A stretch of DNA of 64,000 nt. Source: Larsenimonas suaedae. Its GTDB lineage: Bacteria > Pseudomonadota > Gammaproteobacteria > Pseudomonadales > Halomonadaceae. Below are positions 1 to 64,000 of this stretch, piece by piece; within the stretch, counting starts at the first letter, position 1; each line of letters begins with the position of its first letter. A program made the position numbers and the translations under genes. The stretch spans positions 682,001 to 746,000 of the forward strand of contig NZ_JAMLJI010000002.1 of NCBI RefSeq assembly GCF_023712105.1. Reading direction: 5' to 3'. The notes beneath the pieces were generated by a model, which was not told where the DNA came from, made no database searches, and worked only from the letters and a program-made list of their open reading frames with translations.

Positions 1-203
1 AAAAAAAGCGTCCGAAGGCATGCATTTAATGGCTCTAAAAGTGGGTTCCGTCAGGTATGGATCACGACATCGCCGTTCATATCTGGCCGTAAACACTCAC
101 GCCGCGCATGCAGGGAGACTGATCGGCGCCGCCTAAAGGCGACGCCGGTCATGATTAAAGGGAGTGTTCGAAAGGGAGGATGGAAAAAAAGGGGGGGGTC
201 GGC
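1..203. other. Non-coding stretch downstream of pyrB
   Basis: No convincing gene lies here. A GC-rich imperfect hairpin (arms 124-133 and 138-147, loop TAAA, one mismatch) follows the pyrB stop on the minus strand but has no clean U-tract after it. An A7 run followed by a G8 run (184-198) sits directly beside the pyrB stop codon and reads as C8 then U7 in the pyrB transcript. The stretch probably holds the 3' end of the pyrB transcript. Confidence 0.5.
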
Positions 204-1196
204 TCAGGCAGCGTTTTGCTGGGTCTGCCCGCTGACCGCCATCGACATCACCGCCATGCGCACCGCGATGCCGTTGGTGACCTGATCGAGAATCAGCGAA
301 CGCGGGCCATCGGCCACACTCGACTCGATTTCGACGCCGCGGTTGATTGGCCCCGGATGCATGACGACAGCCTCGGGGTGCGCGTAGGAAAGCGTCTCGC
401 GGGTCAGGCCGTAGTAGCGGTAATACTCGCTCTCAGAGGGCAGCAGAGCCCCATCCATACGCTCTTTTTGAAGGCGCAGCATGATCACCACATCGACGTC
501 CTCAAGGCCCTTTTTGAGGTCGGTAAAGACCCGTGCGCCCATGGACTCGATGTCGGTCGGAAGCAGCGTATTCGGCGCGACCACTCGCACTTCACCGGCG
601 CCAAGCGTTTTGAGCGCGTGAATCTGGGAGCGCGCGACTCGCGAATGGAGAATGTCTCCGACGATGGCGACCTTGAGTGCTTCGAACGCGCCCTTGTGGC
701 GCCGGATCGTCAGCATGTCGAGCATCGCCTGGGTCGGGTGAGCGTGGCGGCCATCGCCTGCGTTGATGATCGCAACGTTCGGCGTGACCTGACTTGCAAT
801 GAAGTGCGCTGCCCCCGAGTCGCTGTGGCGCACAACAAAGGCATCGGCCTGCATCGCCTCCAGATTGAACAGGGTGTCGCGCAGGGTTTCGCCCTTGGAC
901 GCGGAGGAGGCGCTGATGTCGAGGTTCAGAACATCCGCCGAGAGGCGCTTGGCCGCCAGCTCAAACGTGGCCCGTGTGCGGGTGGAGTTTTCGAAAAACA
1001 GATTGACCACCGTGCGCCCACGCAAAAGCGGCACCTTCTTGACCTGAGCGTCACCGATGCCGCGAAAATTGTCGGCCGTATCGAGAATCTCGGTCAGAAG
1101 CGACTTTGAAAGCCCCTTGATGTCGAGGAAATGGCGCAGGCGCCCATCGCGGGTGAGCTGCACGTCCTCGGGGGTGGCCGGCGGAAGAATCTGCAT
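204..1196 (-). CDS. pyrB: Aspartate carbamoyltransferase catalytic subunit
   Basis: It condenses carbamoyl phosphate with aspartate in the committed step of pyrimidine synthesis, in the cytoplasm. The 330 residues carry the carbamoyl-phosphate signature FFENSTRTR (67-75), the second active-site loop [14 protein letters not shown] (about 95-108), HPTQ near residue 155 and [10 protein letters not shown] near the C-terminus. The length matches the longer Pseudomonas-type subunit (about 334) better than the 311-residue E. coli one. It is the last gene of a minus-strand run and starts 1 bp after the pyrR stop, so the two are surely co-transcribed. In pseudomonads an inactive dihydroorotase (pyrC') follows and overlaps pyrB. 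Here at least 200 bp of non-coding sequence follows instead. Confidence 0.97.
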
Positions 1197-1197
1197 G

Positions 1198-1695
1198 TCA
1201 AGACTCCTTGAGCGAAAGGGACAAAGGGTCGGGGCCGTTGAGCTTGACCCGCTGCCCCATTGGCAGGGTCAACCGCTCGCCGACCAGATCGGGCTGAATC
1301 GGAAGCTCGCGTCCGGGTAGGTCAATCAGTGCGGCAAGCGTGATGCGCTCGGGACGCCCGAAATCGAAGAGCTCGTTCATGGCCGCTCGAATGGTCCGTC
1401 CAGACATCACGACATCATCGATCAAGAGCACGTGAGCGCCCTCGATCTCAAACGGCAGCTCCGTACTTCGACGCGTGGCCGGCAGGCCCTGACGGTCGAA
1501 ATCATCGCGCCAGAAACCGATGTCCAGCGTGCCGATCGGCCCATCGAGTCCAAGCCGCTCGGCCAACGCCTGAGCGACCCACACGCCTCCGGTGTGAAGA
1601 CCGACCAGGGTCGGGGGCGTTGACGCCTCATCGAGGTGAGCGCGGGTGACGGCCGCCAAACGGTCCAGGAGCGCCGGTACGGAAGGTAGGGTCAT
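1198..1695 (-). CDS. pyrR: Bifunctional pyrimidine regulator / uracil phosphoribosyltransferase PyrR
   Basis: PyrR is a type I phosphoribosyltransferase-fold protein. In Bacillus it attenuates pyr mRNA and has uracil phosphoribosyltransferase activity; in gammaproteobacteria its regulatory role is less clear. The 165 residues carry the PRPP-binding loop [13 protein letters not shown] (89-101). The start codon overlaps the ruvX stop by an ATGA-type junction, which implies translational coupling. I saw no obvious PyrR-type anti-terminator in front of pyrB, where the gap is only 1 bp. An enzymatic or accessory role is therefore as likely as RNA-based control. Confidence 0.93.
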
Positions 1696-2150
1696 CGTTC
1701 AATCTCCGAAAGCAGTGCGCCGATCACGTCGTCGCGCTGAAAAAAACCGGCCAGAATCAGCTGGGCCGCCAGCCCATCCACACCGTGCTCGCGGTAATTG
1801 CCCTTGTGCCCACGCTCGTGGGCGATAGCCTTGGCCTCGCGGGTCGTGCCGCGCTCATCGACCATTTCAAACGGCTTGCCGTAGCGGCCATAGAGCCGCT
1901 TGGCGAACTTCCGCGCTCTGAGGCTCATTTCCGACTCACTGTCATCCATATTGAGCGGCAGGCCCACCACGAACAGATCCGGCTGCCATTCCTCGATCAG
2001 GCGCGTCACCATGTTCCAGTCCGGAATGCCGTCACGCGCGGTCAGGGGCTCGAGCGCCGTGGTGGTGCCAAGCATTTCCTGCCCGACCGCCACACCGATG
2101 CGCCGTGAGCCGAAATCGAACGCGAGTACCAGCCGCTGCCCGGCGCTCAT
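1692..2150 (-). CDS. ruvX: Putative pre-16S rRNA nuclease / Holliday-junction-resolvase-like RuvX (YqgF)
   Basis: This RNase H-fold protein is implicated in 5' maturation of 16S rRNA and was earlier proposed as an alternative Holliday junction resolvase. The 152 residues show the catalytic DFG (AFDFGSRRIGVAVG) near the N-terminus, the VGLPLNMD strand, VDERGTTREA and the C-terminal HGVDGLAAQLIL with its acidic residue. I chose the ATG at 2150 over an upstream TTG at 2159, because the conserved domain begins directly after it. It follows yqgE by 33 bp and overlaps pyrR, the order known from Pseudomonas. Confidence 0.93.
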   Translation of the reverse strand: MSAGQRLVLAFDFGSRRIGVAVGQEMLGTTTALEPLTARDGIPDWNMVTRLIEEWQPDLFVVGLPLNMDDSESEMSLRARKFAKRLYGRYGKPFEMVDERGTTREAKAIAHERGHKGNYREHGVDGLAAQLILAGFFQRDDVIGALLSEIER

Positions 2151-2183
2151 GACCGACAACGCCCGATCGTGTTTCGCATCGGC

Positions 2184-2741
2184 TTAGCCATGGCCGGCCT
2201 CACGTGACAAAAGATGCAGGTCAACGCCCAGATGGCGTGCCGCGCTGTCCAGTCGCGCCTCGGGCGGGGTGTTGAAGAGAATGTCAGCCGTCGCCTCGAC
2301 CGTGAGCCAGGTGTTGTCCTTGAGCTCCTTGGCCAGTTGATCGGACTCCCAGCCCGCACAGCCAAGACAGATCAGCATCTCGTCCGGGCCGTGGTTGTCG
2401 GCCAGGGCGTGAAGAATGTCCATCGAGGTGGTAAGTGCGATGTCTGGCGTGACCTGCAGGCTCGAATCCCAATCGGCGGCCTGACCGCGATGGAGAATAA
2501 AGCCTCGGTCCTTGTGGACCGGGCCGCCATAGAGCACCGTTTCATCCTTGTGACGGGAATGGGACCCATCGATCTCAAGCTGCTCGAGCAGCCCGCCGAG
2601 GGTCAGCGCGAGCGGTTGGTTGATGATCAGACCCAGCGTGCCCTTGTCGTCGTGGTCGCAGAGGTAGCTGATCGTACCGGCAAAGTGGCCATCATCGAGG
2701 TGAGGCATTGCCAGCAAAAAGTGATCTTGCAAGCCGTTCAT
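2184..2741 (-). CDS. yqgE: YqgE/AlgH family protein
   Basis: This is a UPF0301 protein of 185 residues. Its family has known structures but no established biochemical function; AlgH was linked to alginate control in Pseudomonas. Recognisable parts are the N-terminal FLLAMPHLDD, GTISYLCDHDDKGTLGLIINQPL and the GCAGWESDQLAKELKDNTWL segment. The start is set at 2741, because a strong GGGAGG ribosome-binding site lies at 2744-2749; the in-frame ATG at 2756 would put that site inside the gene. It sits between gshB and ruvX, the order found across gammaproteobacteria. Confidence 0.93.
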   Translation of the reverse strand: MNGLQDHFLLAMPHLDDGHFAGTISYLCDHDDKGTLGLIINQPLALTLGGLLEQLEIDGSHSRHKDETVLYGGPVHKDRGFILHRGQAADWDSSLQVTPDIALTTSMDILHALADNHGPDEMLICLGCAGWESDQLAKELKDNTWLTVEATADILFNTPPEARLDSAARHLGVDLHLLSREAGHG

Positions 2742-2766
2742 AAGCCTCCCGTACATCGTTCGCAGC

Positions 2767-2790
2767 GACGGCCGCCGGGAAGCGGCCGTC
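2767..2790 (-). other. Strong hairpin between gshB and yqgE
   Basis: A perfect 9-bp GC-rich stem (GACGGCCGC with GCGGCCGTC) and a 6-nt loop lie 44 bp past the gshB stop and 25 bp before the yqgE start. No U-tract follows in the minus direction, so it is not a classical terminator. It may stabilise the upstream mRNA end or reduce read-through. Confidence 0.4.
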
Positions 2791-2834
2791 TGTAAATGAA
2801 TGCGTAGCAGTGTAACACTTGATTCGGGATGTGC

Positions 2835-3797
2835 TCAGGCCTGCTGGAGGCGGCGCTCGATGGCGTCCATCAGAAGCGCTGGAATGTCGGTGCCTTTCTG
2901 GGCATCGATTTCCCGCACGCAGGTCGGGCTGGTGACATTGATTTCAGTGATGTAATCACCGATGACATCGAGCCCGACAAACATCAGGCCAAGCGACTTG
3001 ATGACGGGTTTGACCTGCTCGACCAGCCAGTAGTCACGGTCGGTCAGTTCGCGGGCAACCCCCCGGCCACCGGCCGCCAGATTGCCGCGCACTTCACCGG
3101 CACTTGGAATGCGTGCAAGCCCATAGGGCACCGGCTCGCCGTCCACCAGCAGGATGCGGGTATCGCCCTGGGAAATTTCCGGAATGTAGCGCTGAGCCAT
3201 GATCTGGCGCTGGCCGCGAAGGGTCAGCTGCTCGATCACCGCGCCCAGATTGCGCCCTTCGGGGCCGACGTGGAAAATGCCCGAGCCACCCATGCCATCC
3301 AGCGGCTTGAAGATGGTGTCACCCTGTTCTGCGTGAAATGCGCGCAGTACGTGATCCTCACAGGCCACCACGGTCGGCACCAGGCACTGCGTGAACTGCT
3401 GAGCGAAGAGCTTTTCGTTGCAGGTCAAAAGCGCCTGAGTCGGGTTGACCACCAATACGCCCTCGCGCTCGGCAAAGCCAAGCAGGTGCGTTGCGTTGAT
3501 GAACTCGTGGTCGACCGGCGGGTCCTTTCGCATCAGAACCACATCAAGCTCGGCCAGGGGGCGCGCTTCGAACTCGCCAAGTTCGAACCAACGGTTAGCG
3601 TCCTCGAACACGTCGAGCGGCGCCATGGTGGCCATGGCCACGCCCTGGTTTAGAAACAGGTGTTTCTGCTCCATGTAGTAGAGGTTCCAGCCACGCTTGC
3701 GGGCCGCCCAGAGCAGGGCAAGGGAAGTGTCTTTCTTGTAGGCGATGTCAGCGATCGGATCCATCACGATGCCGATATTCAATGCACGTTCAGCCAT
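2835..3797 (-). CDS. gshB: Glutathione synthetase
   Basis: An ATP-grasp ligase that joins glycine to gamma-glutamylcysteine in the cytoplasm, the last step of glutathione synthesis. The 320 residues begin MAERALNIGIVMDPI, and the start at 3797 gives the usual family length of about 315. The segments KPLDGMGGSGIF, QGDTRILLVDGEPVPYGLARIP and FVGLDVIGDYITEINVTSPT form the ATP and metal site. A terminator-like hairpin lies only 32 bp upstream of the start codon, so expression must come from read-through or from a promoter whose leader contains that hairpin. Confidence 0.96.
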   Translation of the reverse strand: MAERALNIGIVMDPIADIAYKKDTSLALLWAARKRGWNLYYMEQKHLFLNQGVAMATMAPLDVFEDANRWFELGEFEARPLAELDVVLMRKDPPVDHEFINATHLLGFAEREGVLVVNPTQALLTCNEKLFAQQFTQCLVPTVVACEDHVLRAFHAEQGDTIFKPLDGMGGSGIFHVGPEGRNLGAVIEQLTLRGQRQIMAQRYIPEISQGDTRILLVDGEPVPYGLARIPSAGEVRGNLAAGGRGVARELTDRDYWLVEQVKPVIKSLGLMFVGLDVIGDYITEINVTSPTCVREIDAQKGTDIPALLMDAIERRLQQA

Positions 3798-3828
3798 GGA
3801 GCGGTCTCGATATCCTGTCGATTCATGC

Positions 3829-3851
3829 AAAAAACGGGCGCAGGCCCGTTT
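3829..3851 (-). terminator. Rho-independent terminator between rsmE and gshB
   Basis: The stem AACGGGC/GCCCGTT with loop CTGC is followed by six U residues in the minus-strand transcript. It ends the yibN-secB-rsmE unit. It lies 32 bp before the gshB start, so it could also act as an attenuator in the gshB leader. Confidence 0.75.
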
Positions 3852-3955
3852 CTCTTGATGCTCGTAGTATGCGACATGGTCTGACGCGATACCATGACCG
3901 ATCGGTGCAAACACCGTCGCAGAAAGGTCGCAGCTCGTTGAATGAGCCGACCGAT

Positions 3956-4687
3956 TCAGGATGTATACAGGTCTCCGTAGCGCGCCTGCAAAAGCGTCAG
4001 CGCAACCACGGGCGCGGTTTCGGTTCGAAGCACGCGGGGCCCAAGCCCCAGCGGCTGAAAGCCATGATGGCCAGCGCGTTCGACTTCCGCCTCGCCAAGG
4101 CCCCCCTCAGGGCCGATCAGTACCGAGACCGCCTCAGGCGGCTCAGGCGGGTCCTTCCAGCCAGGCTTGCCGGGGTGGAGCACCAGCCGCAGCGGCTCCT
4201 CGCGCATCGAGAGCCAGTCCTCGAGCGCACACGGCTCGTGAAGCGTCGGTACGCGTGCCCGCCCGCATTGCTCGCAGGCACTGAGTGCCACACCTCGCCA
4301 GTGAGCCAGCTTCTTGGCCGCCCGCTCCCCCTTGAGCCGTACATCGCCGCGCTCGGTGTAAAGCGGCGTGATCTCGCTCACACCAAGTTCGACCGCCTTC
4401 TGAATCGCATAATCCATGCGATCACCCTTGGAGATTGCCTGGCCAAGATGCACTTCAAGCGGGGATTCTGGCGTGGGTGAGCACTCACGTTCGATCTCGA
4501 CCTCGACCTGCTTGCGGGTGATGGCCGTCACCCTGGCCTCCACCTCACGACCGTGGCCATCGAACAGCCGGACCGACTCATCGACCCGCGCCCGCAATAC
4601 GGTCGCCAGGTGACGCGCCGGCCCTTCCGGCAACGAAAGACGCTGCCCGAGGGGCAGCGCCTGATCTACATAAAGCCGGGTACTCAT
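3956..4687 (-). CDS. rsmE: 16S rRNA (uracil-1498-N3)-methyltransferase
   Basis: RsmE methylates U1498 in the decoding region of 16S rRNA with S-adenosylmethionine. The 243 residues show a PUA-like N-terminal domain (VDQALPLGQRLSLPEGPARHLATVLR) and a SPOUT-type C-terminal knot with LIGPEGGLGEAEVERA and LGPRVLRTETAPVVAL, the characteristic SAM-binding motifs. The start is 2 bp from the secB stop, so the two genes are co-transcribed. Gammaproteobacteria commonly keep rsmE next to gshB, as here. Confidence 0.96.
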   Translation of the reverse strand: MSTRLYVDQALPLGQRLSLPEGPARHLATVLRARVDESVRLFDGHGREVEARVTAITRKQVEVEIERECSPTPESPLEVHLGQAISKGDRMDYAIQKAVELGVSEITPLYTERGDVRLKGERAAKKLAHWRGVALSACEQCGRARVPTLHEPCALEDWLSMREEPLRLVLHPGKPGWKDPPEPPEAVSVLIGPEGGLGEAEVERAGHHGFQPLGLGPRVLRTETAPVVALTLLQARYGDLYTS

Positions 4688-4689
4688 GC

Positions 4690-5157
4690 TCAGTTGGTCG
4701 CCTGGGCGGCCTGTTGCTTCTGAGCGTACATGGCATCGAAGTTGACCGGGGCCAGCATCAGTGCCGGGAAGCTGCCACGATTGACAAGGCTATCGATGCA
4801 TTCACGGGCATAAGGGAACAAAACGTTCGGGCAGAACGCGTTCAGGGTGTGATCGAGCTGAGCGTCCGGCAGACCGGAAATGGTGAAAAGCCCTGCCTGC
4901 TCGACTTCCGCCAGAAACGCCGTGGTTTCTTCCGCACCGTTGTAGACCTGAGCGGTGATCTTGACGGTCACTTCATAGACGCCGTCGCCGACCGCGGTGT
5001 AGCCGTTGTCCACATCCAGCTTGACCCGCGGCTGGAACTGCTGCTGGAAGACCGAGGGCGAGTTGGGCGCCTCGAACGAGATGTCCTTGACGTAGATGCG
5101 CTGAAGCGCGAACTGAATGTCGTCCTGGCCCTGCTCGGTGGCGTTTTGTTCTGACAT
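4690..5157 (-). CDS. secB: Protein-export chaperone SecB
   Basis: SecB holds preproteins unfolded and hands them to SecA. The 155 residues contain the hallmark [16 protein letters not shown] near the N-terminus, the [24 protein letters not shown] core and [20 protein letters not shown] near the C-terminus. The ATG at 5157 is preferred over the adjacent upstream GTG at 5160, because a GGGG ribosome-binding site sits about six bases before it. The gene follows a membrane rhodanese, a typical neighbour. The glutaredoxin grxC that often lies between them in enterobacteria is absent. Confidence 0.96.
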
Positions 5158-5203
5158 CACATACCCCTTGAAAATGAATCGAGTCGCTCGATGCGGTTAT
5201 GGG

Positions 5204-5626
5204 TTATCGACGCACGACCGGCAGTTCGTCTGCCTGCCACTGCGCCATGCCGCCCTTGAGCTTGGCGGCCTTCGAGAAACCGGCGGCCTTGAGCGTCGTC
5301 ATGGACTGACCCGCGGTCTGGCCTGACTTGCACACGACGATCACCGGCGTGTCCTTGTGTTTTTCAAGCTCGTTCATGCGCTTTTCGAGCTTGCCGGCCG
5401 GGATATTGACAGCACCGGCAATGTGGCCGGCCTTGTATTCCTTGGGCTCGCGAATATCGACCACGACTGCTTCATCGCGGTTAATCATGCGTGTGGCTTC
5501 ACCGGAAGTCACACCGCCTTCGGCGTTGCGCTTGGTTTCAAAGGCCAGCCACGCCAGCAGCAGCACCACGAAGATGCTGACCAGCACGAGGTGATTTTGG
5601 GCAAACTCTAAAAATTGATCGAACAT
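5204..5626 (-). CDS. yibN: Membrane-anchored rhodanese-like protein (YibN type)
   Basis: One N-terminal transmembrane helix (about residues 11-28, LVLVSIFVVLLLAWLAF) is followed by a single rhodanese domain facing the cytoplasm. The active-site loop is CKSGQTA, with the predicted sulfur-carrying cysteine. The start at 5626 gives 140 residues, the size of E. coli YibN. A longer in-frame extension to 5854 exists, but it has no recognisable domain and overlaps gpmI. It lies 46 bp upstream of secB in the same direction, as in E. coli. YibN has been linked to SecYEG and YidC function, which fits the neighbourhood. Confidence 0.9.
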   Translation of the reverse strand: MFDQFLEFAQNHLVLVSIFVVLLLAWLAFETKRNAEGGVTSGEATRMINRDEAVVVDIREPKEYKAGHIAGAVNIPAGKLEKRMNELEKHKDTPVIVVCKSGQTAGQSMTTLKAAGFSKAAKLKGGMAQWQADELPVVRR

Positions 5627-5733
5627 TGGGCCTACACTCTTGGGAGATCCTGACTCTGGAGGGCGTGATTGCGTGCCTCGCCCTCCGGAAAAAAAGCGCG
5701 CCCAGTATACACAAGCCGCCGTCTGACGTCCGG

Positions 5734-5762
5734 CTGACGTGGTAGTGGGCGTGGGGTATGAT
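5734..5762 (+). promoter_or_regulatory. Likely sigma-70 promoter of gpmI
   Basis: CTGACG (5734-5739) and TATGAT (5757-5762) are separated by 17 bp and lie about 45 bp before the gpmI start codon. On the minus strand TATACT (5704-5709) is a possible -10 element for yibN, without a good -35. Confidence 0.5.
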
Positions 5763-5807
5763 GCCTGAAAGTGCACCTTACGCGAACCAGCTAATTGAGG
5801 CGATTTC

Positions 5808-7361
5808 ATGACGAAGGAAGCGACATCCCGTCCACGTCCCGTGGCGTTGATCATTCTCGATGGCGTCGGTCAAAACGACGCTACGGAAAACAACGCCGTC
5901 TACAGCGCGAACACGCCGGTCATGGATGACCTGAAATCCCGCTATCCGCATACGCTGATTCACACCGATGGCGGGTTCGTCGGACTGCCTGAAGGTCAGA
6001 TGGGCAACTCTGAGGTCGGTCACATGAACCTGGGCGCCGGCCGCGTCGTCTATCAGGAACTGACCCGCATCACCAAGGCCGTCAAAGACGGTGAGCTCGA
6101 GCGTAATGATGTACTGACCGACGCCATCGACAAGGCCGTCGAGGCCGGCAAGGCCGTCCACGTCATGGGTCTTCTGTCCCCGGGCGGTGTTCACAGCCAT
6201 GAAGACCACGTGCTTGCGCTTTTGAAACTGGCCGAAAGCCGTGGCGCCAAGTCGGTCTACCTGCACGCCTTCACCGACGGTCGTGACACCGCCCCGAAAA
6301 GCGCAGGCGACTCGATCGAGCGAATCGACAAGGCATTGACCGAGCTTGGCACCGGCCAGATCGCCTCGGTAGTCGGCCGGTTCTACGCCATGGACCGCGA
6401 CAACCGCTGGGAGCGGGTCGAGGACGCCTACCGCGTCGTCGCCGACGGCAAGGGCCGCCATACGGCCAAGAGTGCAATGGATGCCCTGAATGCAGCCTAT
6501 GAGCGTGATGAGACCGACGAATTCGTCGAGGCCACCAGCATTCAGCCCGAGGGCGCGCCAATCACCATCGCCGATGGCGATACGGTGCTGTTCGCCAACT
6601 TCCGTTCCGACCGCGCCCGCGAACTGAGCCGCGCGTTTCTAAGCGAGTCGTTCGACGGCTTCGAGCGCACACCGCCCAAGGTCAATTTCGTGACCATGAC
6701 CCAGTACGCCGAAGACATCAAAGCACCGATTGCCTTCCCGCCAAGCGATCTCAAGAACACACTGGGTGAAGTCGCCGCCGCACGCGGGCTCAAGCAGTTG
6801 CGTATCGCCGAGACCGAAAAGTACCCGCACGTCACCTTCTTCTTCTCCGGCGGCGAGGAAAACGAATTCGAGGGCGAGGAGCGCATTCTGGTCCCGTCGC
6901 CACGCGACGTTAAAACCTACGACCAGAAGCCTGAAATGAGCGCCGAAGGCATTACCGACAAGCTGGTCGAGGCGATTCGCGACAAGCGCTTTGATCTGAT
7001 CATCTGCAACTACGCCAACGGCGACATGGTCGGTCATACCGGCGACTTCAATGCCGCCGTCAAGGCCGTCGAGACCGTGGACACCTGCCTTGGCCGCGTG
7101 ATCGAGGCCATGCACGAGGTCGGCGGCGAATGTCTGGTCACCGCCGATCACGGCAACTGTGAAATGATGGTCGATCCAAACTCCGGCAATCCGCACACCT
7201 CGCACACTACGTTCCTGGTACCGCTGATTTACGTCGGCGAGCGCGCAGACACCATCCGCGACGATGGCAGCCTCTGCGATATTTCACCGACACTTCTGAC
7301 GCTGCTCGGTGAAGAAGCGCCGTCCGAAATGACCGGCCGCCCCCTGGTGACCCCGGACTGA
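5808..7361 (+). CDS. gpmI: 2,3-bisphosphoglycerate-independent phosphoglycerate mutase
   Basis: It interconverts 3- and 2-phosphoglycerate in lower glycolysis through a phosphoserine intermediate and two manganese ions. The 517 residues fit the family. LIILDGVG (metal ligand Asp18) and GNSEVGHMN (nucleophile Ser68) lie at the N-terminus, and [10 protein letters not shown] and [11 protein letters not shown] near the C-terminus supply further metal ligands. A GAGG ribosome-binding site precedes the ATG. It heads a gpmI-envC-ctpA run, a conserved arrangement in gammaproteobacteria. Confidence 0.98.
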
Positions 7362-7370
7362 TTCAAGCTC

Positions 7371-8579
7371 ATGCGTGCATTTTTCAATCACGCGCGAAAG
7401 GCCCTGTTGCTGGGGTGCTTTCTGACTCTGGCTCCCGGTTTCATACCGGGAGCTTTGGGTGAGGAGGTCTCGAAAGCGGACCTTGAGCGCATCAACCAGA
7501 CGATTCAAACCACGCGCTCCGAGCTCGACGACACGTCAAGCGCCCGGCGCGAGGCCAGATCTGCCCTCAAGTCAGCGGAAGTCAAGCTTTCAACGACCCA
7601 CCGCAAGATCGATACGCTCATCAATCAGCAGCAGGACATCAAGCACTCGCTTGACACGCTCAATGAGCGCAAGACCACACTCGAACACGACCGTGCCGAT
7701 CAACAGGTGGCCCTGGCCAAACAGATGGCTGGACTTTACCGGCTGGGCCAGGACCCGCAGATCAAGCTCCTGCTCGACCAGGGTGACCCGACCCGCATCG
7801 CTCGGTTTCAGCATTACCTGAACGTGCTGAACAAGGCCCGCCGCGAGCGCCTGGACGCGCTTGCGCAGCTGAACCAGGACCTGGCCAACAACACTCGGGC
7901 ACTTAAACAGCAACAGAGCGAACTCGAACAGAATCTCGCGGCCCTGACCCAGCAACGTGATCGGCTGACGGCCCAGCGCAGCACGCGCGCAAGCGCCCTC
8001 GAGCGCCTCAATGCGACCTACAGCTCGCAAAGGCAACGACTGGCCTCGCTCGAGGATGACCGCACCCACGTCGAGTCGCTGCTTGAAAACATGCAGCGTC
8101 AACTCGAAAAGGCCCATGAAAAGGCCCGTACGCGCCCTCAAGGCTCGGGCCTGACCGCCGAAGAAGAGCAGGCCGAGGCGCCCAGAACGATCAAGGCCTC
8201 TGGCAAGACAGGGACCTATCCGGTCACGGGCGCTCGCCTTTTGACGGACTACCGTCAAGGCAAGGGCGTACACAAAAATGGCATCCTGCTGGCCGCCAAG
8301 GCCGGAAGCTCCGTACGTGCCATGGCCGGCGGCCAGGTCGTGTTTGCCAACTGGCTTCGTGGCTTTGGCTATCTGGTCATTATCGATGATGCCAGTAATG
8401 TCCTGACGCTTTACGCCCATAACCAGCAGCTCACGGTGAGCACCGGCGACCGCGTTGAAAAAGGCGCCGTCATCGCACGCGTGGGCGACACCGGGGGGCT
8501 CGACCAGCCGGCGCTCTATTTCGAGGTTCGAAAGGGCGGTCATCCGACCAACCCACTGCGCTGGCTATCGCGTCACTGA
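7371..8579 (+). CDS. envC: Murein hydrolase activator EnvC family protein
   Basis: A periplasmic divisome protein that activates the amidases AmiA/AmiB at the septum. The 402 residues have a signal peptide (about 1-30, ending PGALGE), a long coiled coil rich in Gln, Arg and Leu (about 30-260) and a C-terminal LytM/M23 domain (about 285-400). The metal site of the LytM domain is degenerate: the usual H...D and HLH motifs are replaced by NGILLAAKAG and YAHN. That is how EnvC activates amidases without cutting peptidoglycan itself. It follows gpmI by 9 bp. Confidence 0.93.
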   Translation: MRAFFNHARKALLLGCFLTLAPGFIPGALGEEVSKADLERINQTIQTTRSELDDTSSARREARSALKSAEVKLSTTHRKIDTLINQQQDIKHSLDTLNERKTTLEHDRADQQVALAKQMAGLYRLGQDPQIKLLLDQGDPTRIARFQHYLNVLNKARRERLDALAQLNQDLANNTRALKQQQSELEQNLAALTQQRDRLTAQRSTRASALERLNATYSSQRQRLASLEDDRTHVESLLENMQRQLEKAHEKARTRPQGSGLTAEEEQAEAPRTIKASGKTGTYPVTGARLLTDYRQGKGVHKNGILLAAKAGSSVRAMAGGQVVFANWLRGFGYLVIIDDASNVLTLYAHNQQLTVSTGDRVEKGAVIARVGDTGGLDQPALYFEVRKGGHPTNPLRWLSRH

Positions 8580-8635
8580 ACCGGCGTTAGCCACTGAGCC
8601 GCCGTTACGTACTCAAGCACGTCCAAGGAGAGGTT

Positions 8636-9928
8636 ATGCGTCGTTTTCTACCCACCGCGTTGGCAATGGCCGCACTGTTTGGTGCCACGGCACCGGCACA
8701 GGCCGACGTGGACGCGCTGCCGCTTGAGGACATCAAGACCTTTTCACAGGTCTTCGAGCAGGTGCGCCAGACCTACGTTGACCCGGTGGATGACAAGACG
8801 CTGTTCGACAACGCCATGAAAGGCATGGTGTCAAAGCTCGATCCGCATTCGGCCTACCTCGACGCCGAGGCTTACCGGGACCTCAAGGAAGCGACCAGTG
8901 GCGAGTTTGCCGGCATCGGCATTCAGGTCGGCGAAAAGCGGGGCGCCATCGTCGTGATCGCCCCGATCGATGAAACGCCGGCCGCCCGTCAGGGTGTCCA
9001 GCCAGGGGATCGTATTCTTGCCATCGGCGACACATCGACCGAGGGGATGACGCTTCAGGACGCCATTACCCGAATGCGCGGCGACGAAGGCACCGAGTTG
9101 ACCCTGACGCTCGAGTCGGCGTCAGGCTCTCATGCCGAGGCGTCACCTCGCACACTTACGTTCACGCGTGAAATCATCCAGGAAGAAAGTGTAAGTGAGC
9201 GCACACTCGCACCAGGGTATGGCTATATCAGGATTTCTCGCTTTCAAAAGCGCACCGCCGATGAGTTTGATCGCGCCCTCGAGCGGCTGAAGAATGATAA
9301 AGAGCCCTTGCAGGGGCTGGTGCTCGATTTGCGCAATAACCCGGGCGGCCTGCTGGACAGCGCGGTCACGACCGCCGACGAGTTTCTTGAGGGTGGGCTG
9401 ATTGTCTACACCAAGGGCCGCCTTCCGGAACACCGCTCGCGCTTTACCGCCGATGCCGCGCACGCTGTTCCAGAGCGCACGCCGGTCGTCGTCCTGGTCA
9501 ACGCAGGCACGGCCTCTGCCGCGGAAATCGTGGCGGGCGCCCTCAAGGATCATCAGCGCGCCATCATCATGGGCGAACCCACCTTTGGTAAGGGCTCGGT
9601 GCAGACGGTCATGCCACTCAGCAATGGCTCAGCGCTCAAGTTGACCACAGCACGCTATTTCACCCCAGACGGCCATTCGATTCAGGCAACCGGTATCGTG
9701 CCGGACATCGGCGTTCAGCGCGGCACGCTGAACATCAATGAAAGCGAGCGCTTACAGGTACGTGAGCGCTCACTTGAGAACCACTTGATCAACGCATCGT
9801 CAAACCGCACGGAGACCGCCCCGGCCTCCGAACTGGCCCAAAAGGATTATCCGCTAGGCGAGGCACTGAATCTGCTCAGAGGGCTTAATGTATGGGGCGC
9901 CCGCGCGAAGGGGCACTCATCAGACTGA
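8636..9928 (+). CDS. ctpA: S41 family carboxyl-terminal processing protease
   Basis: A periplasmic tail-specific protease. Residues 1-23 form a signal peptide ending AQA. A PDZ domain spans about 90-175, and the catalytic domain follows with LRNNPGG (232-238), Ser294 in GTASAAE and Lys319 in FGKGSV as the Ser-Lys dyad. The 430 residues match CtpA of Pseudomonas, which degrades peptidoglycan cross-link hydrolases. Its 3' end overlaps the 3' end of the converging ubi gene by 9 bp, so the two messages are antisense to each other at their ends. Confidence 0.94.
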   Translation: MRRFLPTALAMAALFGATAPAQADVDALPLEDIKTFSQVFEQVRQTYVDPVDDKTLFDNAMKGMVSKLDPHSAYLDAEAYRDLKEATSGEFAGIGIQVGEKRGAIVVIAPIDETPAARQGVQPGDRILAIGDTSTEGMTLQDAITRMRGDEGTELTLTLESASGSHAEASPRTLTFTREIIQEESVSERTLAPGYGYIRISRFQKRTADEFDRALERLKNDKEPLQGLVLDLRNNPGGLLDSAVTTADEFLEGGLIVYTKGRLPEHRSRFTADAAHAVPERTPVVVLVNAGTASAAEIVAGALKDHQRAIIMGEPTFGKGSVQTVMPLSNGSALKLTTARYFTPDGHSIQATGIVPDIGVQRGTLNINESERLQVRERSLENHLINASSNRTETAPASELAQKDYPLGEALNLLRGLNVWGARAKGHSSD

Positions 9929-11137
9929 GCCGGTCATGGAGGCAGGGACACTGCCGCGCTGACCGAATGCCTGTCGGATAAAAAAGCGCTTGAGGGGCGT
10001 GGCGTGTTCGACGCCGTTAAGCCCGAGGTTGCGCGCCAGCTGAAGCGGCGCCCACTGACTCTTGAAGCCGAGTCGAAACGCATCCATCAGCATCAGCATC
10101 TGAGCGTTGTCTCCGCGCCGACGACGCGAATACCGGGAAAGCGCCTGGGCATTGCCTACTGCAATGCCGCGTCTGACAGAGGTAAGTACTTCCTCACTTA
10201 ATGTCGCTGCATCCAGAAACCCCAGATTGACCCCTTGGCCCGCCAGAGGGTGGATGCTATGGGCCGCGTCCCCGACCAATGCCACACGCTCGCTGGTGTA
10301 GCGCTCGGCGTGGCGTTGGATCAGCGGAAAGGCGACCCTGGGCGCCACCGAGGTAATTGAACCCAGCCGGTATTCGAAGGCGTCGGCCAGCTCCGCCTTG
10401 AACGCCTCATCCGATAGCGCCATACGCGATTCGGCAAGCGGTGCTTCGGAGGACCACACGATCGAACTGGTGAGCTCGCGCTCGTCGGGCATCAATGGCA
10501 GAAACGCCAGCGGCCCTCCCGGCAGGAAAATCTGACGCGCGGTACGCTGGTGCGGTAGCGCGTGTGTCACGGTGGTTACCACACCGCGCTGGCCGGTGTC
10601 ACGGTCGCGCGTTCGAATCCCGGCAAAGTGCCGGATGTTCGAGCGAGCACCGTCAGCACCGACCAGAAGCCGTGCTTCATGGGTACGGCCATCGTCACAG
10701 TAAAGCCGCACGCCCTCACCTGTAAGTGAGTAACCGCTCGCGCTGAACTGCCAGTCACACGTGACGCCCGGGTGCGCATCAAGCGCCTCGTGCAGCGCGT
10801 CGGTAATGGCACTGTTTTCGACGATGTGGCCGAGCGACTCACTGGCGGCGTCTTCGGCATCGAACGTCACTTCCCCGCTGCCTTCCCCATCCCAGACCGT
10901 CATCGCCTTGTACGCACTGACGCGACGCGTGCAGATACTGGGCCAGACACCGAGGTGCTCGAGAAAATACCGCGAGGCCTGAGTGATGGCACTGACGCGC
11001 TGATCGATCATTGAGGTCTGCCAGCAAGGCGTACCGGCACTGGCATCGACCAGGCACACCGTTAGCCCACCCTTCGCAAGCGACAGCGCCAGGGCACTTC
11101 CGACCATGCCTGCGCCGACCACGATTACATCCTGCAT
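9920..11137 (-). CDS. FAD-dependent ubiquinone biosynthesis hydroxylase (UbiI/VisC-like)
   Basis: A member of the UbiH/UbiF/UbiI flavoprotein monooxygenases, which hydroxylate the ubiquinone ring. The 405 residues have the FAD-binding VVGAGMVGSALALSLAKGG (6-24) and GDAAHSIHPLAGQGVN near residue 285. Position after ubiH matches visC/ubiI of E. coli (C5 hydroxylation), but the family members are hard to tell apart from sequence alone. It lies 9 bp after ubiH and is the last gene of the ygfB-ubiH-ubi unit. Confidence 0.88.
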   Translation of the reverse strand: MQDVIVVGAGMVGSALALSLAKGGLTVCLVDASAGTPCWQTSMIDQRVSAITQASRYFLEHLGVWPSICTRRVSAYKAMTVWDGEGSGEVTFDAEDAASESLGHIVENSAITDALHEALDAHPGVTCDWQFSASGYSLTGEGVRLYCDDGRTHEARLLVGADGARSNIRHFAGIRTRDRDTGQRGVVTTVTHALPHQRTARQIFLPGGPLAFLPLMPDERELTSSIVWSSEAPLAESRMALSDEAFKAELADAFEYRLGSITSVAPRVAFPLIQRHAERYTSERVALVGDAAHSIHPLAGQGVNLGFLDAATLSEEVLTSVRRGIAVGNAQALSRYSRRRRGDNAQMLMLMDAFRLGFKSQWAPLQLARNLGLNGVEHATPLKRFFIRQAFGQRGSVPASMTGSV

Positions 11138-11146
11138 AGCTCTCTC

Positions 11147-12337
11147 CTAGCGCTCGAGCCCCATCGCTCGGCGTGTTAGTGCGCGGCGAGCCGGGGTCAT
11201 GACGTTCAGACCGATCAGTCCGAGTCCACGTGCGTGAGAAACCAATGGATTGGTAACGCCAAACAGGCGTACCAAACCGTCACTGAAGCCAACGATCTGG
11301 TCGCGATCACGCGCTCGACGCGCCTCAAAGCGCGTCATCATGGCATGACTGCCAAGCGCCTCCGACGCATTGAGTGTCGCCTCGATTTCAGCGCAGAGAT
11401 CCGCCACGCCGCGCAGCGCCAGGTTGAACCCTTGCCCTGCCACCGGGTGAAGACTGTGGGCCGCATTGCCAAGAATCGCCAGATGACCGCGCACCTGCTC
11501 GCGCGCCTGCTTGAGCGAGAGCGGGTAGCTTATTCGCTTGCCGACCTGCTCGAACCGGCCAGCGCGGTCACCGAAGCGGGCTTGAAGCGCACTTAAAAAG
11601 TCCGTATCGGAAAGCGACATGGCGCGGGTGAGCGCCTCGGCCTCGTGAGTCCACACCAACGCCATTTCGCGGCCATTAAGCGGCAGGAGCGCAACGGGCC
11701 CCTCGGGTGTGAAGCGCTCAAACGCCGTGCCCTGATGCGGCCTGGAAAGGCGCACATTGCTGATAAGCGCGTGCTGGTGGTAGGGGGTGACATCATCCTC
11801 GATGCCAAGCTGCTGCTTGAGTCCGGAACGGCCGCCATCGGCCATGACCGCAAGGTGTGTGTCGAGGGTCTTGCCCGACGCCAGCGTCAGGCGATATCCC
11901 GTTGACTGCGCCGTGATGGTCTCGACCGAGTCAGGACTTAACCACTGCACCGGTAGCTCTGCCAGCCGAGACTGCAATACATGGCCCATCCAGCGGTTTC
12001 GAAGCACATAGCCAAGCGCGGTCGTCCCGACGTCGCGGTGCGAGAGCCGCGTTGCGCCAAGATAGCCGCGCTGACTGATATGAATGGTCCGGATGGGGCT
12101 TGCCCGCTCGCTCATGGCCGGCCACAGCCCGAGGGCGCCGAAATAACGCGCCGAGCCGTAGGCGATCGCACTCGACCGATCATCGAAACTTGGCTGCGGG
12201 ATCGTTGGCGCACTGAGCCCGGCCGGCTCGATGATGGTGACCGTAAGACCATGGCGCTCGATGAGCGGGGCCAGTGCGCAGGCAAGGCTTGCACCGACCA
12301 GGCCGCCACCGATAATGGCGATGTCCGTATGGCTCAT
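11147..12337 (-). CDS. ubiH: 2-octaprenyl-6-methoxyphenol hydroxylase
   Basis: A flavoprotein monooxygenase of ubiquinone synthesis. The 396 residues begin with the dinucleotide fold IIGGGLVGASLACALA and have GNAAHSLHPVAGQGFNLALRG in the second FAD motif. The Asn in place of the usual Asp in GDAAH is common in UbiH. The gene follows ygfB by 25 bp. In E. coli pepP lies between these two genes; here it is missing from this spot. Confidence 0.9.
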   Translation of the reverse strand: MSHTDIAIIGGGLVGASLACALAPLIERHGLTVTIIEPAGLSAPTIPQPSFDDRSSAIAYGSARYFGALGLWPAMSERASPIRTIHISQRGYLGATRLSHRDVGTTALGYVLRNRWMGHVLQSRLAELPVQWLSPDSVETITAQSTGYRLTLASGKTLDTHLAVMADGGRSGLKQQLGIEDDVTPYHQHALISNVRLSRPHQGTAFERFTPEGPVALLPLNGREMALVWTHEAEALTRAMSLSDTDFLSALQARFGDRAGRFEQVGKRISYPLSLKQAREQVRGHLAILGNAAHSLHPVAGQGFNLALRGVADLCAEIEATLNASEALGSHAMMTRFEARRARDRDQIVGFSDGLVRLFGVTNPLVSHARGLGLIGLNVMTPARRALTRRAMGLER

Positions 12338-12362
12338 GATGTCCTTATCTTAAGAGACCGGC

Positions 12363-12953
12363 TTAGTGGCGGGTCACCTCAGGGTCGTTTTCATCCACCT
12401 GTTCGACATCCGGCTGACCGGGGTGCTGCTGCGTATAAAGCAGCATGGCGGCCATACGGGCGTGCTCGGTCAGCGCGAACAGGTCGTTTTCGTTTTCGGC
12501 GGTGTTATCAAGGTCGGTTTCGATGCCGCACAGGGTGTTAACGTCCTCGAGCGCTTCCTTGAGCGCAGACGGCCATTGATCACGTATGTCGTGCTCGACC
12601 TCGGACAGCACCTCACAGAAGCCAAGGCACCAGTCCTTGAGCCCTTGGGCCTGCTCCGAGATAGAGTAGATGTCGTCTGGAATCAAAGGCTCGTAGCCAA
12701 GCTCGCTGGCAGATAGCCGTTCTTCCGTGCGTTTTCGCCACTCAAGCAGCTGCGCTGCCGCATCACGATCGCTTGGTTCATCCACGCCAAGTGCGGAGCA
12801 GACTTCATCAAGCCAGGCTTCCGGGCTTAGGTCGGTAAGCGCGATCTGGGCGCAAAGACGGCCATCCAGAAAGGACGGTGACTGCAGGCTACCGTGGGCC
12901 AGAAAGAGGTCACTGATCAGTGAGAAATCGAGGGAGTCTTCTTGAATCGACAT
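12363..12953 (-). CDS. ygfB: UPF0149 family protein (YgfB/YecA-like)
   Basis: A 196-residue acidic, mostly helical protein. The family signature is visible as GCD-type helices: AHGSLQSPSFLDGRL at the start, SEQAQGLKDWCLGFCEVL and the C-terminal ARMAAMLLYTQQHPG. In Pseudomonas YgfB is reported to modulate a beta-lactam and amidase regulon, but a molecular function is not settled. Its location upstream of ubiH and divergent from zapA is conserved in gammaproteobacteria. Confidence 0.88.
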   Translation of the reverse strand: MSIQEDSLDFSLISDLFLAHGSLQSPSFLDGRLCAQIALTDLSPEAWLDEVCSALGVDEPSDRDAAAQLLEWRKRTEERLSASELGYEPLIPDDIYSISEQAQGLKDWCLGFCEVLSEVEHDIRDQWPSALKEALEDVNTLCGIETDLDNTAENENDLFALTEHARMAAMLLYTQQHPGQPDVEQVDENDPEVTRH

Positions 12954-13100
12954 GGGCTCCTGTCGCGCGTTGTCGGATCGAATTTAAAAGAACGCCAGAG
13001 CGGTGCGTTGACCGGTCAATAGCGGCTCTCTATAGTGCGTAACCATGATTCACCATCTTAGCGCACTGGCCCGTAAAGGCCCATGCCGGAGCACGTCATC

Positions 13101-13424
13101 ATGAGCGAGGCATCCCGCCGCACTATCGAAATCACCCTGCTGGGTCAGACCTATCTCGTCAACTGCTCCGATGACGAAGAGCCGGCTCTGCTCGATGCGG
13201 CCAGATACCTCAATACCGCACTCGAGGGCATTCACGCGCAGGGCAAGGTGGCGGATATCACCAAGATCGCATTGATGGCCGGGCTCAATATTACCCATGA
13301 GTTGATGGGAGAGCGCGAACTCCGCCTCAAGGGCGAGCATGTCGCCGCCCAGTCAAGCGATGCGCTTGGCCGGGCTGTCGAGCGGGTTACGCCACGAACG
13401 TCGCCGACCTCATCGAACGAATAG
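13101..13424 (+). CDS. zapA: Cell division protein ZapA
   Basis: ZapA cross-links FtsZ filaments in the early Z-ring. The 107 residues begin MSEASRRTIEITLLGQTYLV; the globular N-terminal half is followed by the helix of the dimerisation coiled coil (ALMAGLNITHELMGERE). I prefer the ATG at 13101, because a GGAG ribosome-binding site (13088-13091) precedes it; an in-frame ATG at 13083 would add six residues. 6S RNA and fau follow on the same strand, the standard gammaproteobacterial locus. Confidence 0.93.
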   Translation: MSEASRRTIEITLLGQTYLVNCSDDEEPALLDAARYLNTALEGIHAQGKVADITKIALMAGLNITHELMGERELRLKGEHVAAQSSDALGRAVERVTPRTSPTSSNE

Positions 13425-13447
13425 CGGGCGCTTCACCGCGTTTACCT

Positions 13448-13477
13448 TTGGGCGCGCCCGCCAGAATCTGTTAGACT
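13448..13477 (+). promoter_or_regulatory. Promoter of 6S RNA
   Basis: TAGACT (13472-13477) is a -10 element placed 5-6 bases before the expected 6S RNA 5' end, with a weak TTGGGC (13448-13453) at -35 and an 18-bp spacer. Confidence 0.5.
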
Positions 13478-13481
13478 GAAC

Positions 13482-13665
13482 CTCGTTCTCTGGAGTGCTC
13501 GCCAGTTGTTGTAGTCCCTCGAGCCTATGCGTAATACCCAGGGGGCCACATTTGCAGACCCGTGTGCATGTCCGCGCGTCGGAAAGCCTGACGGTCTGCT
13601 TGAGGCCACCCACCTTGAACCAATAGGTTCAAGGGCAGAAACAACAGCGGTACCCCGGAGAACCT
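13482..13665 (+). ncRNA. ssrS: 6S RNA
   Basis: 6S RNA mimics an open promoter and sequesters sigma-70 RNA polymerase in stationary phase. The stretch between zapA and fau shows the expected closing stem: 5' CTCGTTCTCTGG pairs roughly with 3' CCGGAGAACC. It also has the diagnostic hairpin CTTGAACC AATA GGTTCAAG (13612-13632) and the central CCCTCGAGCC region. Length (about 184 nt) and locus agree with the family. End points are estimated from the terminal stem. fau follows closely and may be processed from the same transcript. Confidence 0.9.
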
Positions 13666-13693
13666 TTCCCGCCCCAGCACGAGCCGTTTCCTA

Positions 13694-14299
13694 ATGCTTG
13701 ATTCATCAGGTCTAAGCCGAGCTCAGCTCAGACGCACGCTTCGCGAACAGCGCCGCTCGCTCTCTCCGACACAGCAACGACATGCCGCCGTGGCCTTGAA
13801 GCGCCAGCTTTCACGCATGCCCGAGCTCAAACGAGCACGTCGTGTTGCCTTGTATCTGCCAAACGATGGGGAAATAGATCCTGGGCTTTTATTGCCGTGG
13901 ATGCAGCGAAAAGGGGCGCGCGCCTTCCTGCCTGTCTTGAAACCGCTTTCCGATAACCGGCTCTGGTTCGTTCACTACCACGCAAGGACCCGGATGACGC
14001 GTAACCGATTCGGTATTTCCGAGCCGCACACGCGCCTGAATGCAGGCCGCGCTCGTCGGCTTCCGCCCTGGGGATTGGATGTCGTACTGATGCCACTGGT
14101 GGGATTCGATGCCGCGCTCAACCGCTTGGGTATGGGCGGCGGCTTCTATGACCGCACGTTTGCGTTCACTCAACGCGTTCGACCGGCACCAAGGCTGATT
14201 GGCCTGGCTCATGACATTCAGCACGTGGATACGTTGCCGTTTCAGAGCTGGGATGTGCCGCTCGATGCCGTCGTTACAGACCGCGCTGTCTATCGTTAG
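13694..14299 (+). CDS. fau: 5-formyltetrahydrofolate cyclo-ligase
   Basis: It converts 5-formyl-THF to 5,10-methenyl-THF with ATP. The 201 residues show the N-terminal RRTLREQRRSLS, the central RNRFGISEP and the C-terminal signature MPLVGFDAALNRLGMGGGFYDRTF, which forms the ATP and folate site. It is usually called ygfA in E. coli and is linked to 6S RNA in most gammaproteobacteria, as here. Confidence 0.95.
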   Translation: MLDSSGLSRAQLRRTLREQRRSLSPTQQRHAAVALKRQLSRMPELKRARRVALYLPNDGEIDPGLLLPWMQRKGARAFLPVLKPLSDNRLWFVHYHARTRMTRNRFGISEPHTRLNAGRARRLPPWGLDVVLMPLVGFDAALNRLGMGGGFYDRTFAFTQRVRPAPRLIGLAHDIQHVDTLPFQSWDVPLDAVVTDRAVYR

Positions 14300-14312
14300 A
14301 GCTGAGTCGGGC

Positions 14313-14408
14313 TCACGCGCCCATCAACGATTGGGCGTACCCAGTCGCAACCATGCCGATGCCGAACAAGAACACAAGAGTAACAACGAGATCAGGTTTG
14401 CGTTTCAT
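14313..14408 (-). CDS. Hypothetical 31-residue single-span membrane peptide
   Basis: An ATG at 14408 opens a 31-codon frame ending in TGA at 14313-14315. The product starts MKRKPDLVVTLVFLFGIGM: a positively charged N-terminus, then about 20 hydrophobic residues with small-residue GxGxxxxG packing, then a short polar tail ending QSLMGA. A credible sigma-70 promoter lies 45 bp upstream on the same strand. It converges with fau. I do not recognise a named family. It resembles the small membrane peptides often missed in annotation, and its function is unknown. Confidence 0.6.
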   Translation of the reverse strand: MKRKPDLVVTLVFLFGIGMVATGYAQSLMGA

Positions 14409-14452
14409 GGAGCCATTCCATTCAAAGGGATGCGTGAGCGTACGAGAGACGC

Positions 14453-14482
14453 ACTATAATCAGCCAGCCTCGGCACAATCAA
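14453..14482 (-). promoter_or_regulatory. Promoter of the 31-residue peptide gene
   Basis: On the minus strand TTGATT (14482-14477) and TATAGT (14458-14453) are 18 bp apart. The predicted start of transcription is about 40 bases before the ATG at 14408. Confidence 0.55.
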
Positions 14483-14593
14483 CCAGAAGTCACACTTTTT
14501 AATGAATAACGCCATTCTTTAAAAAACCTGAATACGTCATTCTGCCTACATCGACCCGACTCACGATACGACGATAATTCCCCTCTTCTTGTA

Positions 14594-14623
14594 TGAAATA
14601 ACCGCCTTTAAGGCGGTCATTTC
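14594..14623 (-). terminator. Hairpin downstream of ilvA
   Basis: A long stem (TGAAATAACCGCC paired with GGCGGTCATTTCA, one mismatch) lies 20 bp past the ilvA stop. Its U-tract is poor, but position and stability suggest it terminates or protects the ilvA message. It also separates ilvA from the small peptide promoter. Confidence 0.55.
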
Positions 14624-14642
14624 AAACGTTCCATTTAATCCA

Positions 14643-16157
14643 TCATGCGGTGAACAGGCGATAGGCCGGGTTATCGGTTTCTTTCCAGTAGCGATACCCG
14701 ATGCTGTCGAGATGCTCTTCAAGCTGATAGAGATCTTCACGCGGCAGCTGCAGGCCGACAAAAACGCGCCCATACGCGGCGCCGTGGTTGCGGTAATGAA
14801 ACATCGAGATGTTCCAGCCTTCCGGCAGATACGATAGAAACCGCATCAATGCCCCAGGTCGCTCGGGGAACTCGAACCGATAGGCTTCCTCTTCGAACGC
14901 GTGCAGCGCACGCCCGCCGCCCAGATGCCGGATATGAAGCTTCGCAAGCTCATTATCGGTCAGATCCTCGACCGGATAATCCGCCGATTCAAGCTGCTGG
15001 ATCAGTGCCGCACGATCCTCACCGCCCGGCTGCACCCGAACACCCACGAAGATATGGGCCTTGTCGCCTTTTGCATAGCGGTAATTGAACTCGGTCACCA
15101 TGCGCTCACCGATGACCGTACAGAACTGCTTGAAGCTTCCCGGGCGCTCGGGAATCGTGACCGCAAGAATTGCTTCGCGCTGCTCACCGAGCTCGGTTCG
15201 CTCGGCAATATGCTGGAGTCGGTCGAAGTTGGTATTGGCGCCCGAGTTGATGCACACAAGCGTCCGGTCGGTCACGCCGGTTTCCTGAACGTACTTCTTG
15301 AGCCCGGCAAGCGCCACCGCACCTGACGTCTCGGCAACAGCCCGGGTATCCTCGAAGATATCCTTGACGGCAGCACACATTTCATCAGCCGACACGGTGA
15401 TCACACCATCGATGTGGTCTTTCAAAATCGAAAACGGTGTCTCCCCGATCTGTGAGACCGCCACACCTTCGGCAAAGATCCCCACCTGAGGCAGTACCAC
15501 GCGCTCACCGGCATCCAGCGCCGCCTTCAAACACGCCGCATCGGCAGGCTCGACGCCGATCACCTTGATGTCCGGGCGCAGGTATTTAACGTAGGCAGCT
15601 ATGCCCGCAGCGAGCCCGCCGCCGCCAACCGGCACAAAAATGGCCTCGATCGGATCAGGGTGCTGACGAAGAATTTCCATGCCCACGGTGCCCTGACCGG
15701 CGATGACGTCCGGGTCATCGTAGGGCGGAATGTAGGTATAGCCGTGCTGGGCAATCAGCGTGCGCGCATGGTCGAGCGCCTCATTGAACGCATCGCCGGA
15801 CAACACGACCTCGGCGCCAAGCGCACGCACGGCCTGCACCTTGATGTCAGGCGTGATGCAGGGCATGACTATGGTGGCCTTGACGCCCATTTTCTTGGCC
15901 GAGAGCGCAAGGCCCTGAGCGTGATTGCCGGCCGAGGCAGCAATCACGCCCGCCGCCTTTTGCTCCGGCGTCAAACTCGCCATCTTGTTGTATGCGCCAC
16001 GAACCTTGAACGAGAACACCGGTTGAAGATCTTCACGCTTGATCCAAATCTGGTTGTTGAATCGCTTGGAGAGCATGGGCGCTGCGGAAAGCGGCGTTTC
16101 GGAGGCGGCTTCATACACGCGCGCCTGGAGGATCTTCTTCACGTATGCTTCAAGCAT
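14643..16157 (-). CDS. ilvA: Biosynthetic threonine ammonia-lyase
   Basis: A PLP enzyme that deaminates threonine to 2-oxobutanoate, the first step of isoleucine synthesis. The 504 residues comprise the fold II catalytic domain, with PLP lysine Lys51 in FSFKVRGAYNK and the SAGNHAQG phosphate loop. Two C-terminal ACT-like domains follow (about 330-500), where isoleucine inhibits and valine activates. The two ACT domains mark it as the biosynthetic rather than the catabolic form. It is divergent from rpiA, the usual gammaproteobacterial arrangement. Confidence 0.97.
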   Translation of the reverse strand: MLEAYVKKILQARVYEAASETPLSAAPMLSKRFNNQIWIKREDLQPVFSFKVRGAYNKMASLTPEQKAAGVIAASAGNHAQGLALSAKKMGVKATIVMPCITPDIKVQAVRALGAEVVLSGDAFNEALDHARTLIAQHGYTYIPPYDDPDVIAGQGTVGMEILRQHPDPIEAIFVPVGGGGLAAGIAAYVKYLRPDIKVIGVEPADAACLKAALDAGERVVLPQVGIFAEGVAVSQIGETPFSILKDHIDGVITVSADEMCAAVKDIFEDTRAVAETSGAVALAGLKKYVQETGVTDRTLVCINSGANTNFDRLQHIAERTELGEQREAILAVTIPERPGSFKQFCTVIGERMVTEFNYRYAKGDKAHIFVGVRVQPGGEDRAALIQQLESADYPVEDLTDNELAKLHIRHLGGGRALHAFEEEAYRFEFPERPGALMRFLSYLPEGWNISMFHYRNHGAAYGRVFVGLQLPREDLYQLEEHLDSIGYRYWKETDNPAYRLFTA

Positions 16158-16234
16158 TCTCTTGTCCTAATGGCACATTGCAAAAACAGGGTCACCCGTC
16201 GAGGAAACCAGCCTAAAAAGGAACGCGGGCCACG

Positions 16235-16264
16235 TCTACACGAACCGGGTGGACTCCGTATAAT
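16235..16264 (+). promoter_or_regulatory. Promoter of rpiA
   Basis: A consensus TATAAT (16259-16264) is preceded by TCTACA (16235-16240) with an 18-bp spacer. It lies 59 bp before the rpiA start. Confidence 0.65.
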
Positions 16265-16322
16265 ACGCCTTCCCCCAAGGGCATGACACGCCCTTTCACG
16301 CACTTTCAGCGAAGAGTACGCC

Positions 16323-17003
16323 ATGGCCACCACGACGCAGGATCAACTGAAACGGGCCGTTGCCCGTGCCGCCGTCGACGAGATCGTCCCGCTGCTGGAC
16401 CGCCAAACCGTCATCGGGGTCGGCACCGGCTCGACGGCTAATCTGTTCATCGATGAGCTCGCCGCTTACCGTCATGACTTCGATGGCGCCGTGGCAAGCT
16501 CAAAGGCCTCGGCAGACCGTTTGAAGCAGCACGGCATTCCCGTGTATGACCTGAACGGCGTCGGCACGCTGCCGGTCTACGTCGATGGCGCCGATGAAAT
16601 CGACACCGAGCTCTCCATGATCAAGGGCGGCGGTGCGGCGCTTACGCGTGAGAAAATCGTGGCGGCATGCGCGCAGACATTCATCTGCATTGCGGATGGG
16701 TCAAAATACGTTGAGCGCCTCGGCGGCTTTCCGCTGCCGATCGAAGTTATTCCGATGGCGCGCTCCTTCGTTGCACGCGAGATCGTCAAGCTCGGCGGCG
16801 ATCCGATGTATCGGGAAGGTGTCGTGACCGACAACGGCAATCAGATCATCGACATCTACAACTTCGTGATCGACGACCCCCGCTCGATGGAGGCCACCCT
16901 CGATCAGATCACGGGCATCGTTACCCATGGCATCTTCGCTCGCCGCGGCGCGGATGTCCTTCTGTTGGGCCGTGATGACGGCGTCGCGCGTATTACCCGC
17001 TGA
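16323..17003 (+). CDS. rpiA: Ribose-5-phosphate isomerase A
   Basis: It interconverts ribose 5-phosphate and ribulose 5-phosphate in the pentose phosphate pathway. The 226 residues carry [15 protein letters not shown], the catalytic VDGADEID and [13 protein letters not shown], where the Asp, Glu and Lys of the active site lie. Its 3' end overlaps the converging waaA by 11 bp. Confidence 0.97.
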
Positions 17004-18261
17004 CACCACCTGGAAGAAGGCGCTCGAGCCCATTGAGCGTTGCCTCGAGCGCCCCACGATGGCGCTCGACCACCATCAGCCCACGACGCCCTCGCGCCCG
17101 AGCCTGCTCAGGCGCGGTGGCGGCCTCGGCTAGAGCGTCCACCAGCTCACCGGTCGTCGACACACGGACAAGTGCGTCATCGGCATCGAGCAGATCGGCG
17201 ATGTCACTGAAATTTTCAAGATGTGGCCCGGTCACTACCGGTACCGCAAGCGCCGCCGGTTCAAGCAGGTTATGCCCACCGACAGGCACCAGACTTCCGC
17301 CCACGAACGCAACCGAGGCCACTGCGTAGAACCCCATGAGTTCGCCCATGGTATCGCCCAGATAGACACTGACCCGTGAGGTAATGCCATCGCCACGGGA
17401 GCGCCGAGCCAGGCACTGCCCACTGTCCTCGATCAACTGCGCGACGGCGTCGAAGCGTTGCGGGTGTCGGGGCACCAGAATCATCAACGCCCCGGGATAT
17501 CGCTCACGCAGCCTTGCATGCGCATCGATTAGCGCCGCGTCCTCACCCTCGTGCGTCGACGCCGCCACCCAGATAAACCGGCCATCGCATTGAAAAAGTA
17601 TGTCTTCACTCACTTTCTCAAGCGCACCGTTGTAGCGCAGGTCGAACTTCAGCCCGCCGGTAACCTCCATTCTCGACACCGGCCCATCAAGCGCCTTGAA
17701 CCGCTCAAGATCCGTTCGGTCCTTGATGCCAAGCCAGTCAAAGTGGGCGAGCGTATCCCGCATCAAGGGGCGAATTCGTTGATAACGCTGCAATGCATTT
17801 GCGGAGAGCCGGCCGTTTACCAGCGCAAGCGGCACATCATGATGCTGGCACTCTGCCAGAAGGTTCGGCCACAGCTCGGTTTCGATCACGATGGCAAGCG
17901 CCGGGCGCACACGCCGGACAAATCGCTTGGCTGCGCCGGGAAAATCAAGCGGCAGAAAATGATGGCAAATGCGCCCCTCGAACAGCGACGCCACCTGATT
18001 TGCGCCGGTTGCGGTCATGGTGGTCATCACGATCTTGTGCGCCGGATAGCGCGTTTCAAGCGCCTGCACCAGCGGGCGTGCCGTCATCACTTCACCCACG
18101 GAGGCTGCATGCACCCAGATGACAGGCGCCGTCTCATAAGGCACCCGCCCCAAACGCTCCCAGCGCGAGTGAGTGGGTAACCACTCACGCCATACACGCC
18201 ACCAGATAAACGGTGAGAGCAGATACAGCGCAAGAGAATAAAGAAAACGCACGCAGCTCAC
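16993..18261 (-). CDS. waaA: 3-deoxy-D-manno-octulosonic acid (Kdo) transferase
   Basis: A GT30 enzyme that adds Kdo from CMP-Kdo to lipid IVA at the inner face of the cytoplasmic membrane. The 422 residues start with a membrane-anchoring segment ([19 protein letters not shown]). The N-terminal glycosyltransferase domain carries [16 protein letters not shown], and the C-terminal one ends in [20 protein letters not shown]. The likely GTG start at 18261 overlaps the hldE stop (GTGA). A Kdo kinase gene (kdkA) lies nearby. In Haemophilus and Vibrio that goes with a monofunctional WaaA that adds one Kdo, so I infer the same here. Confidence 0.95.
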
Positions 18262-19691
18262 TCGCCTCGGCCGAGGATGGTCGAGATCATGGCGGTCGTG
18301 GAAACGCCGTCCTCGAAATCGAGCACGCGCACCTCACCGCCGTGAGCAATCACGGCCTCGCCGCCGGCAATGTCTTCCGCCTTGTAATCGCCGCCCTTGA
18401 CCAGAATGTCCGGCAAAATACGCTCGATCAGCTCGGCCGGCGTGTCTTCACTAAACGGCACGACCCAGTCCACCGCAGCCAGGCCGGACAGCACCTGCAT
18501 ACGCCGCATGAGCGCGTTGATCGGGCGCTTTTCCCCCTTGAGCCGTCGAACCGATGCGTCGTCGTTGACCGCAACGATCAGACGATCCCCGAGGCGGCGA
18601 GCCTGCTCCAGGTAGGCCACATGGCCGGCATGGAGAATATCGAAGCAGCCATTGGTCATGACCACACGCTCGCCGCGCCCCTGTGCGGCGCGCACGGAAA
18701 GCGCCAGCGTGTCTGCGTCCGTCACGCCGAATTCCGCCAGGCGGTCGCCGTGCATTGCCGTGTAGAGCTCGGCGATCGAGAGCGTTGCCGTACCGGGCTT
18801 GGCCACCACCAGACCCGCGGCCAGATTGGCCAGCATCATTGCCTCGGGCAGCGCGTGACCCGCCGCCAGCGCAAGCCCCAGCACTCCGATGACCGTATCA
18901 CCGGCCCCGGTCACATCGAACACCTCCCGGGCATGCGTTGGCAGATGAAGCGGCGGAGCGTCTTCTCGAATCAGGGTCATGCCGCGCTCGCTGCGGGTGA
19001 CCAGCAGCGCCTCGAGCTCAAGCTCGAGACGAAGCTGCTCGCCCTTTTGAGAAAGCGTCGCATCGTCCGGGCACGGACCAACCACGGCTTCGAATTCACT
19101 CAGGTTCGGCGTCATCAGACTGGCACCGCGATAGCGCGAAAAATCGGTGCCTTTCGGGTCAACCAGAACCCGCTTGCCCGCGCGACGGCCAGCCTCGATC
19201 AAGGCCTGCACATCGGCAAGCGTGCCCTTGCCGTAGTCCGAGAGAATCATGAGCTCCGCGGTTTCGAGGGCGTGTTCGACCTTGGCCGTCAGTGGCGTCA
19301 TGTCGATGTCGGCAAACGACTGCTCGAAATCGAGTCGAATCAGCTGTTGATTGCGACTCATCACCCGCAGTTTGGTGATGGTCGGGGCGCGTTCGCTTTC
19401 CTGAAAATCGACCCCGATGCCGGCATTGGTCAATGCATCGCTAAGCAGCCGCGCGTTGTCGTCCTGACCGACCAGTCCGGAAAGCGTCACCGTGGCGCCG
19501 AGCGAGGCAATGTTGAGCGCGACGTTGGCCGCTCCGCCCGGGCGGTCCTCACTGCCATCGACGCGCACGACCGGCACTGGCGCCTCGGGCGAGATACGCG
19601 AGGTGGGCCCGGTCCAGTAGCGGTCGAGCATGACATCGCCGACCACGACGACACGTGCCGCCTCCAGCGCCTTGAAATCCAGTTTCATCAT
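18258..19691 (-). CDS. hldE: Bifunctional heptose-7-phosphate kinase / heptose-1-phosphate adenylyltransferase
   Basis: It performs two steps of ADP-heptose synthesis. The 477 residues comprise an N-terminal PfkB/ribokinase domain ([12 protein letters not shown] near the start, [17 protein letters not shown] as the anion hole with catalytic Asp, to about 315) and a C-terminal nucleotidyltransferase domain with [20 protein letters not shown] holding the HxGH motif. The start at 19691 overlaps the upstream GT9 stop (ATGA) and matches the E. coli length exactly; an adjacent ATG at 19688 is also possible. GmhB and HldD, which complete the pathway, are in this window. GmhA is not. Confidence 0.97.
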
Positions 19692-20767
19692 TGCGGCCTC
19701 TTGTGCGTTTCGGTGTCCTGGAGGAGTCGGTCGAGCATGGCGTTTACAGCATCCGCCTCGATCAGTTTCATCGCCTCGGGGTGACGCACCCGTGTGCCCC
19801 AGGGCGCCTGTTCCGGTTTTTTCAGATAGGTGCGGGCCGCCGCCTCGTAGCGATTGATCACATAGTCCTGCCAGCAATACGGCGCGGCGCGGTCGGGGTT
19901 GGTGGTCGCAAACAGCCCAATGACCGGCGTATTCAGCGCATTGGCCATATGAACCGGCCCGGAATCCGGCGCGATGACCACCCGGGCCTGCCGAATCAGG
20001 GCAAGCACGCCCTTGAGTGAGGTTTTGCCCAGCACGCTGACGGGTTGCGCGACCCGGCAGTGATGGGCAATGGCGTTGACCATTTCCTGCTCCTGGTCGC
20101 TGCCGCCGCCGGTCAGAAACGTTGTCAGCCCGTGTGCGTCATGGGCGTGGTCGATCACTGCGGCGTAGCCTTCAGGTGTCCAGTTACGAAAGTTTCGTAG
20201 CCGTGGGTTGGCGCACGGGCTCATCACCAGCGCATCGCGGCCGCTGATCAGGCTTTGGGCCTCGAGTTCGGCGTCGTCAGGAATCGGAATGTTCCAGTCG
20301 AGTTCGGTGTCTTCCACGCCGAGCGCGCGGGCGAAATCCATGAACGATTCAAGCACATGAGCCCGCGGATGGGGGGCAAGCTGACGGTTGGTGAACCAGG
20401 TTTGATGGTCCTTGGCGCGCGCTGAATCGTAGCCCAGCCGAACGTCTGCCTTGAGCCCCAGCGACAGAATGCTGGCGCGAATCGACTGCTGCATGTGAAG
20501 CAGCACGTCAAAGCGGGTGTCTTTCAGCGTGCGCCAGATAGCGCGCATGCCGGCAAGCCCCGTCTTTTTGTCGAATACGATAAACTCGACCCCTGAAAGG
20601 CCGGCCAGTAGACTGTACTCACCTTTTCCGACGATCCAGGTGATGCGCGTATCGGGCCATTGGCGCTGAAGAGCGCGGACGGTCGGTACAAGATTGCAGA
20701 CATCGCCGAGGGCGGAAAGCCGCAACACACAAAGATGTGATGGATAAGCAGGCAAAGGATGCTTCAT
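19688..20767 (-). CDS. Glycosyltransferase family 9, probable LPS heptosyltransferase
   Basis: A 359-residue GT9 protein. [22 protein letters not shown] at the N-terminus and [24 protein letters not shown] in the C-terminal ADP-heptose-binding half define the family. With WaaF encoded 5.6 kb away, it is a candidate for heptosyltransferase I (WaaC) or another core heptosyltransferase. I cannot separate these by eye. It is co-transcribed with hldE and waaA, with overlapping stop and start. Its ATG at 20767 overlaps the divergent kdkA start codon by two bases. No strong ribosome-binding site precedes it. Confidence 0.85.
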
Positions 20768-21464
20768 GCGGATAGTGACGTCCCGACACGCAAATACGCG
20801 TATTCTATATGATGCTGAAAGAGCCCCACAAATCGGGCCCGACTGGTTCACCCCCGAGTTCTGGCATCAAAAGGCTCAGGTAACCGGGGAAGCGCCCGGC
20901 CGCGGCGCCAGCGTGTTCATCGAGGCTGCCCCGAACGAACACTGGGTGCTTAGGCCTTATCGTCGTGGCGGGCTGATCGGTCGTTTCAACGACGACCGCT
21001 ACGCCTGGCTCGGCGCCGAACGCAGCAGGGCCTTTCGAGAATTTCGCCTGACCGCACGGCTTAGAAACGCGGGCCTGCCAGTGCCGGCGCCGGTCGGCGG
21101 CTGTCTCTGGCCAAGAGGGTGTACCTATCAGGCCGCCCTGATTACCGTGTGCATCCCAAAGGCACGACCGCTTGCCGATGTGCTCCCGACCGAGGCTGCC
21201 ACGCCGCAGCTTTTAAGCCGCGTGGGTGCCATGATACGTCAATTTCACGATCTCGGCCTCGATCACGTGGACCTCAACGCCCGCAACATTTTGCTCGACG
21301 CCGTTGATTCGCCCTGGCTTATCGACCTCGACCGCTGTCGCATTCGAGGCAAGGGCGGCTTCAAGAAGCGAAACCTCGAGCGCCTGAAGCGCTCATTCGA
21401 CAAGTTCGCGCCCGACCGGGCGCGGCGCCACCACACTGCCCTACTTTCTGGATACAACGCTTGA
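20766..21464 (+). CDS. kdkA: 3-deoxy-D-manno-octulosonic acid kinase
   Basis: KdkA phosphorylates the Kdo residue of the LPS inner core at O-4. The 232 residues form a small protein-kinase-like fold with the catalytic HVDLNARNILLD (Asp and Asn) and LIDLDRCR as the metal motif. LRPYRRGGLIGRFNDDRY in the N-lobe is typical of the family. An AAGGA ribosome-binding site lies inside the divergent GT9 gene, and the start codons of the two genes overlap. It is followed by the yejM-like gene with at most a few bases between. Confidence 0.93.
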   Translation: MRIVTSRHANTRILYDAERAPQIGPDWFTPEFWHQKAQVTGEAPGRGASVFIEAAPNEHWVLRPYRRGGLIGRFNDDRYAWLGAERSRAFREFRLTARLRNAGLPVPAPVGGCLWPRGCTYQAALITVCIPKARPLADVLPTEAATPQLLSRVGAMIRQFHDLGLDHVDLNARNILLDAVDSPWLIDLDRCRIRGKGGFKKRNLERLKRSFDKFAPDRARRHHTALLSGYNA

Positions 21465-21472
21465 CGCTACTT

Positions 21473-23335
21473 ATGGATAAATTCACGCCTAATAAGCGCT
21501 TCTATCTGCGCGGCAGCGCGTTTTTCGCGCTGATCAATCTGGTCGTTGTCTGGGGTATCGCGACCCGCTATCTGCCCTTTTTCAATGCGCCGTCGGACCC
21601 GTGGGGCATTGCCTATCTGGTAACGACCTGGATCGGGCATTTCGGCCTGCTGGTCATGTTGGCCTGGCTGCCAATGGCGCTGGCCGCGCTCGTACTGCCC
21701 AGAAAGGCCATGATCCCGGTCATGAGTCTGATCGCGGCGGCCGGGCTCTGGGCGCTGGCACTCGACACGGTGGTCTTCAGCCAGTACCGCTTCCACGTCA
21801 ATCACTTCATGCTGTCGCTGTTCGTGCACGACCAGAACGGCGAAATATTCAGCTTTTCCGCCTCGACCTGGGCGCTCGGCATCGGCGTGATCGTGGGTCT
21901 TTTACTCTTCGAGACCTGGCTTGCCTGGCGCATTCAGGCCCGCGCTCAGGGCATTGCGTTTCCGGTCTGGAAGACCTTTCTTGGCCTTTTGATCATGGCC
22001 ATTGCAAGCCATGCCATTCACGTCGTTGCCGATGCCCAATACAAGCGAAGCGTTACGCAGCAGACCAGCATCTACCCACTGCTGTTTCCCGCCACCGCCA
22101 AGGACTTCATGGAAAAGAACGGCTGGCTGGACCCCCGAGCCGCGCGTGAAAAGAACCTGAGCATGAACCGAGCCCATGACAGTGGCTCGCTCAACTGGCC
22201 GGCAAAGCCGCTGTCATGCACGCCCGGCGACACCCCGCCCAACGTGGTCGTGATCGCGCTGGATTCCTGGCGCTTCGACGAGTACGGCCCCAAGACCACC
22301 CCCCATCTGTACCAGGCACTCAACGAGAGCGGCCTGCGCTTTGAGCATCACATCAGTAGCGGTAACGCCACCCGTAACGGGGTATTCGGCCTGTTCTACG
22401 GTCTGACCGGCAACTACTGGAACACCATGGAAGACAGCCAGACCGGCAGCCTCTTCATCCGTACACTGCAACAGGAAAATTACCGGCTGGGTCTGTTCGG
22501 CTCGGCCAGTTTCGATGGCGTGGGCTTTGACCGCACCGTGTTTTCCTCCGTTCCGGATCTTCGTCTTCGCACTCATGAAGGCGAAGATCCGGCCGCACGC
22601 GATAAAAACATGACCAAGGATTGGCTCGACTGGCAGACCAAGCGCCGCACGGCCGACGCAGGCCAGCCCTACTTCGGCTTCCTGTTCTATGACGCGCCCC
22701 ATGGCTACAGTGTGCCTGACGACGCGGAGCGCCCCTGGCAGCCCTCGCTCGACACGCTTGAATACACCGAACTCGGCCCTGACACCGACCCGATTCCGGT
22801 GAGAAACCTGCATCGAAACGCCGCGCACTACGATGACCAACTCATCAAGCGCGTCATCGATGACCTGAAAGCCCACGGCGAGTGGGACAACACCTACCTC
22901 ATCGTCACCTCCGATCACGGCCAGTCCTTCAACGACACCGGCCACAGTTTCTGGGGTCATAACAGCAACTTCAGCCGCTATCAGACCCAGGTGCCGCTTC
23001 TCATTCATGGCCCGAACGTCCAGCCAGGCACCCATAAGGGCATGACCAGCCATCTGGATGTGGTACCGACCCTGATGAAGCATGCGCTTGGCTGCGCCAA
23101 CCCACCCGCTGACTACAGCCAGGGCAAGGATCTGCTCGACCCGACACTCGACCATCCCTGGGTGATTGCCAACAGCTATCTCGGCTACGCCATCATCGAG
23201 AAAGACCGGATCACCGAGGTCAAGGACAGCGGCGATTGGGTGACCTATGATCCCGAGCTGAACACGCTTGATCAGGAGCAGTTTTCTCCGGCGGTGTTTG
23301 AGGCGGTCAACCTCATGGGACGGTTCTATGACTGA
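21473..23335 (+). CDS. yejM: Inner-membrane DUF3413/sulfatase-fold protein, YejM (PbgA/LapC)-like
   Basis: YejM is an essential inner-membrane protein that senses LPS and, through LapB and FtsH, controls LpxC stability in E. coli. The 620 residues have five predicted N-terminal membrane helices (about 10-175) and a periplasmic alkaline-phosphatase/sulfatase-like domain. That domain contains VVVIALDSWRFDEY, SGNATRNGVFGLFYGL (Thr at the nucleophile position) and VTSDHGQSFNDTGHSFWGHN. I chose ATG 21473; a TTG at 21461 overlapping the kdkA stop would add four residues. Placement among core LPS genes supports the role. Confidence 0.88.
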   Translation: MDKFTPNKRFYLRGSAFFALINLVVVWGIATRYLPFFNAPSDPWGIAYLVTTWIGHFGLLVMLAWLPMALAALVLPRKAMIPVMSLIAAAGLWALALDTVVFSQYRFHVNHFMLSLFVHDQNGEIFSFSASTWALGIGVIVGLLLFETWLAWRIQARAQGIAFPVWKTFLGLLIMAIASHAIHVVADAQYKRSVTQQTSIYPLLFPATAKDFMEKNGWLDPRAAREKNLSMNRAHDSGSLNWPAKPLSCTPGDTPPNVVVIALDSWRFDEYGPKTTPHLYQALNESGLRFEHHISSGNATRNGVFGLFYGLTGNYWNTMEDSQTGSLFIRTLQQENYRLGLFGSASFDGVGFDRTVFSSVPDLRLRTHEGEDPAARDKNMTKDWLDWQTKRRTADAGQPYFGFLFYDAPHGYSVPDDAERPWQPSLDTLEYTELGPDTDPIPVRNLHRNAAHYDDQLIKRVIDDLKAHGEWDNTYLIVTSDHGQSFNDTGHSFWGHNSNFSRYQTQVPLLIHGPNVQPGTHKGMTSHLDVVPTLMKHALGCANPPADYSQGKDLLDPTLDHPWVIANSYLGYAIIEKDRITEVKDSGDWVTYDPELNTLDQEQFSPAVFEAVNLMGRFYD

Positions 23336-24146
23336 CCCCGCTGCTACCGGGCATGCCACGACGCCGATTACGGGGGTGGTGATCACCCTGAATGAGGCCG
23401 AACGCATTGAAGCGTGTCTGGCCTCACTGTCACGGGTGTGCAGTGAGTTGATCGTGGTCGATTCAGGCTCACAGGACGCAACCTGTCAGATTGCTGAGCG
23501 CGCCGGCGCCCGTGTCATTCACCAGCCCTACCTGGGCGATGGCTATCAAAAAAACGTCGGCCCCGGCGCTGCCTCGAACACGTGGGTGCTGTCGCTCGAC
23601 GCCGATGAGCGCCTGACCGAGCAGGCCATCCAGACCATCCTTGGTCTAGACCTCGAGGCGACGGGTCACGATGGCTTTGCCTTTCGCCGCCGCAACTTCA
23701 TCGGCTCACGGTGGGTCAAGCGCTGCGGCTGGTACCCGGATTACTGCGTACGCCTTTATAACCGCCACCGCACCGGATTCTCGGAAACCCGTCAGCACGC
23801 CTCGGTTCAGGCCAAATCCGTGCACCAGCTCGATGCGGATCTCGAGCACTACTCGTTTGCAAATCTCGGGGAGCTGTTTACCAAGGCCAGCGGGCGCTTC
23901 TCGAACCGCTCCGCCAAGGTGATGTATCTGAAAGGCAAACGCGCATCAGCATGGTCACCGTTTTTACACGGTTTAAATGCGTTCGTTCGCAAATATGTCT
24001 TTCAGCGTGGATTCCTTGCCGGTGTGGATGGGCTGTCCGTGGCCCTTTCCGCCGCGACCAATGCCTATCTTAAATACGCCAAGCTTCTGGAGTTTCAACG
24101 CGACGCCCGCGTTCGAGACGCCGAAAACTTCGACAAGGTGTGGTAA
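23328..24146 (+). CDS. Glycosyltransferase family 2, LPS core WaaE/KdtX-like
   Basis: A 272-residue GT2 enzyme with the GT-A fold. VVITLNEAERIEACLASL opens the domain, VVDSGSQDATCQIAER binds the nucleotide sugar, and LSLDADERL is the DxD metal motif. WaaE-type enzymes add a beta-1,4-glucose to the first heptose of the inner core in Klebsiella, Serratia and Haemophilus. The ATG at 23328 overlaps the end of the yejM-like gene by 8 bp, and the stop overlaps the next gene (TAATG). Confidence 0.85.
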   Translation: MTDPAATGHATTPITGVVITLNEAERIEACLASLSRVCSELIVVDSGSQDATCQIAERAGARVIHQPYLGDGYQKNVGPGAASNTWVLSLDADERLTEQAIQTILGLDLEATGHDGFAFRRRNFIGSRWVKRCGWYPDYCVRLYNRHRTGFSETRQHASVQAKSVHQLDADLEHYSFANLGELFTKASGRFSNRSAKVMYLKGKRASAWSPFLHGLNAFVRKYVFQRGFLAGVDGLSVALSAATNAYLKYAKLLEFQRDARVRDAENFDKVW

Positions 24147-25195
24147 TGGCAACCCCTTTGCACGTATGTCACGTCAATCTGGCTCGCGGCTTTCGGGGGG
24201 GTGAACGCCAGACCGTCATTCTCATTGAACAGCTCGCCCACCGGTACTCGGGTGCACTTCGCCAGACCCTGGTGTGCCGTCCCGATTCGCCCCTGATCGA
24301 CCAAGTGCGCCATCTCGACGTGACGATCGTTGAGGCCAGAAATGCACTGACAGGCCACTTCGGCATCGGTGCTGACGCCGTTCACGCGCATGAGGCCAAG
24401 GCCGTACACTGGGCCTATCTGCACAAGCGCCTGACAGGCACTCCGTACCTGCTGACCCGCCGCGTCCCTCAACCCGTCAAGGACAAGTGGTTCAATCGGC
24501 GTACCTACGGCTCGGCCGCCTATACCGTCGCGATCTCGTCCGTGATCGAACAGCACCTCGAGGCCCTCGCCTTTACCCGGCGGATCGCACGCGTTCCCAG
24601 CGTCTTTTCACACCGGCCCTCCGATCTCGAGCGCGTGGCAGAGCTCAAGGCACGCTTTGAAGGCCATCCGGTCATCGGTCATATCGGCGCGCTGGTTGAC
24701 CGTCACAAGGGCCAGCGCGTTCTTCTGGAGGTCGCACGGCGCTTTCAGGCCTCGCACCCGGATGTCCGCTTTCTGCTTCTGGGCGACGGCGAAGACGCCG
24801 AGGCATTGCATCGGGAGAGCCGCGAGCTCACCAACGTAATCTGGGAGGGGTTTCAGCCCGATGTAGAAAATTACCTCGACGCCATGACGCTGTTTGCGTT
24901 TCCGTCACGCAACGAAGGGCTTGGCTCGACGCTGCTGGACGCCATGGACCATGACGTTCCGATCGTTGCGAGCCGTGTGGACGGCATCCCGGACATCATC
25001 ATCGATCAGAGAAGTGGGCTATTGGTCCCGCCGGACGACGCAGACGCGCTCGAGCACGCACTCGACCGACTTCTGGGCGCGCCGGCACTGGCTGAGGAAC
25101 TCAAGGACGGCGCCCGCGAGAAGCTGGTGCAGTTCTCACCTCACGCCATGGCTGATGCGTATCACGCCCTTTATGTGGATATGGCAGAACAATAG
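24146..25195 (+). CDS. Glycosyltransferase family 4, probable LPS core
   Basis: A 349-residue GT-B fold enzyme. The N-terminal ARGFRGGERQTVILIEQL resembles the acceptor-side glycine loop of GT4, and the C-terminal half has IGHIGALVDRHKGQRVLLEVA and FPSRNEGLGSTLLDAMDHDVPIVASR with the EGxGxxxLEA-type donor motif. The donor sugar cannot be told from sequence. It ends the kdkA-yejM-waaE-GT4 unit and is followed by a parS-containing terminator. Confidence 0.85.
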   Translation: MATPLHVCHVNLARGFRGGERQTVILIEQLAHRYSGALRQTLVCRPDSPLIDQVRHLDVTIVEARNALTGHFGIGADAVHAHEAKAVHWAYLHKRLTGTPYLLTRRVPQPVKDKWFNRRTYGSAAYTVAISSVIEQHLEALAFTRRIARVPSVFSHRPSDLERVAELKARFEGHPVIGHIGALVDRHKGQRVLLEVARRFQASHPDVRFLLLGDGEDAEALHRESRELTNVIWEGFQPDVENYLDAMTLFAFPSRNEGLGSTLLDAMDHDVPIVASRVDGIPDIIIDQRSGLLVPPDDADALEHALDRLLGAPALAEELKDGAREKLVQFSPHAMADAYHALYVDMAEQ

Positions 25196-25213
25196 TCACG
25201 TTCTCCAGCGCCA

Positions 25214-25255
25214 AAAAAAGCCCGAATGTTTCACGTGAAACATTCGGGCTTTTTT
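25214..25255. terminator. 42-bp perfect palindrome: bidirectional terminator built around a parS site
   Basis: A perfect inverted repeat with 21-base arms: A6, GCCCGAA, then the 16-bp parS, then TTCGGGC and T6. In both directions the RNA would be a long GC-rich stem followed by U6. It ends the GT4 unit on the plus strand and can serve the minus strand too. Confidence 0.85.
25227..25242. other. parS: parS site 1 (ParB-binding centromere)
   Basis: TGTTTCACGTGAAACA matches the universal chromosomal parS consensus (TGTTNCACGTGAAACA) exactly. It lies at the centre of a terminator palindrome, between convergent genes. Confidence 0.93.
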
Positions 25256-25275
25256 CATGGAACAGGGCCGATGAC

Positions 25276-25307
25276 CGTCTGAGTGTTTCACGTGAAACAC
25301 TCAGACG
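25276..25307. other. 32-bp perfect palindrome around parS 2, at the 3' end of waaF
   Basis: CGTCTGAG and CTCAGACG flank the 16-bp parS core and form a perfect palindrome starting 3 bp past the waaF stop. As RNA it is a strong hairpin for waaF, but its downstream U-tract on the minus strand is poor, and the 42-bp palindrome beyond it provides one. Confidence 0.7.
25284..25299. other. parS: parS site 2
   Basis: A second exact TGTTTCACGTGAAACA, 57 bp from the first, in the same convergent intergenic gap. Confidence 0.93.
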
Positions 25308-25309
25308 TG

Positions 25310-26311
25310 CTACATCATCGCCTCAATACGTTCGACCGACAGCTTGTTCAGGCAATCCGTATGACCCAGCGGGCAGTGACGCTCGAAACAGGGCGAGCAC
25401 GAAAGATCCAGGGTATGAATCACCGCGCGGTCAGTCAGCGGCGGCGTGTACTTTGGCGAGGAAGAACCGTAGATGGCGTGAATACGGGTGCCGGTAGCCG
25501 CGGCCACATGCATCAGGCCCGAATCATTGGTCACTACCTGTTCACAGCTTCCCAGAAGATCGACAGCGTCGGCGAGACTTGTTTCGCCGCAGAGATTGAA
25601 CGCCCCATCCAGTGACGCCGCGATTGTCTCACCGGCCGGCGCATCCTTCGGCCCGCCCAGAACCATCACCTCATACCCTCTGGCAATCAACTTCGCTGCC
25701 AGCGCGTGATAATACTCAAGCGGCCACTGTTTGGCCGGGCCATATTCCGCGCCGGGCATCATGGCGATACGTGGCGCAGAGCCAAGCCCCAATCGCGTTT
25801 CGAGCCGCGCCAGATTATCGGCATCAAGCATCAGTTCGGGGGCCGGAATCTCCACCGGCGGGTAGGCCTCATCGACTGGGAGCCCAAGCGATACGAAGCG
25901 CTTTACGGTTTGGTCAAGCACCGATTTATCGAGTGTTCGCCGTTCGTTGAGCACGCCATAGCGCTGCTCACCGGTAAATCCGGTTCGGTGGGGGATGCCC
26001 GCCAGAAACGGGACCAGCGCCGATTTCCAGGAGCGCGGCAACACGATGGCGTGATCGAACTGCCCACGCAGAGCGCGTGCGAGCCGCCAGCGCGTTTTAA
26101 ACCCGAACTGACCGTGACCGATTTCGAGCGTCCAGGCCGTATCGACCTCCGGCATTCGCTCCAGAATCGGTACGGACCATTTCGGCCCCATGACATCGAT
26201 GCGCACCTCGGGCGAACGCGCCTTGAGTGTTTTCAAAAGGCTTTGCGCCATGACCATGTCGCCGACCCAGGACGGGCCGACGACCAGGATGCGCTCGGCT
26301 CGAGCGTTCAT
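25310..26311 (-). CDS. waaF: ADP-heptose:LPS heptosyltransferase II
   Basis: A GT9 enzyme that adds the second heptose of the inner core. The 333 residues carry the WaaF hallmark ILVVGPSWVGDMVMAQSL at the N-terminus, VLPRSWKSALVPFLAGIPHRTGFTGE in the middle and VTNDSGLMHVAAATGTRIHAIYGSSSP near the C-terminus. These match E. coli WaaF closely enough to name it. The start at 26311 lies 1 bp after the hldD stop, so the two form one unit, as in enterobacteria. Confidence 0.95.
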   Translation of the reverse strand: MNARAERILVVGPSWVGDMVMAQSLLKTLKARSPEVRIDVMGPKWSVPILERMPEVDTAWTLEIGHGQFGFKTRWRLARALRGQFDHAIVLPRSWKSALVPFLAGIPHRTGFTGEQRYGVLNERRTLDKSVLDQTVKRFVSLGLPVDEAYPPVEIPAPELMLDADNLARLETRLGLGSAPRIAMMPGAEYGPAKQWPLEYYHALAAKLIARGYEVMVLGGPKDAPAGETIAASLDGAFNLCGETSLADAVDLLGSCEQVVTNDSGLMHVAAATGTRIHAIYGSSSPKYTPPLTDRAVIHTLDLSCSPCFERHCPLGHTDCLNKLSVERIEAMM

Positions 26312-26312
26312 G

Positions 26313-27257
26313 TCAGCTCGCACCATTGAGCCAATCCAGATAGTCCGTTACCCCTTCGGACACCGTCTTGAACGTTCCGTCGTATCCGGCGTCTCGAAGC
26401 TTTTGGATATCGGCCCGGGTATAGCTTTGATAGCGACCTTTCAAGTGATCGGGGAAGTCGATGTACTCGATTTCGCCCTTGCCGTAGTAGCCGGTCACGG
26501 TTTCGGCGATCGCCTTGAACGGCTCGGCGCGTCCGGTTCCCAGGTTGAAGATGCCAGAACGCTCGGGATGGTCGAAAAACCAAAGGTTCACATCGACCAC
26601 GTCGCCGACATAGATGAAATCACGGCTTTGCATGCCGGCCTCATACCCTTCCCACGCACCGAAAAGTTTGGGGTTATCACCGTGACTCACCTGGGTATGA
26701 TGATGAAACGCCACGCTCGCCATACTGCCCTTGTGCTGCTCTCTCGGGCCATAGACGTTGAAGTAGCGAAAACCAACCACCTGGGTCGTCAGACGATCCC
26801 AGTGATGACGCACATACTGATCGAACAGCAGCTTCGAGTACCCATAGACATTGAGCGGCTTTTCACACTCCGGCTGCTCGACGAAAATGTCGCTGCCACC
26901 GTAGGTGGCCGCAGATGAGGCATACAGAAACGGGATATTGCGCTCGTTGCAGTAGTTCAATAACACCTTCGAGTACTCGAAATTGTTTTCGAGCATGAAC
27001 TTGCCGTTCCATTCAGTGGTCGCCGAGCACGCCCCCTCGTGGAAGATGGCGTCGATGGGCGGCAACTCATCGGCCTTGATGCGGGCCAGGAAATCATCCT
27101 TGTCGAGATAGTCCTCGATCTGGCAATCGACCAGATTGACGAACTTGGTCCCGTCGGTCAGATCATCGACCACAACAACATCGGTGTGACCGCGCGCATT
27201 CAGCGCCTTGACGATGTTGGCTCCGATAAAGCCCGCCCCGCCTGTTACTACGATCAT
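26313..27257 (-). CDS. hldD: ADP-L-glycero-D-manno-heptose 6-epimerase
   Basis: An NADP-dependent short-chain dehydrogenase/reductase epimerase that makes the last step of ADP-heptose synthesis. The 314 residues start [16 protein letters not shown] (Rossmann glycine motif), carry ASSAATYGG, catalytic YGYSK, and [20 protein letters not shown]. The start at 27257 drops an unsupported 12-residue extension. It is transcribed into waaF and is divergent from glyQ. Confidence 0.97.
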
Positions 27258-27398
27258 GGTGTCACTCCATTTGGTGCAAAACGTGTGGCGCATCGGCTTG
27301 GATGATGGGACCGAAACGCGGCTCTATAACCGGATAGCCGCTAATTGTATACTTGCCGGCGGATTAATTCATGAACATGGGCCAGGGGTACTCTCCCG

Positions 27399-28364
27399 AT
27401 GACACAGGCGAAGCCGGACGTAAGTACTTTTCAGGGCCTGATTCTTGCCCTGCAACACTACTGGGCAAATCAGGGCTGCATAATCATGCAACCGTTGGAC
27501 ATGGAAGTCGGCGCGGGGACATTTCACCCGGCCACCTTCCTCCGTGCCATCGGCCCGGAAACCTGGAACTCGGCGTACGTTCAGCCCTCCCGCCGCCCGA
27601 CCGACGGGCGTTACGGTGAAAACCCGAACAGACTGCAGCATTACTATCAATTTCAGGTCGTGATGAAGCCCTCCCCTGCCAATTTTCAGGAGCTTTATCT
27701 GGGCTCACTGGAAGCGCTGGGACTTGACCCGCTTACCCACGACATCCGCTTTGTCGAGGACAACTGGGAATCGCCCACGCTTGGCGCCTGGGGGCTTGGT
27801 TGGGAAATATGGCTCAACGGCATGGAAGTCACCCAGTTCACCTATTTCCAGCAGGCCGGCGGCATCGAATGCTTCCCGGTCACTGGCGAGCTGACCTACG
27901 GGCTCGAGCGTATCGCGATGTACTTGCAAGACGTCGACAGCGTCTATGACCTTGTCTGGACCAAGGCCCCCGATGGCAGCATCGTCACCTACGGCGACGT
28001 CTACCTGCAAAACGAGCGGGAGCAGTCGACTTATAACTTCGAACACGCCGATGTACCGACCCTGTTTGAAAGTTTCGATTACTACGAGCGCGAGTGCGGA
28101 AAACTGCTCGCTCTCGAGCAGCCGCTGCCGCTGCCGGCCTACGAAATGGTCCTGAAAGCCTCGCACACCTTCAATCTGCTTGACGCACGTCACGCCATTT
28201 CCGTCACCGAACGCCAGCGCTACATTCTTCGCGTACGAACCCTCGCCCGCGACGTGGCAAGCGCCTACTACGCCTCGCGCAAGGCAGCCGGCTTCCCGAT
28301 GGCGTCAGAAGCGCTGCGCAAGGAACTGCTTCAGGACGACCCCACACAGCAAGGAGACGCATAA
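27399..28364 (+). CDS. glyQ: Glycyl-tRNA synthetase alpha subunit
   Basis: The catalytic subunit of the bacterial alpha2-beta2 glycyl-tRNA synthetase. The 321 residues contain [41 protein letters not shown] and [26 protein letters not shown], all hallmark class II blocks. It lies 3 bp before glyS. A possible -10 TATACT is at 27348-27353, without a clear -35. Confidence 0.98.
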
Positions 28365-28367
28365 GCC

Positions 28368-30443
28368 ATGGCACGCGAACGCACCTTTTTGATCGAACTC
28401 GGCTGCGAAGAGCTGCCTCCCGGCGCGCTGGCTCCCCTGGCCGAGGCCTTGGCATCCGGCCTTAAAAAGGGCCTGGATGACGCCGAAATGCAGTACGGCG
28501 ACGTTCACGCCTACGCCACGCCACGGCGGCTGGCTGTGAGCATCGAGCGCCTGAGCACTCAGCAGCCCGACCGAGAAATCGAAAAACTTGGCCCGGCCGT
28601 AAAAGCCGCATTCAAGGATGGCGCACCGACCAAGGCCGCGGAAGGCTTTGCGCGCTCCTGCGGGGTCGAGGTGGCAGATCTCGATCAGCTCGAGACCGAC
28701 AAGGGCCTGCGCCTTGCCTATCGCCACAAAGAGACAGGCCAGTCTACACTTGAGCTGATGCCTTCGATCGCCAAGGCCGCCGTCATGGCGCTGCCGGTGC
28801 CCAAGAACATGCGCTGGGGTGCCTCTCGCATTGAGTTTTCCCGGCCGGTGCACTGGCTGGTAATGATGCACGGCGACGATGTCATTCCGGGGCGCATCCT
28901 CGAGCTTGACGCCGGACGCACCACCTACGGCCACCGCTTCCACGCGCCCGACGCGCTGGAACTTGCGTCAGCCGATGAGTATCTGGCGACACTCGAGACC
29001 AGAGGCAAGGTGCTGGCCGACATGTCGCGTCGTCGTCAGGACGTCATCGCTCAGGTTCAGCGTGAAGCCGAGGCCCTCGGCGCAACCGCCGTCATCGATG
29101 ACGAGCTTGTGACCGAAGTCTCAGGGCTTGTCGAATGGCCGGTCGCATTGGCAGGTCGGTTCGATGAACGCTTTCTCGAAGTGCCCCAGGAATGCCTGGT
29201 CTCCTCGATGAAAGCCAACCAGAAATACTTTCATCTGCTCGACGCCCAGGGCAATCTGGTGCCGGCGTTTATCACGATCTCGAACATCGAAAGCAGGGAC
29301 CCGTCGCAGGTCATCGAAGGCAACCAGCGCGTGATCCGCCCTCGCCTCGCCGACGCCGCCTTTTTCTTCGAGACCGACCGCAGATCAACGCTTGCAAGCC
29401 GCGTCGATGCACTCGAAAGCGTCGTGTTTCAGCAGAAACTGGGCTCTCTGGCGGACAAGAGTCGTCGCCTTCAGGCCGTTGCGCAATCGATCGCTGGTGC
29501 GGTCGAAAGTGACGTCGAGCATGCCAAGCGTGCGGCGCTTCTTGCCAAGTGCGACCTGGTCACCGAGATGGTGCTCGAGTTTCCGGAGCTTCAAGGCATC
29601 ATGGGCGCGTACTACGCGCGTTTCGACGGCGAGCCGGAGCCCGTGGCCAAGGCCATCTATCAGCAGTATCTGCCGCGATTTGCAGGCGACGACATCCCTG
29701 ATGAACCGACCGGTATCGCTCTGGCTCTGGCGGATCGACTGGATACACTGACCGGTATCTTTGGCATTGGCCAACGCCCAAGCGGCACCAAGGACCCATT
29801 TGCCCTGCGCCGCGCCGCTATCAGTGTTCTGAGCATTCTGGTACGTGGAGGATATAACCTCGACCTGCGTGAACTGCTCACTGAAGCCGCTGCCCAGCAT
29901 GCCAACCTACCCAATGCCGCAAGCGTGGTCGAGGATGTACTTGAATACATGCTCGACCGGTTCCGCACCTGGGCACAGGAAGACGGTATGGCCGTTGAAA
30001 CCTATCAGGCGGTACGTGCACGCCCGGTGACCCGCCCATTTGATTTCGAGCGGCGCTTGAAGGCCGTACATGCGTTCACGCATCGCGATGAAGCGCGCGC
30101 CCTGGCAGCGGCCAACAAGCGTGTGGCCAACATTCTTTCCAAGCAGGAAGGGAGTATCAGCTCCGAGGTTGATCAGGCACTGCTTGAAAATGACGCCGAG
30201 CGGGCGCTTTTTGACGCCATCGAACGCACCCGCCTTGAGGCGAAGCCTCACATTCAAGCCGGTCGTTACAGCGACGCGCTGGATGTACTGGCCGGCCTCA
30301 AGACACCGGTCGATACATTTTTCGATCAGGTGATGGTAATGGCTGAAGACGAAAAGGTTCGAAACAACAGGCTTGCTCTGTTGGCAGCCTTGCAAACGCA
30401 GTTTCTCGAGATTGCCGATATCTCGCTGCTGCCTCAGGGCTAG
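28368..30443 (+). CDS. glyS: Glycyl-tRNA synthetase beta subunit
   Basis: The 691-residue beta subunit provides tRNA recognition. It opens with FLIELGCEELPPGAL, has PKNMRWGASRIEFSRPVHWLV, and VPQECLVSSMKANQKYFHL, and ends in an anticodon-binding DALR-type helical domain (about 580-690). It is co-transcribed with glyQ and ends at a clear terminator. In Pseudomonas glyQS is also close to gyrB and gmhB near the origin. Confidence 0.98.
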   Translation: MARERTFLIELGCEELPPGALAPLAEALASGLKKGLDDAEMQYGDVHAYATPRRLAVSIERLSTQQPDREIEKLGPAVKAAFKDGAPTKAAEGFARSCGVEVADLDQLETDKGLRLAYRHKETGQSTLELMPSIAKAAVMALPVPKNMRWGASRIEFSRPVHWLVMMHGDDVIPGRILELDAGRTTYGHRFHAPDALELASADEYLATLETRGKVLADMSRRRQDVIAQVQREAEALGATAVIDDELVTEVSGLVEWPVALAGRFDERFLEVPQECLVSSMKANQKYFHLLDAQGNLVPAFITISNIESRDPSQVIEGNQRVIRPRLADAAFFFETDRRSTLASRVDALESVVFQQKLGSLADKSRRLQAVAQSIAGAVESDVEHAKRAALLAKCDLVTEMVLEFPELQGIMGAYYARFDGEPEPVAKAIYQQYLPRFAGDDIPDEPTGIALALADRLDTLTGIFGIGQRPSGTKDPFALRRAAISVLSILVRGGYNLDLRELLTEAAAQHANLPNAASVVEDVLEYMLDRFRTWAQEDGMAVETYQAVRARPVTRPFDFERRLKAVHAFTHRDEARALAAANKRVANILSKQEGSISSEVDQALLENDAERALFDAIERTRLEAKPHIQAGRYSDALDVLAGLKTPVDTFFDQVMVMAEDEKVRNNRLALLAALQTQFLEIADISLLPQG

Positions 30444-30476
30444 CTAGTCGTTGAAGGCTTGCCAGCCGCTGCGTAG

Positions 30477-30500
30477 AAAGCCCCTTCGGGGGCTTTTTTT
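30477..30500 (+). terminator. Terminator of glyQS
   Basis: Stem AAAGCCCC/GGGGCTTT with a stable TTCG tetraloop, followed by T7 overlapping the stem end. parS 3 begins 10 bp downstream. Confidence 0.9.
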
Positions 30501-30509
30501 GTGTCCGGA

Positions 30510-30525
30510 TGTTTCACGTGAAACA
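30510..30525. other. parS: parS site 3
   Basis: Exact TGTTTCACGTGAAACA in the convergent gap between glyS and gbcB. Confidence 0.93.
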
Positions 30526-30616
30526 CAGCATCTGACTGTTTATCGCCCTCCTCCCCCACTCTGTACCACCTTGAGCGCTCATGTGATGATATTTCAGAGG
30601 CGCACATACCTTGCAT

Positions 30617-30652
30617 AAAAAAAGCGAAGCACATCATGTGCTTCGCTTTTTT
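30617..30652. terminator. Bidirectional terminator between glyS and gbcB
   Basis: Near-perfect palindrome: AAAAAAGCGAAGCACAT, one central base, then its complement ending in T6. It terminates gbcB on the minus strand and backs up the glyQS terminator on the plus strand. Confidence 0.88.
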
Positions 30653-30683
30653 CATTCAGAGGCTGAGCGTGTTTTCGAATCGA

Positions 30684-30699
30684 TGTTTCACGTGAAACA
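30684..30699. other. parS: parS site 4
   Basis: Exact TGTTTCACGTGAAACA, 19 bp past the gbcB stop. The flanks extend the symmetry (GAAT..GATG and CATC..ATTC) with one mismatched pair. Confidence 0.93.
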
Positions 30700-30718
30700 T
30701 CAATTCAACGCTGAACTG

Positions 30719-31825
30719 TCAGAAATCGACAACGACATCGCCCTTCGGACGACTGCAACATGAAAGGATGTACCCTTCTTCGATATCTTCATCGGTGATA
30801 CCGCCGTTATGCTCCATCTCAACCTCACCGGATCTGAGGCCGACACGGCATGTACCACAGATTCCCATACCGCACGCCTTGGGAATGTGGAGCCCAAGCT
30901 TGGAGGCCGCGGCGTGAATGGTTTCTTCCGGCTGAATCCGGACGCTCTTGCCGGACTCGGCGAACTCGACATTCATCATGTCGGCAACGTCGACTTCTTC
31001 AGCCGCGACTTCGGCAAGCTCGGCAAGTTCTTCCGCGTTTTCACGAACGTCGGTCGGCGTGGCGCCAAACGATTCTTCGTGATAGTGGTTCATGTCAAAC
31101 CCACTTTCACGCAGAATCTTTTTAACCGCATTCATGTAGGGAACGGGGCCGCAGCAGAAGATTTCACGCTCCATGAAGTCCGGAGACATCATCCGGAACA
31201 TCGGCTCTGTCAGGAAGCCGCGATAACCTGCCCAGGTTTCACCAAGGTCATCTTTCTTCTCACAGATAACATGGAGCTTGAACTCGGGAATACGTGAGAA
31301 GATGTGAATCAGCTCACGGTGATAGATGACGTCGCCGGGGGAGCGGGCACTGTGAATAAAGTCGACATCAACCGATGCGTTCGTGTCGAAAAACCAGCGG
31401 GTCATCGACATCAACGGTGTCACGCCGACACCGCCAGAGAGCAGCAATACCTTGTCGGCCGGGTAGTCGATTGCGTTGAAGTCACCGACCGGGCCGTGAA
31501 CGTGCAGTCGATCATTGATCGACAGATTGTCGTGCAGCCAGTTGGATACATAGCCGCCCGGTACACGCTTGACCGTAATGGAGAAACTATAGGGTACCGA
31601 GGGTGAGCTCGAGATGGTATAAGAGCGCATGACCGTCTGACCATGAATCTCCAGCTCAACCGTGACAAACTGCCCCGGTTTGAAGAAGAACATCAGGGGC
31701 TGGTCAGCCATGAAGCAGAAAGTACGCACATCGTGCGTTTCCTGAATTACCTTCACGCAGCGCACTGCGTGACGGCCGTTAACCCAGGTTTGGGTCGTTA
31801 CCGGATTAAAAAAGCTGGTAGTCAT
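30719..31825 (-). CDS. gbcB: Glycine betaine monooxygenase, reductase subunit
   Basis: It passes electrons from NAD(P)H through FAD and a [2Fe-2S] ferredoxin domain to the Rieske oxygenase GbcA. The 368 residues have a ferredoxin-reductase FAD domain (MRSYTISSSPS), an NAD domain (LLLSGGVGVTPLMSM) and a C-terminal plant-type ferredoxin domain, with CGMGICGTC and a fourth Cys in ILSCCSRP. I start at ATG 31825; a GTG at 31834 is possible. It is divergent from gbcA across a shared regulatory region. It is called BmoB in Chromohalobacter. Confidence 0.9.
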   Translation of the reverse strand: MTTSFFNPVTTQTWVNGRHAVRCVKVIQETHDVRTFCFMADQPLMFFFKPGQFVTVELEIHGQTVMRSYTISSSPSVPYSFSITVKRVPGGYVSNWLHDNLSINDRLHVHGPVGDFNAIDYPADKVLLLSGGVGVTPLMSMTRWFFDTNASVDVDFIHSARSPGDVIYHRELIHIFSRIPEFKLHVICEKKDDLGETWAGYRGFLTEPMFRMMSPDFMEREIFCCGPVPYMNAVKKILRESGFDMNHYHEESFGATPTDVRENAEELAELAEVAAEEVDVADMMNVEFAESGKSVRIQPEETIHAAASKLGLHIPKACGMGICGTCRVGLRSGEVEMEHNGGITDEDIEEGYILSCCSRPKGDVVVDF

Positions 31826-31916
31826 GGTGGTCACTCTCTACAGGCCCTGCAATGCAACGCAGTCAGGACACCCTTGTGCCCCGTTCGTGAACAAATTCTG
31901 GCGGCGCACCACCCTA

Positions 31917-31937
31917 TCGACTTGTCCTGCTGCGACA
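31917..31937 (-). promoter_or_regulatory. Predicted GbdR half-site facing gbcB
   Basis: On the minus strand TGTCGC-N8-AA-N5 begins at 31937. It fits the half-site pattern reported for ArgR of Pseudomonas, an AraC-family regulator with the same domain layout as GbdR. The position 21 bp upstream matches poorly, so only one half-site is convincing. It lies about 90 bp before gbcB. Confidence 0.5.
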
Positions 31938-31984
31938 TCGGCATAACTCTCATAACCACCCCGCCCATTTTTTTTCCTATCTCA

Positions 31985-32026
31985 CGTCGCGGGTGTGTCA
32001 GAGTATGTCGCCATCGGATAATCCGC
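31985..32026 (+). promoter_or_regulatory. Predicted tandem GbdR site upstream of gbcA
   Basis: CGTCGC (31985) and TGTCGC (32006) start exactly 21 bp apart in direct repeat. Each is followed eight bases later by CA or AA. The second half-site fits TGTCGC-N8-AA-N5 fully. The pair ends about 153 bp before the gbcA start codon. Confidence 0.65.
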
Positions 32027-32179
32027 CCTCAGCCACCTAACGCAAACTTCATTTGTCACCCTTGGGCAAACGGCCTTCCCCGCGCGAAAAGGTCGCCTGC
32101 TGCAGAAGGAGACAAAATAAGAACAACGCCTGCTCAATCCCCCCGTGCCGGCGGCGACTTTTCATGAGGATTCCAGACT

Positions 32180-33469
32180 ATGCAACTGATTAACCACGAG
32201 CGGCTCGAAGACCCGCTTGGCGAAACCAAGAAAGCGTGCGCTCAGATGCTGAATGAGCGTGACCCTTCGTTCACTTTACCGCAACCCTTTTATAAGGACG
32301 AGCGGGTTTTCGCAGTGGATATGCAGGAAATCTTCAGCAAAGAGTGGCTGTTCGCTGGAATGACCTGTGAGGTTCCCAAAAAGGGGAACTACCTGACGTT
32401 GACCGTAGGTGAAAATCCTATCGTTCTCGTCCGCGGCGACAAGGATGCCATTCACGGCTTCTATAACGTTTGCCGCCACCGCGGGTCAAAACTGTGTCTG
32501 CAGGAGCGTGGCAAGGCAGCCAAACTGGTGTGCCCCTACCACCAGTGGACCTATGAGCTGGACGGCCGTCTGCTGTTTGCAGGCTCCGACATGGGCGAAG
32601 ATTTCGACATGAATGCCTACGGCTTAAAGCCAATTCATGTCCGCGTTGCCGGTGGATTCATTTTCGTATGCCTGTCCGAAGGCGAAGCGCCTTCATTCGA
32701 CGAGTTTGCCGAAACACTGGATCACTACCTCGAACCCTACGATATGGAAAATACCAAGATCGCGGTAGAGTCCAACATCGTCGAGGATGCCAACTGGAAG
32801 CTTGTCATCGAAAACAACCGTGAGTGCTACCACTGTAATGGTTCGCACCCCGAGCTTCTGAACTCGCTGATCGAGTTCGATGACACCGATGACCCCCGTG
32901 CGACCGACGACTACAAGGCGCTGGTTGCCAGGAAACAAGCCGATTGGTCCGCAGAAAGCGTCCCGTTCGAGCTCAAGCGTATCGGGCGTCGTAACCGTCT
33001 GACCCGTACTCCGCTGCTGAACGGCGTCGTTTCGATGACCATGGATGGCAAGCCGGGCTCCAAGAAGCTGATGGGCCGCCTGCAAAGCCCCGATATGGGC
33101 TCTCTGCGTATCCTCCATCTGCCGAACTCCTGGAACCACTTCATGGGCGATCATGCGATCGTGTTCCGTGTGTTGCCGCTGAGCGCGCAGAAAACGCTGG
33201 TCACGACCAAATGGCTTGTGCACAAGGACGCCGTCGAAGGTGAAGACTACAACCCTGACGAACTGCGCCGTGTATGGGATGCCACCAATGACCAGGACCG
33301 CAAGCTGGCTGAAGAAAACCAGCGCGGTATCAATTCCCAGGCCTATCAGCCCGGCCCCTACTCAAAAACCTATGAGTTCGGCGTGATCGACTTCCTCGCG
33401 TGGTACAGCGAGCAGATGATCGACAACATCGAAGGTGACGTGCCTGATCTCAAGCTGGCCAAGGGCTAA
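32180..33469 (+). CDS. gbcA: Glycine betaine monooxygenase, Rieske oxygenase subunit
   Basis: It oxidatively demethylates glycine betaine to dimethylglycine and formaldehyde. The 429 residues carry a Rieske [2Fe-2S] site, CRHRGSKLC and CPYHQWTYELDG (Cys-His pairs near residues 98 and 117). The catalytic domain has a mononuclear iron site around NRECYHCNGSHPELL with a later Asp. Its partner reductase is divergent. A strong bidirectional terminator follows. It is called BmoA in Chromohalobacter, where the pair was characterised. Confidence 0.93.
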   Translation: MQLINHERLEDPLGETKKACAQMLNERDPSFTLPQPFYKDERVFAVDMQEIFSKEWLFAGMTCEVPKKGNYLTLTVGENPIVLVRGDKDAIHGFYNVCRHRGSKLCLQERGKAAKLVCPYHQWTYELDGRLLFAGSDMGEDFDMNAYGLKPIHVRVAGGFIFVCLSEGEAPSFDEFAETLDHYLEPYDMENTKIAVESNIVEDANWKLVIENNRECYHCNGSHPELLNSLIEFDDTDDPRATDDYKALVARKQADWSAESVPFELKRIGRRNRLTRTPLLNGVVSMTMDGKPGSKKLMGRLQSPDMGSLRILHLPNSWNHFMGDHAIVFRVLPLSAQKTLVTTKWLVHKDAVEGEDYNPDELRRVWDATNDQDRKLAEENQRGINSQAYQPGPYSKTYEFGVIDFLAWYSEQMIDNIEGDVPDLKLAKG

Positions 33470-33500
33470 GAGCACGCACCAAGCCCAGTAGGCCACCACA

Positions 33501-33530
33501 AAAAAGGCTCGTCCACGGACGAGCCTTTTT
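33501..33530. terminator. Bidirectional terminator after gbcA
   Basis: Stem AAAAAGGCTCGTCC/GGACGAGCCTTTTT with a 2-base centre. It serves gbcA and the converging dgc operon. A second hairpin (GGCCCCTT 33537-33544, AAGGGGCC 33559-33566) stands between it and the small protein gene on the minus strand. Confidence 0.88.
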
Positions 33531-33587
33531 GTTTCGGGCCCCTTTGACAGCAACGCCGAAGGGGCCTGATTTCGACAATGTGGCGTC

Positions 33588-33833
33588 TCAGGTCTCGATG
33601 ACCGGACCCCACCAGCGCTGAATAGCATCAAGCACAACGGGATGAATGGCATCGGCGCAGGCAATCCACTGCTCAAACAGCGGTTTGAGCCCGTCGGCCT
33701 GGCCTGCCTGCCAGGCCTTGAACGCCTCTTGGGCCATAACATCCACCGACGCCTGAGGGTCCTGGATGGGCACGTTATGCACCTGAAGTGCCACCTTGAA
33801 GTCAACTTCGTCTATCAGATCGACCAGCATCAT
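33588..33833 (-). CDS. Small hypothetical protein at the end of the dgc operon
   Basis: An 81-residue acidic protein, MMLVDLIDEVDFKVALQV at the start and AIQRWWGPVIET at the end, predicted mainly helical, without cysteines in a pair, signal peptide or membrane span. A GGGGGA ribosome-binding site at 33841-33846 sets the start. It is 13 bp after etfB. A small hypothetical gene also follows the electron-transfer flavoprotein genes in the dgc cluster of Pseudomonas (PA5401 position), so it is probably a conserved accessory of dimethylglycine demethylation. No function is known to me. Confidence 0.75.
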   Translation of the reverse strand: MMLVDLIDEVDFKVALQVHNVPIQDPQASVDVMAQEAFKAWQAGQADGLKPLFEQWIACADAIHPVVLDAIQRWWGPVIET

Positions 33834-33846
33834 CGCTATATCCCCC

Positions 33847-34659
33847 TCACAGTTTCAGCACGTTCTCTTCCTGAAGAAGCTTGAATATCGCTTCAGCCCC
33901 CTCTTGAGCGCTGACATCAGAGAGCACCTGGCCGCCGCCGCCGCCGGACTTGGCTGCGGCTGCCTTGAAACGATCCCTGGCAGAGGACGACTTGACGATC
34001 TTGAGACGCTTGGGCCGTACCCGAGCTTTCTTGATCTCAAAGCTGGCCAGCGTTTCATCAATATGGCTCGCTTCGCTGATCGTTTCAATCGTGCCGCGTC
34101 GCGCCGGACCAAACGCGCTTTGACGCGCACGCTCTGCACTTTCATCGACGGTTGCGATGGCGGGCAGCCGCACTTTCAAACGCCGGCGCTGACCACGCGG
34201 GAGCGCTTGAAGAATCGTTGCCTGGCCATTTTCGACCGACTCGATGCTGACAAGTCCTGACACCAGAGACCACCCAAGTGACTCTGCGAGCAGAAAGGGC
34301 AGAAGGCCAGAACCTTCGCCCTGTTCGGCTTTCGTGCCCGCCAGCACAAGCGAGGGGTTCGAGGACTTCAGCGTCTTGGTAAGCACCTCGGTGATGTCGG
34401 CATGTTCAGACTGCTCGATCAGCGAAATGCGATCGATGCCCATCCCAAGATACCCCCGAAGCGCCTCCTTGCATTCCTCCGTCGGCTGGCCTGCGTGCAA
34501 CAAACTGACCGAGCCCCCCTGGAGGTTCATGGCAAGCTCGACCGCACGGGAATCCTGATCGGCGCGACCCGGTCGGCCGGTGATCGGGTGTCGACCGGTC
34601 GAGACCAACACGGAAATAGACAGCGAGGCACTTTTTTTATCGGATTCACGCGGCTTCAT
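33847..34659 (-). CDS. etfB: Electron transfer flavoprotein subunit beta, dimethylglycine pathway
   Basis: The 270-residue beta subunit binds AMP and accepts electrons with the alpha subunit. SVLVSTGRHP opens the domain, DQDSRAVELAMNL and LVLAGTKAEQGEGSGLLPFLLAESLGWSLV are the recognition and nucleotide motifs. It overlaps the alpha gene by 14 bp. Together they likely take electrons from DgcA/DgcB to the quinone pool. It is more divergent than housekeeping FixA/EtfB. Confidence 0.88.
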   Translation of the reverse strand: MKPRESDKKSASLSISVLVSTGRHPITGRPGRADQDSRAVELAMNLQGGSVSLLHAGQPTEECKEALRGYLGMGIDRISLIEQSEHADITEVLTKTLKSSNPSLVLAGTKAEQGEGSGLLPFLLAESLGWSLVSGLVSIESVENGQATILQALPRGQRRRLKVRLPAIATVDESAERARQSAFGPARRGTIETISEASHIDETLASFEIKKARVRPKRLKIVKSSSARDRFKAAAAKSGGGGGQVLSDVSAQEGAEAIFKLLQEENVLKL

Positions 34660-35917
34660 GGTGCGACTCCTCGGACCGTTTCTGCTCTATAAGCTCAACC
34701 AGTGCTTCCAGCACGCCTTCGGCATCGCCAATGATGGCAAGATCGGCACGCTTGACCATGTCACAGCCACCATCGTTGTTGATCGCAACCACCTTGTTGC
34801 AGCGCTCGATCCCCTGAAGGTGCTGAATGGCGCCGGAGATGCCCACGGCAATGTAGACCCGGGCACTGACCCACGTTCCCGTGGCGCCGACCTGGCGTTC
34901 ACGGGGCATGAATCCGTTATCCACCGCCACACGCGAGGCGCCTTCGGCAGCCCTGAGCTGAAGCGCTGCGTTGTGGAAGCGGTCCCAGTTCTTGACGCCA
35001 TTGCCGCCGGAGAGGATAAATTCGGCCTCGCCCAGTGCAACGCTTGCCGGATCGACTTCCACCTGACCGAGGTTGTCGATGCGAATCATTGTCTCGGGCG
35101 CCGTGGAACTCAGTTCAACCGGTTTCACTTCATACCGGTTTTCAGAGACCGGCTCTGCACACTCTTCCAGTGCCAGAATGCAGCGGGGAAGCGATCGCAC
35201 GATGTCAGAGCGCTCACGCGCGCCACGGCACTCACAACGCCACTCGCCATCTTCAGACAGAAGTTGCCAGACGTGTGTCGCCGGACGCTCCTTGAGCCGT
35301 ACGGACAGACGACGACCCAGCTCGGCACCGCCGAGCTGGGAGTCCGGGAACAGCCAGCGCTCGGGCGTGAGCTCGCGCTCGATGTCCTCGAGGCGGCTCA
35401 AGCGGCGCTCCGGGCTATAGCCTTCCAGCCGCTCGTCCTCCAGAAAGACCAACCGATCGATACCGGCATGCTCGAAGCGTGTTTCACGGTAGCTGCCAAA
35501 CACCACGGCCAATACCGCGCCCTGGCGCTGCGGATCGGCATCCGCCAATTGACGCGCCATACCGAGCACATCCTTGTCGTGACTGGTCAGTTCGCCACCG
35601 GCCATGTCCGGAACGACCGCAACGATGAACGCCGGATCGTCGATCGTGATCAAGGGCTTTTGCGGCTCGGCCTTGGCCTGCTTACCGCCAGAGCCATAGG
35701 CCTGACCGGCCAGCAGACCGCTTCGGTCGATGCGCTTTAAGCCATTGGGTCCCATTCGTCCGACACGGTGCGGGTCGCGTCGCAGGAGACCGTTGGGCCC
35801 CATCCACTGAGACGGCGAGCTGGACGCATCCAGCTCGGCCATGACCTGCGCGTGCTCCGGGTGCAGCCGGTTACGTGCGATCCATTCCAGACGGGGATTT
35901 TTTCGAGTCAGACTCAT
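34646..35917 (-). CDS. etfA: Electron transfer flavoprotein subunit alpha, long form
   Basis: A 423-residue alpha subunit, about 100 longer than housekeeping EtfA. The C-terminal FAD domain is visible in LGEAEFILSGGNGVKNWDRFHNAAL, VGATGTWVSARVYIAVGISGAIQHLQGIE and VAINNDGGCDMVKRADLAIIGDAEGVLEAL. Residues 1-70 form an unusual basic extension with the motif MGPNGL twice (39-44 and 55-60). The Pseudomonas PA5400-type protein of the dgc cluster is also long. Its ATG overlaps the dgcB stop (ATGA). Confidence 0.9.
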   Translation of the reverse strand: MSLTRKNPRLEWIARNRLHPEHAQVMAELDASSSPSQWMGPNGLLRRDPHRVGRMGPNGLKRIDRSGLLAGQAYGSGGKQAKAEPQKPLITIDDPAFIVAVVPDMAGGELTSHDKDVLGMARQLADADPQRQGAVLAVVFGSYRETRFEHAGIDRLVFLEDERLEGYSPERRLSRLEDIERELTPERWLFPDSQLGGAELGRRLSVRLKERPATHVWQLLSEDGEWRCECRGARERSDIVRSLPRCILALEECAEPVSENRYEVKPVELSSTAPETMIRIDNLGQVEVDPASVALGEAEFILSGGNGVKNWDRFHNAALQLRAAEGASRVAVDNGFMPRERQVGATGTWVSARVYIAVGISGAIQHLQGIERCNKVVAINNDGGCDMVKRADLAIIGDAEGVLEALVELIEQKRSEESHHEAA

Positions 35918-37869
35918 GCGACCACCTCCACGGGTTCCTTGTTATCGGCGTGGGAGCGCGGTGCCGGTGTATCCGACAACGCATCGGCGACCAACTCAGC
36001 GATGTCCTTGACGTCAGGACGCGGCTCGACCACCCCTTCAAGCATGGCCGTGCACTGCGGGCAGCCTACTGCAACGATTTCCGCGCCGGTTTCTCGGATG
36101 TCTTCCATCCGCATGTCGGGAATACGCTGCTTGCCGGGTACATCCACGACCGGTGCACCCCCGCCCCCACCGCAGCAACGAGAGCGATAGCCCGAGCGCG
36201 CCATTTCGTTGACTTCAAGGCCAAGAGCCTTGAGGACGGAGCGCGGCGCTTCGTACTCACCGTTGTAGCGACCGAGGTAGCAGGGGTCGTGATAGGTCAC
36301 GGTGCCAACATCAGCCTTGTTCAACGAGACGCGGCCGGAATCGATCAAACGGTTCAAGTAACCGCTGTGATGATAGACCTCGTAGTGTCCGCCAAAGTCG
36401 CCGTACTCGTTTTTGAGCACATGGAAGCTGTGCGGATCACAGGTCACGATGCAATCGAACGAATGCTTGGCAAGCGTTGCGATATTGCGCTTGGCAAGCG
36501 ACTGGAACGTGGCTTCATCGCCAAGACGGCGTGCCAGATCACCACTGTCACGCTCATCGTTACCAAGAACGGCGAAATCAACGTTGCCTGCCCGCAGGAC
36601 CTTGATCAGCGCGCGAAGCGTGCGCTGGTTGCGCATGTCGAACACGCCATCGCCAAGCCACAAAAGCACTTCGGCGTGATCCCGGTCCTTGAGCATCGGG
36701 AGCTCAAGATCGGTTGCCCAGTTCATGCGTGAGTTGGGCGAGAACCCGCCGGGGTTGTCGGTCGCGATCAGGTTGTTCAGTACGTCTGCGCCCTTGCCCG
36801 GTGTTTCACCGTGCTCGAGCGTCAAATGACGACGAATATCGACCACTGCATCCACGTGCTCGATCATCATCGGGCACTCTTCGACACAGGCACGACAGGT
36901 GGTGCAGGACCACAGCGTATCGGCATCGACCAGCGCCTTGCCTTCACGGGCCACCAGCACACCCCCCGGACCAATTTCATGCGTTTCGGTCTGACCGGGG
37001 TAGTTGGAGCCGGCGTAGTTGGCGTCCGTTCCGGTGGTCATACTCGCCACCATGTCCTGGATCAGCTTCTTGGGGTTAAGAGGCTGACCGGCTGCGAACG
37101 CCGGGCAAACTGCCTCACACCGCCCACACTGCACGCAGGCATCGAAGCCCAGACGCTGATTCCAGGTGAACTCTTCCGGCTTGATAACGCCCAGAGGCGA
37201 GGACTCGTCGTCGAGGTTGAGCGGCTTGAGACCGGTCGAACGGCCGCCACCAAAGCGCTCCTGACGGCGGTGGAACCCCAGATGAAGCGCACCGGCAAAG
37301 GCGTGCTTCATGGGGCCACCCCAGGTCATGCCGAAGACAAGCTCAGAAAGGCCCCAGGCGACCAGCACAACCAGCACCAACGCAAACACCCAGCTTCCGG
37401 CGTTTTCCGGCATCAAACCGACCGCAGGCAGGGTAGTCAGGAACATGCCAACTGAAAACGCGATCAGGCTTTTCGGCAGGCGCTGAAATGGGCCCTTGGA
37501 CAAGCGCGCCGGCGGATTGATGCGGCGGCGATAGACCAGCACGCTGCCCACAAACATGATCGCCGTGAACGCCAGCAGCAGCCAGCCAAGAATGCCACCG
37601 GCCAGATCAAAACCATGCACGATGATGGCAAGCACCATGGACGCCACGAAACCACCGGCGGTGGCCACGTGCGTGTGGGCAATGTATTTATCACGTTCGA
37701 CGACGTGGTGAAGATCGACCAGGTAACGCCTGGGGATCGAGGCCAGCCCTTTCACGATGTTGACGGGGGATGGTCGACCACGGCGCCACATGGCGATGCG
37801 TCGAAACGCACCAACTACGGCCAACACAAGGGCCGCAGCCAAAAGCAGCGGTATCAGGATATCCAGCAT
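35914..37869 (-). CDS. dgcB: Dimethylglycine catabolism protein DgcB (Fe-S membrane oxidoreductase)
   Basis: A 651-residue protein needed for dimethylglycine demethylation in Pseudomonas. An N-terminal membrane region (DUF3483, about four helices, residues 1-180) precedes two [4Fe-4S] motifs, CVQCGRCEAVCP and CTTCRACVEECP, and a C-terminal CCG-type region with HDPCYLGRYNGEYEAPR and RCCGGGGGAP. The layout resembles heterodisulfide reductase D-type proteins and suggests transfer of electrons from DgcA/ETF to the membrane. It is 48 bp from dgcA and overlaps etfA. Confidence 0.93.
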   Translation of the reverse strand: MLDILIPLLLAAALVLAVVGAFRRIAMWRRGRPSPVNIVKGLASIPRRYLVDLHHVVERDKYIAHTHVATAGGFVASMVLAIIVHGFDLAGGILGWLLLAFTAIMFVGSVLVYRRRINPPARLSKGPFQRLPKSLIAFSVGMFLTTLPAVGLMPENAGSWVFALVLVVLVAWGLSELVFGMTWGGPMKHAFAGALHLGFHRRQERFGGGRSTGLKPLNLDDESSPLGVIKPEEFTWNQRLGFDACVQCGRCEAVCPAFAAGQPLNPKKLIQDMVASMTTGTDANYAGSNYPGQTETHEIGPGGVLVAREGKALVDADTLWSCTTCRACVEECPMMIEHVDAVVDIRRHLTLEHGETPGKGADVLNNLIATDNPGGFSPNSRMNWATDLELPMLKDRDHAEVLLWLGDGVFDMRNQRTLRALIKVLRAGNVDFAVLGNDERDSGDLARRLGDEATFQSLAKRNIATLAKHSFDCIVTCDPHSFHVLKNEYGDFGGHYEVYHHSGYLNRLIDSGRVSLNKADVGTVTYHDPCYLGRYNGEYEAPRSVLKALGLEVNEMARSGYRSRCCGGGGGAPVVDVPGKQRIPDMRMEDIRETGAEIVAVGCPQCTAMLEGVVEPRPDVKDIAELVADALSDTPAPRSHADNKEPVEVVA

Positions 37870-37917
37870 TGGAAAAGCCTCCCGGACAGCCCGCGCGGCG
37901 CACCGCGCGGGCAGATC

Positions 37918-39990
37918 TTAGAAATCCTTGCAGAGACGCAAGGCGTCATAGATGGCGGCGTGCGTGTTGCGTGGCGCAGTGCAATCGCCAATCCGGAACA
38001 GCAAGAAGCCCTCACCTGACTCGCTCAGGCTCGGTTGCGGCTCAATCGCGTACAACGCTTCCAGGTCGATCTGACCCTTGTTGCGCGACTGTGATTTGAG
38101 GGCGTAGTAAAGCTCTTCGTTGGGTTTGACCCCGTTCTCGACGACGATCTGATCGACCACGCGCTCTTCCATCTCGCCGGTGTACTCGTTTTCAAGCACA
38201 GCCACGAGCGCAGGACCTTCACGGTAGACCTTATGCAGTGCGAGGTCAGACGTCATGATGACTTCTTTTTCGTAAAGCGTACGGTAGTAGGTCGGGAAGG
38301 TAGTGCCGCCTACGGCAGCGCCCGGCTTGATGTCGTCGGTCACGATCTCGACCTTGGAGCCCTTGTCAGCCATGTAATCGGCTACCGACACGCCCGAGAA
38401 TTCACAGATCGTATCGAAGACCAGTACGTTCTTGCTGGGCTCGACCTTACCGTCGAGGATGTCCCAGCTGCTGACGACCAGGCTCTTTTCGGGATCGGGA
38501 TCAAAGCCCCAGTCCGGCACCTGCGTTACGTGCGGCGTACCGCCGGTGGCGAGCATGACGATGTCTGGACGCAGGTCCTTGATGGTTGCTTCATCAGCTG
38601 GCGTATTCAGGCGAACATCCACGCCCAAACGATCAAGCTCAAGCTGATACCAGCGCGTGATACCGGCCATCTGATCGCGACCCGGCGCACGAGAGGCCGT
38701 TGTGATCTGTCCACCGATCTGGTCTTTGGCTTCAAAAAGCGTCACGTCGTGGCCGCGCTCGGCGCTGACACGTGCAGCTTCCATACCACCGGGGCCACCA
38801 CCGACAACCACGACCTTGCGAAGCGGGCCCTTGGTCTTTTCGATGATGTGCGGCAGCCCCATGTACTCACGAGACGTTGCGCCGTTCTGAATACACAGGA
38901 CGTCAAGACCCTGGTACTGACGGTCGATGCAGTAGTTCGCACCAACGCACTGACGAATCTGGTCGGTCTGACCCATCTTGATCTTCGTGATCAAATGCGG
39001 GTCGGCGATGTGGGCACGGGTCATGCCGACGAGGTCAACGTGACCGGCTTCCAGAATACGGCTGGCCTGGTTCGGGTCCTTGATGTTCTGCGCATGGATT
39101 ACGGGCACATTGACGACGGTCTTGATGCCCGCAGCCAGGTGCAGGAACGGCTCCGGCGGATAGCTCATGTTCGGGATGACGTTGGCAAGCGTGTTGTGCG
39201 TGTCACACCCGGAGCCCACGACACCGAAGAAATCGACCTTGCCGGTCGCGTCGTAATAGGCCGCGATCCGCTTCATCTCTTCGTGATCGAGACCGTCCGG
39301 ATGGAACTCGTCACCGGTAATACGCATGCCGACCACAAAGTCGTCGCCGACTTCTTCGCGAACGGCTTTCAGGACTTCCATACCAAAGCGCATGCGGTTT
39401 TCAAAGCTGCCGCCCCACTGGTCGGTTCGCTTGTTGACGCGCGGGCTCCAGAACTGGTCGACCAGATGCTGGTGAACCGCAGAAAGCTCGACCCCATCAA
39501 GGCCGCCTTCTTTGGCACGGCGCGCCGCCTGGGCGAAATCGCCGATGATGCGCCAGATCTCTTCTTCCTCGATCGTCTTACAGGTCGAACGGTGGACCGG
39601 CTCACGGATGCCGGACGGCGACAGCAGTGTTGACCAGTTGAAACCATCCCAACGTGAGCGACGGCCCATGTGAGTGATCTGGATCATGATCTTGCCGCCA
39701 TGCTTGTGCACGGCATCGGCCAGATTCTGAAAGTGCGGGATGATGCGGTCGGTCGACAGATTGACCGAGCTCCACCAAGCCTGCGGGCTGTCGATCGACA
39801 CGATCGAGGAGCCCCCGCAGATGCAAAGGCCACAGCCGCCCTTCGCCTTCTCTTCGTAATATTTGACGTAGCGGTCGGTGGTCATGCCCCCATCGGTTGC
39901 ATAGACCTCAGCGTGCGCTGTGCTGACCACTCGGTTACGAATGGTCTGGCTGCCGATCTGAATCGGCTCGAACATTGCTTCAAAAGCCAT
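37918..39990 (-). CDS. dgcA: Dimethylglycine demethylase subunit DgcA
   Basis: A 690-residue protein related to 2,4-dienoyl-CoA reductase and trimethylamine dehydrogenase. An old yellow enzyme FMN barrel (about 1-370; MFEPIQIGSQTIRNRVVSTAHAE) is followed by a [4Fe-4S] cysteine cluster (CVGANYCIDRQYQGLDVLC) and a C-terminal FAD/NAD domain with VVVGGGPGGMEAARVSAERG. It demethylates dimethylglycine to sarcosine with DgcB. It lies 11 bp after the DUF5943 gene in the same operon. Confidence 0.93.
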   Translation of the reverse strand: MAFEAMFEPIQIGSQTIRNRVVSTAHAEVYATDGGMTTDRYVKYYEEKAKGGCGLCICGGSSIVSIDSPQAWWSSVNLSTDRIIPHFQNLADAVHKHGGKIMIQITHMGRRSRWDGFNWSTLLSPSGIREPVHRSTCKTIEEEEIWRIIGDFAQAARRAKEGGLDGVELSAVHQHLVDQFWSPRVNKRTDQWGGSFENRMRFGMEVLKAVREEVGDDFVVGMRITGDEFHPDGLDHEEMKRIAAYYDATGKVDFFGVVGSGCDTHNTLANVIPNMSYPPEPFLHLAAGIKTVVNVPVIHAQNIKDPNQASRILEAGHVDLVGMTRAHIADPHLITKIKMGQTDQIRQCVGANYCIDRQYQGLDVLCIQNGATSREYMGLPHIIEKTKGPLRKVVVVGGGPGGMEAARVSAERGHDVTLFEAKDQIGGQITTASRAPGRDQMAGITRWYQLELDRLGVDVRLNTPADEATIKDLRPDIVMLATGGTPHVTQVPDWGFDPDPEKSLVVSSWDILDGKVEPSKNVLVFDTICEFSGVSVADYMADKGSKVEIVTDDIKPGAAVGGTTFPTYYRTLYEKEVIMTSDLALHKVYREGPALVAVLENEYTGEMEERVVDQIVVENGVKPNEELYYALKSQSRNKGQIDLEALYAIEPQPSLSESGEGFLLFRIGDCTAPRNTHAAIYDALRLCKDF

Positions 39991-40001
39991 ACCATCTCTC
40001 C

Positions 40002-40535
40002 TCAGCTAACAGGGGTCACTTTGAATCGGCCAACATCACAGCCCGGCTCGGCAGCACTTTGAACCTGCTCGGCCACGGTGCGCAGATCGCTGCCCTTGGC
40101 CTGGAGGATCTGATCCATGGCGCCGGCGAACCAGCCTGTGAACATGTATTCGATCTTCCGGTTTACCTTGCCCATCTGATAGACGAAGGCGCTGTGTTCA
40201 AGGCGCACGCTTGCCGTACCGGCATCCAGATCGATCTCTTCAGTGATGAACAGACCCCAGCCGCGCTGGGAAAGGCGCTTCATGTAATGTTCGAAGACGT
40301 CTTCACCTTCAAGGCCGTGCAATTCGGCTTCTTTTTCACACCAGTGCCAGGCGCTCTTGTAGCCGGCGTGATAGAGGATTTCGGCGTATTTCTCGGCGCC
40401 GAGCGCTTCTTCTACAGCGACGTGGTTATTGACGAAGAAATGGCGCGGAACGTACAGCATCGGCAGAGCATCCGTTGTCCAGATGCCTGTTTCGCTGTCA
40501 ACTTCGATCGGTAGTTGCGGGGCGGTAGTAGTCAC
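40002..40535 (-). CDS. DUF5943 family protein, possible V4R-like small-molecule domain
   Basis: A 177-residue soluble protein from a GTG start at 40535, chosen because a GAGG ribosome-binding site lies about nine bases upstream; TTG codons further up are weaker options. It contains LPMLYVPRHFFVNNHVAVEE, a Trp/His-rich helix (SAWHWCEKEAELHGLEGEDV) and a C-terminal YMFTGWFAGAMDQIL that recalls the end of 4-vinyl-reductase (V4R) domains. The same gene stands next to dgcA in Pseudomonas (PA5397 position). Function unknown; a ligand-binding or assembly role is my inference. Confidence 0.8.
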   Translation of the reverse strand: MTTTAPQLPIEVDSETGIWTTDALPMLYVPRHFFVNNHVAVEEALGAEKYAEILYHAGYKSAWHWCEKEAELHGLEGEDVFEHYMKRLSQRGWGLFITEEIDLDAGTASVRLEHSAFVYQMGKVNRKIEYMFTGWFAGAMDQILQAKGSDLRTVAEQVQSAAEPGCDVGRFKVTPVS

Positions 40536-40592
40536 AGTCGTCAACCTCAAATTTTTGTCGTTGTTACACGTGAATCGGTGATGGTGTTGCTA

Positions 40593-41570
40593 TCAGGCAC
40601 CCCAGACGTCGCGAAGTACGCGCACCCAGTTCTCGCCCATGATCTTGCGAACCTGCTGCTCGCTCATTCCGCGGCGAAGCAGGGCTTCGGTCAGGTTGGG
40701 GAACTCACCGACCGTACGAATGCCTTTCGGGTTGATGATTTCACCAAAGCGCGTCAAACGACGTGCGTAGCCCTTGTCGTGGGTCAGCCACTCGAAGAAC
40801 TGCTGATCGTGACCCTGGGTAAAGTCGGTGCCAATGCCGATGGCGTCTTCACCCACGATGTTCATGACGTACTCGATCGCCTCGACGTAGTCGTCGACAG
40901 TGGCATTGACGCCCGCGCGCAGGAACGGTGTAAACATGGTGACACCAACGAAGCCGCCGTTATCGGCGATAAACTTGAGCTCTTCGTCGGACTTGTTGCG
41001 CGGATGCTCTTTCAGGCCAGAGGGCAGGCAGTGGGAATAGCAGACCGGCTGCTTGGATTCGAGGATAACTTCCTGGCTGGTCTTGGCACCAACGTGGGAC
41101 AGGTCACACATCATGCCAACGCGGTTCATTTCGGCAACGATTTCACGACCGAAGCCGGACAGGCCGCCGTCACGCTCGTAGCACCCGGTACCGACCAGGT
41201 TCTGGGTGTTGTAGCACATCTGAGCGATGCCAACGCCAAGCTTCTTGAAGATTTCGACATAGCCGATCTGATCTTCGAACGCGTGAGCATTCTGAAAGCC
41301 GAAGATGATGCCGGTCTTACCTTCTTCCTTGGCACGGGTGATGTCTTCAGTGGTGTGAACCGGGCGGACCAGATCGCTGCACTCATCCATCAGCTTCTGA
41401 GTGCTGACGATGTTGTCGACGGTGGCCTTGAACCCTTCCCATACGGAAACCGTGCAGTTCGCTGCAGTCAGACCGCCTCTGCGCATATCTTCCAGCAGTT
41501 CGCGTTCCCATTTGGCAATAATCAGGCCATCGATGACGATAGCGTCGTCGTGCAGTTCGGACGGGGTCAT
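40593..41570 (-). CDS. Membrane dipeptidase (M19) family protein of the dgc operon
   Basis: A 325-residue protein of the renal dipeptidase family, first gene of the dgc operon. GLTAANCTVSVWEGF, FGFQNAHAFEDQIGYVEIF, GMMCDLSHVGAKTSQEVI, PVCYSHCLPSGLKEHPRNKSDEEL and IGIGTDFTQGHD follow the family. The N-terminal HxD metal pair of canonical M19 enzymes is replaced by IVIDGLIIAKWERE, so the binuclear zinc site is altered. The Pseudomonas homologue (PA5396 position) is likewise in the betaine cluster. Substrate unknown. Confidence 0.85.
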   Translation of the reverse strand: MTPSELHDDAIVIDGLIIAKWERELLEDMRRGGLTAANCTVSVWEGFKATVDNIVSTQKLMDECSDLVRPVHTTEDITRAKEEGKTGIIFGFQNAHAFEDQIGYVEIFKKLGVGIAQMCYNTQNLVGTGCYERDGGLSGFGREIVAEMNRVGMMCDLSHVGAKTSQEVILESKQPVCYSHCLPSGLKEHPRNKSDEELKFIADNGGFVGVTMFTPFLRAGVNATVDDYVEAIEYVMNIVGEDAIGIGTDFTQGHDQQFFEWLTHDKGYARRLTRFGEIINPKGIRTVGEFPNLTEALLRRGMSEQQVRKIMGENWVRVLRDVWGA

Positions 41571-41706
41571 GATACTTCTCCACTCTCTGGTTGATGGAGG
41601 CCAGCATATCCCCGCCTACTTGCCAAGCGACGTTTGGATGCGACAACCATTATTCCAAATGCGTCAAAGCATGCGAGGGCGCTGGACGGACATGCGCGTT
41701 CTGACA
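41571..41706 (-). promoter_or_regulatory. Control region of the dgc operon
   Basis: The gap between the gbdR terminator and the dipeptidase start holds a tandem half-site pair (listed separately) and, downstream of it on the minus strand, a -10-like TATGCT (41608-41603). The sequence 17 bp upstream is a poor -35 (GTCGCT) that overlaps the predicted activator site, as expected for class II activation. Confidence 0.5.
41625..41666 (-). promoter_or_regulatory. Predicted tandem GbdR site upstream of the dgc operon
   Basis: On the minus strand TGACGC (from 41666) and TGTCGC (from 41645) start exactly 21 bp apart in direct repeat. They are followed eight bases later by TA and GT. The pair ends about 55 bp before the start codon of the dipeptidase. 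Confidence 0.62.
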
Positions 41707-41733
41707 TAAAAACGCCTGACGAGAGTCAGGCGT
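41707..41733 (-). terminator. Terminator of gbdR
   Basis: Stem ACGCCTGAC/GTCAGGCGT, 4-base loop, followed by U5 in the minus direction, 22 bp past the gbdR stop. Confidence 0.85.
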
Positions 41734-41754
41734 CGAAGGTGCCGGGAGCGCAGA

Positions 41755-42885
41755 TCAACGAGGTATTCGGATCGTGGCGTAGGTGGGTTCGCCCTTGGCG
41801 TTGGAAAGCGCAAGCTGGGCGCTCGAGAACGTCGCCGTCGCCAGAGTGACTGGCTCCTGATCGGGCAACACCTCGACAGGCTTGTGGTGCGCTCGCGAAA
41901 GAAGTTCGATGCGCTCGTCACGCGGCGGGGTACCGTAGTACTCGCGGTAGCATTTCGAAAAGTGCGGCGTCGAGACAAACCCACAGGCCGAGGCGACTTC
42001 AATGATTGACAGCGAGGTCTGCTTCAGAAGTTGCCGTGCGCGGGTCAGGCGCAGCTTGAGGTAGTAACGAGACGGCGAGCAATGCAGGTATTTCTGGAAC
42101 AGACGTTCGAGCTGACGTCTGGACACGTCGACGTAGCGCGCAAGTTCGGCCAGGCTGATTGGTTCTTCGAGGTTCGACTCCATCAGCGCCACGATTTCCA
42201 GAAGCTTGGGCTGTGTCGTGCCCAGGATATGTTTGAGCGGTACACGCTGCATGTCCTGTTCACTTCGCATACGCTCGTAGATGAACATCTCCGAGATGCC
42301 AACGGACAGTTCGCGACCATGATCGTGGCCGATCATGTTGAGCATCATGTCGAGCGGCGCGGTGCCGCCTGAGGCGGTAAATCGGTCCTGGTCAATGGAA
42401 AAGAGTCGCGTGGTCAGTTCTACCTTGGGAAATGCTTCCTGCATCGAGGCCAGACATTCCCAGTGCACGCTTGTTTCCACCCCATCAAGCAGGCCGGCCC
42501 GAGCCAGCGCCCAGCTTCCGGTACAAATCGCGCCCATGCGCGCCGAAGCCCGAGCCTGCTTCTGCAGCCACAGTACATGGTCTCGGGTTACGCTGACCTG
42601 AGGTGCAACGCCACCACAAACGATGACGCCATCGAGCTCGGGCACCTGCGTCATGGAAACGTCCGGGGTGACCATCAGGCCGTCACTGGCCCGAAGTGGC
42701 GCGCCATCAACGCTGATCGTATGCCACCGATAAAGCTCTTCACCCGCCAGCTGGTTGGCCATACGCAGTGGCTCGATCGCGGATGCCAGCGAAATCAGGG
42801 TAAAGTTTTCCAACAGTAAAAACCCGATGCACTGCCCTTTTTGAGACGGGCTCTCTCTTGAACGATCATTGATGTTCGTTGCCAT
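41755..42885 (-). CDS. gbdR: GlxA-type AraC-family regulator, glycine betaine catabolism (GbdR)
   Basis: A 376-residue activator with an N-terminal DJ-1/PfpI-like ligand domain (about 18-190; CIGFLLLENFTLISLASAIEPLRMAN and ICTGSWALARAGLLDG) and a C-terminal AraC DNA-binding domain with two helix-turn-helix motifs (about 235-330; LAELARYVDVSRRQLERLFQ, SIIEVASACGFVSTPHFSKCYREYYG). In Pseudomonas GbdR senses glycine betaine or dimethylglycine and activates gbcA, gbcB and dgcAB. Its position beside these genes supports the name. Confidence 0.9.
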   Translation of the reverse strand: MATNINDRSRESPSQKGQCIGFLLLENFTLISLASAIEPLRMANQLAGEELYRWHTISVDGAPLRASDGLMVTPDVSMTQVPELDGVIVCGGVAPQVSVTRDHVLWLQKQARASARMGAICTGSWALARAGLLDGVETSVHWECLASMQEAFPKVELTTRLFSIDQDRFTASGGTAPLDMMLNMIGHDHGRELSVGISEMFIYERMRSEQDMQRVPLKHILGTTQPKLLEIVALMESNLEEPISLAELARYVDVSRRQLERLFQKYLHCSPSRYYLKLRLTRARQLLKQTSLSIIEVASACGFVSTPHFSKCYREYYGTPPRDERIELLSRAHHKPVEVLPDQEPVTLATATFSSAQLALSNAKGEPTYATIRIPR

Positions 42886-43196
42886 AGGTCACTCCTCATT
42901 GCTTGTTGTTATGTTTATTGCGCGGCTGATGGTTCACGTCACTGCCCACCCGATGGCGGGACACGTATATTATTAAGAATTGATGACACGCACACTTATA
43001 CGTTATTAGACCCCAGTCTGCCCGAAGACATTTATGGAATCTGGCAATCCGGTTCTATCATTGAAATAGTTAATATCGATGCCGGTTTATTTTCAACGGC
43101 CTGCATCGCATAAATTTGCTTTCTCTTAAGCGACAATTAGTGTTTTAAGACCGACAGGCTCACTGTTTATTCCAAAAGCGACCAAAAAGGCCACGC
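42886..43196. promoter_or_regulatory. AT-rich divergent region between gbdR and gmhB
   Basis: About 310 bp without a gene, clearly richer in A and T than its neighbours. It holds the tandem half-site at 43115-43156, about 230 bp upstream of gbdR. No strong promoter for gmhB could be assigned. Confidence 0.5.
43115..43156 (-). promoter_or_regulatory. Predicted tandem GbdR site upstream of gbdR
   Basis: On the minus strand TGTCGG (from 43156) and TGTCGC (from 43135) start exactly 21 bp apart. They are followed eight bases later by CA and AA, so the second half-site is a full TGTCGC-N8-AA-N5 match. It suggests autoregulation of gbdR, though it is far (230 bp) from the start codon. Confidence 0.55.
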
Positions 43197-43766
43197 ATGA
43201 TGGGCAATCTGATCATTCTCGACCGAGATGGCACGATCAATGAGGACTCCGCCAGCTACATCAAATCCAGTGACGAGTGGCAGCCCATTCCCGGTGCGAT
43301 CGAAGCCATCGCCCGGCTATCTCAGGCAGGCCACACCATTGCCATCGCGACCAATCAATCCGGTCTGGCACGAGGGTTGTTCGATGAAGCGGCGCTCGCA
43401 GCCATGCATACCAAGATGACCACTCTGATTGAGGGTGCCGGCGGGCGCATTGCCCATATCGCTTACTGTCCTCACGGCCCGAACGATCAATGCCGGTGCC
43501 GAAAGCCCGGTACCGGCCTTCTTGAAAATATCCGTGACCATTTAGGCTACAAGACGCTTGATAACAGCTGGATGGTGGGTGACACCCTGAGAGACCTTCA
43601 GGCCGGTGAGGCCATGGGGTGTCGGTTGGCACTGGTCAAGACAGGCAAGGGCAAGGACGCAGAGAAGGAATTAACGGCACTGCGTCACCCCAGCTCGGTT
43701 ATGGTGTCGCACTGCCTCCAAGAGTTCGCTGACACTTTGATCGCACATACTCATCAAAACACATGA
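43197..43766 (+). CDS. gmhB: D-glycero-beta-D-manno-heptose-1,7-bisphosphate 7-phosphatase
   Basis: A HAD-family phosphatase of ADP-heptose synthesis. The 189 residues carry the catalytic LDRDGTIN (Asp9 and Asp11), TNQSGLARG, the zinc-binding CPHGPNDQCRCRKP (three cysteines and a histidine) typical of GmhB, and GDTLRDLQAG. Adjacent ATG codons at 43197 and 43200 are equally possible. In Pseudomonas gmhB stands between gyrB and glyQS; here 12 kb of betaine genes separate it from glyQS. Confidence 0.93.
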   Translation: MMGNLIILDRDGTINEDSASYIKSSDEWQPIPGAIEAIARLSQAGHTIAIATNQSGLARGLFDEAALAAMHTKMTTLIEGAGGRIAHIAYCPHGPNDQCRCRKPGTGLLENIRDHLGYKTLDNSWMVGDTLRDLQAGEAMGCRLALVKTGKGKDAEKELTALRHPSSVMVSHCLQEFADTLIAHTHQNT

Positions 43767-43796
43767 ACCAGAATGCATGAATCAGAATACATGAAC
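43761..43796 (+). repeat. 14-bp direct repeats at the end of gmhB
   Basis: About two and a half copies of a 14-bp unit (ACATGAACCAGAAT, then GCATGAATCAGAAT, then ACATGAAC). The first copy contains the gmhB stop codon. Too short to be a mobile element; probably replication slippage. Confidence 0.7.
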
Positions 43797-43820
43797 GCCC
43801 TGCGTTGAAGCAGGGCGTTC
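43793..43820. terminator. Hairpin between gmhB and argC
   Basis: Perfect 11-bp stem GAACGCCCTGC/GCAGGGCGTTC with a 6-base loop in a convergent gap. There is no U-tract on either side, so it is a weak terminator or an mRNA 3'-end stabiliser. Confidence 0.55.
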
Positions 43821-43845
43821 AATGGCACATCTTCAACCAGTAAAG

Positions 43846-43861
43846 TGTTTCATGTGAAACA
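43846..43861. other. parS: parS-like site 5 (one base off consensus)
   Basis: TGTTTCATGTGAAACA differs from the consensus by C to T at one position of the central CACGTG, which breaks the perfect symmetry. It lies 10 bp past the argC stop in the convergent gap with gmhB. Confidence 0.7.
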
Positions 43862-43871
43862 CCCTACTCGA

Positions 43872-44834
43872 TTACGCGTCGACCCCTGACGTCAGCCCCA
43901 TCGACTCCTCAAGCCCCAGTGCGATATTCATGCACTGTACTGCCGCGCCTGCGGCCCCTTTACCCAGGTTGTCCAGGCGAGCCATGAGCGTGAGTCGTTC
44001 ACCATTACCGAACACGAACAAATCCGCTCGGTTGGTATCGTTACATCCCTGAACGTCGAAAAAGCCCTGATCAAGATTGGTCGCATCGTCGTCGAACGCC
44101 ATCACTCGAATGAAGGGTTCGTCGCGATAGTGCATTTTGAGGGCCGAAACCACCGATTCCGGTGTTACACCACGCGCCATCTGACCGAGATGAAGCGGTA
44201 CGGTCACGGTCAGGCCTTTCAAAAAGTTTCCGACCACGGGCGTGAATACGGGCGCGGCCTCAAGATGCCCGTGCTGTGTCATCTCAGGCAAATGCTTGTG
44301 CATCGACCCAAGTGCGTACATTCGAGGACTTTGAAGCCTGGGATCACTGCTCGATTCATAGTCGGCAATCATCTGCTTGCCGCCGCCGCTGTAGCCTGTC
44401 AGTGAAAAGGCCGAAAGCGGCGTTGAGGCCGGCAAAAGTCCCGCCTCAACTAGCGGCCGCACCAACAGGATGAATGCGCTGGCGTGACATCCCGGGTTTG
44501 CAATACGCCGACTGCCTCGAATTGCCTCGCGCTGACCTCGCGTCAATTCCGGCAAACCATAGGCCCAGTCATTGTTTGTTCGAAAGGCCGTACTGGCATC
44601 GATGATGGTGGTATTGGGGTTGTCCAGCATGGCCACCGCCTCACGCGACGCATCATCCGGCAAACACAGAAAGGTCACATCGGATGCATTGATCAACCGT
44701 GCCCGTTCCCGGGCGTCGCGTCGCTGATCTTCATCGATTCGAAGGATTTCCAGATCATCACGCGCCTTGAGATAATCCATCAATCTGAGCCCTGCGGTAC
44801 CCGACTGACCATCCACGTACACTTTCGGTGCCAT
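43872..44834 (-). CDS. argC: N-acetyl-gamma-glutamyl-phosphate reductase, type 2
   Basis: An NADPH-dependent reductase of arginine synthesis. The 320 residues begin [22 protein letters not shown]; catalytic Cys is in [20 protein letters not shown], and the C-terminal [13 protein letters not shown] and [21 protein letters not shown] follow. Size and the early [10 protein letters not shown] loop place it in the shorter type 2 group rather than the type 1 enzyme of E. coli. I start at 44834; 17 further in-frame residues upstream lack support. It occupies the slot next to gyrB where Pseudomonas has lptA. Confidence 0.92.
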
Positions 44835-44930
44835 TACCTGACCTCTTTCAACCGGTTCGATTCGTTGTTGCTTATCATAACGCACCTGGCTCCATCACGC
44901 CGAGCGGCGTCATCGGCATTCAGCCTCTAC

Positions 44931-44957
44931 TAAAAAAAGCCGGCATAAGCCGGCTTT
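44931..44957 (-). terminator. Terminator of gyrB
   Basis: Stem AAAGCCGGC/GCCGGCTTT with a 4-base loop, followed by T7 in the minus direction. parS 6 lies between it and the gyrB stop. Confidence 0.9.
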
Positions 44958-44964
44958 CGATCGA

Positions 44965-44980
44965 TGTTTCACGTGAAACA
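44965..44980. other. parS: parS site 6, closest to the origin
   Basis: Exact TGTTTCACGTGAAACA, 7 bp past the gyrB stop codon. It is about 6.4 kb from the oriC region. Confidence 0.93.
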
Positions 44981-44987
44981 TCAGTCA

Positions 44988-47423
<2,436 letters not shown>

Positions 47424-48509
47424 TCACGCCGCCGTCAATCGTCCATCGCTGATGTGGAAATGCGCCATGTCCGTAGGCCCACGCCACACATCATCGAGCA
47501 AATGCCGATCAATGCCGGTAAGAAAAATCTGACATGTCATCTGTTCAAGAAGTCCGCAGAAGGCCTGCCGATGCGTCTCGTCCAGTTCGGCCGCCAGGTC
47601 GTCGATCAGATAAATGCACTGCCGCCCGGTGGCTTCTTCAAGCCAGTGCCCCTGCGCCAATTTCATGGCACTGACCACCAGTTTTTGCTGACCGCGAGAC
47701 AACACCTGCGCCGCCGGATATTTTCCAACCCGAAGACGAAGATCCGCGCGCTGCGGTCCTTGTTGGGTGAAGCCCATCTGCCGGTCGGTATCGATGCCTT
47801 GAGACAGCACGTCGTCCAGCGGTCGAGCCTTGTCCCACCCGCGGTAGTAGCGGAGCTGAAGCCCGGGCAGATCAACCAGTTCGGCCAAAATGCGCTCAAA
47901 CACCGGCCGAAAGGCCTGGATGTACTCCTGACGCATCTGATCAAGCCTTTGCCCCCAGCGGGCCAGCTCGGCGCTCCACACCGCGATGGCCTGACGGTCC
48001 ATTCTATCATGTCTTAAAAGCGCGTTCCGATGTTTCAACGCCCGACGCGTTGCTCGCCAGAGATCGAAAAATTCGGAATTGACGTGAAAGACGCCCCAAT
48101 CGAGAAACTCCCGCCGAGACGCAGGCGCCCCCTCGATCAAGCGAAAGGCATCCGGGTTGATCACCTGCATGGGCAGCTTTTCAGCAAGGGTGGCGATCCG
48201 GTCGACGCGCTCGCCGGCGACACGAAGCTCGACCCCATCACCGCTTCGCTGCCGGCGCACACCAAGCGGGACCGGCACTGTGCCGGCCAGCCGGCCGAAG
48301 ACAGTCAACCCGTCCGCCTCGTGATGGATCGCGTGCTTGAGCTGATGAGTGCGAAACGAGCGCGCCATCCCGAGAATGTGCAGCCCTTCCAACACGCTGG
48401 TCTTGCCGCTGCCATTGGCGCCGGTAATCAGGTTGATGTGGTCGCTGGGGGTGATGTCGATCGGCGCCAGATTGCGAAGGCCCGTACACCGAAACTGATC
48501 AAGGGGCAT
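47424..48509 (-). CDS. recF: DNA replication and repair protein RecF
   Basis: An SMC-like ATPase that loads RecA at gaps with RecO and RecR. The 361 residues begin MPLDQFRCTGLRNLAPI; Walker A GANGSGKTSVLEGLHILG (about 31-48) and the C-terminal LSRGQQKLVVSAMKLAQG signature and YLIDDLAAELDETHR Walker B are clear. The start at 48509 leaves a 64-bp gap after dnaN. Confidence 0.97.
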   Translation of the reverse strand: MPLDQFRCTGLRNLAPIDITPSDHINLITGANGSGKTSVLEGLHILGMARSFRTHQLKHAIHHEADGLTVFGRLAGTVPVPLGVRRQRSGDGVELRVAGERVDRIATLAEKLPMQVINPDAFRLIEGAPASRREFLDWGVFHVNSEFFDLWRATRRALKHRNALLRHDRMDRQAIAVWSAELARWGQRLDQMRQEYIQAFRPVFERILAELVDLPGLQLRYYRGWDKARPLDDVLSQGIDTDRQMGFTQQGPQRADLRLRVGKYPAAQVLSRGQQKLVVSAMKLAQGHWLEEATGRQCIYLIDDLAAELDETHRQAFCGLLEQMTCQIFLTGIDRHLLDDVWRGPTDMAHFHISDGRLTAA

Positions 48510-48573
48510 AGTGGCTCGAAAGGATAGAATCGCTTGGGATCGATCCGGCGGCGAACGCCGCCGGAGAAACACA

Positions 48574-49677
48574 TCAAAGGCGCATCGGCATGACCACGTA
48601 CAGCGCGTCGCTGCCGCCGGTGGCCTCCATGAGTGCGCTGGAGTTGGGATCGGACAGCGTCATCTGAACCTGCTCGGTGCCAAGCACACTCAAGACATCG
48701 ACCAGATACCCGACGTTGAACCCGATTTCAAGAGGCGCCCCGCTGTACTCGACAGAAACGATCTCTTCGGCTTCTTCCTGGTCGGGGTTGTTGGCCGTGA
48801 CCCGCAGCGTGCCCTCTTCCAGGTTCAATCGAACGCCTCGGTACTTCTCGTTCGAGAGGATCGCAGTACGCGACAGCACCTGGCGCAGCTCGGCCCGGTC
48901 GGCCATGAACTGCTTGTCACCGTTTTTCGGCACGACCCGCTCATAATCCGGGAACTTGCCGTCGACCAGTTTCGAGGTGAACGTGTAATTGCCCGTGCGC
49001 GCACGCAGATGGTTGTCACCGATGATCAGGGTCAGCGGCTCATCACTGTCGTCGAGCAAACGGGACAGCTCGATGACGCCCTTGCGGGGCAGGATCATCT
49101 TGGTTGGCGTCTCGAGTGCAAACTCGGCAGATTTTGCGCACATGGCCAACCGGTGGCCATCGGTTGCAACAGCGCGCACCAGTTGGTCGCTCAGATCGAT
49201 CAACATGCCATTGAGGTAATAGCGAACGTCCTGCTGCGCCATCGCAAAGGACGTCGCATCGATCAAGTGCTTGACCGTACCGCGAGTCAACGTGATTTCG
49301 GCCTTGCTCTGGCCTTCATCGATATTGGGAAACTCGGCAACCGGCAGCGTCGACAGCGTGAACCGGGAGCGCCCGGCCCGCACAATCGCACGGCTATCCT
49401 CGACCGTGACCGAGATCACCGAGCCTTCAGGCAGCGACTTGCAGATGTCCATCAGCTTGCGCGCGGGCACCGTGGCGCTGCCCGGCAGCTCCACCGAATC
49501 CGGTACGGTGCGCCCGACCAGCTCGACCTCAAGATCGGTGCCGGTCAGAGACAGCTCGTGCTCGTCAACGCTCAAAAGAACGTTCGACAACACCGGCAGC
49601 GTCTGACGACGTTCGACCACGCCCGCAACCAGAGTCAGCGGACGCAGCAGGGCTTCACGGGAAATGGAAAATTTCAT
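48574..49677 (-). CDS. dnaN: DNA polymerase III beta sliding clamp
   Basis: The processivity clamp. The 367 residues form three repeated clamp domains, seen in MKFSISREALLRPLTLVAGVVERRQTLPVLSN, LTRGTVKHLIDATSFAMAQQDVRYYLNGMLI and the C-terminal DALYVVMPMRL that forms part of the partner-binding groove. It is 59 bp after dnaA. Confidence 0.98.
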   Translation of the reverse strand: MKFSISREALLRPLTLVAGVVERRQTLPVLSNVLLSVDEHELSLTGTDLEVELVGRTVPDSVELPGSATVPARKLMDICKSLPEGSVISVTVEDSRAIVRAGRSRFTLSTLPVAEFPNIDEGQSKAEITLTRGTVKHLIDATSFAMAQQDVRYYLNGMLIDLSDQLVRAVATDGHRLAMCAKSAEFALETPTKMILPRKGVIELSRLLDDSDEPLTLIIGDNHLRARTGNYTFTSKLVDGKFPDYERVVPKNGDKQFMADRAELRQVLSRTAILSNEKYRGVRLNLEEGTLRVTANNPDQEEAEEIVSVEYSGAPLEIGFNVGYLVDVLSVLGTEQVQMTLSDPNSSALMEATGGSDALYVVMPMRL

Positions 49678-49736
49678 GAAACGTCACTCTTGTCGTGTGC
49701 AACATATAACGCGCGCAATACCTCAGTGCTGCGGCG

Positions 49737-51254
49737 TTAACTGGTCAGTAGCCGCATGAGGTTCTTGTAATCCTCACGAATGTCGGCGTTTTCGGTTTGA
49801 AGCTCGGCCACCTTGCGACACGCGTGCAGTACCGTTGTGTGGTCTCGACCACCGAACGCATCGCCGATTTCCGGCAGGCTATGATTGGTCAGCTCCTTGG
49901 CAAGTGCCATCGCAACCTGCCGGGGCCTTGCAATCGAGCGGGTGCGTCGCTTGGAATGCAGATCGGCCACCTTGATCTTGTAGTACTCGGCGACGGTGCG
50001 TTGGATATTATCAACGCCGACCTGCTTGTCCTGCAGGGCCAGCAGATCCTTGAGCGACTCACGGATAAATTCCTGATCGATGTGGCGACCGGTAAAGTGC
50101 GAGTCTGCGATGACCTTCTTGAGCGCGCCTTCGAGCTCACGCACGTTGGAGCGAATCTTCTGGGCAATGAAAAAGGCCGCATCGTGGGGCAGATCGACCT
50201 GAGCCTGGTCGGCCTTTTTCATCAAGATCGCCACCCGAGTCTCGAGCTCCGGCGGCTCGATCGCGACCGTTAGCCCCCACCCGAAACGAGACTTCAATCG
50301 CTCCTCCACACCGCTGATCTCCTTTGGATAGCGGTCGGAGGTCAAGATCATCTGCTGTCCGCCTTCAAGCAGCGCATTGAAGGTATAAAAGAACTCTTCC
50401 TGCGAGCGTTCCTTGCCGGCAAAGAACTGAATGTCATCGATCAGAAGCGCATCGACGCTTCGATAGAAGCGTTTGAAGTCGTTGATGGCATTGAGCTGAA
50501 GCGCCTTGACCATATCCGCCACGAAGCGCTCGGAGTGCAGATACACCACGCGAGCGTTATCACGGAGCCCCGCCAGGTGGTTACCGACCGCATGCATCAA
50601 GTGCGTCTTACCCAGGCCAACTCCGCCATACAGAAACAAGGGGTTATAAGCGCCCCCCGGGTTCTCGGCAACCTGGCGTGACGCCGCGCGCGCAAGCTGG
50701 TTCGACTTGCCCTCGACAAAGGTTTCAAAGGTGAAATTGGGGTTCAAGCCACTTTGGTGCTTGAGGCTGCCCTCGACCTGAACATGGCGCTCACCGCTCG
50801 AGGAGCGCTGGTTCTGACCGCTCACACTCGAGCCTGATGGCATTGCCGGCTCGCTGGCCGGCCGCGGAGCGTCCTGCCGGTTTGACATGTTCATGCGCCC
50901 GGCAGACGGCATCTTGGGCGGAACCGGCGCGGCCGGTGCGTCATCGTTTGACGTTCGCGTCGAACCTGTCGCTGCAGATGCCGCCGCAGGATTTGATACA
51001 CTGCGCCGGCTGCCGATGCCAAGGCTTACCTTGGGCGGCTTGCCCGGCGACAGTTCGCGCATCATTTCATTGATGCGCTTTAGATACTTGTCGTTGACCC
51101 AATCGCGCACGAACCGGTTGGGCGCAAGCAGCTCAACCTCGTTCGCATCTTCGACGGCCTCGGCCTGCAAGGGACGAATCCAGGTATTGAACTGCTGTGA
51201 GCTCAACTCGTCCTGCAGATAATCAAGGCATTTTTGCCACAAAGCGATAGACAC
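49737..51254 (-). CDS. dnaA: Chromosomal replication initiator protein DnaA
   Basis: It opens oriC. The 505 residues show domain I ([30 protein letters not shown]), a long Pro/Ser/Ala-rich domain II linker (about 80-165), the AAA+ domain III with [16 protein letters not shown] Walker A and [16 protein letters not shown] Walker B, and domain IV with the DnaA-box-binding [15 protein letters not shown]. Translation starts at a GTG (51254), as in Pseudomonas. It heads the dnaA-dnaN-recF-gyrB operon. Confidence 0.98.
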
Positions 51255-51312
51255 ACGACCTCACCAGGGTTTGACCGATGCAAAGCCGGCATTGTAGCGA
51301 TTCACACCCAGG

Positions 51313-51321
51313 TTATCCACA
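51313..51321 (+). promoter_or_regulatory. DnaA box 1
   Basis: Perfect TTATCCACA. Confidence 0.85.
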
Positions 51322-51344
51322 TCCCGTCATGTGCCGACTCGGGG

Positions 51345-51353
51345 TGTGGATAA
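51345..51353 (-). promoter_or_regulatory. DnaA box 2
   Basis: Perfect TTATCCACA on the minus strand, 23 bp from box 1 and facing it, next to the AT-rich tract. Confidence 0.85.
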
Positions 51354-51536
51354 TTAATTTGGAAACAACCTTATGATTCTGCTAACAATCCTTGGACTTA
51401 CAAACGCACCCTTTTAGAGTTTTCCTTTTTTAGTGCACAAAACTGTCCACAGGGGCTGAGCGCCAGAGCGTACTGAATACGCGCCTTTCAGCGGAAAAAA
51501 TCACGTATCGATCAGTGAATTAACGGTGAATTAAAA

Positions 51537-51565
51537 TTGCACGGCTGCGCCTAATTCACTAGAAT
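51537..51565 (+). promoter_or_regulatory. Promoter of rpmH-rnpA
   Basis: TTGCAC (51537-51542) and TAGAAT (51560-51565) are 17 bp apart, 81 bp before rpmH. Two GTGAATTAA copies 11 bp apart (51515 and 51526) lie just upstream, and an inverted TAATTCAC (51552-51559) lies in the spacer. Confidence 0.7.
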
Positions 51566-51646
51566 CCTCGCCCTTGATCGGAATTTGCAAAAAGCAAGTG
51601 CCGCTAATCACCTGTTTTCATACCAACCACTTCCTGGGAATCAGCT

Positions 51647-51781
51647 ATGAAACGTACATTTCAGCCCAGCGTCCTCAAACGCAAGCGCAACCACGGTTTC
51701 CGTGCCCGCATGGCAACCAAAAACGGCCGTCAGGTCATCGCTCGTCGTCGTGCGAAAGGTCGCAAGCGCCTCAGCGCTTAA
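51647..51781 (+). CDS. rpmH: 50S ribosomal protein L34
   Basis: A 44-residue, very basic ribosomal protein ([19 protein letters not shown] at the start, [12 protein letters not shown] at the end), exact family length. It was too short to stand out by length but is unmistakable by sequence and position between oriC and rnpA. Confidence 0.98.
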
Positions 51782-51792
51782 TCGGTCCCTGG

Positions 51793-52173
51793 ATGGAGTC
51801 GCATGGTTTTGCACGCGCTCTAAGGCTGCTCAGCAGCCGAGAGTATCAGCACGTATTCGATAATGCGTGTTACAAGGTGCATGGCAAAGGCGTTCTCGCC
51901 CTCGCCTTCCCCAATGATTTGAACCATGCCCGTGTGGGAATGGTTTTTAGCAAGAAAACCATGCGTCGCGCCGTTGACCGAAACCGATTGAAACGTCTGA
52001 CACGCGAATCCATTCGCCTTCGTCAGCATTGGCTCCCCGCTGTGGATATCGTAGTTCTTTCCAAGCGTGGTGTTGCAGACCTGGACAACGAGACCCTCAA
52101 GCGCCAGTTTCACGGCATGTGGAGGCGACTCGAACAGGACGTCAAACGGAACCGTTCGAAAAAGTCCGCTTGA
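51793..52173 (+). CDS. rnpA: Ribonuclease P protein component
   Basis: The protein cofactor of RNase P, which trims tRNA 5' leaders. The 126 residues contain the conserved FARALRLLSSREYQHVFD, the VGMVFSKKTMRRAVDRNRLKRLTRESIR signature with its RNR motif, and DIVVLSKRGVADL. The start at 51793 is 11 bp after rpmH. A much longer reading frame runs upstream through rpmH but has no biological support. Confidence 0.96.
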   Translation: MESHGFARALRLLSSREYQHVFDNACYKVHGKGVLALAFPNDLNHARVGMVFSKKTMRRAVDRNRLKRLTRESIRLRQHWLPAVDIVVLSKRGVADLDNETLKRQFHGMWRRLEQDVKRNRSKKSA

Positions 52174-52215
52174 TTATGCGAGTACGAAGGTCATGGCCAC
52201 AAGACGTCAGAGACT

Positions 52216-52253
52216 CCGCCCGACCAGCATGTTGCAATGACTGGCTCGGGCGG
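52216..52253 (+). other. Stable hairpin between rnpA and yidC
   Basis: The arms CCGCCCGACCAG and CTGG-C-TCGGGCGG pair over 12 bp with one bulge and a 13-base loop, followed by TTCTTC. It lies in the 127-bp gap where most relatives carry yidD. It could be a weak terminator, an attenuator or a processing site. Confidence 0.5.
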
Positions 52254-52300
52254 TTCTTCGTCTGGACCCGACATACACACCCTTACCGGGCAAAACACGC

Positions 52301-53965
52301 ATGGATCTGAAACGACTCCTTTTCGTGATACCTCTCGCCGTGGTGACCTACCTCATGGTCATCCAGTGGAATCAGGACTATCACCAGCCCAAGACACCGC
52401 AGCCCGAAACGCCGGCGCTTGCAAGCCAGGGCAGCGACGCCAAGCAGTCCAATAGCCTCGATGCACCGTCAACGACCGATGAACTGAGCGTAGACGCGAC
52501 CAAGGAGCCTGCCTCCTCCGGCAGCAGCAAGCTGATTTCCGTCGACACCGACGTTTTGAATCTGCGCATCGATCCTCGTGGCGGCGACATCGTCTACGCC
52601 TCACTGCCCAGGCACACCCAGCAACTCGGCGGCAATCAGCCCTTTGTGCTGCTCGCCAACGAACAGGCCATGAACTATGTGGCCAAGTCCGGGCTCGAGC
52701 TCAGCAATCACAAGGGCCGGATCACCTTCTCGCCCGAGAAGACGGCCTACCGCTTGAGCGATGAAGAGAAGACCCTGACCGTGGACCTGAAGGCCACGCT
52801 CAAGGGCCTCGACATCACCAAGCGGTTCACCTTCGAGCGCGACAGCTACGAAGTGAAGGTGGACTACCTGGTCAGAAACGGTGGCACGCAGCCGGTTTCG
52901 GCGCGCTTCATCGGTCAGCTCGTTCGTGACAACAGCGACGACCCGACCAGCGGCGCCGGTGTTGGCATGCACTCCTATCTGGGTGCGGCGTTCTCAACGA
53001 CCGAAGAGCCTTACCAGAAAGTCAGTTTCGAAGACATCAAGGAAGGCAACTTCAAGCGCACCGAGAGCGAGGGTGGCTGGGTCGCGATCATCCAGCACTA
53101 CTTTGTCGCCGCCTGGGTGCCTGACGCCAAGCAGCAGAACCTGTTCTACGCCACCGAAGACAGCCAGAACCGCAACGTCGCCGCCTTCGCGAGCCCCAAT
53201 ACGCAGATCGGCGCGGGCGAGGAAGCGACGCTTGACGCCTCACTCTACGCCGGGCCGAAGATTCATGAGCGCCTGGAAGCGATCGCACCCAAGCTCGACC
53301 GCACCATCGATTTCGGCTGGCTGTGGTTTTTGGCGACCCCGCTGTTTCTGGTCCTGAAGTTCATCCATGGACTCATCGGCAACTGGGGCTGGTCGATCAT
53401 CCTGTTGACCTGCTTCGTCAAGGCCGTGCTTTTCCCGCTGTCGGCCAAGGCCTACAAGTCGATGGCCAAGATGCGCAAGATGCAGCCCGAGATGCAGCGC
53501 ATCAAGGAAGCGCATGGCGATGATCGCCAGAAGATGTCGCAGGAAATGATGAAGTTCTACCAGAAGGAGAAGATCAATCCGCTGGGCGGATGTCTCCCGA
53601 TGGTCATTCAGATGCCGGTCTTCATCGCGCTCTACTGGATGCTGATGGAGTCCATCGAACTGCGTCATGCGCCGTTCATGCTCTGGATTCACGATCTTTC
53701 CGCGCAGGATCCCTACTTCATCCTGCCGATTCTGATGGGTCTGTCGATGTTCGTGCAGCAGCAGCTGAACCCGACGCCCCCCGACCCCACTCAGGCCAAG
53801 ATCATGAAGATGCTGCCGATCATCTTCACGTTCTTCTTCCTGTGGTTCCCGGCGGGTCTGGTCCTTTACTGGATCACCAACAACTGCCTGTCGATCGCGC
53901 AGCAGTACTACGTGACGCGCCAGATCGAAAAGCAGGATCAGAAGAAGCAGGAAATCAGCAAGTAA
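52301..53965 (+). CDS. yidC: Membrane protein insertase YidC
   Basis: It inserts and folds inner-membrane proteins alone or with SecYEG. The 554 residues have an N-terminal membrane helix (LLFVIPLAVVTYLMVIQW), a large periplasmic beta domain (about 60-330) and five C-terminal helices with the conserved hydrophilic-groove arginine region, PLSAKAYKSMAKMRKMQPEM and GGCLPMVIQMPVFIALYWML. It ends at a clear terminator, so mnmE is not co-transcribed. Confidence 0.97.
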   Translation: MDLKRLLFVIPLAVVTYLMVIQWNQDYHQPKTPQPETPALASQGSDAKQSNSLDAPSTTDELSVDATKEPASSGSSKLISVDTDVLNLRIDPRGGDIVYASLPRHTQQLGGNQPFVLLANEQAMNYVAKSGLELSNHKGRITFSPEKTAYRLSDEEKTLTVDLKATLKGLDITKRFTFERDSYEVKVDYLVRNGGTQPVSARFIGQLVRDNSDDPTSGAGVGMHSYLGAAFSTTEEPYQKVSFEDIKEGNFKRTESEGGWVAIIQHYFVAAWVPDAKQQNLFYATEDSQNRNVAAFASPNTQIGAGEEATLDASLYAGPKIHERLEAIAPKLDRTIDFGWLWFLATPLFLVLKFIHGLIGNWGWSIILLTCFVKAVLFPLSAKAYKSMAKMRKMQPEMQRIKEAHGDDRQKMSQEMMKFYQKEKINPLGGCLPMVIQMPVFIALYWMLMESIELRHAPFMLWIHDLSAQDPYFILPILMGLSMFVQQQLNPTPPDPTQAKIMKMLPIIFTFFFLWFPAGLVLYWITNNCLSIAQQYYVTRQIEKQDQKKQEISK

Positions 53966-53982
53966 GTGCACTTGCCCGCATG

Positions 53983-54010
53983 AAACGCCCTCGCTTGCGA
54001 GGGCGTTTTT
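53983..54010 (+). terminator. Terminator of the rpmH-rnpA-yidC unit
   Basis: Perfect stem AAACGCCCTCGC/GCGAGGGCGTTT with a 2-base centre, followed by T's, 18 bp past the yidC stop. Confidence 0.9.
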
Positions 54011-54177
54011 GTATGTAGCAGAAGGCCCGTGGATCAACCGGGCCTATACTGCGAGCACGCAGTCGCGGCAAGAAGGCTTGAACGCCGTTATCGGCGGGCA
54101 GGCACATCGACGTCATGACGACCCTGATACACTTGACGCGACATGACGCAGACACGCCCTCACCAAAGGAATGCATG

Positions 54178-55842
54178 ATGAGTATCGATCCCAATGCCGG
54201 GCACGCGCCCAAGGAAGACCAGCTTGCCAATCTGCCGCGCCTGGTCGCGCGCTATTACAGCGAGCGCCCCGACGCATCGAACCCCGCTCAGCAGGTCTCC
54301 TTCGGCACTTCCGGCCATCGCGGTTCGTCGCTGAAAACCAGTTTCAACGAATGGCACATCCTGGCCACCACCCAGGCCATCTGTGACTACCGGTATAACG
54401 AAAGCATCGGTGGCCCGCTGTTCATTGGCATGGACACACACGCCCTGTCCGAGCCGGCCTTCATTTCCGCACTGGAAGTATTGGCGGCCAATGGCGTTGA
54501 GGTCCGTATCGACGCAGGCTGTGAGGAAACCGGTGGTGAACCCGGCTACACGCCGACTCCTGCCGTATCGAATGCCATCCTGAACCACAATGACGGCCTC
54601 ATCACCGGCCTTGCCGATGGCATCGTAATCACGCCATCCCACAATCCGCCGACGGATGGGGGCTTCAAGTACAACCCCACCAACGGCGGCCCTGCCGGCG
54701 GCGACATCACCAAGTGGATTCAAAATCGCGCCAACGAGCTGCTCGAAGCCGAACTCGAAGGCGTCAGACGCATCAGCTATCAGGAAGCGCTCGAGGCACC
54801 GACCACCCAACCCTTCGATTTCATCGACAGTTATATCCAGGGCCTGGATAAGGTCATCGACATGGACGCCATCCGCAAGAGCGGTCGGACGTTCGCAGTC
54901 GACCCGCTCGGCGGCGCCGGTGTCCACTACTGGCCGCGCATTGCCAAGCACTTTGATCTGCCGCTCGAGGTGCTCTCTACCACCGTCGATCCGACCTTCC
55001 GCTTCATGCGCCTGGACTGGGACGGCAAGATCCGCATGGACTGCTCGTCGCCCCATGCCATGGCCGGGCTGATCGAAAACAAGGACCGCTTCGACGTGTC
55101 GTTTGCCTGTGACACCGACCATGACCGTCACGGCATCGTCACGCGCTCCAACGGCCTGATGAACCCCAACCACTATCTGGCGGTCGCCATCGAGTACCTG
55201 TTCACGCACCGACCGAACTGGGGTGAACAGATGGCCATCGGCAAGACGCTGGTGTCCTCCTCCATGATCGACCGTGTCGCCGAGGGTCTTGGCCGAACGG
55301 TCACCGAGGTGCCCGTCGGCTTCAAGTGGTTTGTCGACGGCCTGATCGAAGGCACGCTCGGCTTCGGCGGTGAAGAATCGGCTGGCGCCTCCTTCCAGAC
55401 GTTTGATGGCAAGGCGTGGTCAACCGACAAGGACGGCATCATTCTCGGGCTTCTGGCGGCCGAGATTACTGCTGTCACCGGCGACGACCCGGGTGAGCGT
55501 TACAAGAAGCTGACCGATAAGTACGGTGCACCGGTTTATGAGCGTATCGACGCCCCGGCCGACCGCGAACAGAAAGCCATGCTTGGCAAGCTGACGCCGG
55601 AACAGGTGACCGCCGATACGCTCGCGGGCCACCCCATCACCCGAATTCTGACCGAAGCACCGGGCAACGGTGCTGCCATCGGCGGACTCAAGGTGGAAAC
55701 CGATGCGGGCTGGTTCGCCGCACGGCCTTCCGGCACTGAAGACGTCTACAAGATCTACGCGGAAAGCTTCGAAGGCGAAGCGCACTTGAAGCAGCTTCAA
55801 AAGGAGGCCAAGGCGCTGGTCGACGGCGTGTTGGCCGGCTGA
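54178..55842 (+). CDS. pgm: Phosphoglucomutase (alpha-D-glucose-phosphate specific)
   Basis: It interconverts glucose 1- and 6-phosphate, feeding UDP-glucose and polysaccharide synthesis. The 554 residues contain [21 protein letters not shown], the phosphoserine loop [17 protein letters not shown], the metal loop [11 protein letters not shown], and the sugar and phosphate loops [11 protein letters not shown] and [22 protein letters not shown] at 54165-54170 supports ATG 54178 (or 54175). It lies between yidC and mnmE, which are neighbours in most gammaproteobacteria. The glucose supply fits the WaaE-type glucosyltransferase in the window. Confidence 0.96.
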
Positions 55843-55863
55843 CGCCTATTGCGCTTGCAAATG

Positions 55864-55895
55864 AAAAAAGCCGGCACCGAGTGCCGGCTTTTTTT
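55864..55895. terminator. Bidirectional terminator between pgm and the flavin reductase gene
   Basis: Stem AAAAAAGCCGGCAC/GTGCCGGCTTTTTT with a CGA loop in the convergent gap. Confidence 0.92.
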
Positions 55896-55898
55896 GGC

Positions 55899-56534
55899 TC
55901 ATCCGCCCGGGGCAGCCCCCGGTCGCGCCATGTCAAACCGCTCGTTGTCGCTGATCGTATAATAGGTGGTCGGGCCGCCGGCACGCATGATCGGCTCGGC
56001 CGCCGCGGTCTGATAAATGCCCTCCTCAAGAAGAGCCGGATCGATATGCACGCCCACGACCTCTCCCATCACCAGCCACGTATCCACCGCTGTACCGTCA
56101 GCGGTTTCAAGCCTTAGAAGCTGCGTTAGCCGGCACTCGAACGACACCGGCGCTTCCTGAACCCGCGGCGCCGAGATCACGCTGGATGCCGCAGGCGTAA
56201 GCCCCGCCAGCTCGAATTCATCGACCGCCGCGTCCACGGCGTCGCAGCTTGTATTCATCGCCGCCGCCAGCGAGCGCGTGCTCAGATTCCAGCAGAACTC
56301 GCCGGTAGCCTCGATGTTACGTACCGAATCCTTCCAGCCCGCACTTGCAAACCCGATGATCGGGGGCGCCGCACAGAAGGCATTGAAAAAGCTGTAAGGG
56401 GCCAGATTGCGCACCCCGTTTTGATCCTGCGAGGAAATCCAGCCGATCGGGCGCGGCGCGATGATCGATTTAAACGGATCATGGGGTAACCCATGGCCGT
56501 GTTTGGGTTCGTAGAAATACGCATCCTGAGACAT
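55899..56534 (-). CDS. Flavin reductase-like / FMN-binding split-barrel protein
   Basis: A 211-residue protein of the flavin reductase-like family. FKSIIAPRPIGWISSQDQNGVRNLAPYSFFNAFCAAPPIIGF is the flavin-binding core; ATGEFCWNLSTRSLAAAMN and FECRLTQLLRL follow. Close relatives are annotated as flavin reductases or FMN-binding proteins without a proven substrate. ATG 56534 gives MSQDAYFYEPKHGHG. It stands alone on the minus strand between pgm and mnmE. Confidence 0.85.
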   Translation of the reverse strand: MSQDAYFYEPKHGHGLPHDPFKSIIAPRPIGWISSQDQNGVRNLAPYSFFNAFCAAPPIIGFASAGWKDSVRNIEATGEFCWNLSTRSLAAAMNTSCDAVDAAVDEFELAGLTPAASSVISAPRVQEAPVSFECRLTQLLRLETADGTAVDTWLVMGEVVGVHIDPALLEEGIYQTAAAEPIMRAGGPTTYYTISDNERFDMARPGAAPGG

Positions 56535-56660
56535 GAAAAACACCTTATTACACTGTATCGCCCAACTGTAGCAGGGCCACTGGCGTCCGGCGCTTGCGAC
56601 GGCTCAGGCCAGCGCCGACAATAGCGGCCATTGCCTTACCGTCATCACACAGGACATTTC

Positions 56661-58022
56661 ATGCTCGATCAGGACACGATTGCCGCGCTCGCAAGCCCAC
56701 CCGGGCGCGGCGGCGTCGGTGTGATTCGCTTCTCAGGCCCTCGTGTGCCGGAGCTTGCCGAACAGTTTCTCGGCTTCATGCCGACGCCCCGTCATGCGCA
56801 TTACGGCCCGTTCGTGGGTACGAACCAGCAGGTGCTCGACGAGGGGCTTGCGCTCTACTTTCCCGCCCCGCACTCCTTTACCGGCGAGCACGTGCTGGAG
56901 CTTCAAGGGCACGGTGGCCCGATCATCATGGACACTCTGCTCGAACACGCCATCACCCGGGGCGTCCGGCTGGCGCGACCGGGTGAATTTTCCGAGCGCG
57001 CCTTTTTGAACGACAAGCTGGATCTCGCCCAGGCCGAGGCCATCGCGGATCTGATCGAGGCCAGCTCCCGTCAGGCGGCTGAAAATGCCCTGCGCTCGCT
57101 TCAGGGCGAGTTCTCGACGCGCGTCGGCACCCTGGTGCAGCAGCTCATCGAGCTTCGGGTCTACGTCGAGGCCGCCATCGATTTCCCTGAAGAGGAAATC
57201 GACTTTCTGAGCGACGGCCATGTGGCCAACAAGCTCAGTCAGGTCAAGACCGCCCTCGGCGAGGTTCGCGCCGCAGCCGCGCAGGGCACCCTGATGCGCG
57301 AAGGCATGACCGTGGTCATCGCCGGCAGGCCCAACGCCGGCAAATCAAGCCTCTTGAACCGGCTGACCGAGCAGGACACCGCGATCGTCACCGACATCGC
57401 CGGCACCACCCGAGACGTTTTGAAGGAATATATTCATCTGGATGGCATGCCTTTGCACGTGGTCGATACCGCCGGGCTCCGGGATACGCCGGACGCGGTC
57501 GAACGCATCGGCGTACAGCGCGCGTGGCAGGAGATCGAGACGGCCGACCGGGTGCTTTTGATGGTCGATGCCGCCGAGACCGAAGCCACCGACCCCATGG
57601 CCATCTGGCCCGAATTTGTCGCTCGCCTGCCCGACCAGAGCCGGCTGACGCTGGTGCGCAACAAGGTCGACACCACCGATGAAGCCCTCGGCTCGGAGTT
57701 AACCGCCACACCGCCGGTGGTGCGGATGTCGGCCCACACCGGGGCAGGCGTGGACACGCTCAAGGAGCATCTGAAAACCGTGATGGGGTACTCCGCGACC
57801 ACCGAAGGCCGCTTCTCGGCACGAAGGCGCCACCTCGAAGCGCTTGACCGTGCCAAGGCCGCGCTCGACAACGGCGAAGCGCAGCTTTTTGGCGCCGCCG
57901 CAGGTGAGCTTCTGGCCGAGGATCTGCGCGCCGCACAGGAAGCGCTTGGCGAAATCACCGGCGAATTCAGCGCCGATGACCTGCTCGGCGAGATTTTTGG
58001 CAGTTTCTGCATCGGGAAATAG
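56661..58022 (+). CDS. mnmE: tRNA modification GTPase MnmE
   Basis: With MnmG it makes the 5-carboxymethylaminomethyl group on U34 of tRNAs. The 453 residues start [26 protein letters not shown] (tetrahydrofolate-binding domain). The G domain has [22 protein letters not shown] and DTAGLRDT, and NKVD specifies guanine. The C-terminus ends with the invariant FCIGK. The start at 56661 gives the family length. MnmG lies outside this window. Confidence 0.98.
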
Positions 58023-58068
58023 AGCAAGAAGCGCCATGGATTCTCGTTGCTAGTGGCGCGACTCGCCT

Positions 58069-58096
58069 AAAAAAACGGCCTCCATGAGGCCGCTTT
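58069..58096 (-). terminator. Terminator of the metallo-beta-lactamase-fold gene
   Basis: Stem CGGCCTC/GAGGCCG with a 3-base loop, followed by T7 in the minus direction. On the plus strand a hairpin with arms GCGCCA (58031-58036) and TGGCGC (58054-58059) follows mnmE but has no U-tract. Confidence 0.85.
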
Positions 58097-58121
58097 CGAG
58101 TATCACCCAATGCGTCGTGGC

Positions 58122-59066
58122 TTAGTGCCACTCCATCTCACCCATCGCGACCTTAGCGCTGAGCTCGAGCGAGCCTTCACCGCCAAGCGTCGGGTAGCGG
58201 GCGTTCATGGCCTTGATCAACGCGCTGGAATCGCTGGCTTTCGCGGTTTCCTTGTCAAACGCGCGAATGTAGTCGGCGGTGAAGTCGACGGCCTGAAGCC
58301 CCTTGGGGTAACTGCCGACGAAGTGACCAGGGATCACGGTGTCAGGGGCAAGCGCCCGGATGGCGTCGAGTGTGGCCAACCAGTCAGCGTGTGACTGCGG
58401 TGTCTGTGTATCGGCCATCCAGACGTGCTCGCCCCACACGACCGGAATACCGCCAGCCACGGTCTTGATCGAAGGAATCCAGACAAAGGTGCGCTCCGGC
58501 GTCGGCCCGTTGAGCCCTTCGATCTCGAGCGCCTTGCCTTCGAGCATCAATGTGTCGCCGTTAAGCGGCTCCGGCACGATCAGCTTCTCCGGCGCGTTCT
58601 CACCCAACTGCGGCCCCCACACCTTCATTTTTTCGTCCATGGTGGCCTTGATGTGAGCAATCGTCTGAGGCGTTGCCACGATCTTGGCCTCCGGGAACGC
58701 CTTGTGCAGCGTATCCAGACCGAAATAGTAATCGGGGTCGCCGTGACTGATGTAAATCGTGGTCAGGGTGCGTCCGGACGCCCTGATCTGATCAGCCAGT
58801 TTCTGCGCCTGCTCGGCGGAAAACTGCGCGTCGATGAGAATGGCGTTGTGCTTGCCTTCGACCAGTACCGAGGACACCGCGAAAATGGCCTGCTCCCCCG
58901 GATTGAATACTTGGGTCGTCAGCGTATCGGTTACGCCCTGCTGAGTATGCTCAGATGACGGTGAGGAAGCGTCATTCTGGGTAGAGGTCGCACCGCTCGA
59001 ACAGCCAGCAAGGACAGCAGCCAAAGTGAGGGCGGAGAGGGAAAGCACACGTTTTGAGCGCGACAT
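58122..59066 (-). CDS. Lipoprotein with metallo-beta-lactamase fold, altered metal motif
   Basis: A 314-residue secreted protein. The lipobox LAAVLAGC (Cys about 22) follows a basic N-terminus and a hydrophobic stretch, so it should be a lipoprotein. The domain includes SSVLVEGKHNAILIDAQFS and IYISHGDPDYYFGLDTLHKAFP, where canonical enzymes have HxHxDH; here only His-Asp-Asp-Tyr remain. GHFVGSYPKG holds a later His. AAGGAG sets the start. Related MBL-fold proteins with HxDPDxYFG exist. Function unknown; an altered metal preference or a binding role is possible. Confidence 0.82.
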   Translation of the reverse strand: MSRSKRVLSLSALTLAAVLAGCSSGATSTQNDASSPSSEHTQQGVTDTLTTQVFNPGEQAIFAVSSVLVEGKHNAILIDAQFSAEQAQKLADQIRASGRTLTTIYISHGDPDYYFGLDTLHKAFPEAKIVATPQTIAHIKATMDEKMKVWGPQLGENAPEKLIVPEPLNGDTLMLEGKALEIEGLNGPTPERTFVWIPSIKTVAGGIPVVWGEHVWMADTQTPQSHADWLATLDAIRALAPDTVIPGHFVGSYPKGLQAVDFTADYIRAFDKETAKASDSSALIKAMNARYPTLGGEGSLELSAKVAMGEMEWH

Positions 59067-59153
59067 GAGCGACTCCTTTTTCGGGGTTCGGTTGAGGTAG
59101 CTGGAATATATCAAGGAAATATTGATTAAGATTCTTTGAATTTAGCAGCGGAG

Positions 59154-59795
59154 TCACGCGGTGGCGCGCAACTCCCGAGCCAGGGCCTCGGGGTTTGAAA
59201 ACAGCGCACTGCTGGAAAGTACGTGCTGCTGGCCCTGACGCTCGACCACCAGGGTCGGTACGCCCTGCGCTCCGGTCTGCTCGAGTAACGCGCGCCCCTG
59301 GCCCACTCGCATCTGGTTGGCCGTCAACAGGGCGTTGTCCGGCGCGCCCAGCCGCCGCGCTGCGTCCACCAGGCCACTGCTTTCGAGAATGGCCGACAGC
59401 GTCTCGAGCCGGGTGATGTCGCACCCATCCACATACCGCGCCCGCTGGATGGCCTCGAGCGCATCGAATTCGCGTTCGGGAGCGCTCAAATGGACTGCCG
59501 TCAGTGCGACGGTCACCGGACCGCTGTCAAACGACTGGGCGTGATCGGTCAAGACCTGTTCGCGATAGCGCGTGCTGAATTCACGTCCGGTCAGCCGGGA
59601 AATTCGCTGATCGTTGCGCCAGGCGTAATCAGCAAAAACCTCATCCATGAGGCGAGCGCCCTCGCCTGAGAACAAGCCGGTTGGTTGCATGTAAAGCGTC
59701 AGGTCGGTCGAGGCCAGTAGGCTAGGCAAAGCGCTACCGGCGCCGTAGCACCAACCGCACAAGGGGTCGAAGAGATAAATGAGTCGAGAAGCCAT
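59154..59795 (-). CDS. DsbA/FrnE-family thioredoxin-fold protein
   Basis: A 213-residue protein of the DsbA-like (FrnE) group. LIYLFDPLCGWCYGAGSALP carries a CGWC redox motif near residue 13; the inserted helical domain and the C-terminal TGAQGVPTLVV with its cis-Pro complete the fold. There is no signal peptide, so it is cytoplasmic. It is divergent from a LysR gene across 97 bp, a common arrangement that suggests regulation by that LysR. Confidence 0.85.
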   Translation of the reverse strand: MASRLIYLFDPLCGWCYGAGSALPSLLASTDLTLYMQPTGLFSGEGARLMDEVFADYAWRNDQRISRLTGREFSTRYREQVLTDHAQSFDSGPVTVALTAVHLSAPEREFDALEAIQRARYVDGCDITRLETLSAILESSGLVDAARRLGAPDNALLTANQMRVGQGRALLEQTGAQGVPTLVVERQGQQHVLSSSALFSNPEALARELRATA

Positions 59796-59892
59796 CGCAG
59801 AATGCCCCGTAAGTGAATGAGTGCATCTTGAGGCCTGCACGGATCAAGATAAATACATACAATACAAACGCACTGAGTGTTAAAAGCATACA

Positions 59893-60792
59893 ATGGAGCG
59901 TACCGTGGCAACCGGCCCTTCGAATCTCAACCGTTTAACCTATTTCGTGGCTGTGGTCGAAACCGGCTCGTTCACAGCCGCCGCCGACCGACTCGGCATT
60001 ACACGGGCAGTGGTCAGCCAGCAGGTCGCACGCCTTGAGCGTGACTGCCATGCCACGCTTTTGACTCGAAGCACACGTCGAGTACGTACTACCGAGGCGG
60101 GTCAGGCGTTCTATTACCGCTGCGCATTGATTCTCAAGGAAGCGGAAGATGCCTTCGATGAATTGGCTGAGTCAGCGCAGACACCTTCGGGCACGCTGCG
60201 CCTGACGGCCCCGTTTGACTATGGCGTTGGCGTCATTGTCCCGGCCATCACCGCGTTTTCGGAGCGCTTCCCGCAGTGTCAGGTCGAGGCGCAGTTCGGC
60301 GATCAAACAATGAACCTGGAGGACAGCGACCTTGATCTGGCCATTCGAGTGGGCTGGCTGACTGATGATCATTTGCAGGCGCGTTTGATCGGTCACTTCG
60401 AACAGCGTCTGGTCGCCGCACCGTCATGGCAGGAACGTCTTGCCGACGTTGAAACGCCCCAGGCGCTGATCGATCATCCGATCATCGCCAACACGGCACT
60501 GCGCGACCCGACCCGCTGGACCTTTCATCGCGATGAGCTGGTGAAGGAGCGCGTGACACTTACCGCCTCGATCAAGCTCAATGCAACGCTTGCCGTGCGC
60601 GAAGCCACACTCAATGGCGCAGGTCTTGCGGTGCTGCCCGACTATGTAGTCGACGCCGATGTAAGCGCTGGCCGATTGATTGACGTTCTGCCGCAGTGGC
60701 ATCTGCCCAGAGGCGATATCCACGCGGTACTGCCACCGGCACGCTATCGCCCGGCCAAGGTGCGAGCATTTATCGATATGCTGATTCGCTAG
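59893..60792 (+). CDS. LysR-family transcriptional regulator
   Basis: A 299-residue regulator with an N-terminal winged helix (RLTYFVAVVETGSFTAAADRLGITRAVVSQQVARLE) and a substrate-binding domain starting near residue 95 (GTLRLTAPFDYGVGVIVPAITAF). LDLAIRVGWL is a typical segment of the CrgA-like subgroup. It probably regulates the divergent FrnE-like gene and itself. The ligand is unknown. Confidence 0.9.
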   Translation: MERTVATGPSNLNRLTYFVAVVETGSFTAAADRLGITRAVVSQQVARLERDCHATLLTRSTRRVRTTEAGQAFYYRCALILKEAEDAFDELAESAQTPSGTLRLTAPFDYGVGVIVPAITAFSERFPQCQVEAQFGDQTMNLEDSDLDLAIRVGWLTDDHLQARLIGHFEQRLVAAPSWQERLADVETPQALIDHPIIANTALRDPTRWTFHRDELVKERVTLTASIKLNATLAVREATLNGAGLAVLPDYVVDADVSAGRLIDVLPQWHLPRGDIHAVLPPARYRPAKVRAFIDMLIR

Positions 60793-60909
60793 GTCGCTTG
60801 ATGAGAACATGGCTTGAAACGTCTGAGCGAACCTGTTGCCACACGCTGGCTGTTCGTTTATTTCGTAACAATGCTTTTCAGCCTGTGAGTGGCGTGGCAC
60901 TCTCGGACA

Positions 60910-60926
60910 CGGCACGCTGCGTGCCG
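60910..60926. other. Hairpin upstream of pqiA
   Basis: Perfect 7-bp stem CGGCACG/CGTGCCG with a 3-base loop, 25 bp before the pqiA start, without a U-tract. The 158-bp gap between the LysR gene and pqiA holds nothing else I can identify. Confidence 0.35.
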
Positions 60927-60950
60927 ACGCCGCTTAATTGAGCACCGACG

Positions 60951-62261
60951 ATGACCGTATCGCACCCTATTGCCACGTCCAGCCCATTACCGCTCAGGGC
61001 TTGCACAGAATGCGATCTTGTCAGCGAAGTTCCAAGACTCTCGCCTGGCGAGGCTGCCCATTGCCCACGCTGTCACCATGTGCTGGCTCAACGCCACAAC
61101 AAGCCTGCCACCCACGTGGTGGCCTACGCCCTGAGCGCGCTGATTGCGCTGGGACTTGCGCTGCCGTTTACGTTCATTTCGTTCGAGGCGCGCGGCGTGA
61201 AACGCGCCATGGGGCTGAGCGAAGCGGCCAACACATTGCTGCAACAGCACTACGAAGCCCTGTCGTTTCTGATCTGGTGGGGCATCATCATCCTGCCGGC
61301 GATCTATCTGAGCGTCAGCATCTATCTGCACCTGGGACCGCTCTGGAATTATACCCCGGTGGCGCGCCGTGGCTTCGGCAGACTCTTGAAGCGCATGGAG
61401 CCCTGGATGATGGCCGATGTCTTTCTGATCGGGGTGCTGGTCAGCATGGTCAAGATTCTGGCCCTTGCCGAGATTGGCTTCGGCGTGTCGTTCTGGGCTT
61501 ATGCCGCCTTCGTGATCCTGATGCTTAAAACGACGCGGGTGATGGACCATGACTGGCTCTGGACCTTCATCGGTGGGCCCGACCGGCCGCTAAGGCACGC
61601 CCGCGCCGGCAGAACAGGCCGCCAGCAGAACATGACGGGCTGCCCGGTGTGCTACACATTGAATGAGCTTGATTCGGATCAACGCGGACACTGCCGTCGC
61701 TGTAGTGGCGCCCTGCGGCTTCGCAAGTACAGAAGCCTTCAGACCACGCTTGCCCTGCTGGTTACATCGATCATTCTTTACATTCCAGCCATGACGCTTC
61801 CGATCATGACCGTAACCACCCTCGGCGACAGCTCTCCCCAGACCGTGATCGCGGGTGTGATGCACCTTTGGGGCTCCGGTGACTGGCCTATCGCTCTGAT
61901 CATTTTCGTGGCAAGCGTGGTCATCCCCATTGCCAAGATTCTGGCGCTTGGGTGGCTGAGCTGGAAGGTCTGGCGGCCTTATCCCTCCAGGCCGCTGCTG
62001 CGCCATCGGCTTTACAGCATGACCGAGCTGATCGGGCGATGGTCGATGATCGATGTGTTCGTGGTGGCGCTTCTGGTCGCCCTGGTGCGCCTGGGGTCTG
62101 TCATGTCGATCTACCCGGGTTTGGGCGTGATCGCCTTTGCCGGGGTCGTCATTCTTACTATGCTGGCAGCTATCTGCTTCGATCCCCGCTTACTGTGGGA
62201 CAACCCTCGAGATCAACAGGACAGTGTGAATGAGTTCGTCGCTCCCACAGGCACTTCGTAA
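60951..62261 (+). CDS. pqiA: Intermembrane transport protein PqiA
   Basis: Inner-membrane part of the Pqi lipid-transport system. The 436 residues contain two similar halves, each with a zinc-ribbon-like motif (CTECDLVSEV with CPRCH; CPVCYTLNEL with CRRC) and four predicted membrane helices. Paraquat- and SoxS-inducibility is known in E. coli; I see no SoxS box. pqiB overlaps its 3' end by 32 bp. Confidence 0.93.
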   Translation: MTVSHPIATSSPLPLRACTECDLVSEVPRLSPGEAAHCPRCHHVLAQRHNKPATHVVAYALSALIALGLALPFTFISFEARGVKRAMGLSEAANTLLQQHYEALSFLIWWGIIILPAIYLSVSIYLHLGPLWNYTPVARRGFGRLLKRMEPWMMADVFLIGVLVSMVKILALAEIGFGVSFWAYAAFVILMLKTTRVMDHDWLWTFIGGPDRPLRHARAGRTGRQQNMTGCPVCYTLNELDSDQRGHCRRCSGALRLRKYRSLQTTLALLVTSIILYIPAMTLPIMTVTTLGDSSPQTVIAGVMHLWGSGDWPIALIIFVASVVIPIAKILALGWLSWKVWRPYPSRPLLRHRLYSMTELIGRWSMIDVFVVALLVALVRLGSVMSIYPGLGVIAFAGVVILTMLAAICFDPRLLWDNPRDQQDSVNEFVAPTGTS

Positions 62262-63876
62262 ACGGCAAAAATCGATCTCTCCCGTATGGCTGGTGCCGCT
62301 TCTGGCCGTGCTCATCGGGGGGTGGATGCTCTACCACACCTTCACCTCGCGCGGGCCCGAGATCACCCTGATCATGGACAACGCCGAAGGCATCGAGGCC
62401 GGCAAGACACTGATCAAGGCGCGCAACGTCGAAGTGGGCCGGGTCAATTCGGTGTCGTTGTCCGACGATACCAGTCACGCAGTGGTCACGGCGCGCATGC
62501 ATGAAGACGCCGAAAACCTGTTGAAGACCGACAGCCGGTTCTGGGTGGTCAAGCCGCGCGTCGGTCGTGAGGGCATCAGTGGCCTGAATACAGTACTTTC
62601 CGGCCCCTACATTCAGCTCCAGCCCGGGCGCGCCGAGCAAACCAAACGCCGCTTTGACATGCTCGAAAAGCCACCGGTCGCCCCCCCGGATGCCGGCGGC
62701 CTTCGCATCAACCTGACCAGCGCTAACGCCAACGCGTTGAGCGTGGGCGACCCGGTCATCTTTCAGGGCTTCACGGTGGGCCGAGTCGAGGCGTCCAACT
62801 TCGACACCTCGGACCGCCAGATGCATTACCGCCTGTACATCTTCAAACCCTATCGCTCGCTTGTGACGACCAATACCCGCTTCTGGTCCGCCTCGGGCGT
62901 GCGGTTCGATCTGAGTACGGAAGGCTTCACCCTGGATCTGGCCTCGATCGAGTCTCTGATCAGCGGGGGCGTCACCTTTGGTGTGCCGGAAGACATTGCC
63001 CCCGGCAACCCCATCGCGCAGACCGACAATACGTTCGAGCTCTACGGCGATGAAGAAACCGCGCGTCAAGGCAGCTTCAGCCATTACCTCAAGTACATCG
63101 TAATGGTCGATGACACGGTACGCGGCCTGCACAAGGGGGCACCGGTCGAGTACCGAGGGGTTCGTATCGGCACCGTCGATACCGTGGCGTACCATTTGAT
63201 CAAGGTCGAAAAGCGCTCGCTGACCAACTTCAGCATCCCAGTGCTGATTCGCATCGAGCCTCAGCGCATCCAAAGCAATCTCGATAAGCAAGGCATCGAA
63301 CAGTGGCGTGCTCGGGTCAACCGCCTGGTCAAGGAAGGGCTTCGCGCCTCACTCAAGGCGGGTAACCTCTTTACCGGCGCGCTGTTCGTGGATCTGAACT
63401 TCGACGACAGCGCAGAGCCTGTCGATACGATCAATCAGTTCGAAGGCATCGATATTCTGCCAAGCCAGCCGGGCAGCTTCGCGCAGATCGAACAAAAGGT
63501 ATCGGCGCTGCTCGACAAGCTCAACGACCTTCAAATCGAGCCCGCCCTGAATCACCTGGATCAGACACTTGCAAGCTCCGATGCGCTGGTCAAGGAACTG
63601 ACGGCGACCAGCACGCGCCTCAATGAGCTATTGGATGATCCATCCACCCGCGCGCTGCCCTCAGAGACGCGCCAAACCCTTGAATCGGTTCAGGGCACGC
63701 TGGATAGCTATTCACAGGATACACCGGCCTACGGCGAGCTGACGCAGACGCTCAAGTCACTGCAGCAGCTTCTGAACGACCTGCAGCCCGCGGCGCGCAC
63801 GCTGAGCGAAAAGCCGAACGCCCTCTTGTTCAACCGAGAGGTCATCACCGACCCCCAACCCAAGGCGGCCCCATGA
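62230..63876 (+). CDS. pqiB: Intermembrane transport protein PqiB (MCE protein)
   Basis: A 548-residue MCE-family protein. One N-terminal membrane helix (SPVWLVPLLAVLIGGWMLY) is followed by three MCE domains (near 45-135, 160-230 and 285-390, each with a GLxxGAPVxYRGxxVG-like motif). A long C-terminal helical region (about 420-520) forms the needle through the periplasm in E. coli PqiB. It overlaps pqiC by an ATGA junction. Confidence 0.95.
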   Translation: MSSSLPQALRKRQKSISPVWLVPLLAVLIGGWMLYHTFTSRGPEITLIMDNAEGIEAGKTLIKARNVEVGRVNSVSLSDDTSHAVVTARMHEDAENLLKTDSRFWVVKPRVGREGISGLNTVLSGPYIQLQPGRAEQTKRRFDMLEKPPVAPPDAGGLRINLTSANANALSVGDPVIFQGFTVGRVEASNFDTSDRQMHYRLYIFKPYRSLVTTNTRFWSASGVRFDLSTEGFTLDLASIESLISGGVTFGVPEDIAPGNPIAQTDNTFELYGDEETARQGSFSHYLKYIVMVDDTVRGLHKGAPVEYRGVRIGTVDTVAYHLIKVEKRSLTNFSIPVLIRIEPQRIQSNLDKQGIEQWRARVNRLVKEGLRASLKAGNLFTGALFVDLNFDDSAEPVDTINQFEGIDILPSQPGSFAQIEQKVSALLDKLNDLQIEPALNHLDQTLASSDALVKELTATSTRLNELLDDPSTRALPSETRQTLESVQGTLDSYSQDTPAYGELTQTLKSLQQLLNDLQPAARTLSEKPNALLFNREVITDPQPKAAP

Positions 63877-64000
63877 TGCGATCGCTTTCACACTTCACGC
63901 GCGGCTGCACACTGGCGATTACAGCGCTCACCCTGACCGGGTGCGTCAGCGGTGGCAGCACTGAATTTCATCGCTATACGCTGGCTGAAGTGCCGAGCAG
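63873..64000 (+). CDS. pqiC: Lipoprotein PqiC (partial, cut by the window end)
   Basis: The first 42 or so codons of a lipoprotein: MMRSLSHFTRG followed by a hydrophobic stretch and the lipobox LTGC, then a serine/glycine linker and FHRYTLAE, which opens the ABC-type lipoprotein domain of PqiC. It overlaps the pqiB stop (ATGA). The rest lies beyond position 64000. Confidence 0.88.
   Translation, partial: MMRSLSHFTRGCTLAITALTLTGCVSGGSTEFHRYTLAEVPS

Follow-up and report, generated by a model that had tools for sequence, protein, structure and literature searches.

Conserved 21-bp-phased sites predicted as GbdR operators at the glycine betaine catabolism promoters of Larsenimonas suaedae

In the stretch of DNA analyzed here (64,000 nucleotides, hereafter the window) from Larsenimonas suaedae, a halophilic member of the Halomonadaceae, the promoters of gbcA, gbcB, and the dgc operon very probably each carry an operator for the regulator GbdR, at which GbdR with its ligand would replace the -35 contact in a class II-like activation. 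The two direct half-sites with their 15-bp spacer are complete at gbcA and dgc, and at gbcB they occur with a degenerate distal half. Judged on comparative sequence evidence, this is a well-supported extension of the known GbdR system, while the site upstream of gbdR itself is uncertain.

The window contains gbcB, encoding the glycine betaine monooxygenase reductase (30719..31834, minus strand; NF058606, 671.6 bits, cut-off 500), gbcA, encoding the oxygenase (32180..33469, plus strand; NF058607, 827 bits, cut-off 670), the dgc operon with M19 peptidase, DUF5943, dgcA-like, dgcB-like, etfA, and etfB genes in an order shared with many relatives (33847..41570, minus), and gbdR, encoding a DJ-1/AraC regulator (41755..42885, minus). 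The names GbdR, GbcA, GbcB, EtfA, and EtfB were assigned where curated NCBIfam cut-offs were passed, and the names of the dgcA-like, dgcB-like, DUF5943, and M19 genes rest on their Pfam domains and their order in the operon. GbdR passes the NF052371 equivalog cut-off (617.8 vs 480 bits), has a DJ-1/PfpI domain (PF01965, DJ-1_PfpI) and an AraC HTH domain (PF12833, HTH_18), both above the gathering score, and is 98% identical to the L. salina protein and 79% identical to that of L. rhizosphaerae.

Half-sites at the gbcA, gbcB, and dgc promoters

The predicted gbcA operator lies on the plus strand, with a distal half-site CGTCGC at 31985..31990 and a proximal half-site TGTCGC that, together with its GGATAA box, spans 32006..32021 (family TGTCGY-N4-AGAY-AA). 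A -10-like hexamer, CAAACT, follows at 32043..32048, its first base 37 bp beyond that of the proximal half-site (hereafter +37). In Halomonadaceae and Pseudomonas the family form of this operator is NGTCGN-N8-CA-N5-TGTCGY-N4-AGAY-AA. The predicted dgc operator, on the minus strand, consists of a distal half-site TGACGC at 41661..41666, a proximal half-site TGTCGC at 41640..41645, and a -10 hexamer TATGCT at 41603..41608. Its family form is TGACGY followed by NGTCGY, and TGACG is found in all 52 dgc promoters compared. The sequence-only reading had placed half-site pairs 21 bp apart at gbcA (31985/32006, plus), dgc (41666/41645, minus), and gbdR (43156/43135, minus), and all of these coordinates were confirmed. 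It had also described the proximal half-site as always TGTCGC, which is true of this genome, while across the family the form is NGTCGY.

The dgc promoters have a further internal pattern. From 41630 to 41666 in the window, and in other Halomonadaceae dgc promoters, the two half-sites are followed by TTTTGGAA and TTCCAA, modules that form an inverted repeat inside the direct repeat. In the Pseudomonas GbdR regulon, the corresponding dgc modules read TTTCGGCA...TTTTGCA where Halomonadaceae have TTTTGGAA...TTCCAA.

At gbcB, on the minus strand, the proximal half-site TGTCGC (as TGTCGC-N8-AA) occupies 31932..31937, and the sequence GGACAA adjoins it as a box at 31922..31927. In Halomonadaceae and Pseudomonas this half-site is conserved together with its AGAY/GGAC-AA box, in the family form TGTCGY-N4-AGRY-AA. 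The distal position at 31953..31958 reads TGGTTA, which does not match TGTCGC; this 21-bp upstream partner is degenerate yet non-random, being conserved as TGGNNN-N5-GGYATG. In the four Pseudomonas-type loci examined, GGTCGC stands 20 bp upstream in place of the degenerate partner. A -10-like hexamer, CAGAAT, lies at 31895..31900, at +37. With zero mismatches allowed, the combined pattern GTCGY-N4-RGAYAA-N22-ANRNT occurs at two places in the 3.22 Mb genome, which are the gbcA and gbcB promoters only.

Conservation and promoter geometry

The comparison covered approximately one hundred Halomonadaceae and Pseudomonas loci. As the family core is GTCGY, a mismatch-counted TGTCGC histogram proved too strict, and half-site spacing was counted on the core instead. 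Counted in this way, the 21-bp phase is kept in 52/52 genomes for dgc and in 30/32 for gbcA. Mean top-base frequencies are 0.71-0.86 within the sites compared to 0.44-0.53 in the flanks. The sequences between the half-sites had been described as unrelated, but they are not free to vary, as each promoter holds its own conserved second module. The sequence, phasing, conservation, and geometry of these sites, as well as the identity of GbdR, come directly from the analysis.

The distance to the putative -10 element is equally regular. A hexamer of the form A2..T6 begins exactly 37 bp from the proximal half-site start in all 52 dgc promoters (TATGCT, TAAGCT), in 31 of the 32 gbcA promoters (CACACT, CACAAT, CAAACT), and in 24 of the 30 gbcB promoters (CAGAAT, CACAAT). 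Of the other offsets between +28 and +49, none carries such a hexamer in more than 30% of the sequences. This conservation bears on gbcB, where a single TGTCGC-N8-AA site had been reported at 31937. The site is present, but "single" does not describe it well, since the conserved +37 hexamer points to a predicted operator with a conserved, degenerate distal half.

Assuming a 17-bp spacer, a -35 hexamer would begin with the final two bases of the operator, and the sequence at this position does not make a good -35. As the end of the operator meets the -35 position and a good -35 is missing, the layout from proximal half-site to -10 would be that expected for a class II activator, with transcription starts predicted from the -10 hexamers near 32056 (gbcA, plus), 31887 (gbcB, minus), and 41595 (dgc, minus). 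GbdR binding, its ligand, its dimeric state, and activation are what we infer from this arrangement. The cores of the direct half-sites are G(T/A)CG and GTCG, and their 21-bp phase amounts to two helical turns, which would allow a GbdR dimer to sit on one face of the DNA at the three glycine betaine catabolism promoters predicted to carry its operator. GbdR with glycine betaine or dimethylglycine would then most likely stand in for the -35 contact and recruit sigma70 RNA polymerase. At gbcB, as the distal half is degenerate, GbdR would be expected to depend mainly on the proximal half-site for binding.

In one Halomonadaceae genome, the gbcA homolog is split into two open frames (G011:C1:4419850-4421111), possibly by a frameshift or a sequencing error.

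The half-site pair upstream of gbdR

A profile was trained on 42 operators, all from genera other than Larsenimonas (leave-genus-out), and its first 37 columns were scored at approximately 128,000 window positions. The four highest scores are the four reported sites, at dgc (30.6), gbdR (18.8), gbcB (17.0), and gbcA (16.9), followed by 12.9 for the next position. Sequence simulated to the dinucleotide composition of the window (6 million bases) reached a score of 16.9 with P ~7e-7 per position. The putative gbdR operator matched by this 37-nt profile consists of a distal half-site TGTCGG at 43151..43156 and a proximal half-site TGTCGC at 43130..43135, both on the minus strand.

It is possible, though rather doubtful, that this pair (43156/43135) functions in Larsenimonas as an operator through which GbdR regulates its own gene. 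Its profile score is the second best in the window and was reached in simulated sequence with P ~5e-7 per position, and both half-sites are intact in L. salina. Against this, no -10-like hexamer was found at +37 of the pair (64-column profile score of 1.6), and a consensus scan of the gbdR intergenic region found no sigma70-type promoter. The pair is absent from L. rhizosphaerae and from all other genera examined, and L. salina, nearly identical throughout the intergenic region, is too close to show constraint. The pair also lies 271 bp from the gbdR start codon. Furthermore, gbdR of P. aeruginosa is reported, going by a title cited in PMC13415123, to have a sigma54 promoter under the control of NtrC/CbrB, IHF, and BetI. 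A crude GG-N10-GC scan upstream of gbdR found no sigma54 promoter in Larsenimonas, and among relatives it gave no site that recurred consistently.

A GbdR regulon at four promoters, as the sequence-only reading had proposed, thus holds for gbcA, gbcB, and dgc, with deep conservation, leave-genus-out ranking, and identical recognition helices (see below) behind it. At gbdR the proposal does not extend beyond the profile match, and we consider the pair a probable binding site. A bolder reading, which we think unlikely, is that a recently gained GbdR operator made gbdR self-regulated in Larsenimonas, with control of another kind over this gene in P. aeruginosa and other genera. If true, this would be a datable rewiring of a catabolic switch from external control to feedback.

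Binding protein, chance, and related systems

A conserved site is a sign of constraint and does not name the protein that binds it. The sites could be bound by another DJ-1/AraC paralog, or be common to several regulators and not specific to GbdR: the Larsenimonas genome has 12 GbdR matches, many of them DJ-1/AraC-type regulators, the half-sites of CdhR, SouR, and ArgR are very similar, and at caiX-cdhR there is overlap between the sites of CdhR and GbdR (PMC5806209). We judge this improbable, as gbdR adjoins the dgc operon, lies approximately 9 kb from gbcAB, and is linked to both in many relatives, in the genomes examined that carry GbdR the orthologous genes are preceded by the same motif, and GbdR of P. 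aeruginosa is the known activator of the glycine betaine catabolism pathway. In addition, GbdR of Larsenimonas and GbdR of P. aeruginosa PA7 have identical recognition-helix stretches (VSRRQLERLFQKYLHCSPSRYYLKLRL and CGFVSTPHFSKCYREY) and should therefore recognize the same DNA. When the Halomonadaceae profile was run on the PA7 genome, the gbcB promoter was the best match and the gbcA promoter the fifth.

Near gbdR of PA7 there are two operator-like sites (L234:4102 and L234:7506, both plus strand), one before a gene with an SdaB-like product start, and one that follows gbdR at a distance of approximately 370 bp and has CACAAT at +37. SdaB is a GbdR target.

Additional regulon members were sought among 150 scored candidates from a model search of the Larsenimonas genome. 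Most of the extra matches lie inside coding sequence, and one, before an MFS transporter, is a lead. The latter (G000:C2:527498-527546, plus; L196:4999) is a 21-bp-phased TGTCGT...GGTCGC-TTCCAGAA-AA with a profile score of 24.6, located ~130 bp upstream of the transporter gene and 2 kb from a DJ-1/AraC paralog. The distal core in L. salina is TGCCGT, and in PA7 an MFS protein 61% identical to this one has a model match just upstream. An exact TGTCGC-N15-TGTCGC pair (G000:C4:68404-68430, plus; L198 around 8405) has the gene of a DJ-1/AraC regulator on one side and, on the other, a downstream operon with soxB and probably glyA, from which it points away. It is possibly a site of this DJ-1/AraC regulator, whose gene is located where a SouR-like regulator might be.

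The bare half-site pair predicts poorly on its own, as it is no commoner genome-wide than its control, and the finding would look weak by count alone. A genome-wide search for 21-bp-phased TGTCGC pairs, the check proposed in the earlier reading, gave no enrichment, with 58 matches to TGTCGC-N15-TGTCGC at up to one mismatch in the 3.22-Mb genome, whereas the reversed control gave 99. The window holds five of these 58, three of those five being the gbcA, dgc, and gbdR promoters, and these three lie within a few hundred bases upstream of the three transcription units. That the 21-bp phasing is a chance outcome of scanning many GC-rich hexamers, as such a count could suggest, is nevertheless extremely improbable, as the phase and the +37 geometry are kept in dozens of genomes and a profile from other genera singles out the reported sites; chance is refuted at gbcA, gbcB, and dgc, but may account for the pair at gbdR.

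The 21-bp phase is a known property of the GbdR/CdhR/SouR/ArgR group, given the published 15-bp spacer of CdhR and the tandem ARG box, and there is no ArgR-like novelty in it. DNase I footprinting at caiX-cdhR placed CdhR on a pair of GGTCGC half-sites separated by 15 bp, which is the same phase as in Larsenimonas (Meadows and Wargo, PMC5806209). The same paper calls the CdhR sites very similar to those of GbdR, SouR, and ArgR, and reports that mutating the CG of the distal half-site abolished GbdR binding. CdhR differs from GbdR as described here in answering to carnitine, and its site, between -216 and -112 or overlapping -112 (PMC5806209), is in a class I position, whereas the predicted Larsenimonas sites would abut the -35 position. 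The likeness to the tandem sites of ArgR, an AraC-type regulator, noted in the earlier reading is correct but second-hand, as PMC5806209 had already grouped the sites of these four regulators. The Pseudomonas ARG box, TGTCGC-N6-GNAA in tandem with 5 bp between, agrees in the 21-bp phase and in an AA, a likeness of sequence only, and ArgR is a different regulator with a different ligand, its second repeat is generally less conserved, and its half-site distance is variable in P. putida (PMC10963909). As far as seen, no arginine gene is under the Larsenimonas sites.

The closest known system is the GbdR regulon of P. aeruginosa (Hampel et al. 2014 and Wargo et al. 2009, as described in PMC5806209), with an orthologous regulator whose recognition-helix stretches are those found here. 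According to that description, and likened through it rather than base by base, the targets gbcA, gbcB, and dgc and the two direct half-sites are the same; Larsenimonas differs in the extra pair before gbdR. The same gbcA, gbcB, and dgc operators are present in Pseudomonas genomes. What is added here is the Larsenimonas member, the deep conservation, a probable account of what the gbcB site is, and the uncertain standing of the gbdR pair. The +37 rule is also added, and may already be described for P. aeruginosa GbdR.

Taken together, the 21-bp phase, GTCGY-N4-RGAYAA, and a -10 at +37 provide a testable operator-promoter rule for GbdR that spans two bacterial families, and suggest a way in which GbdR could activate promoters without a -35. 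In halophiles, betaine is both an osmoprotectant and a food, and the rule would be usable for annotating their betaine catabolism regulons.
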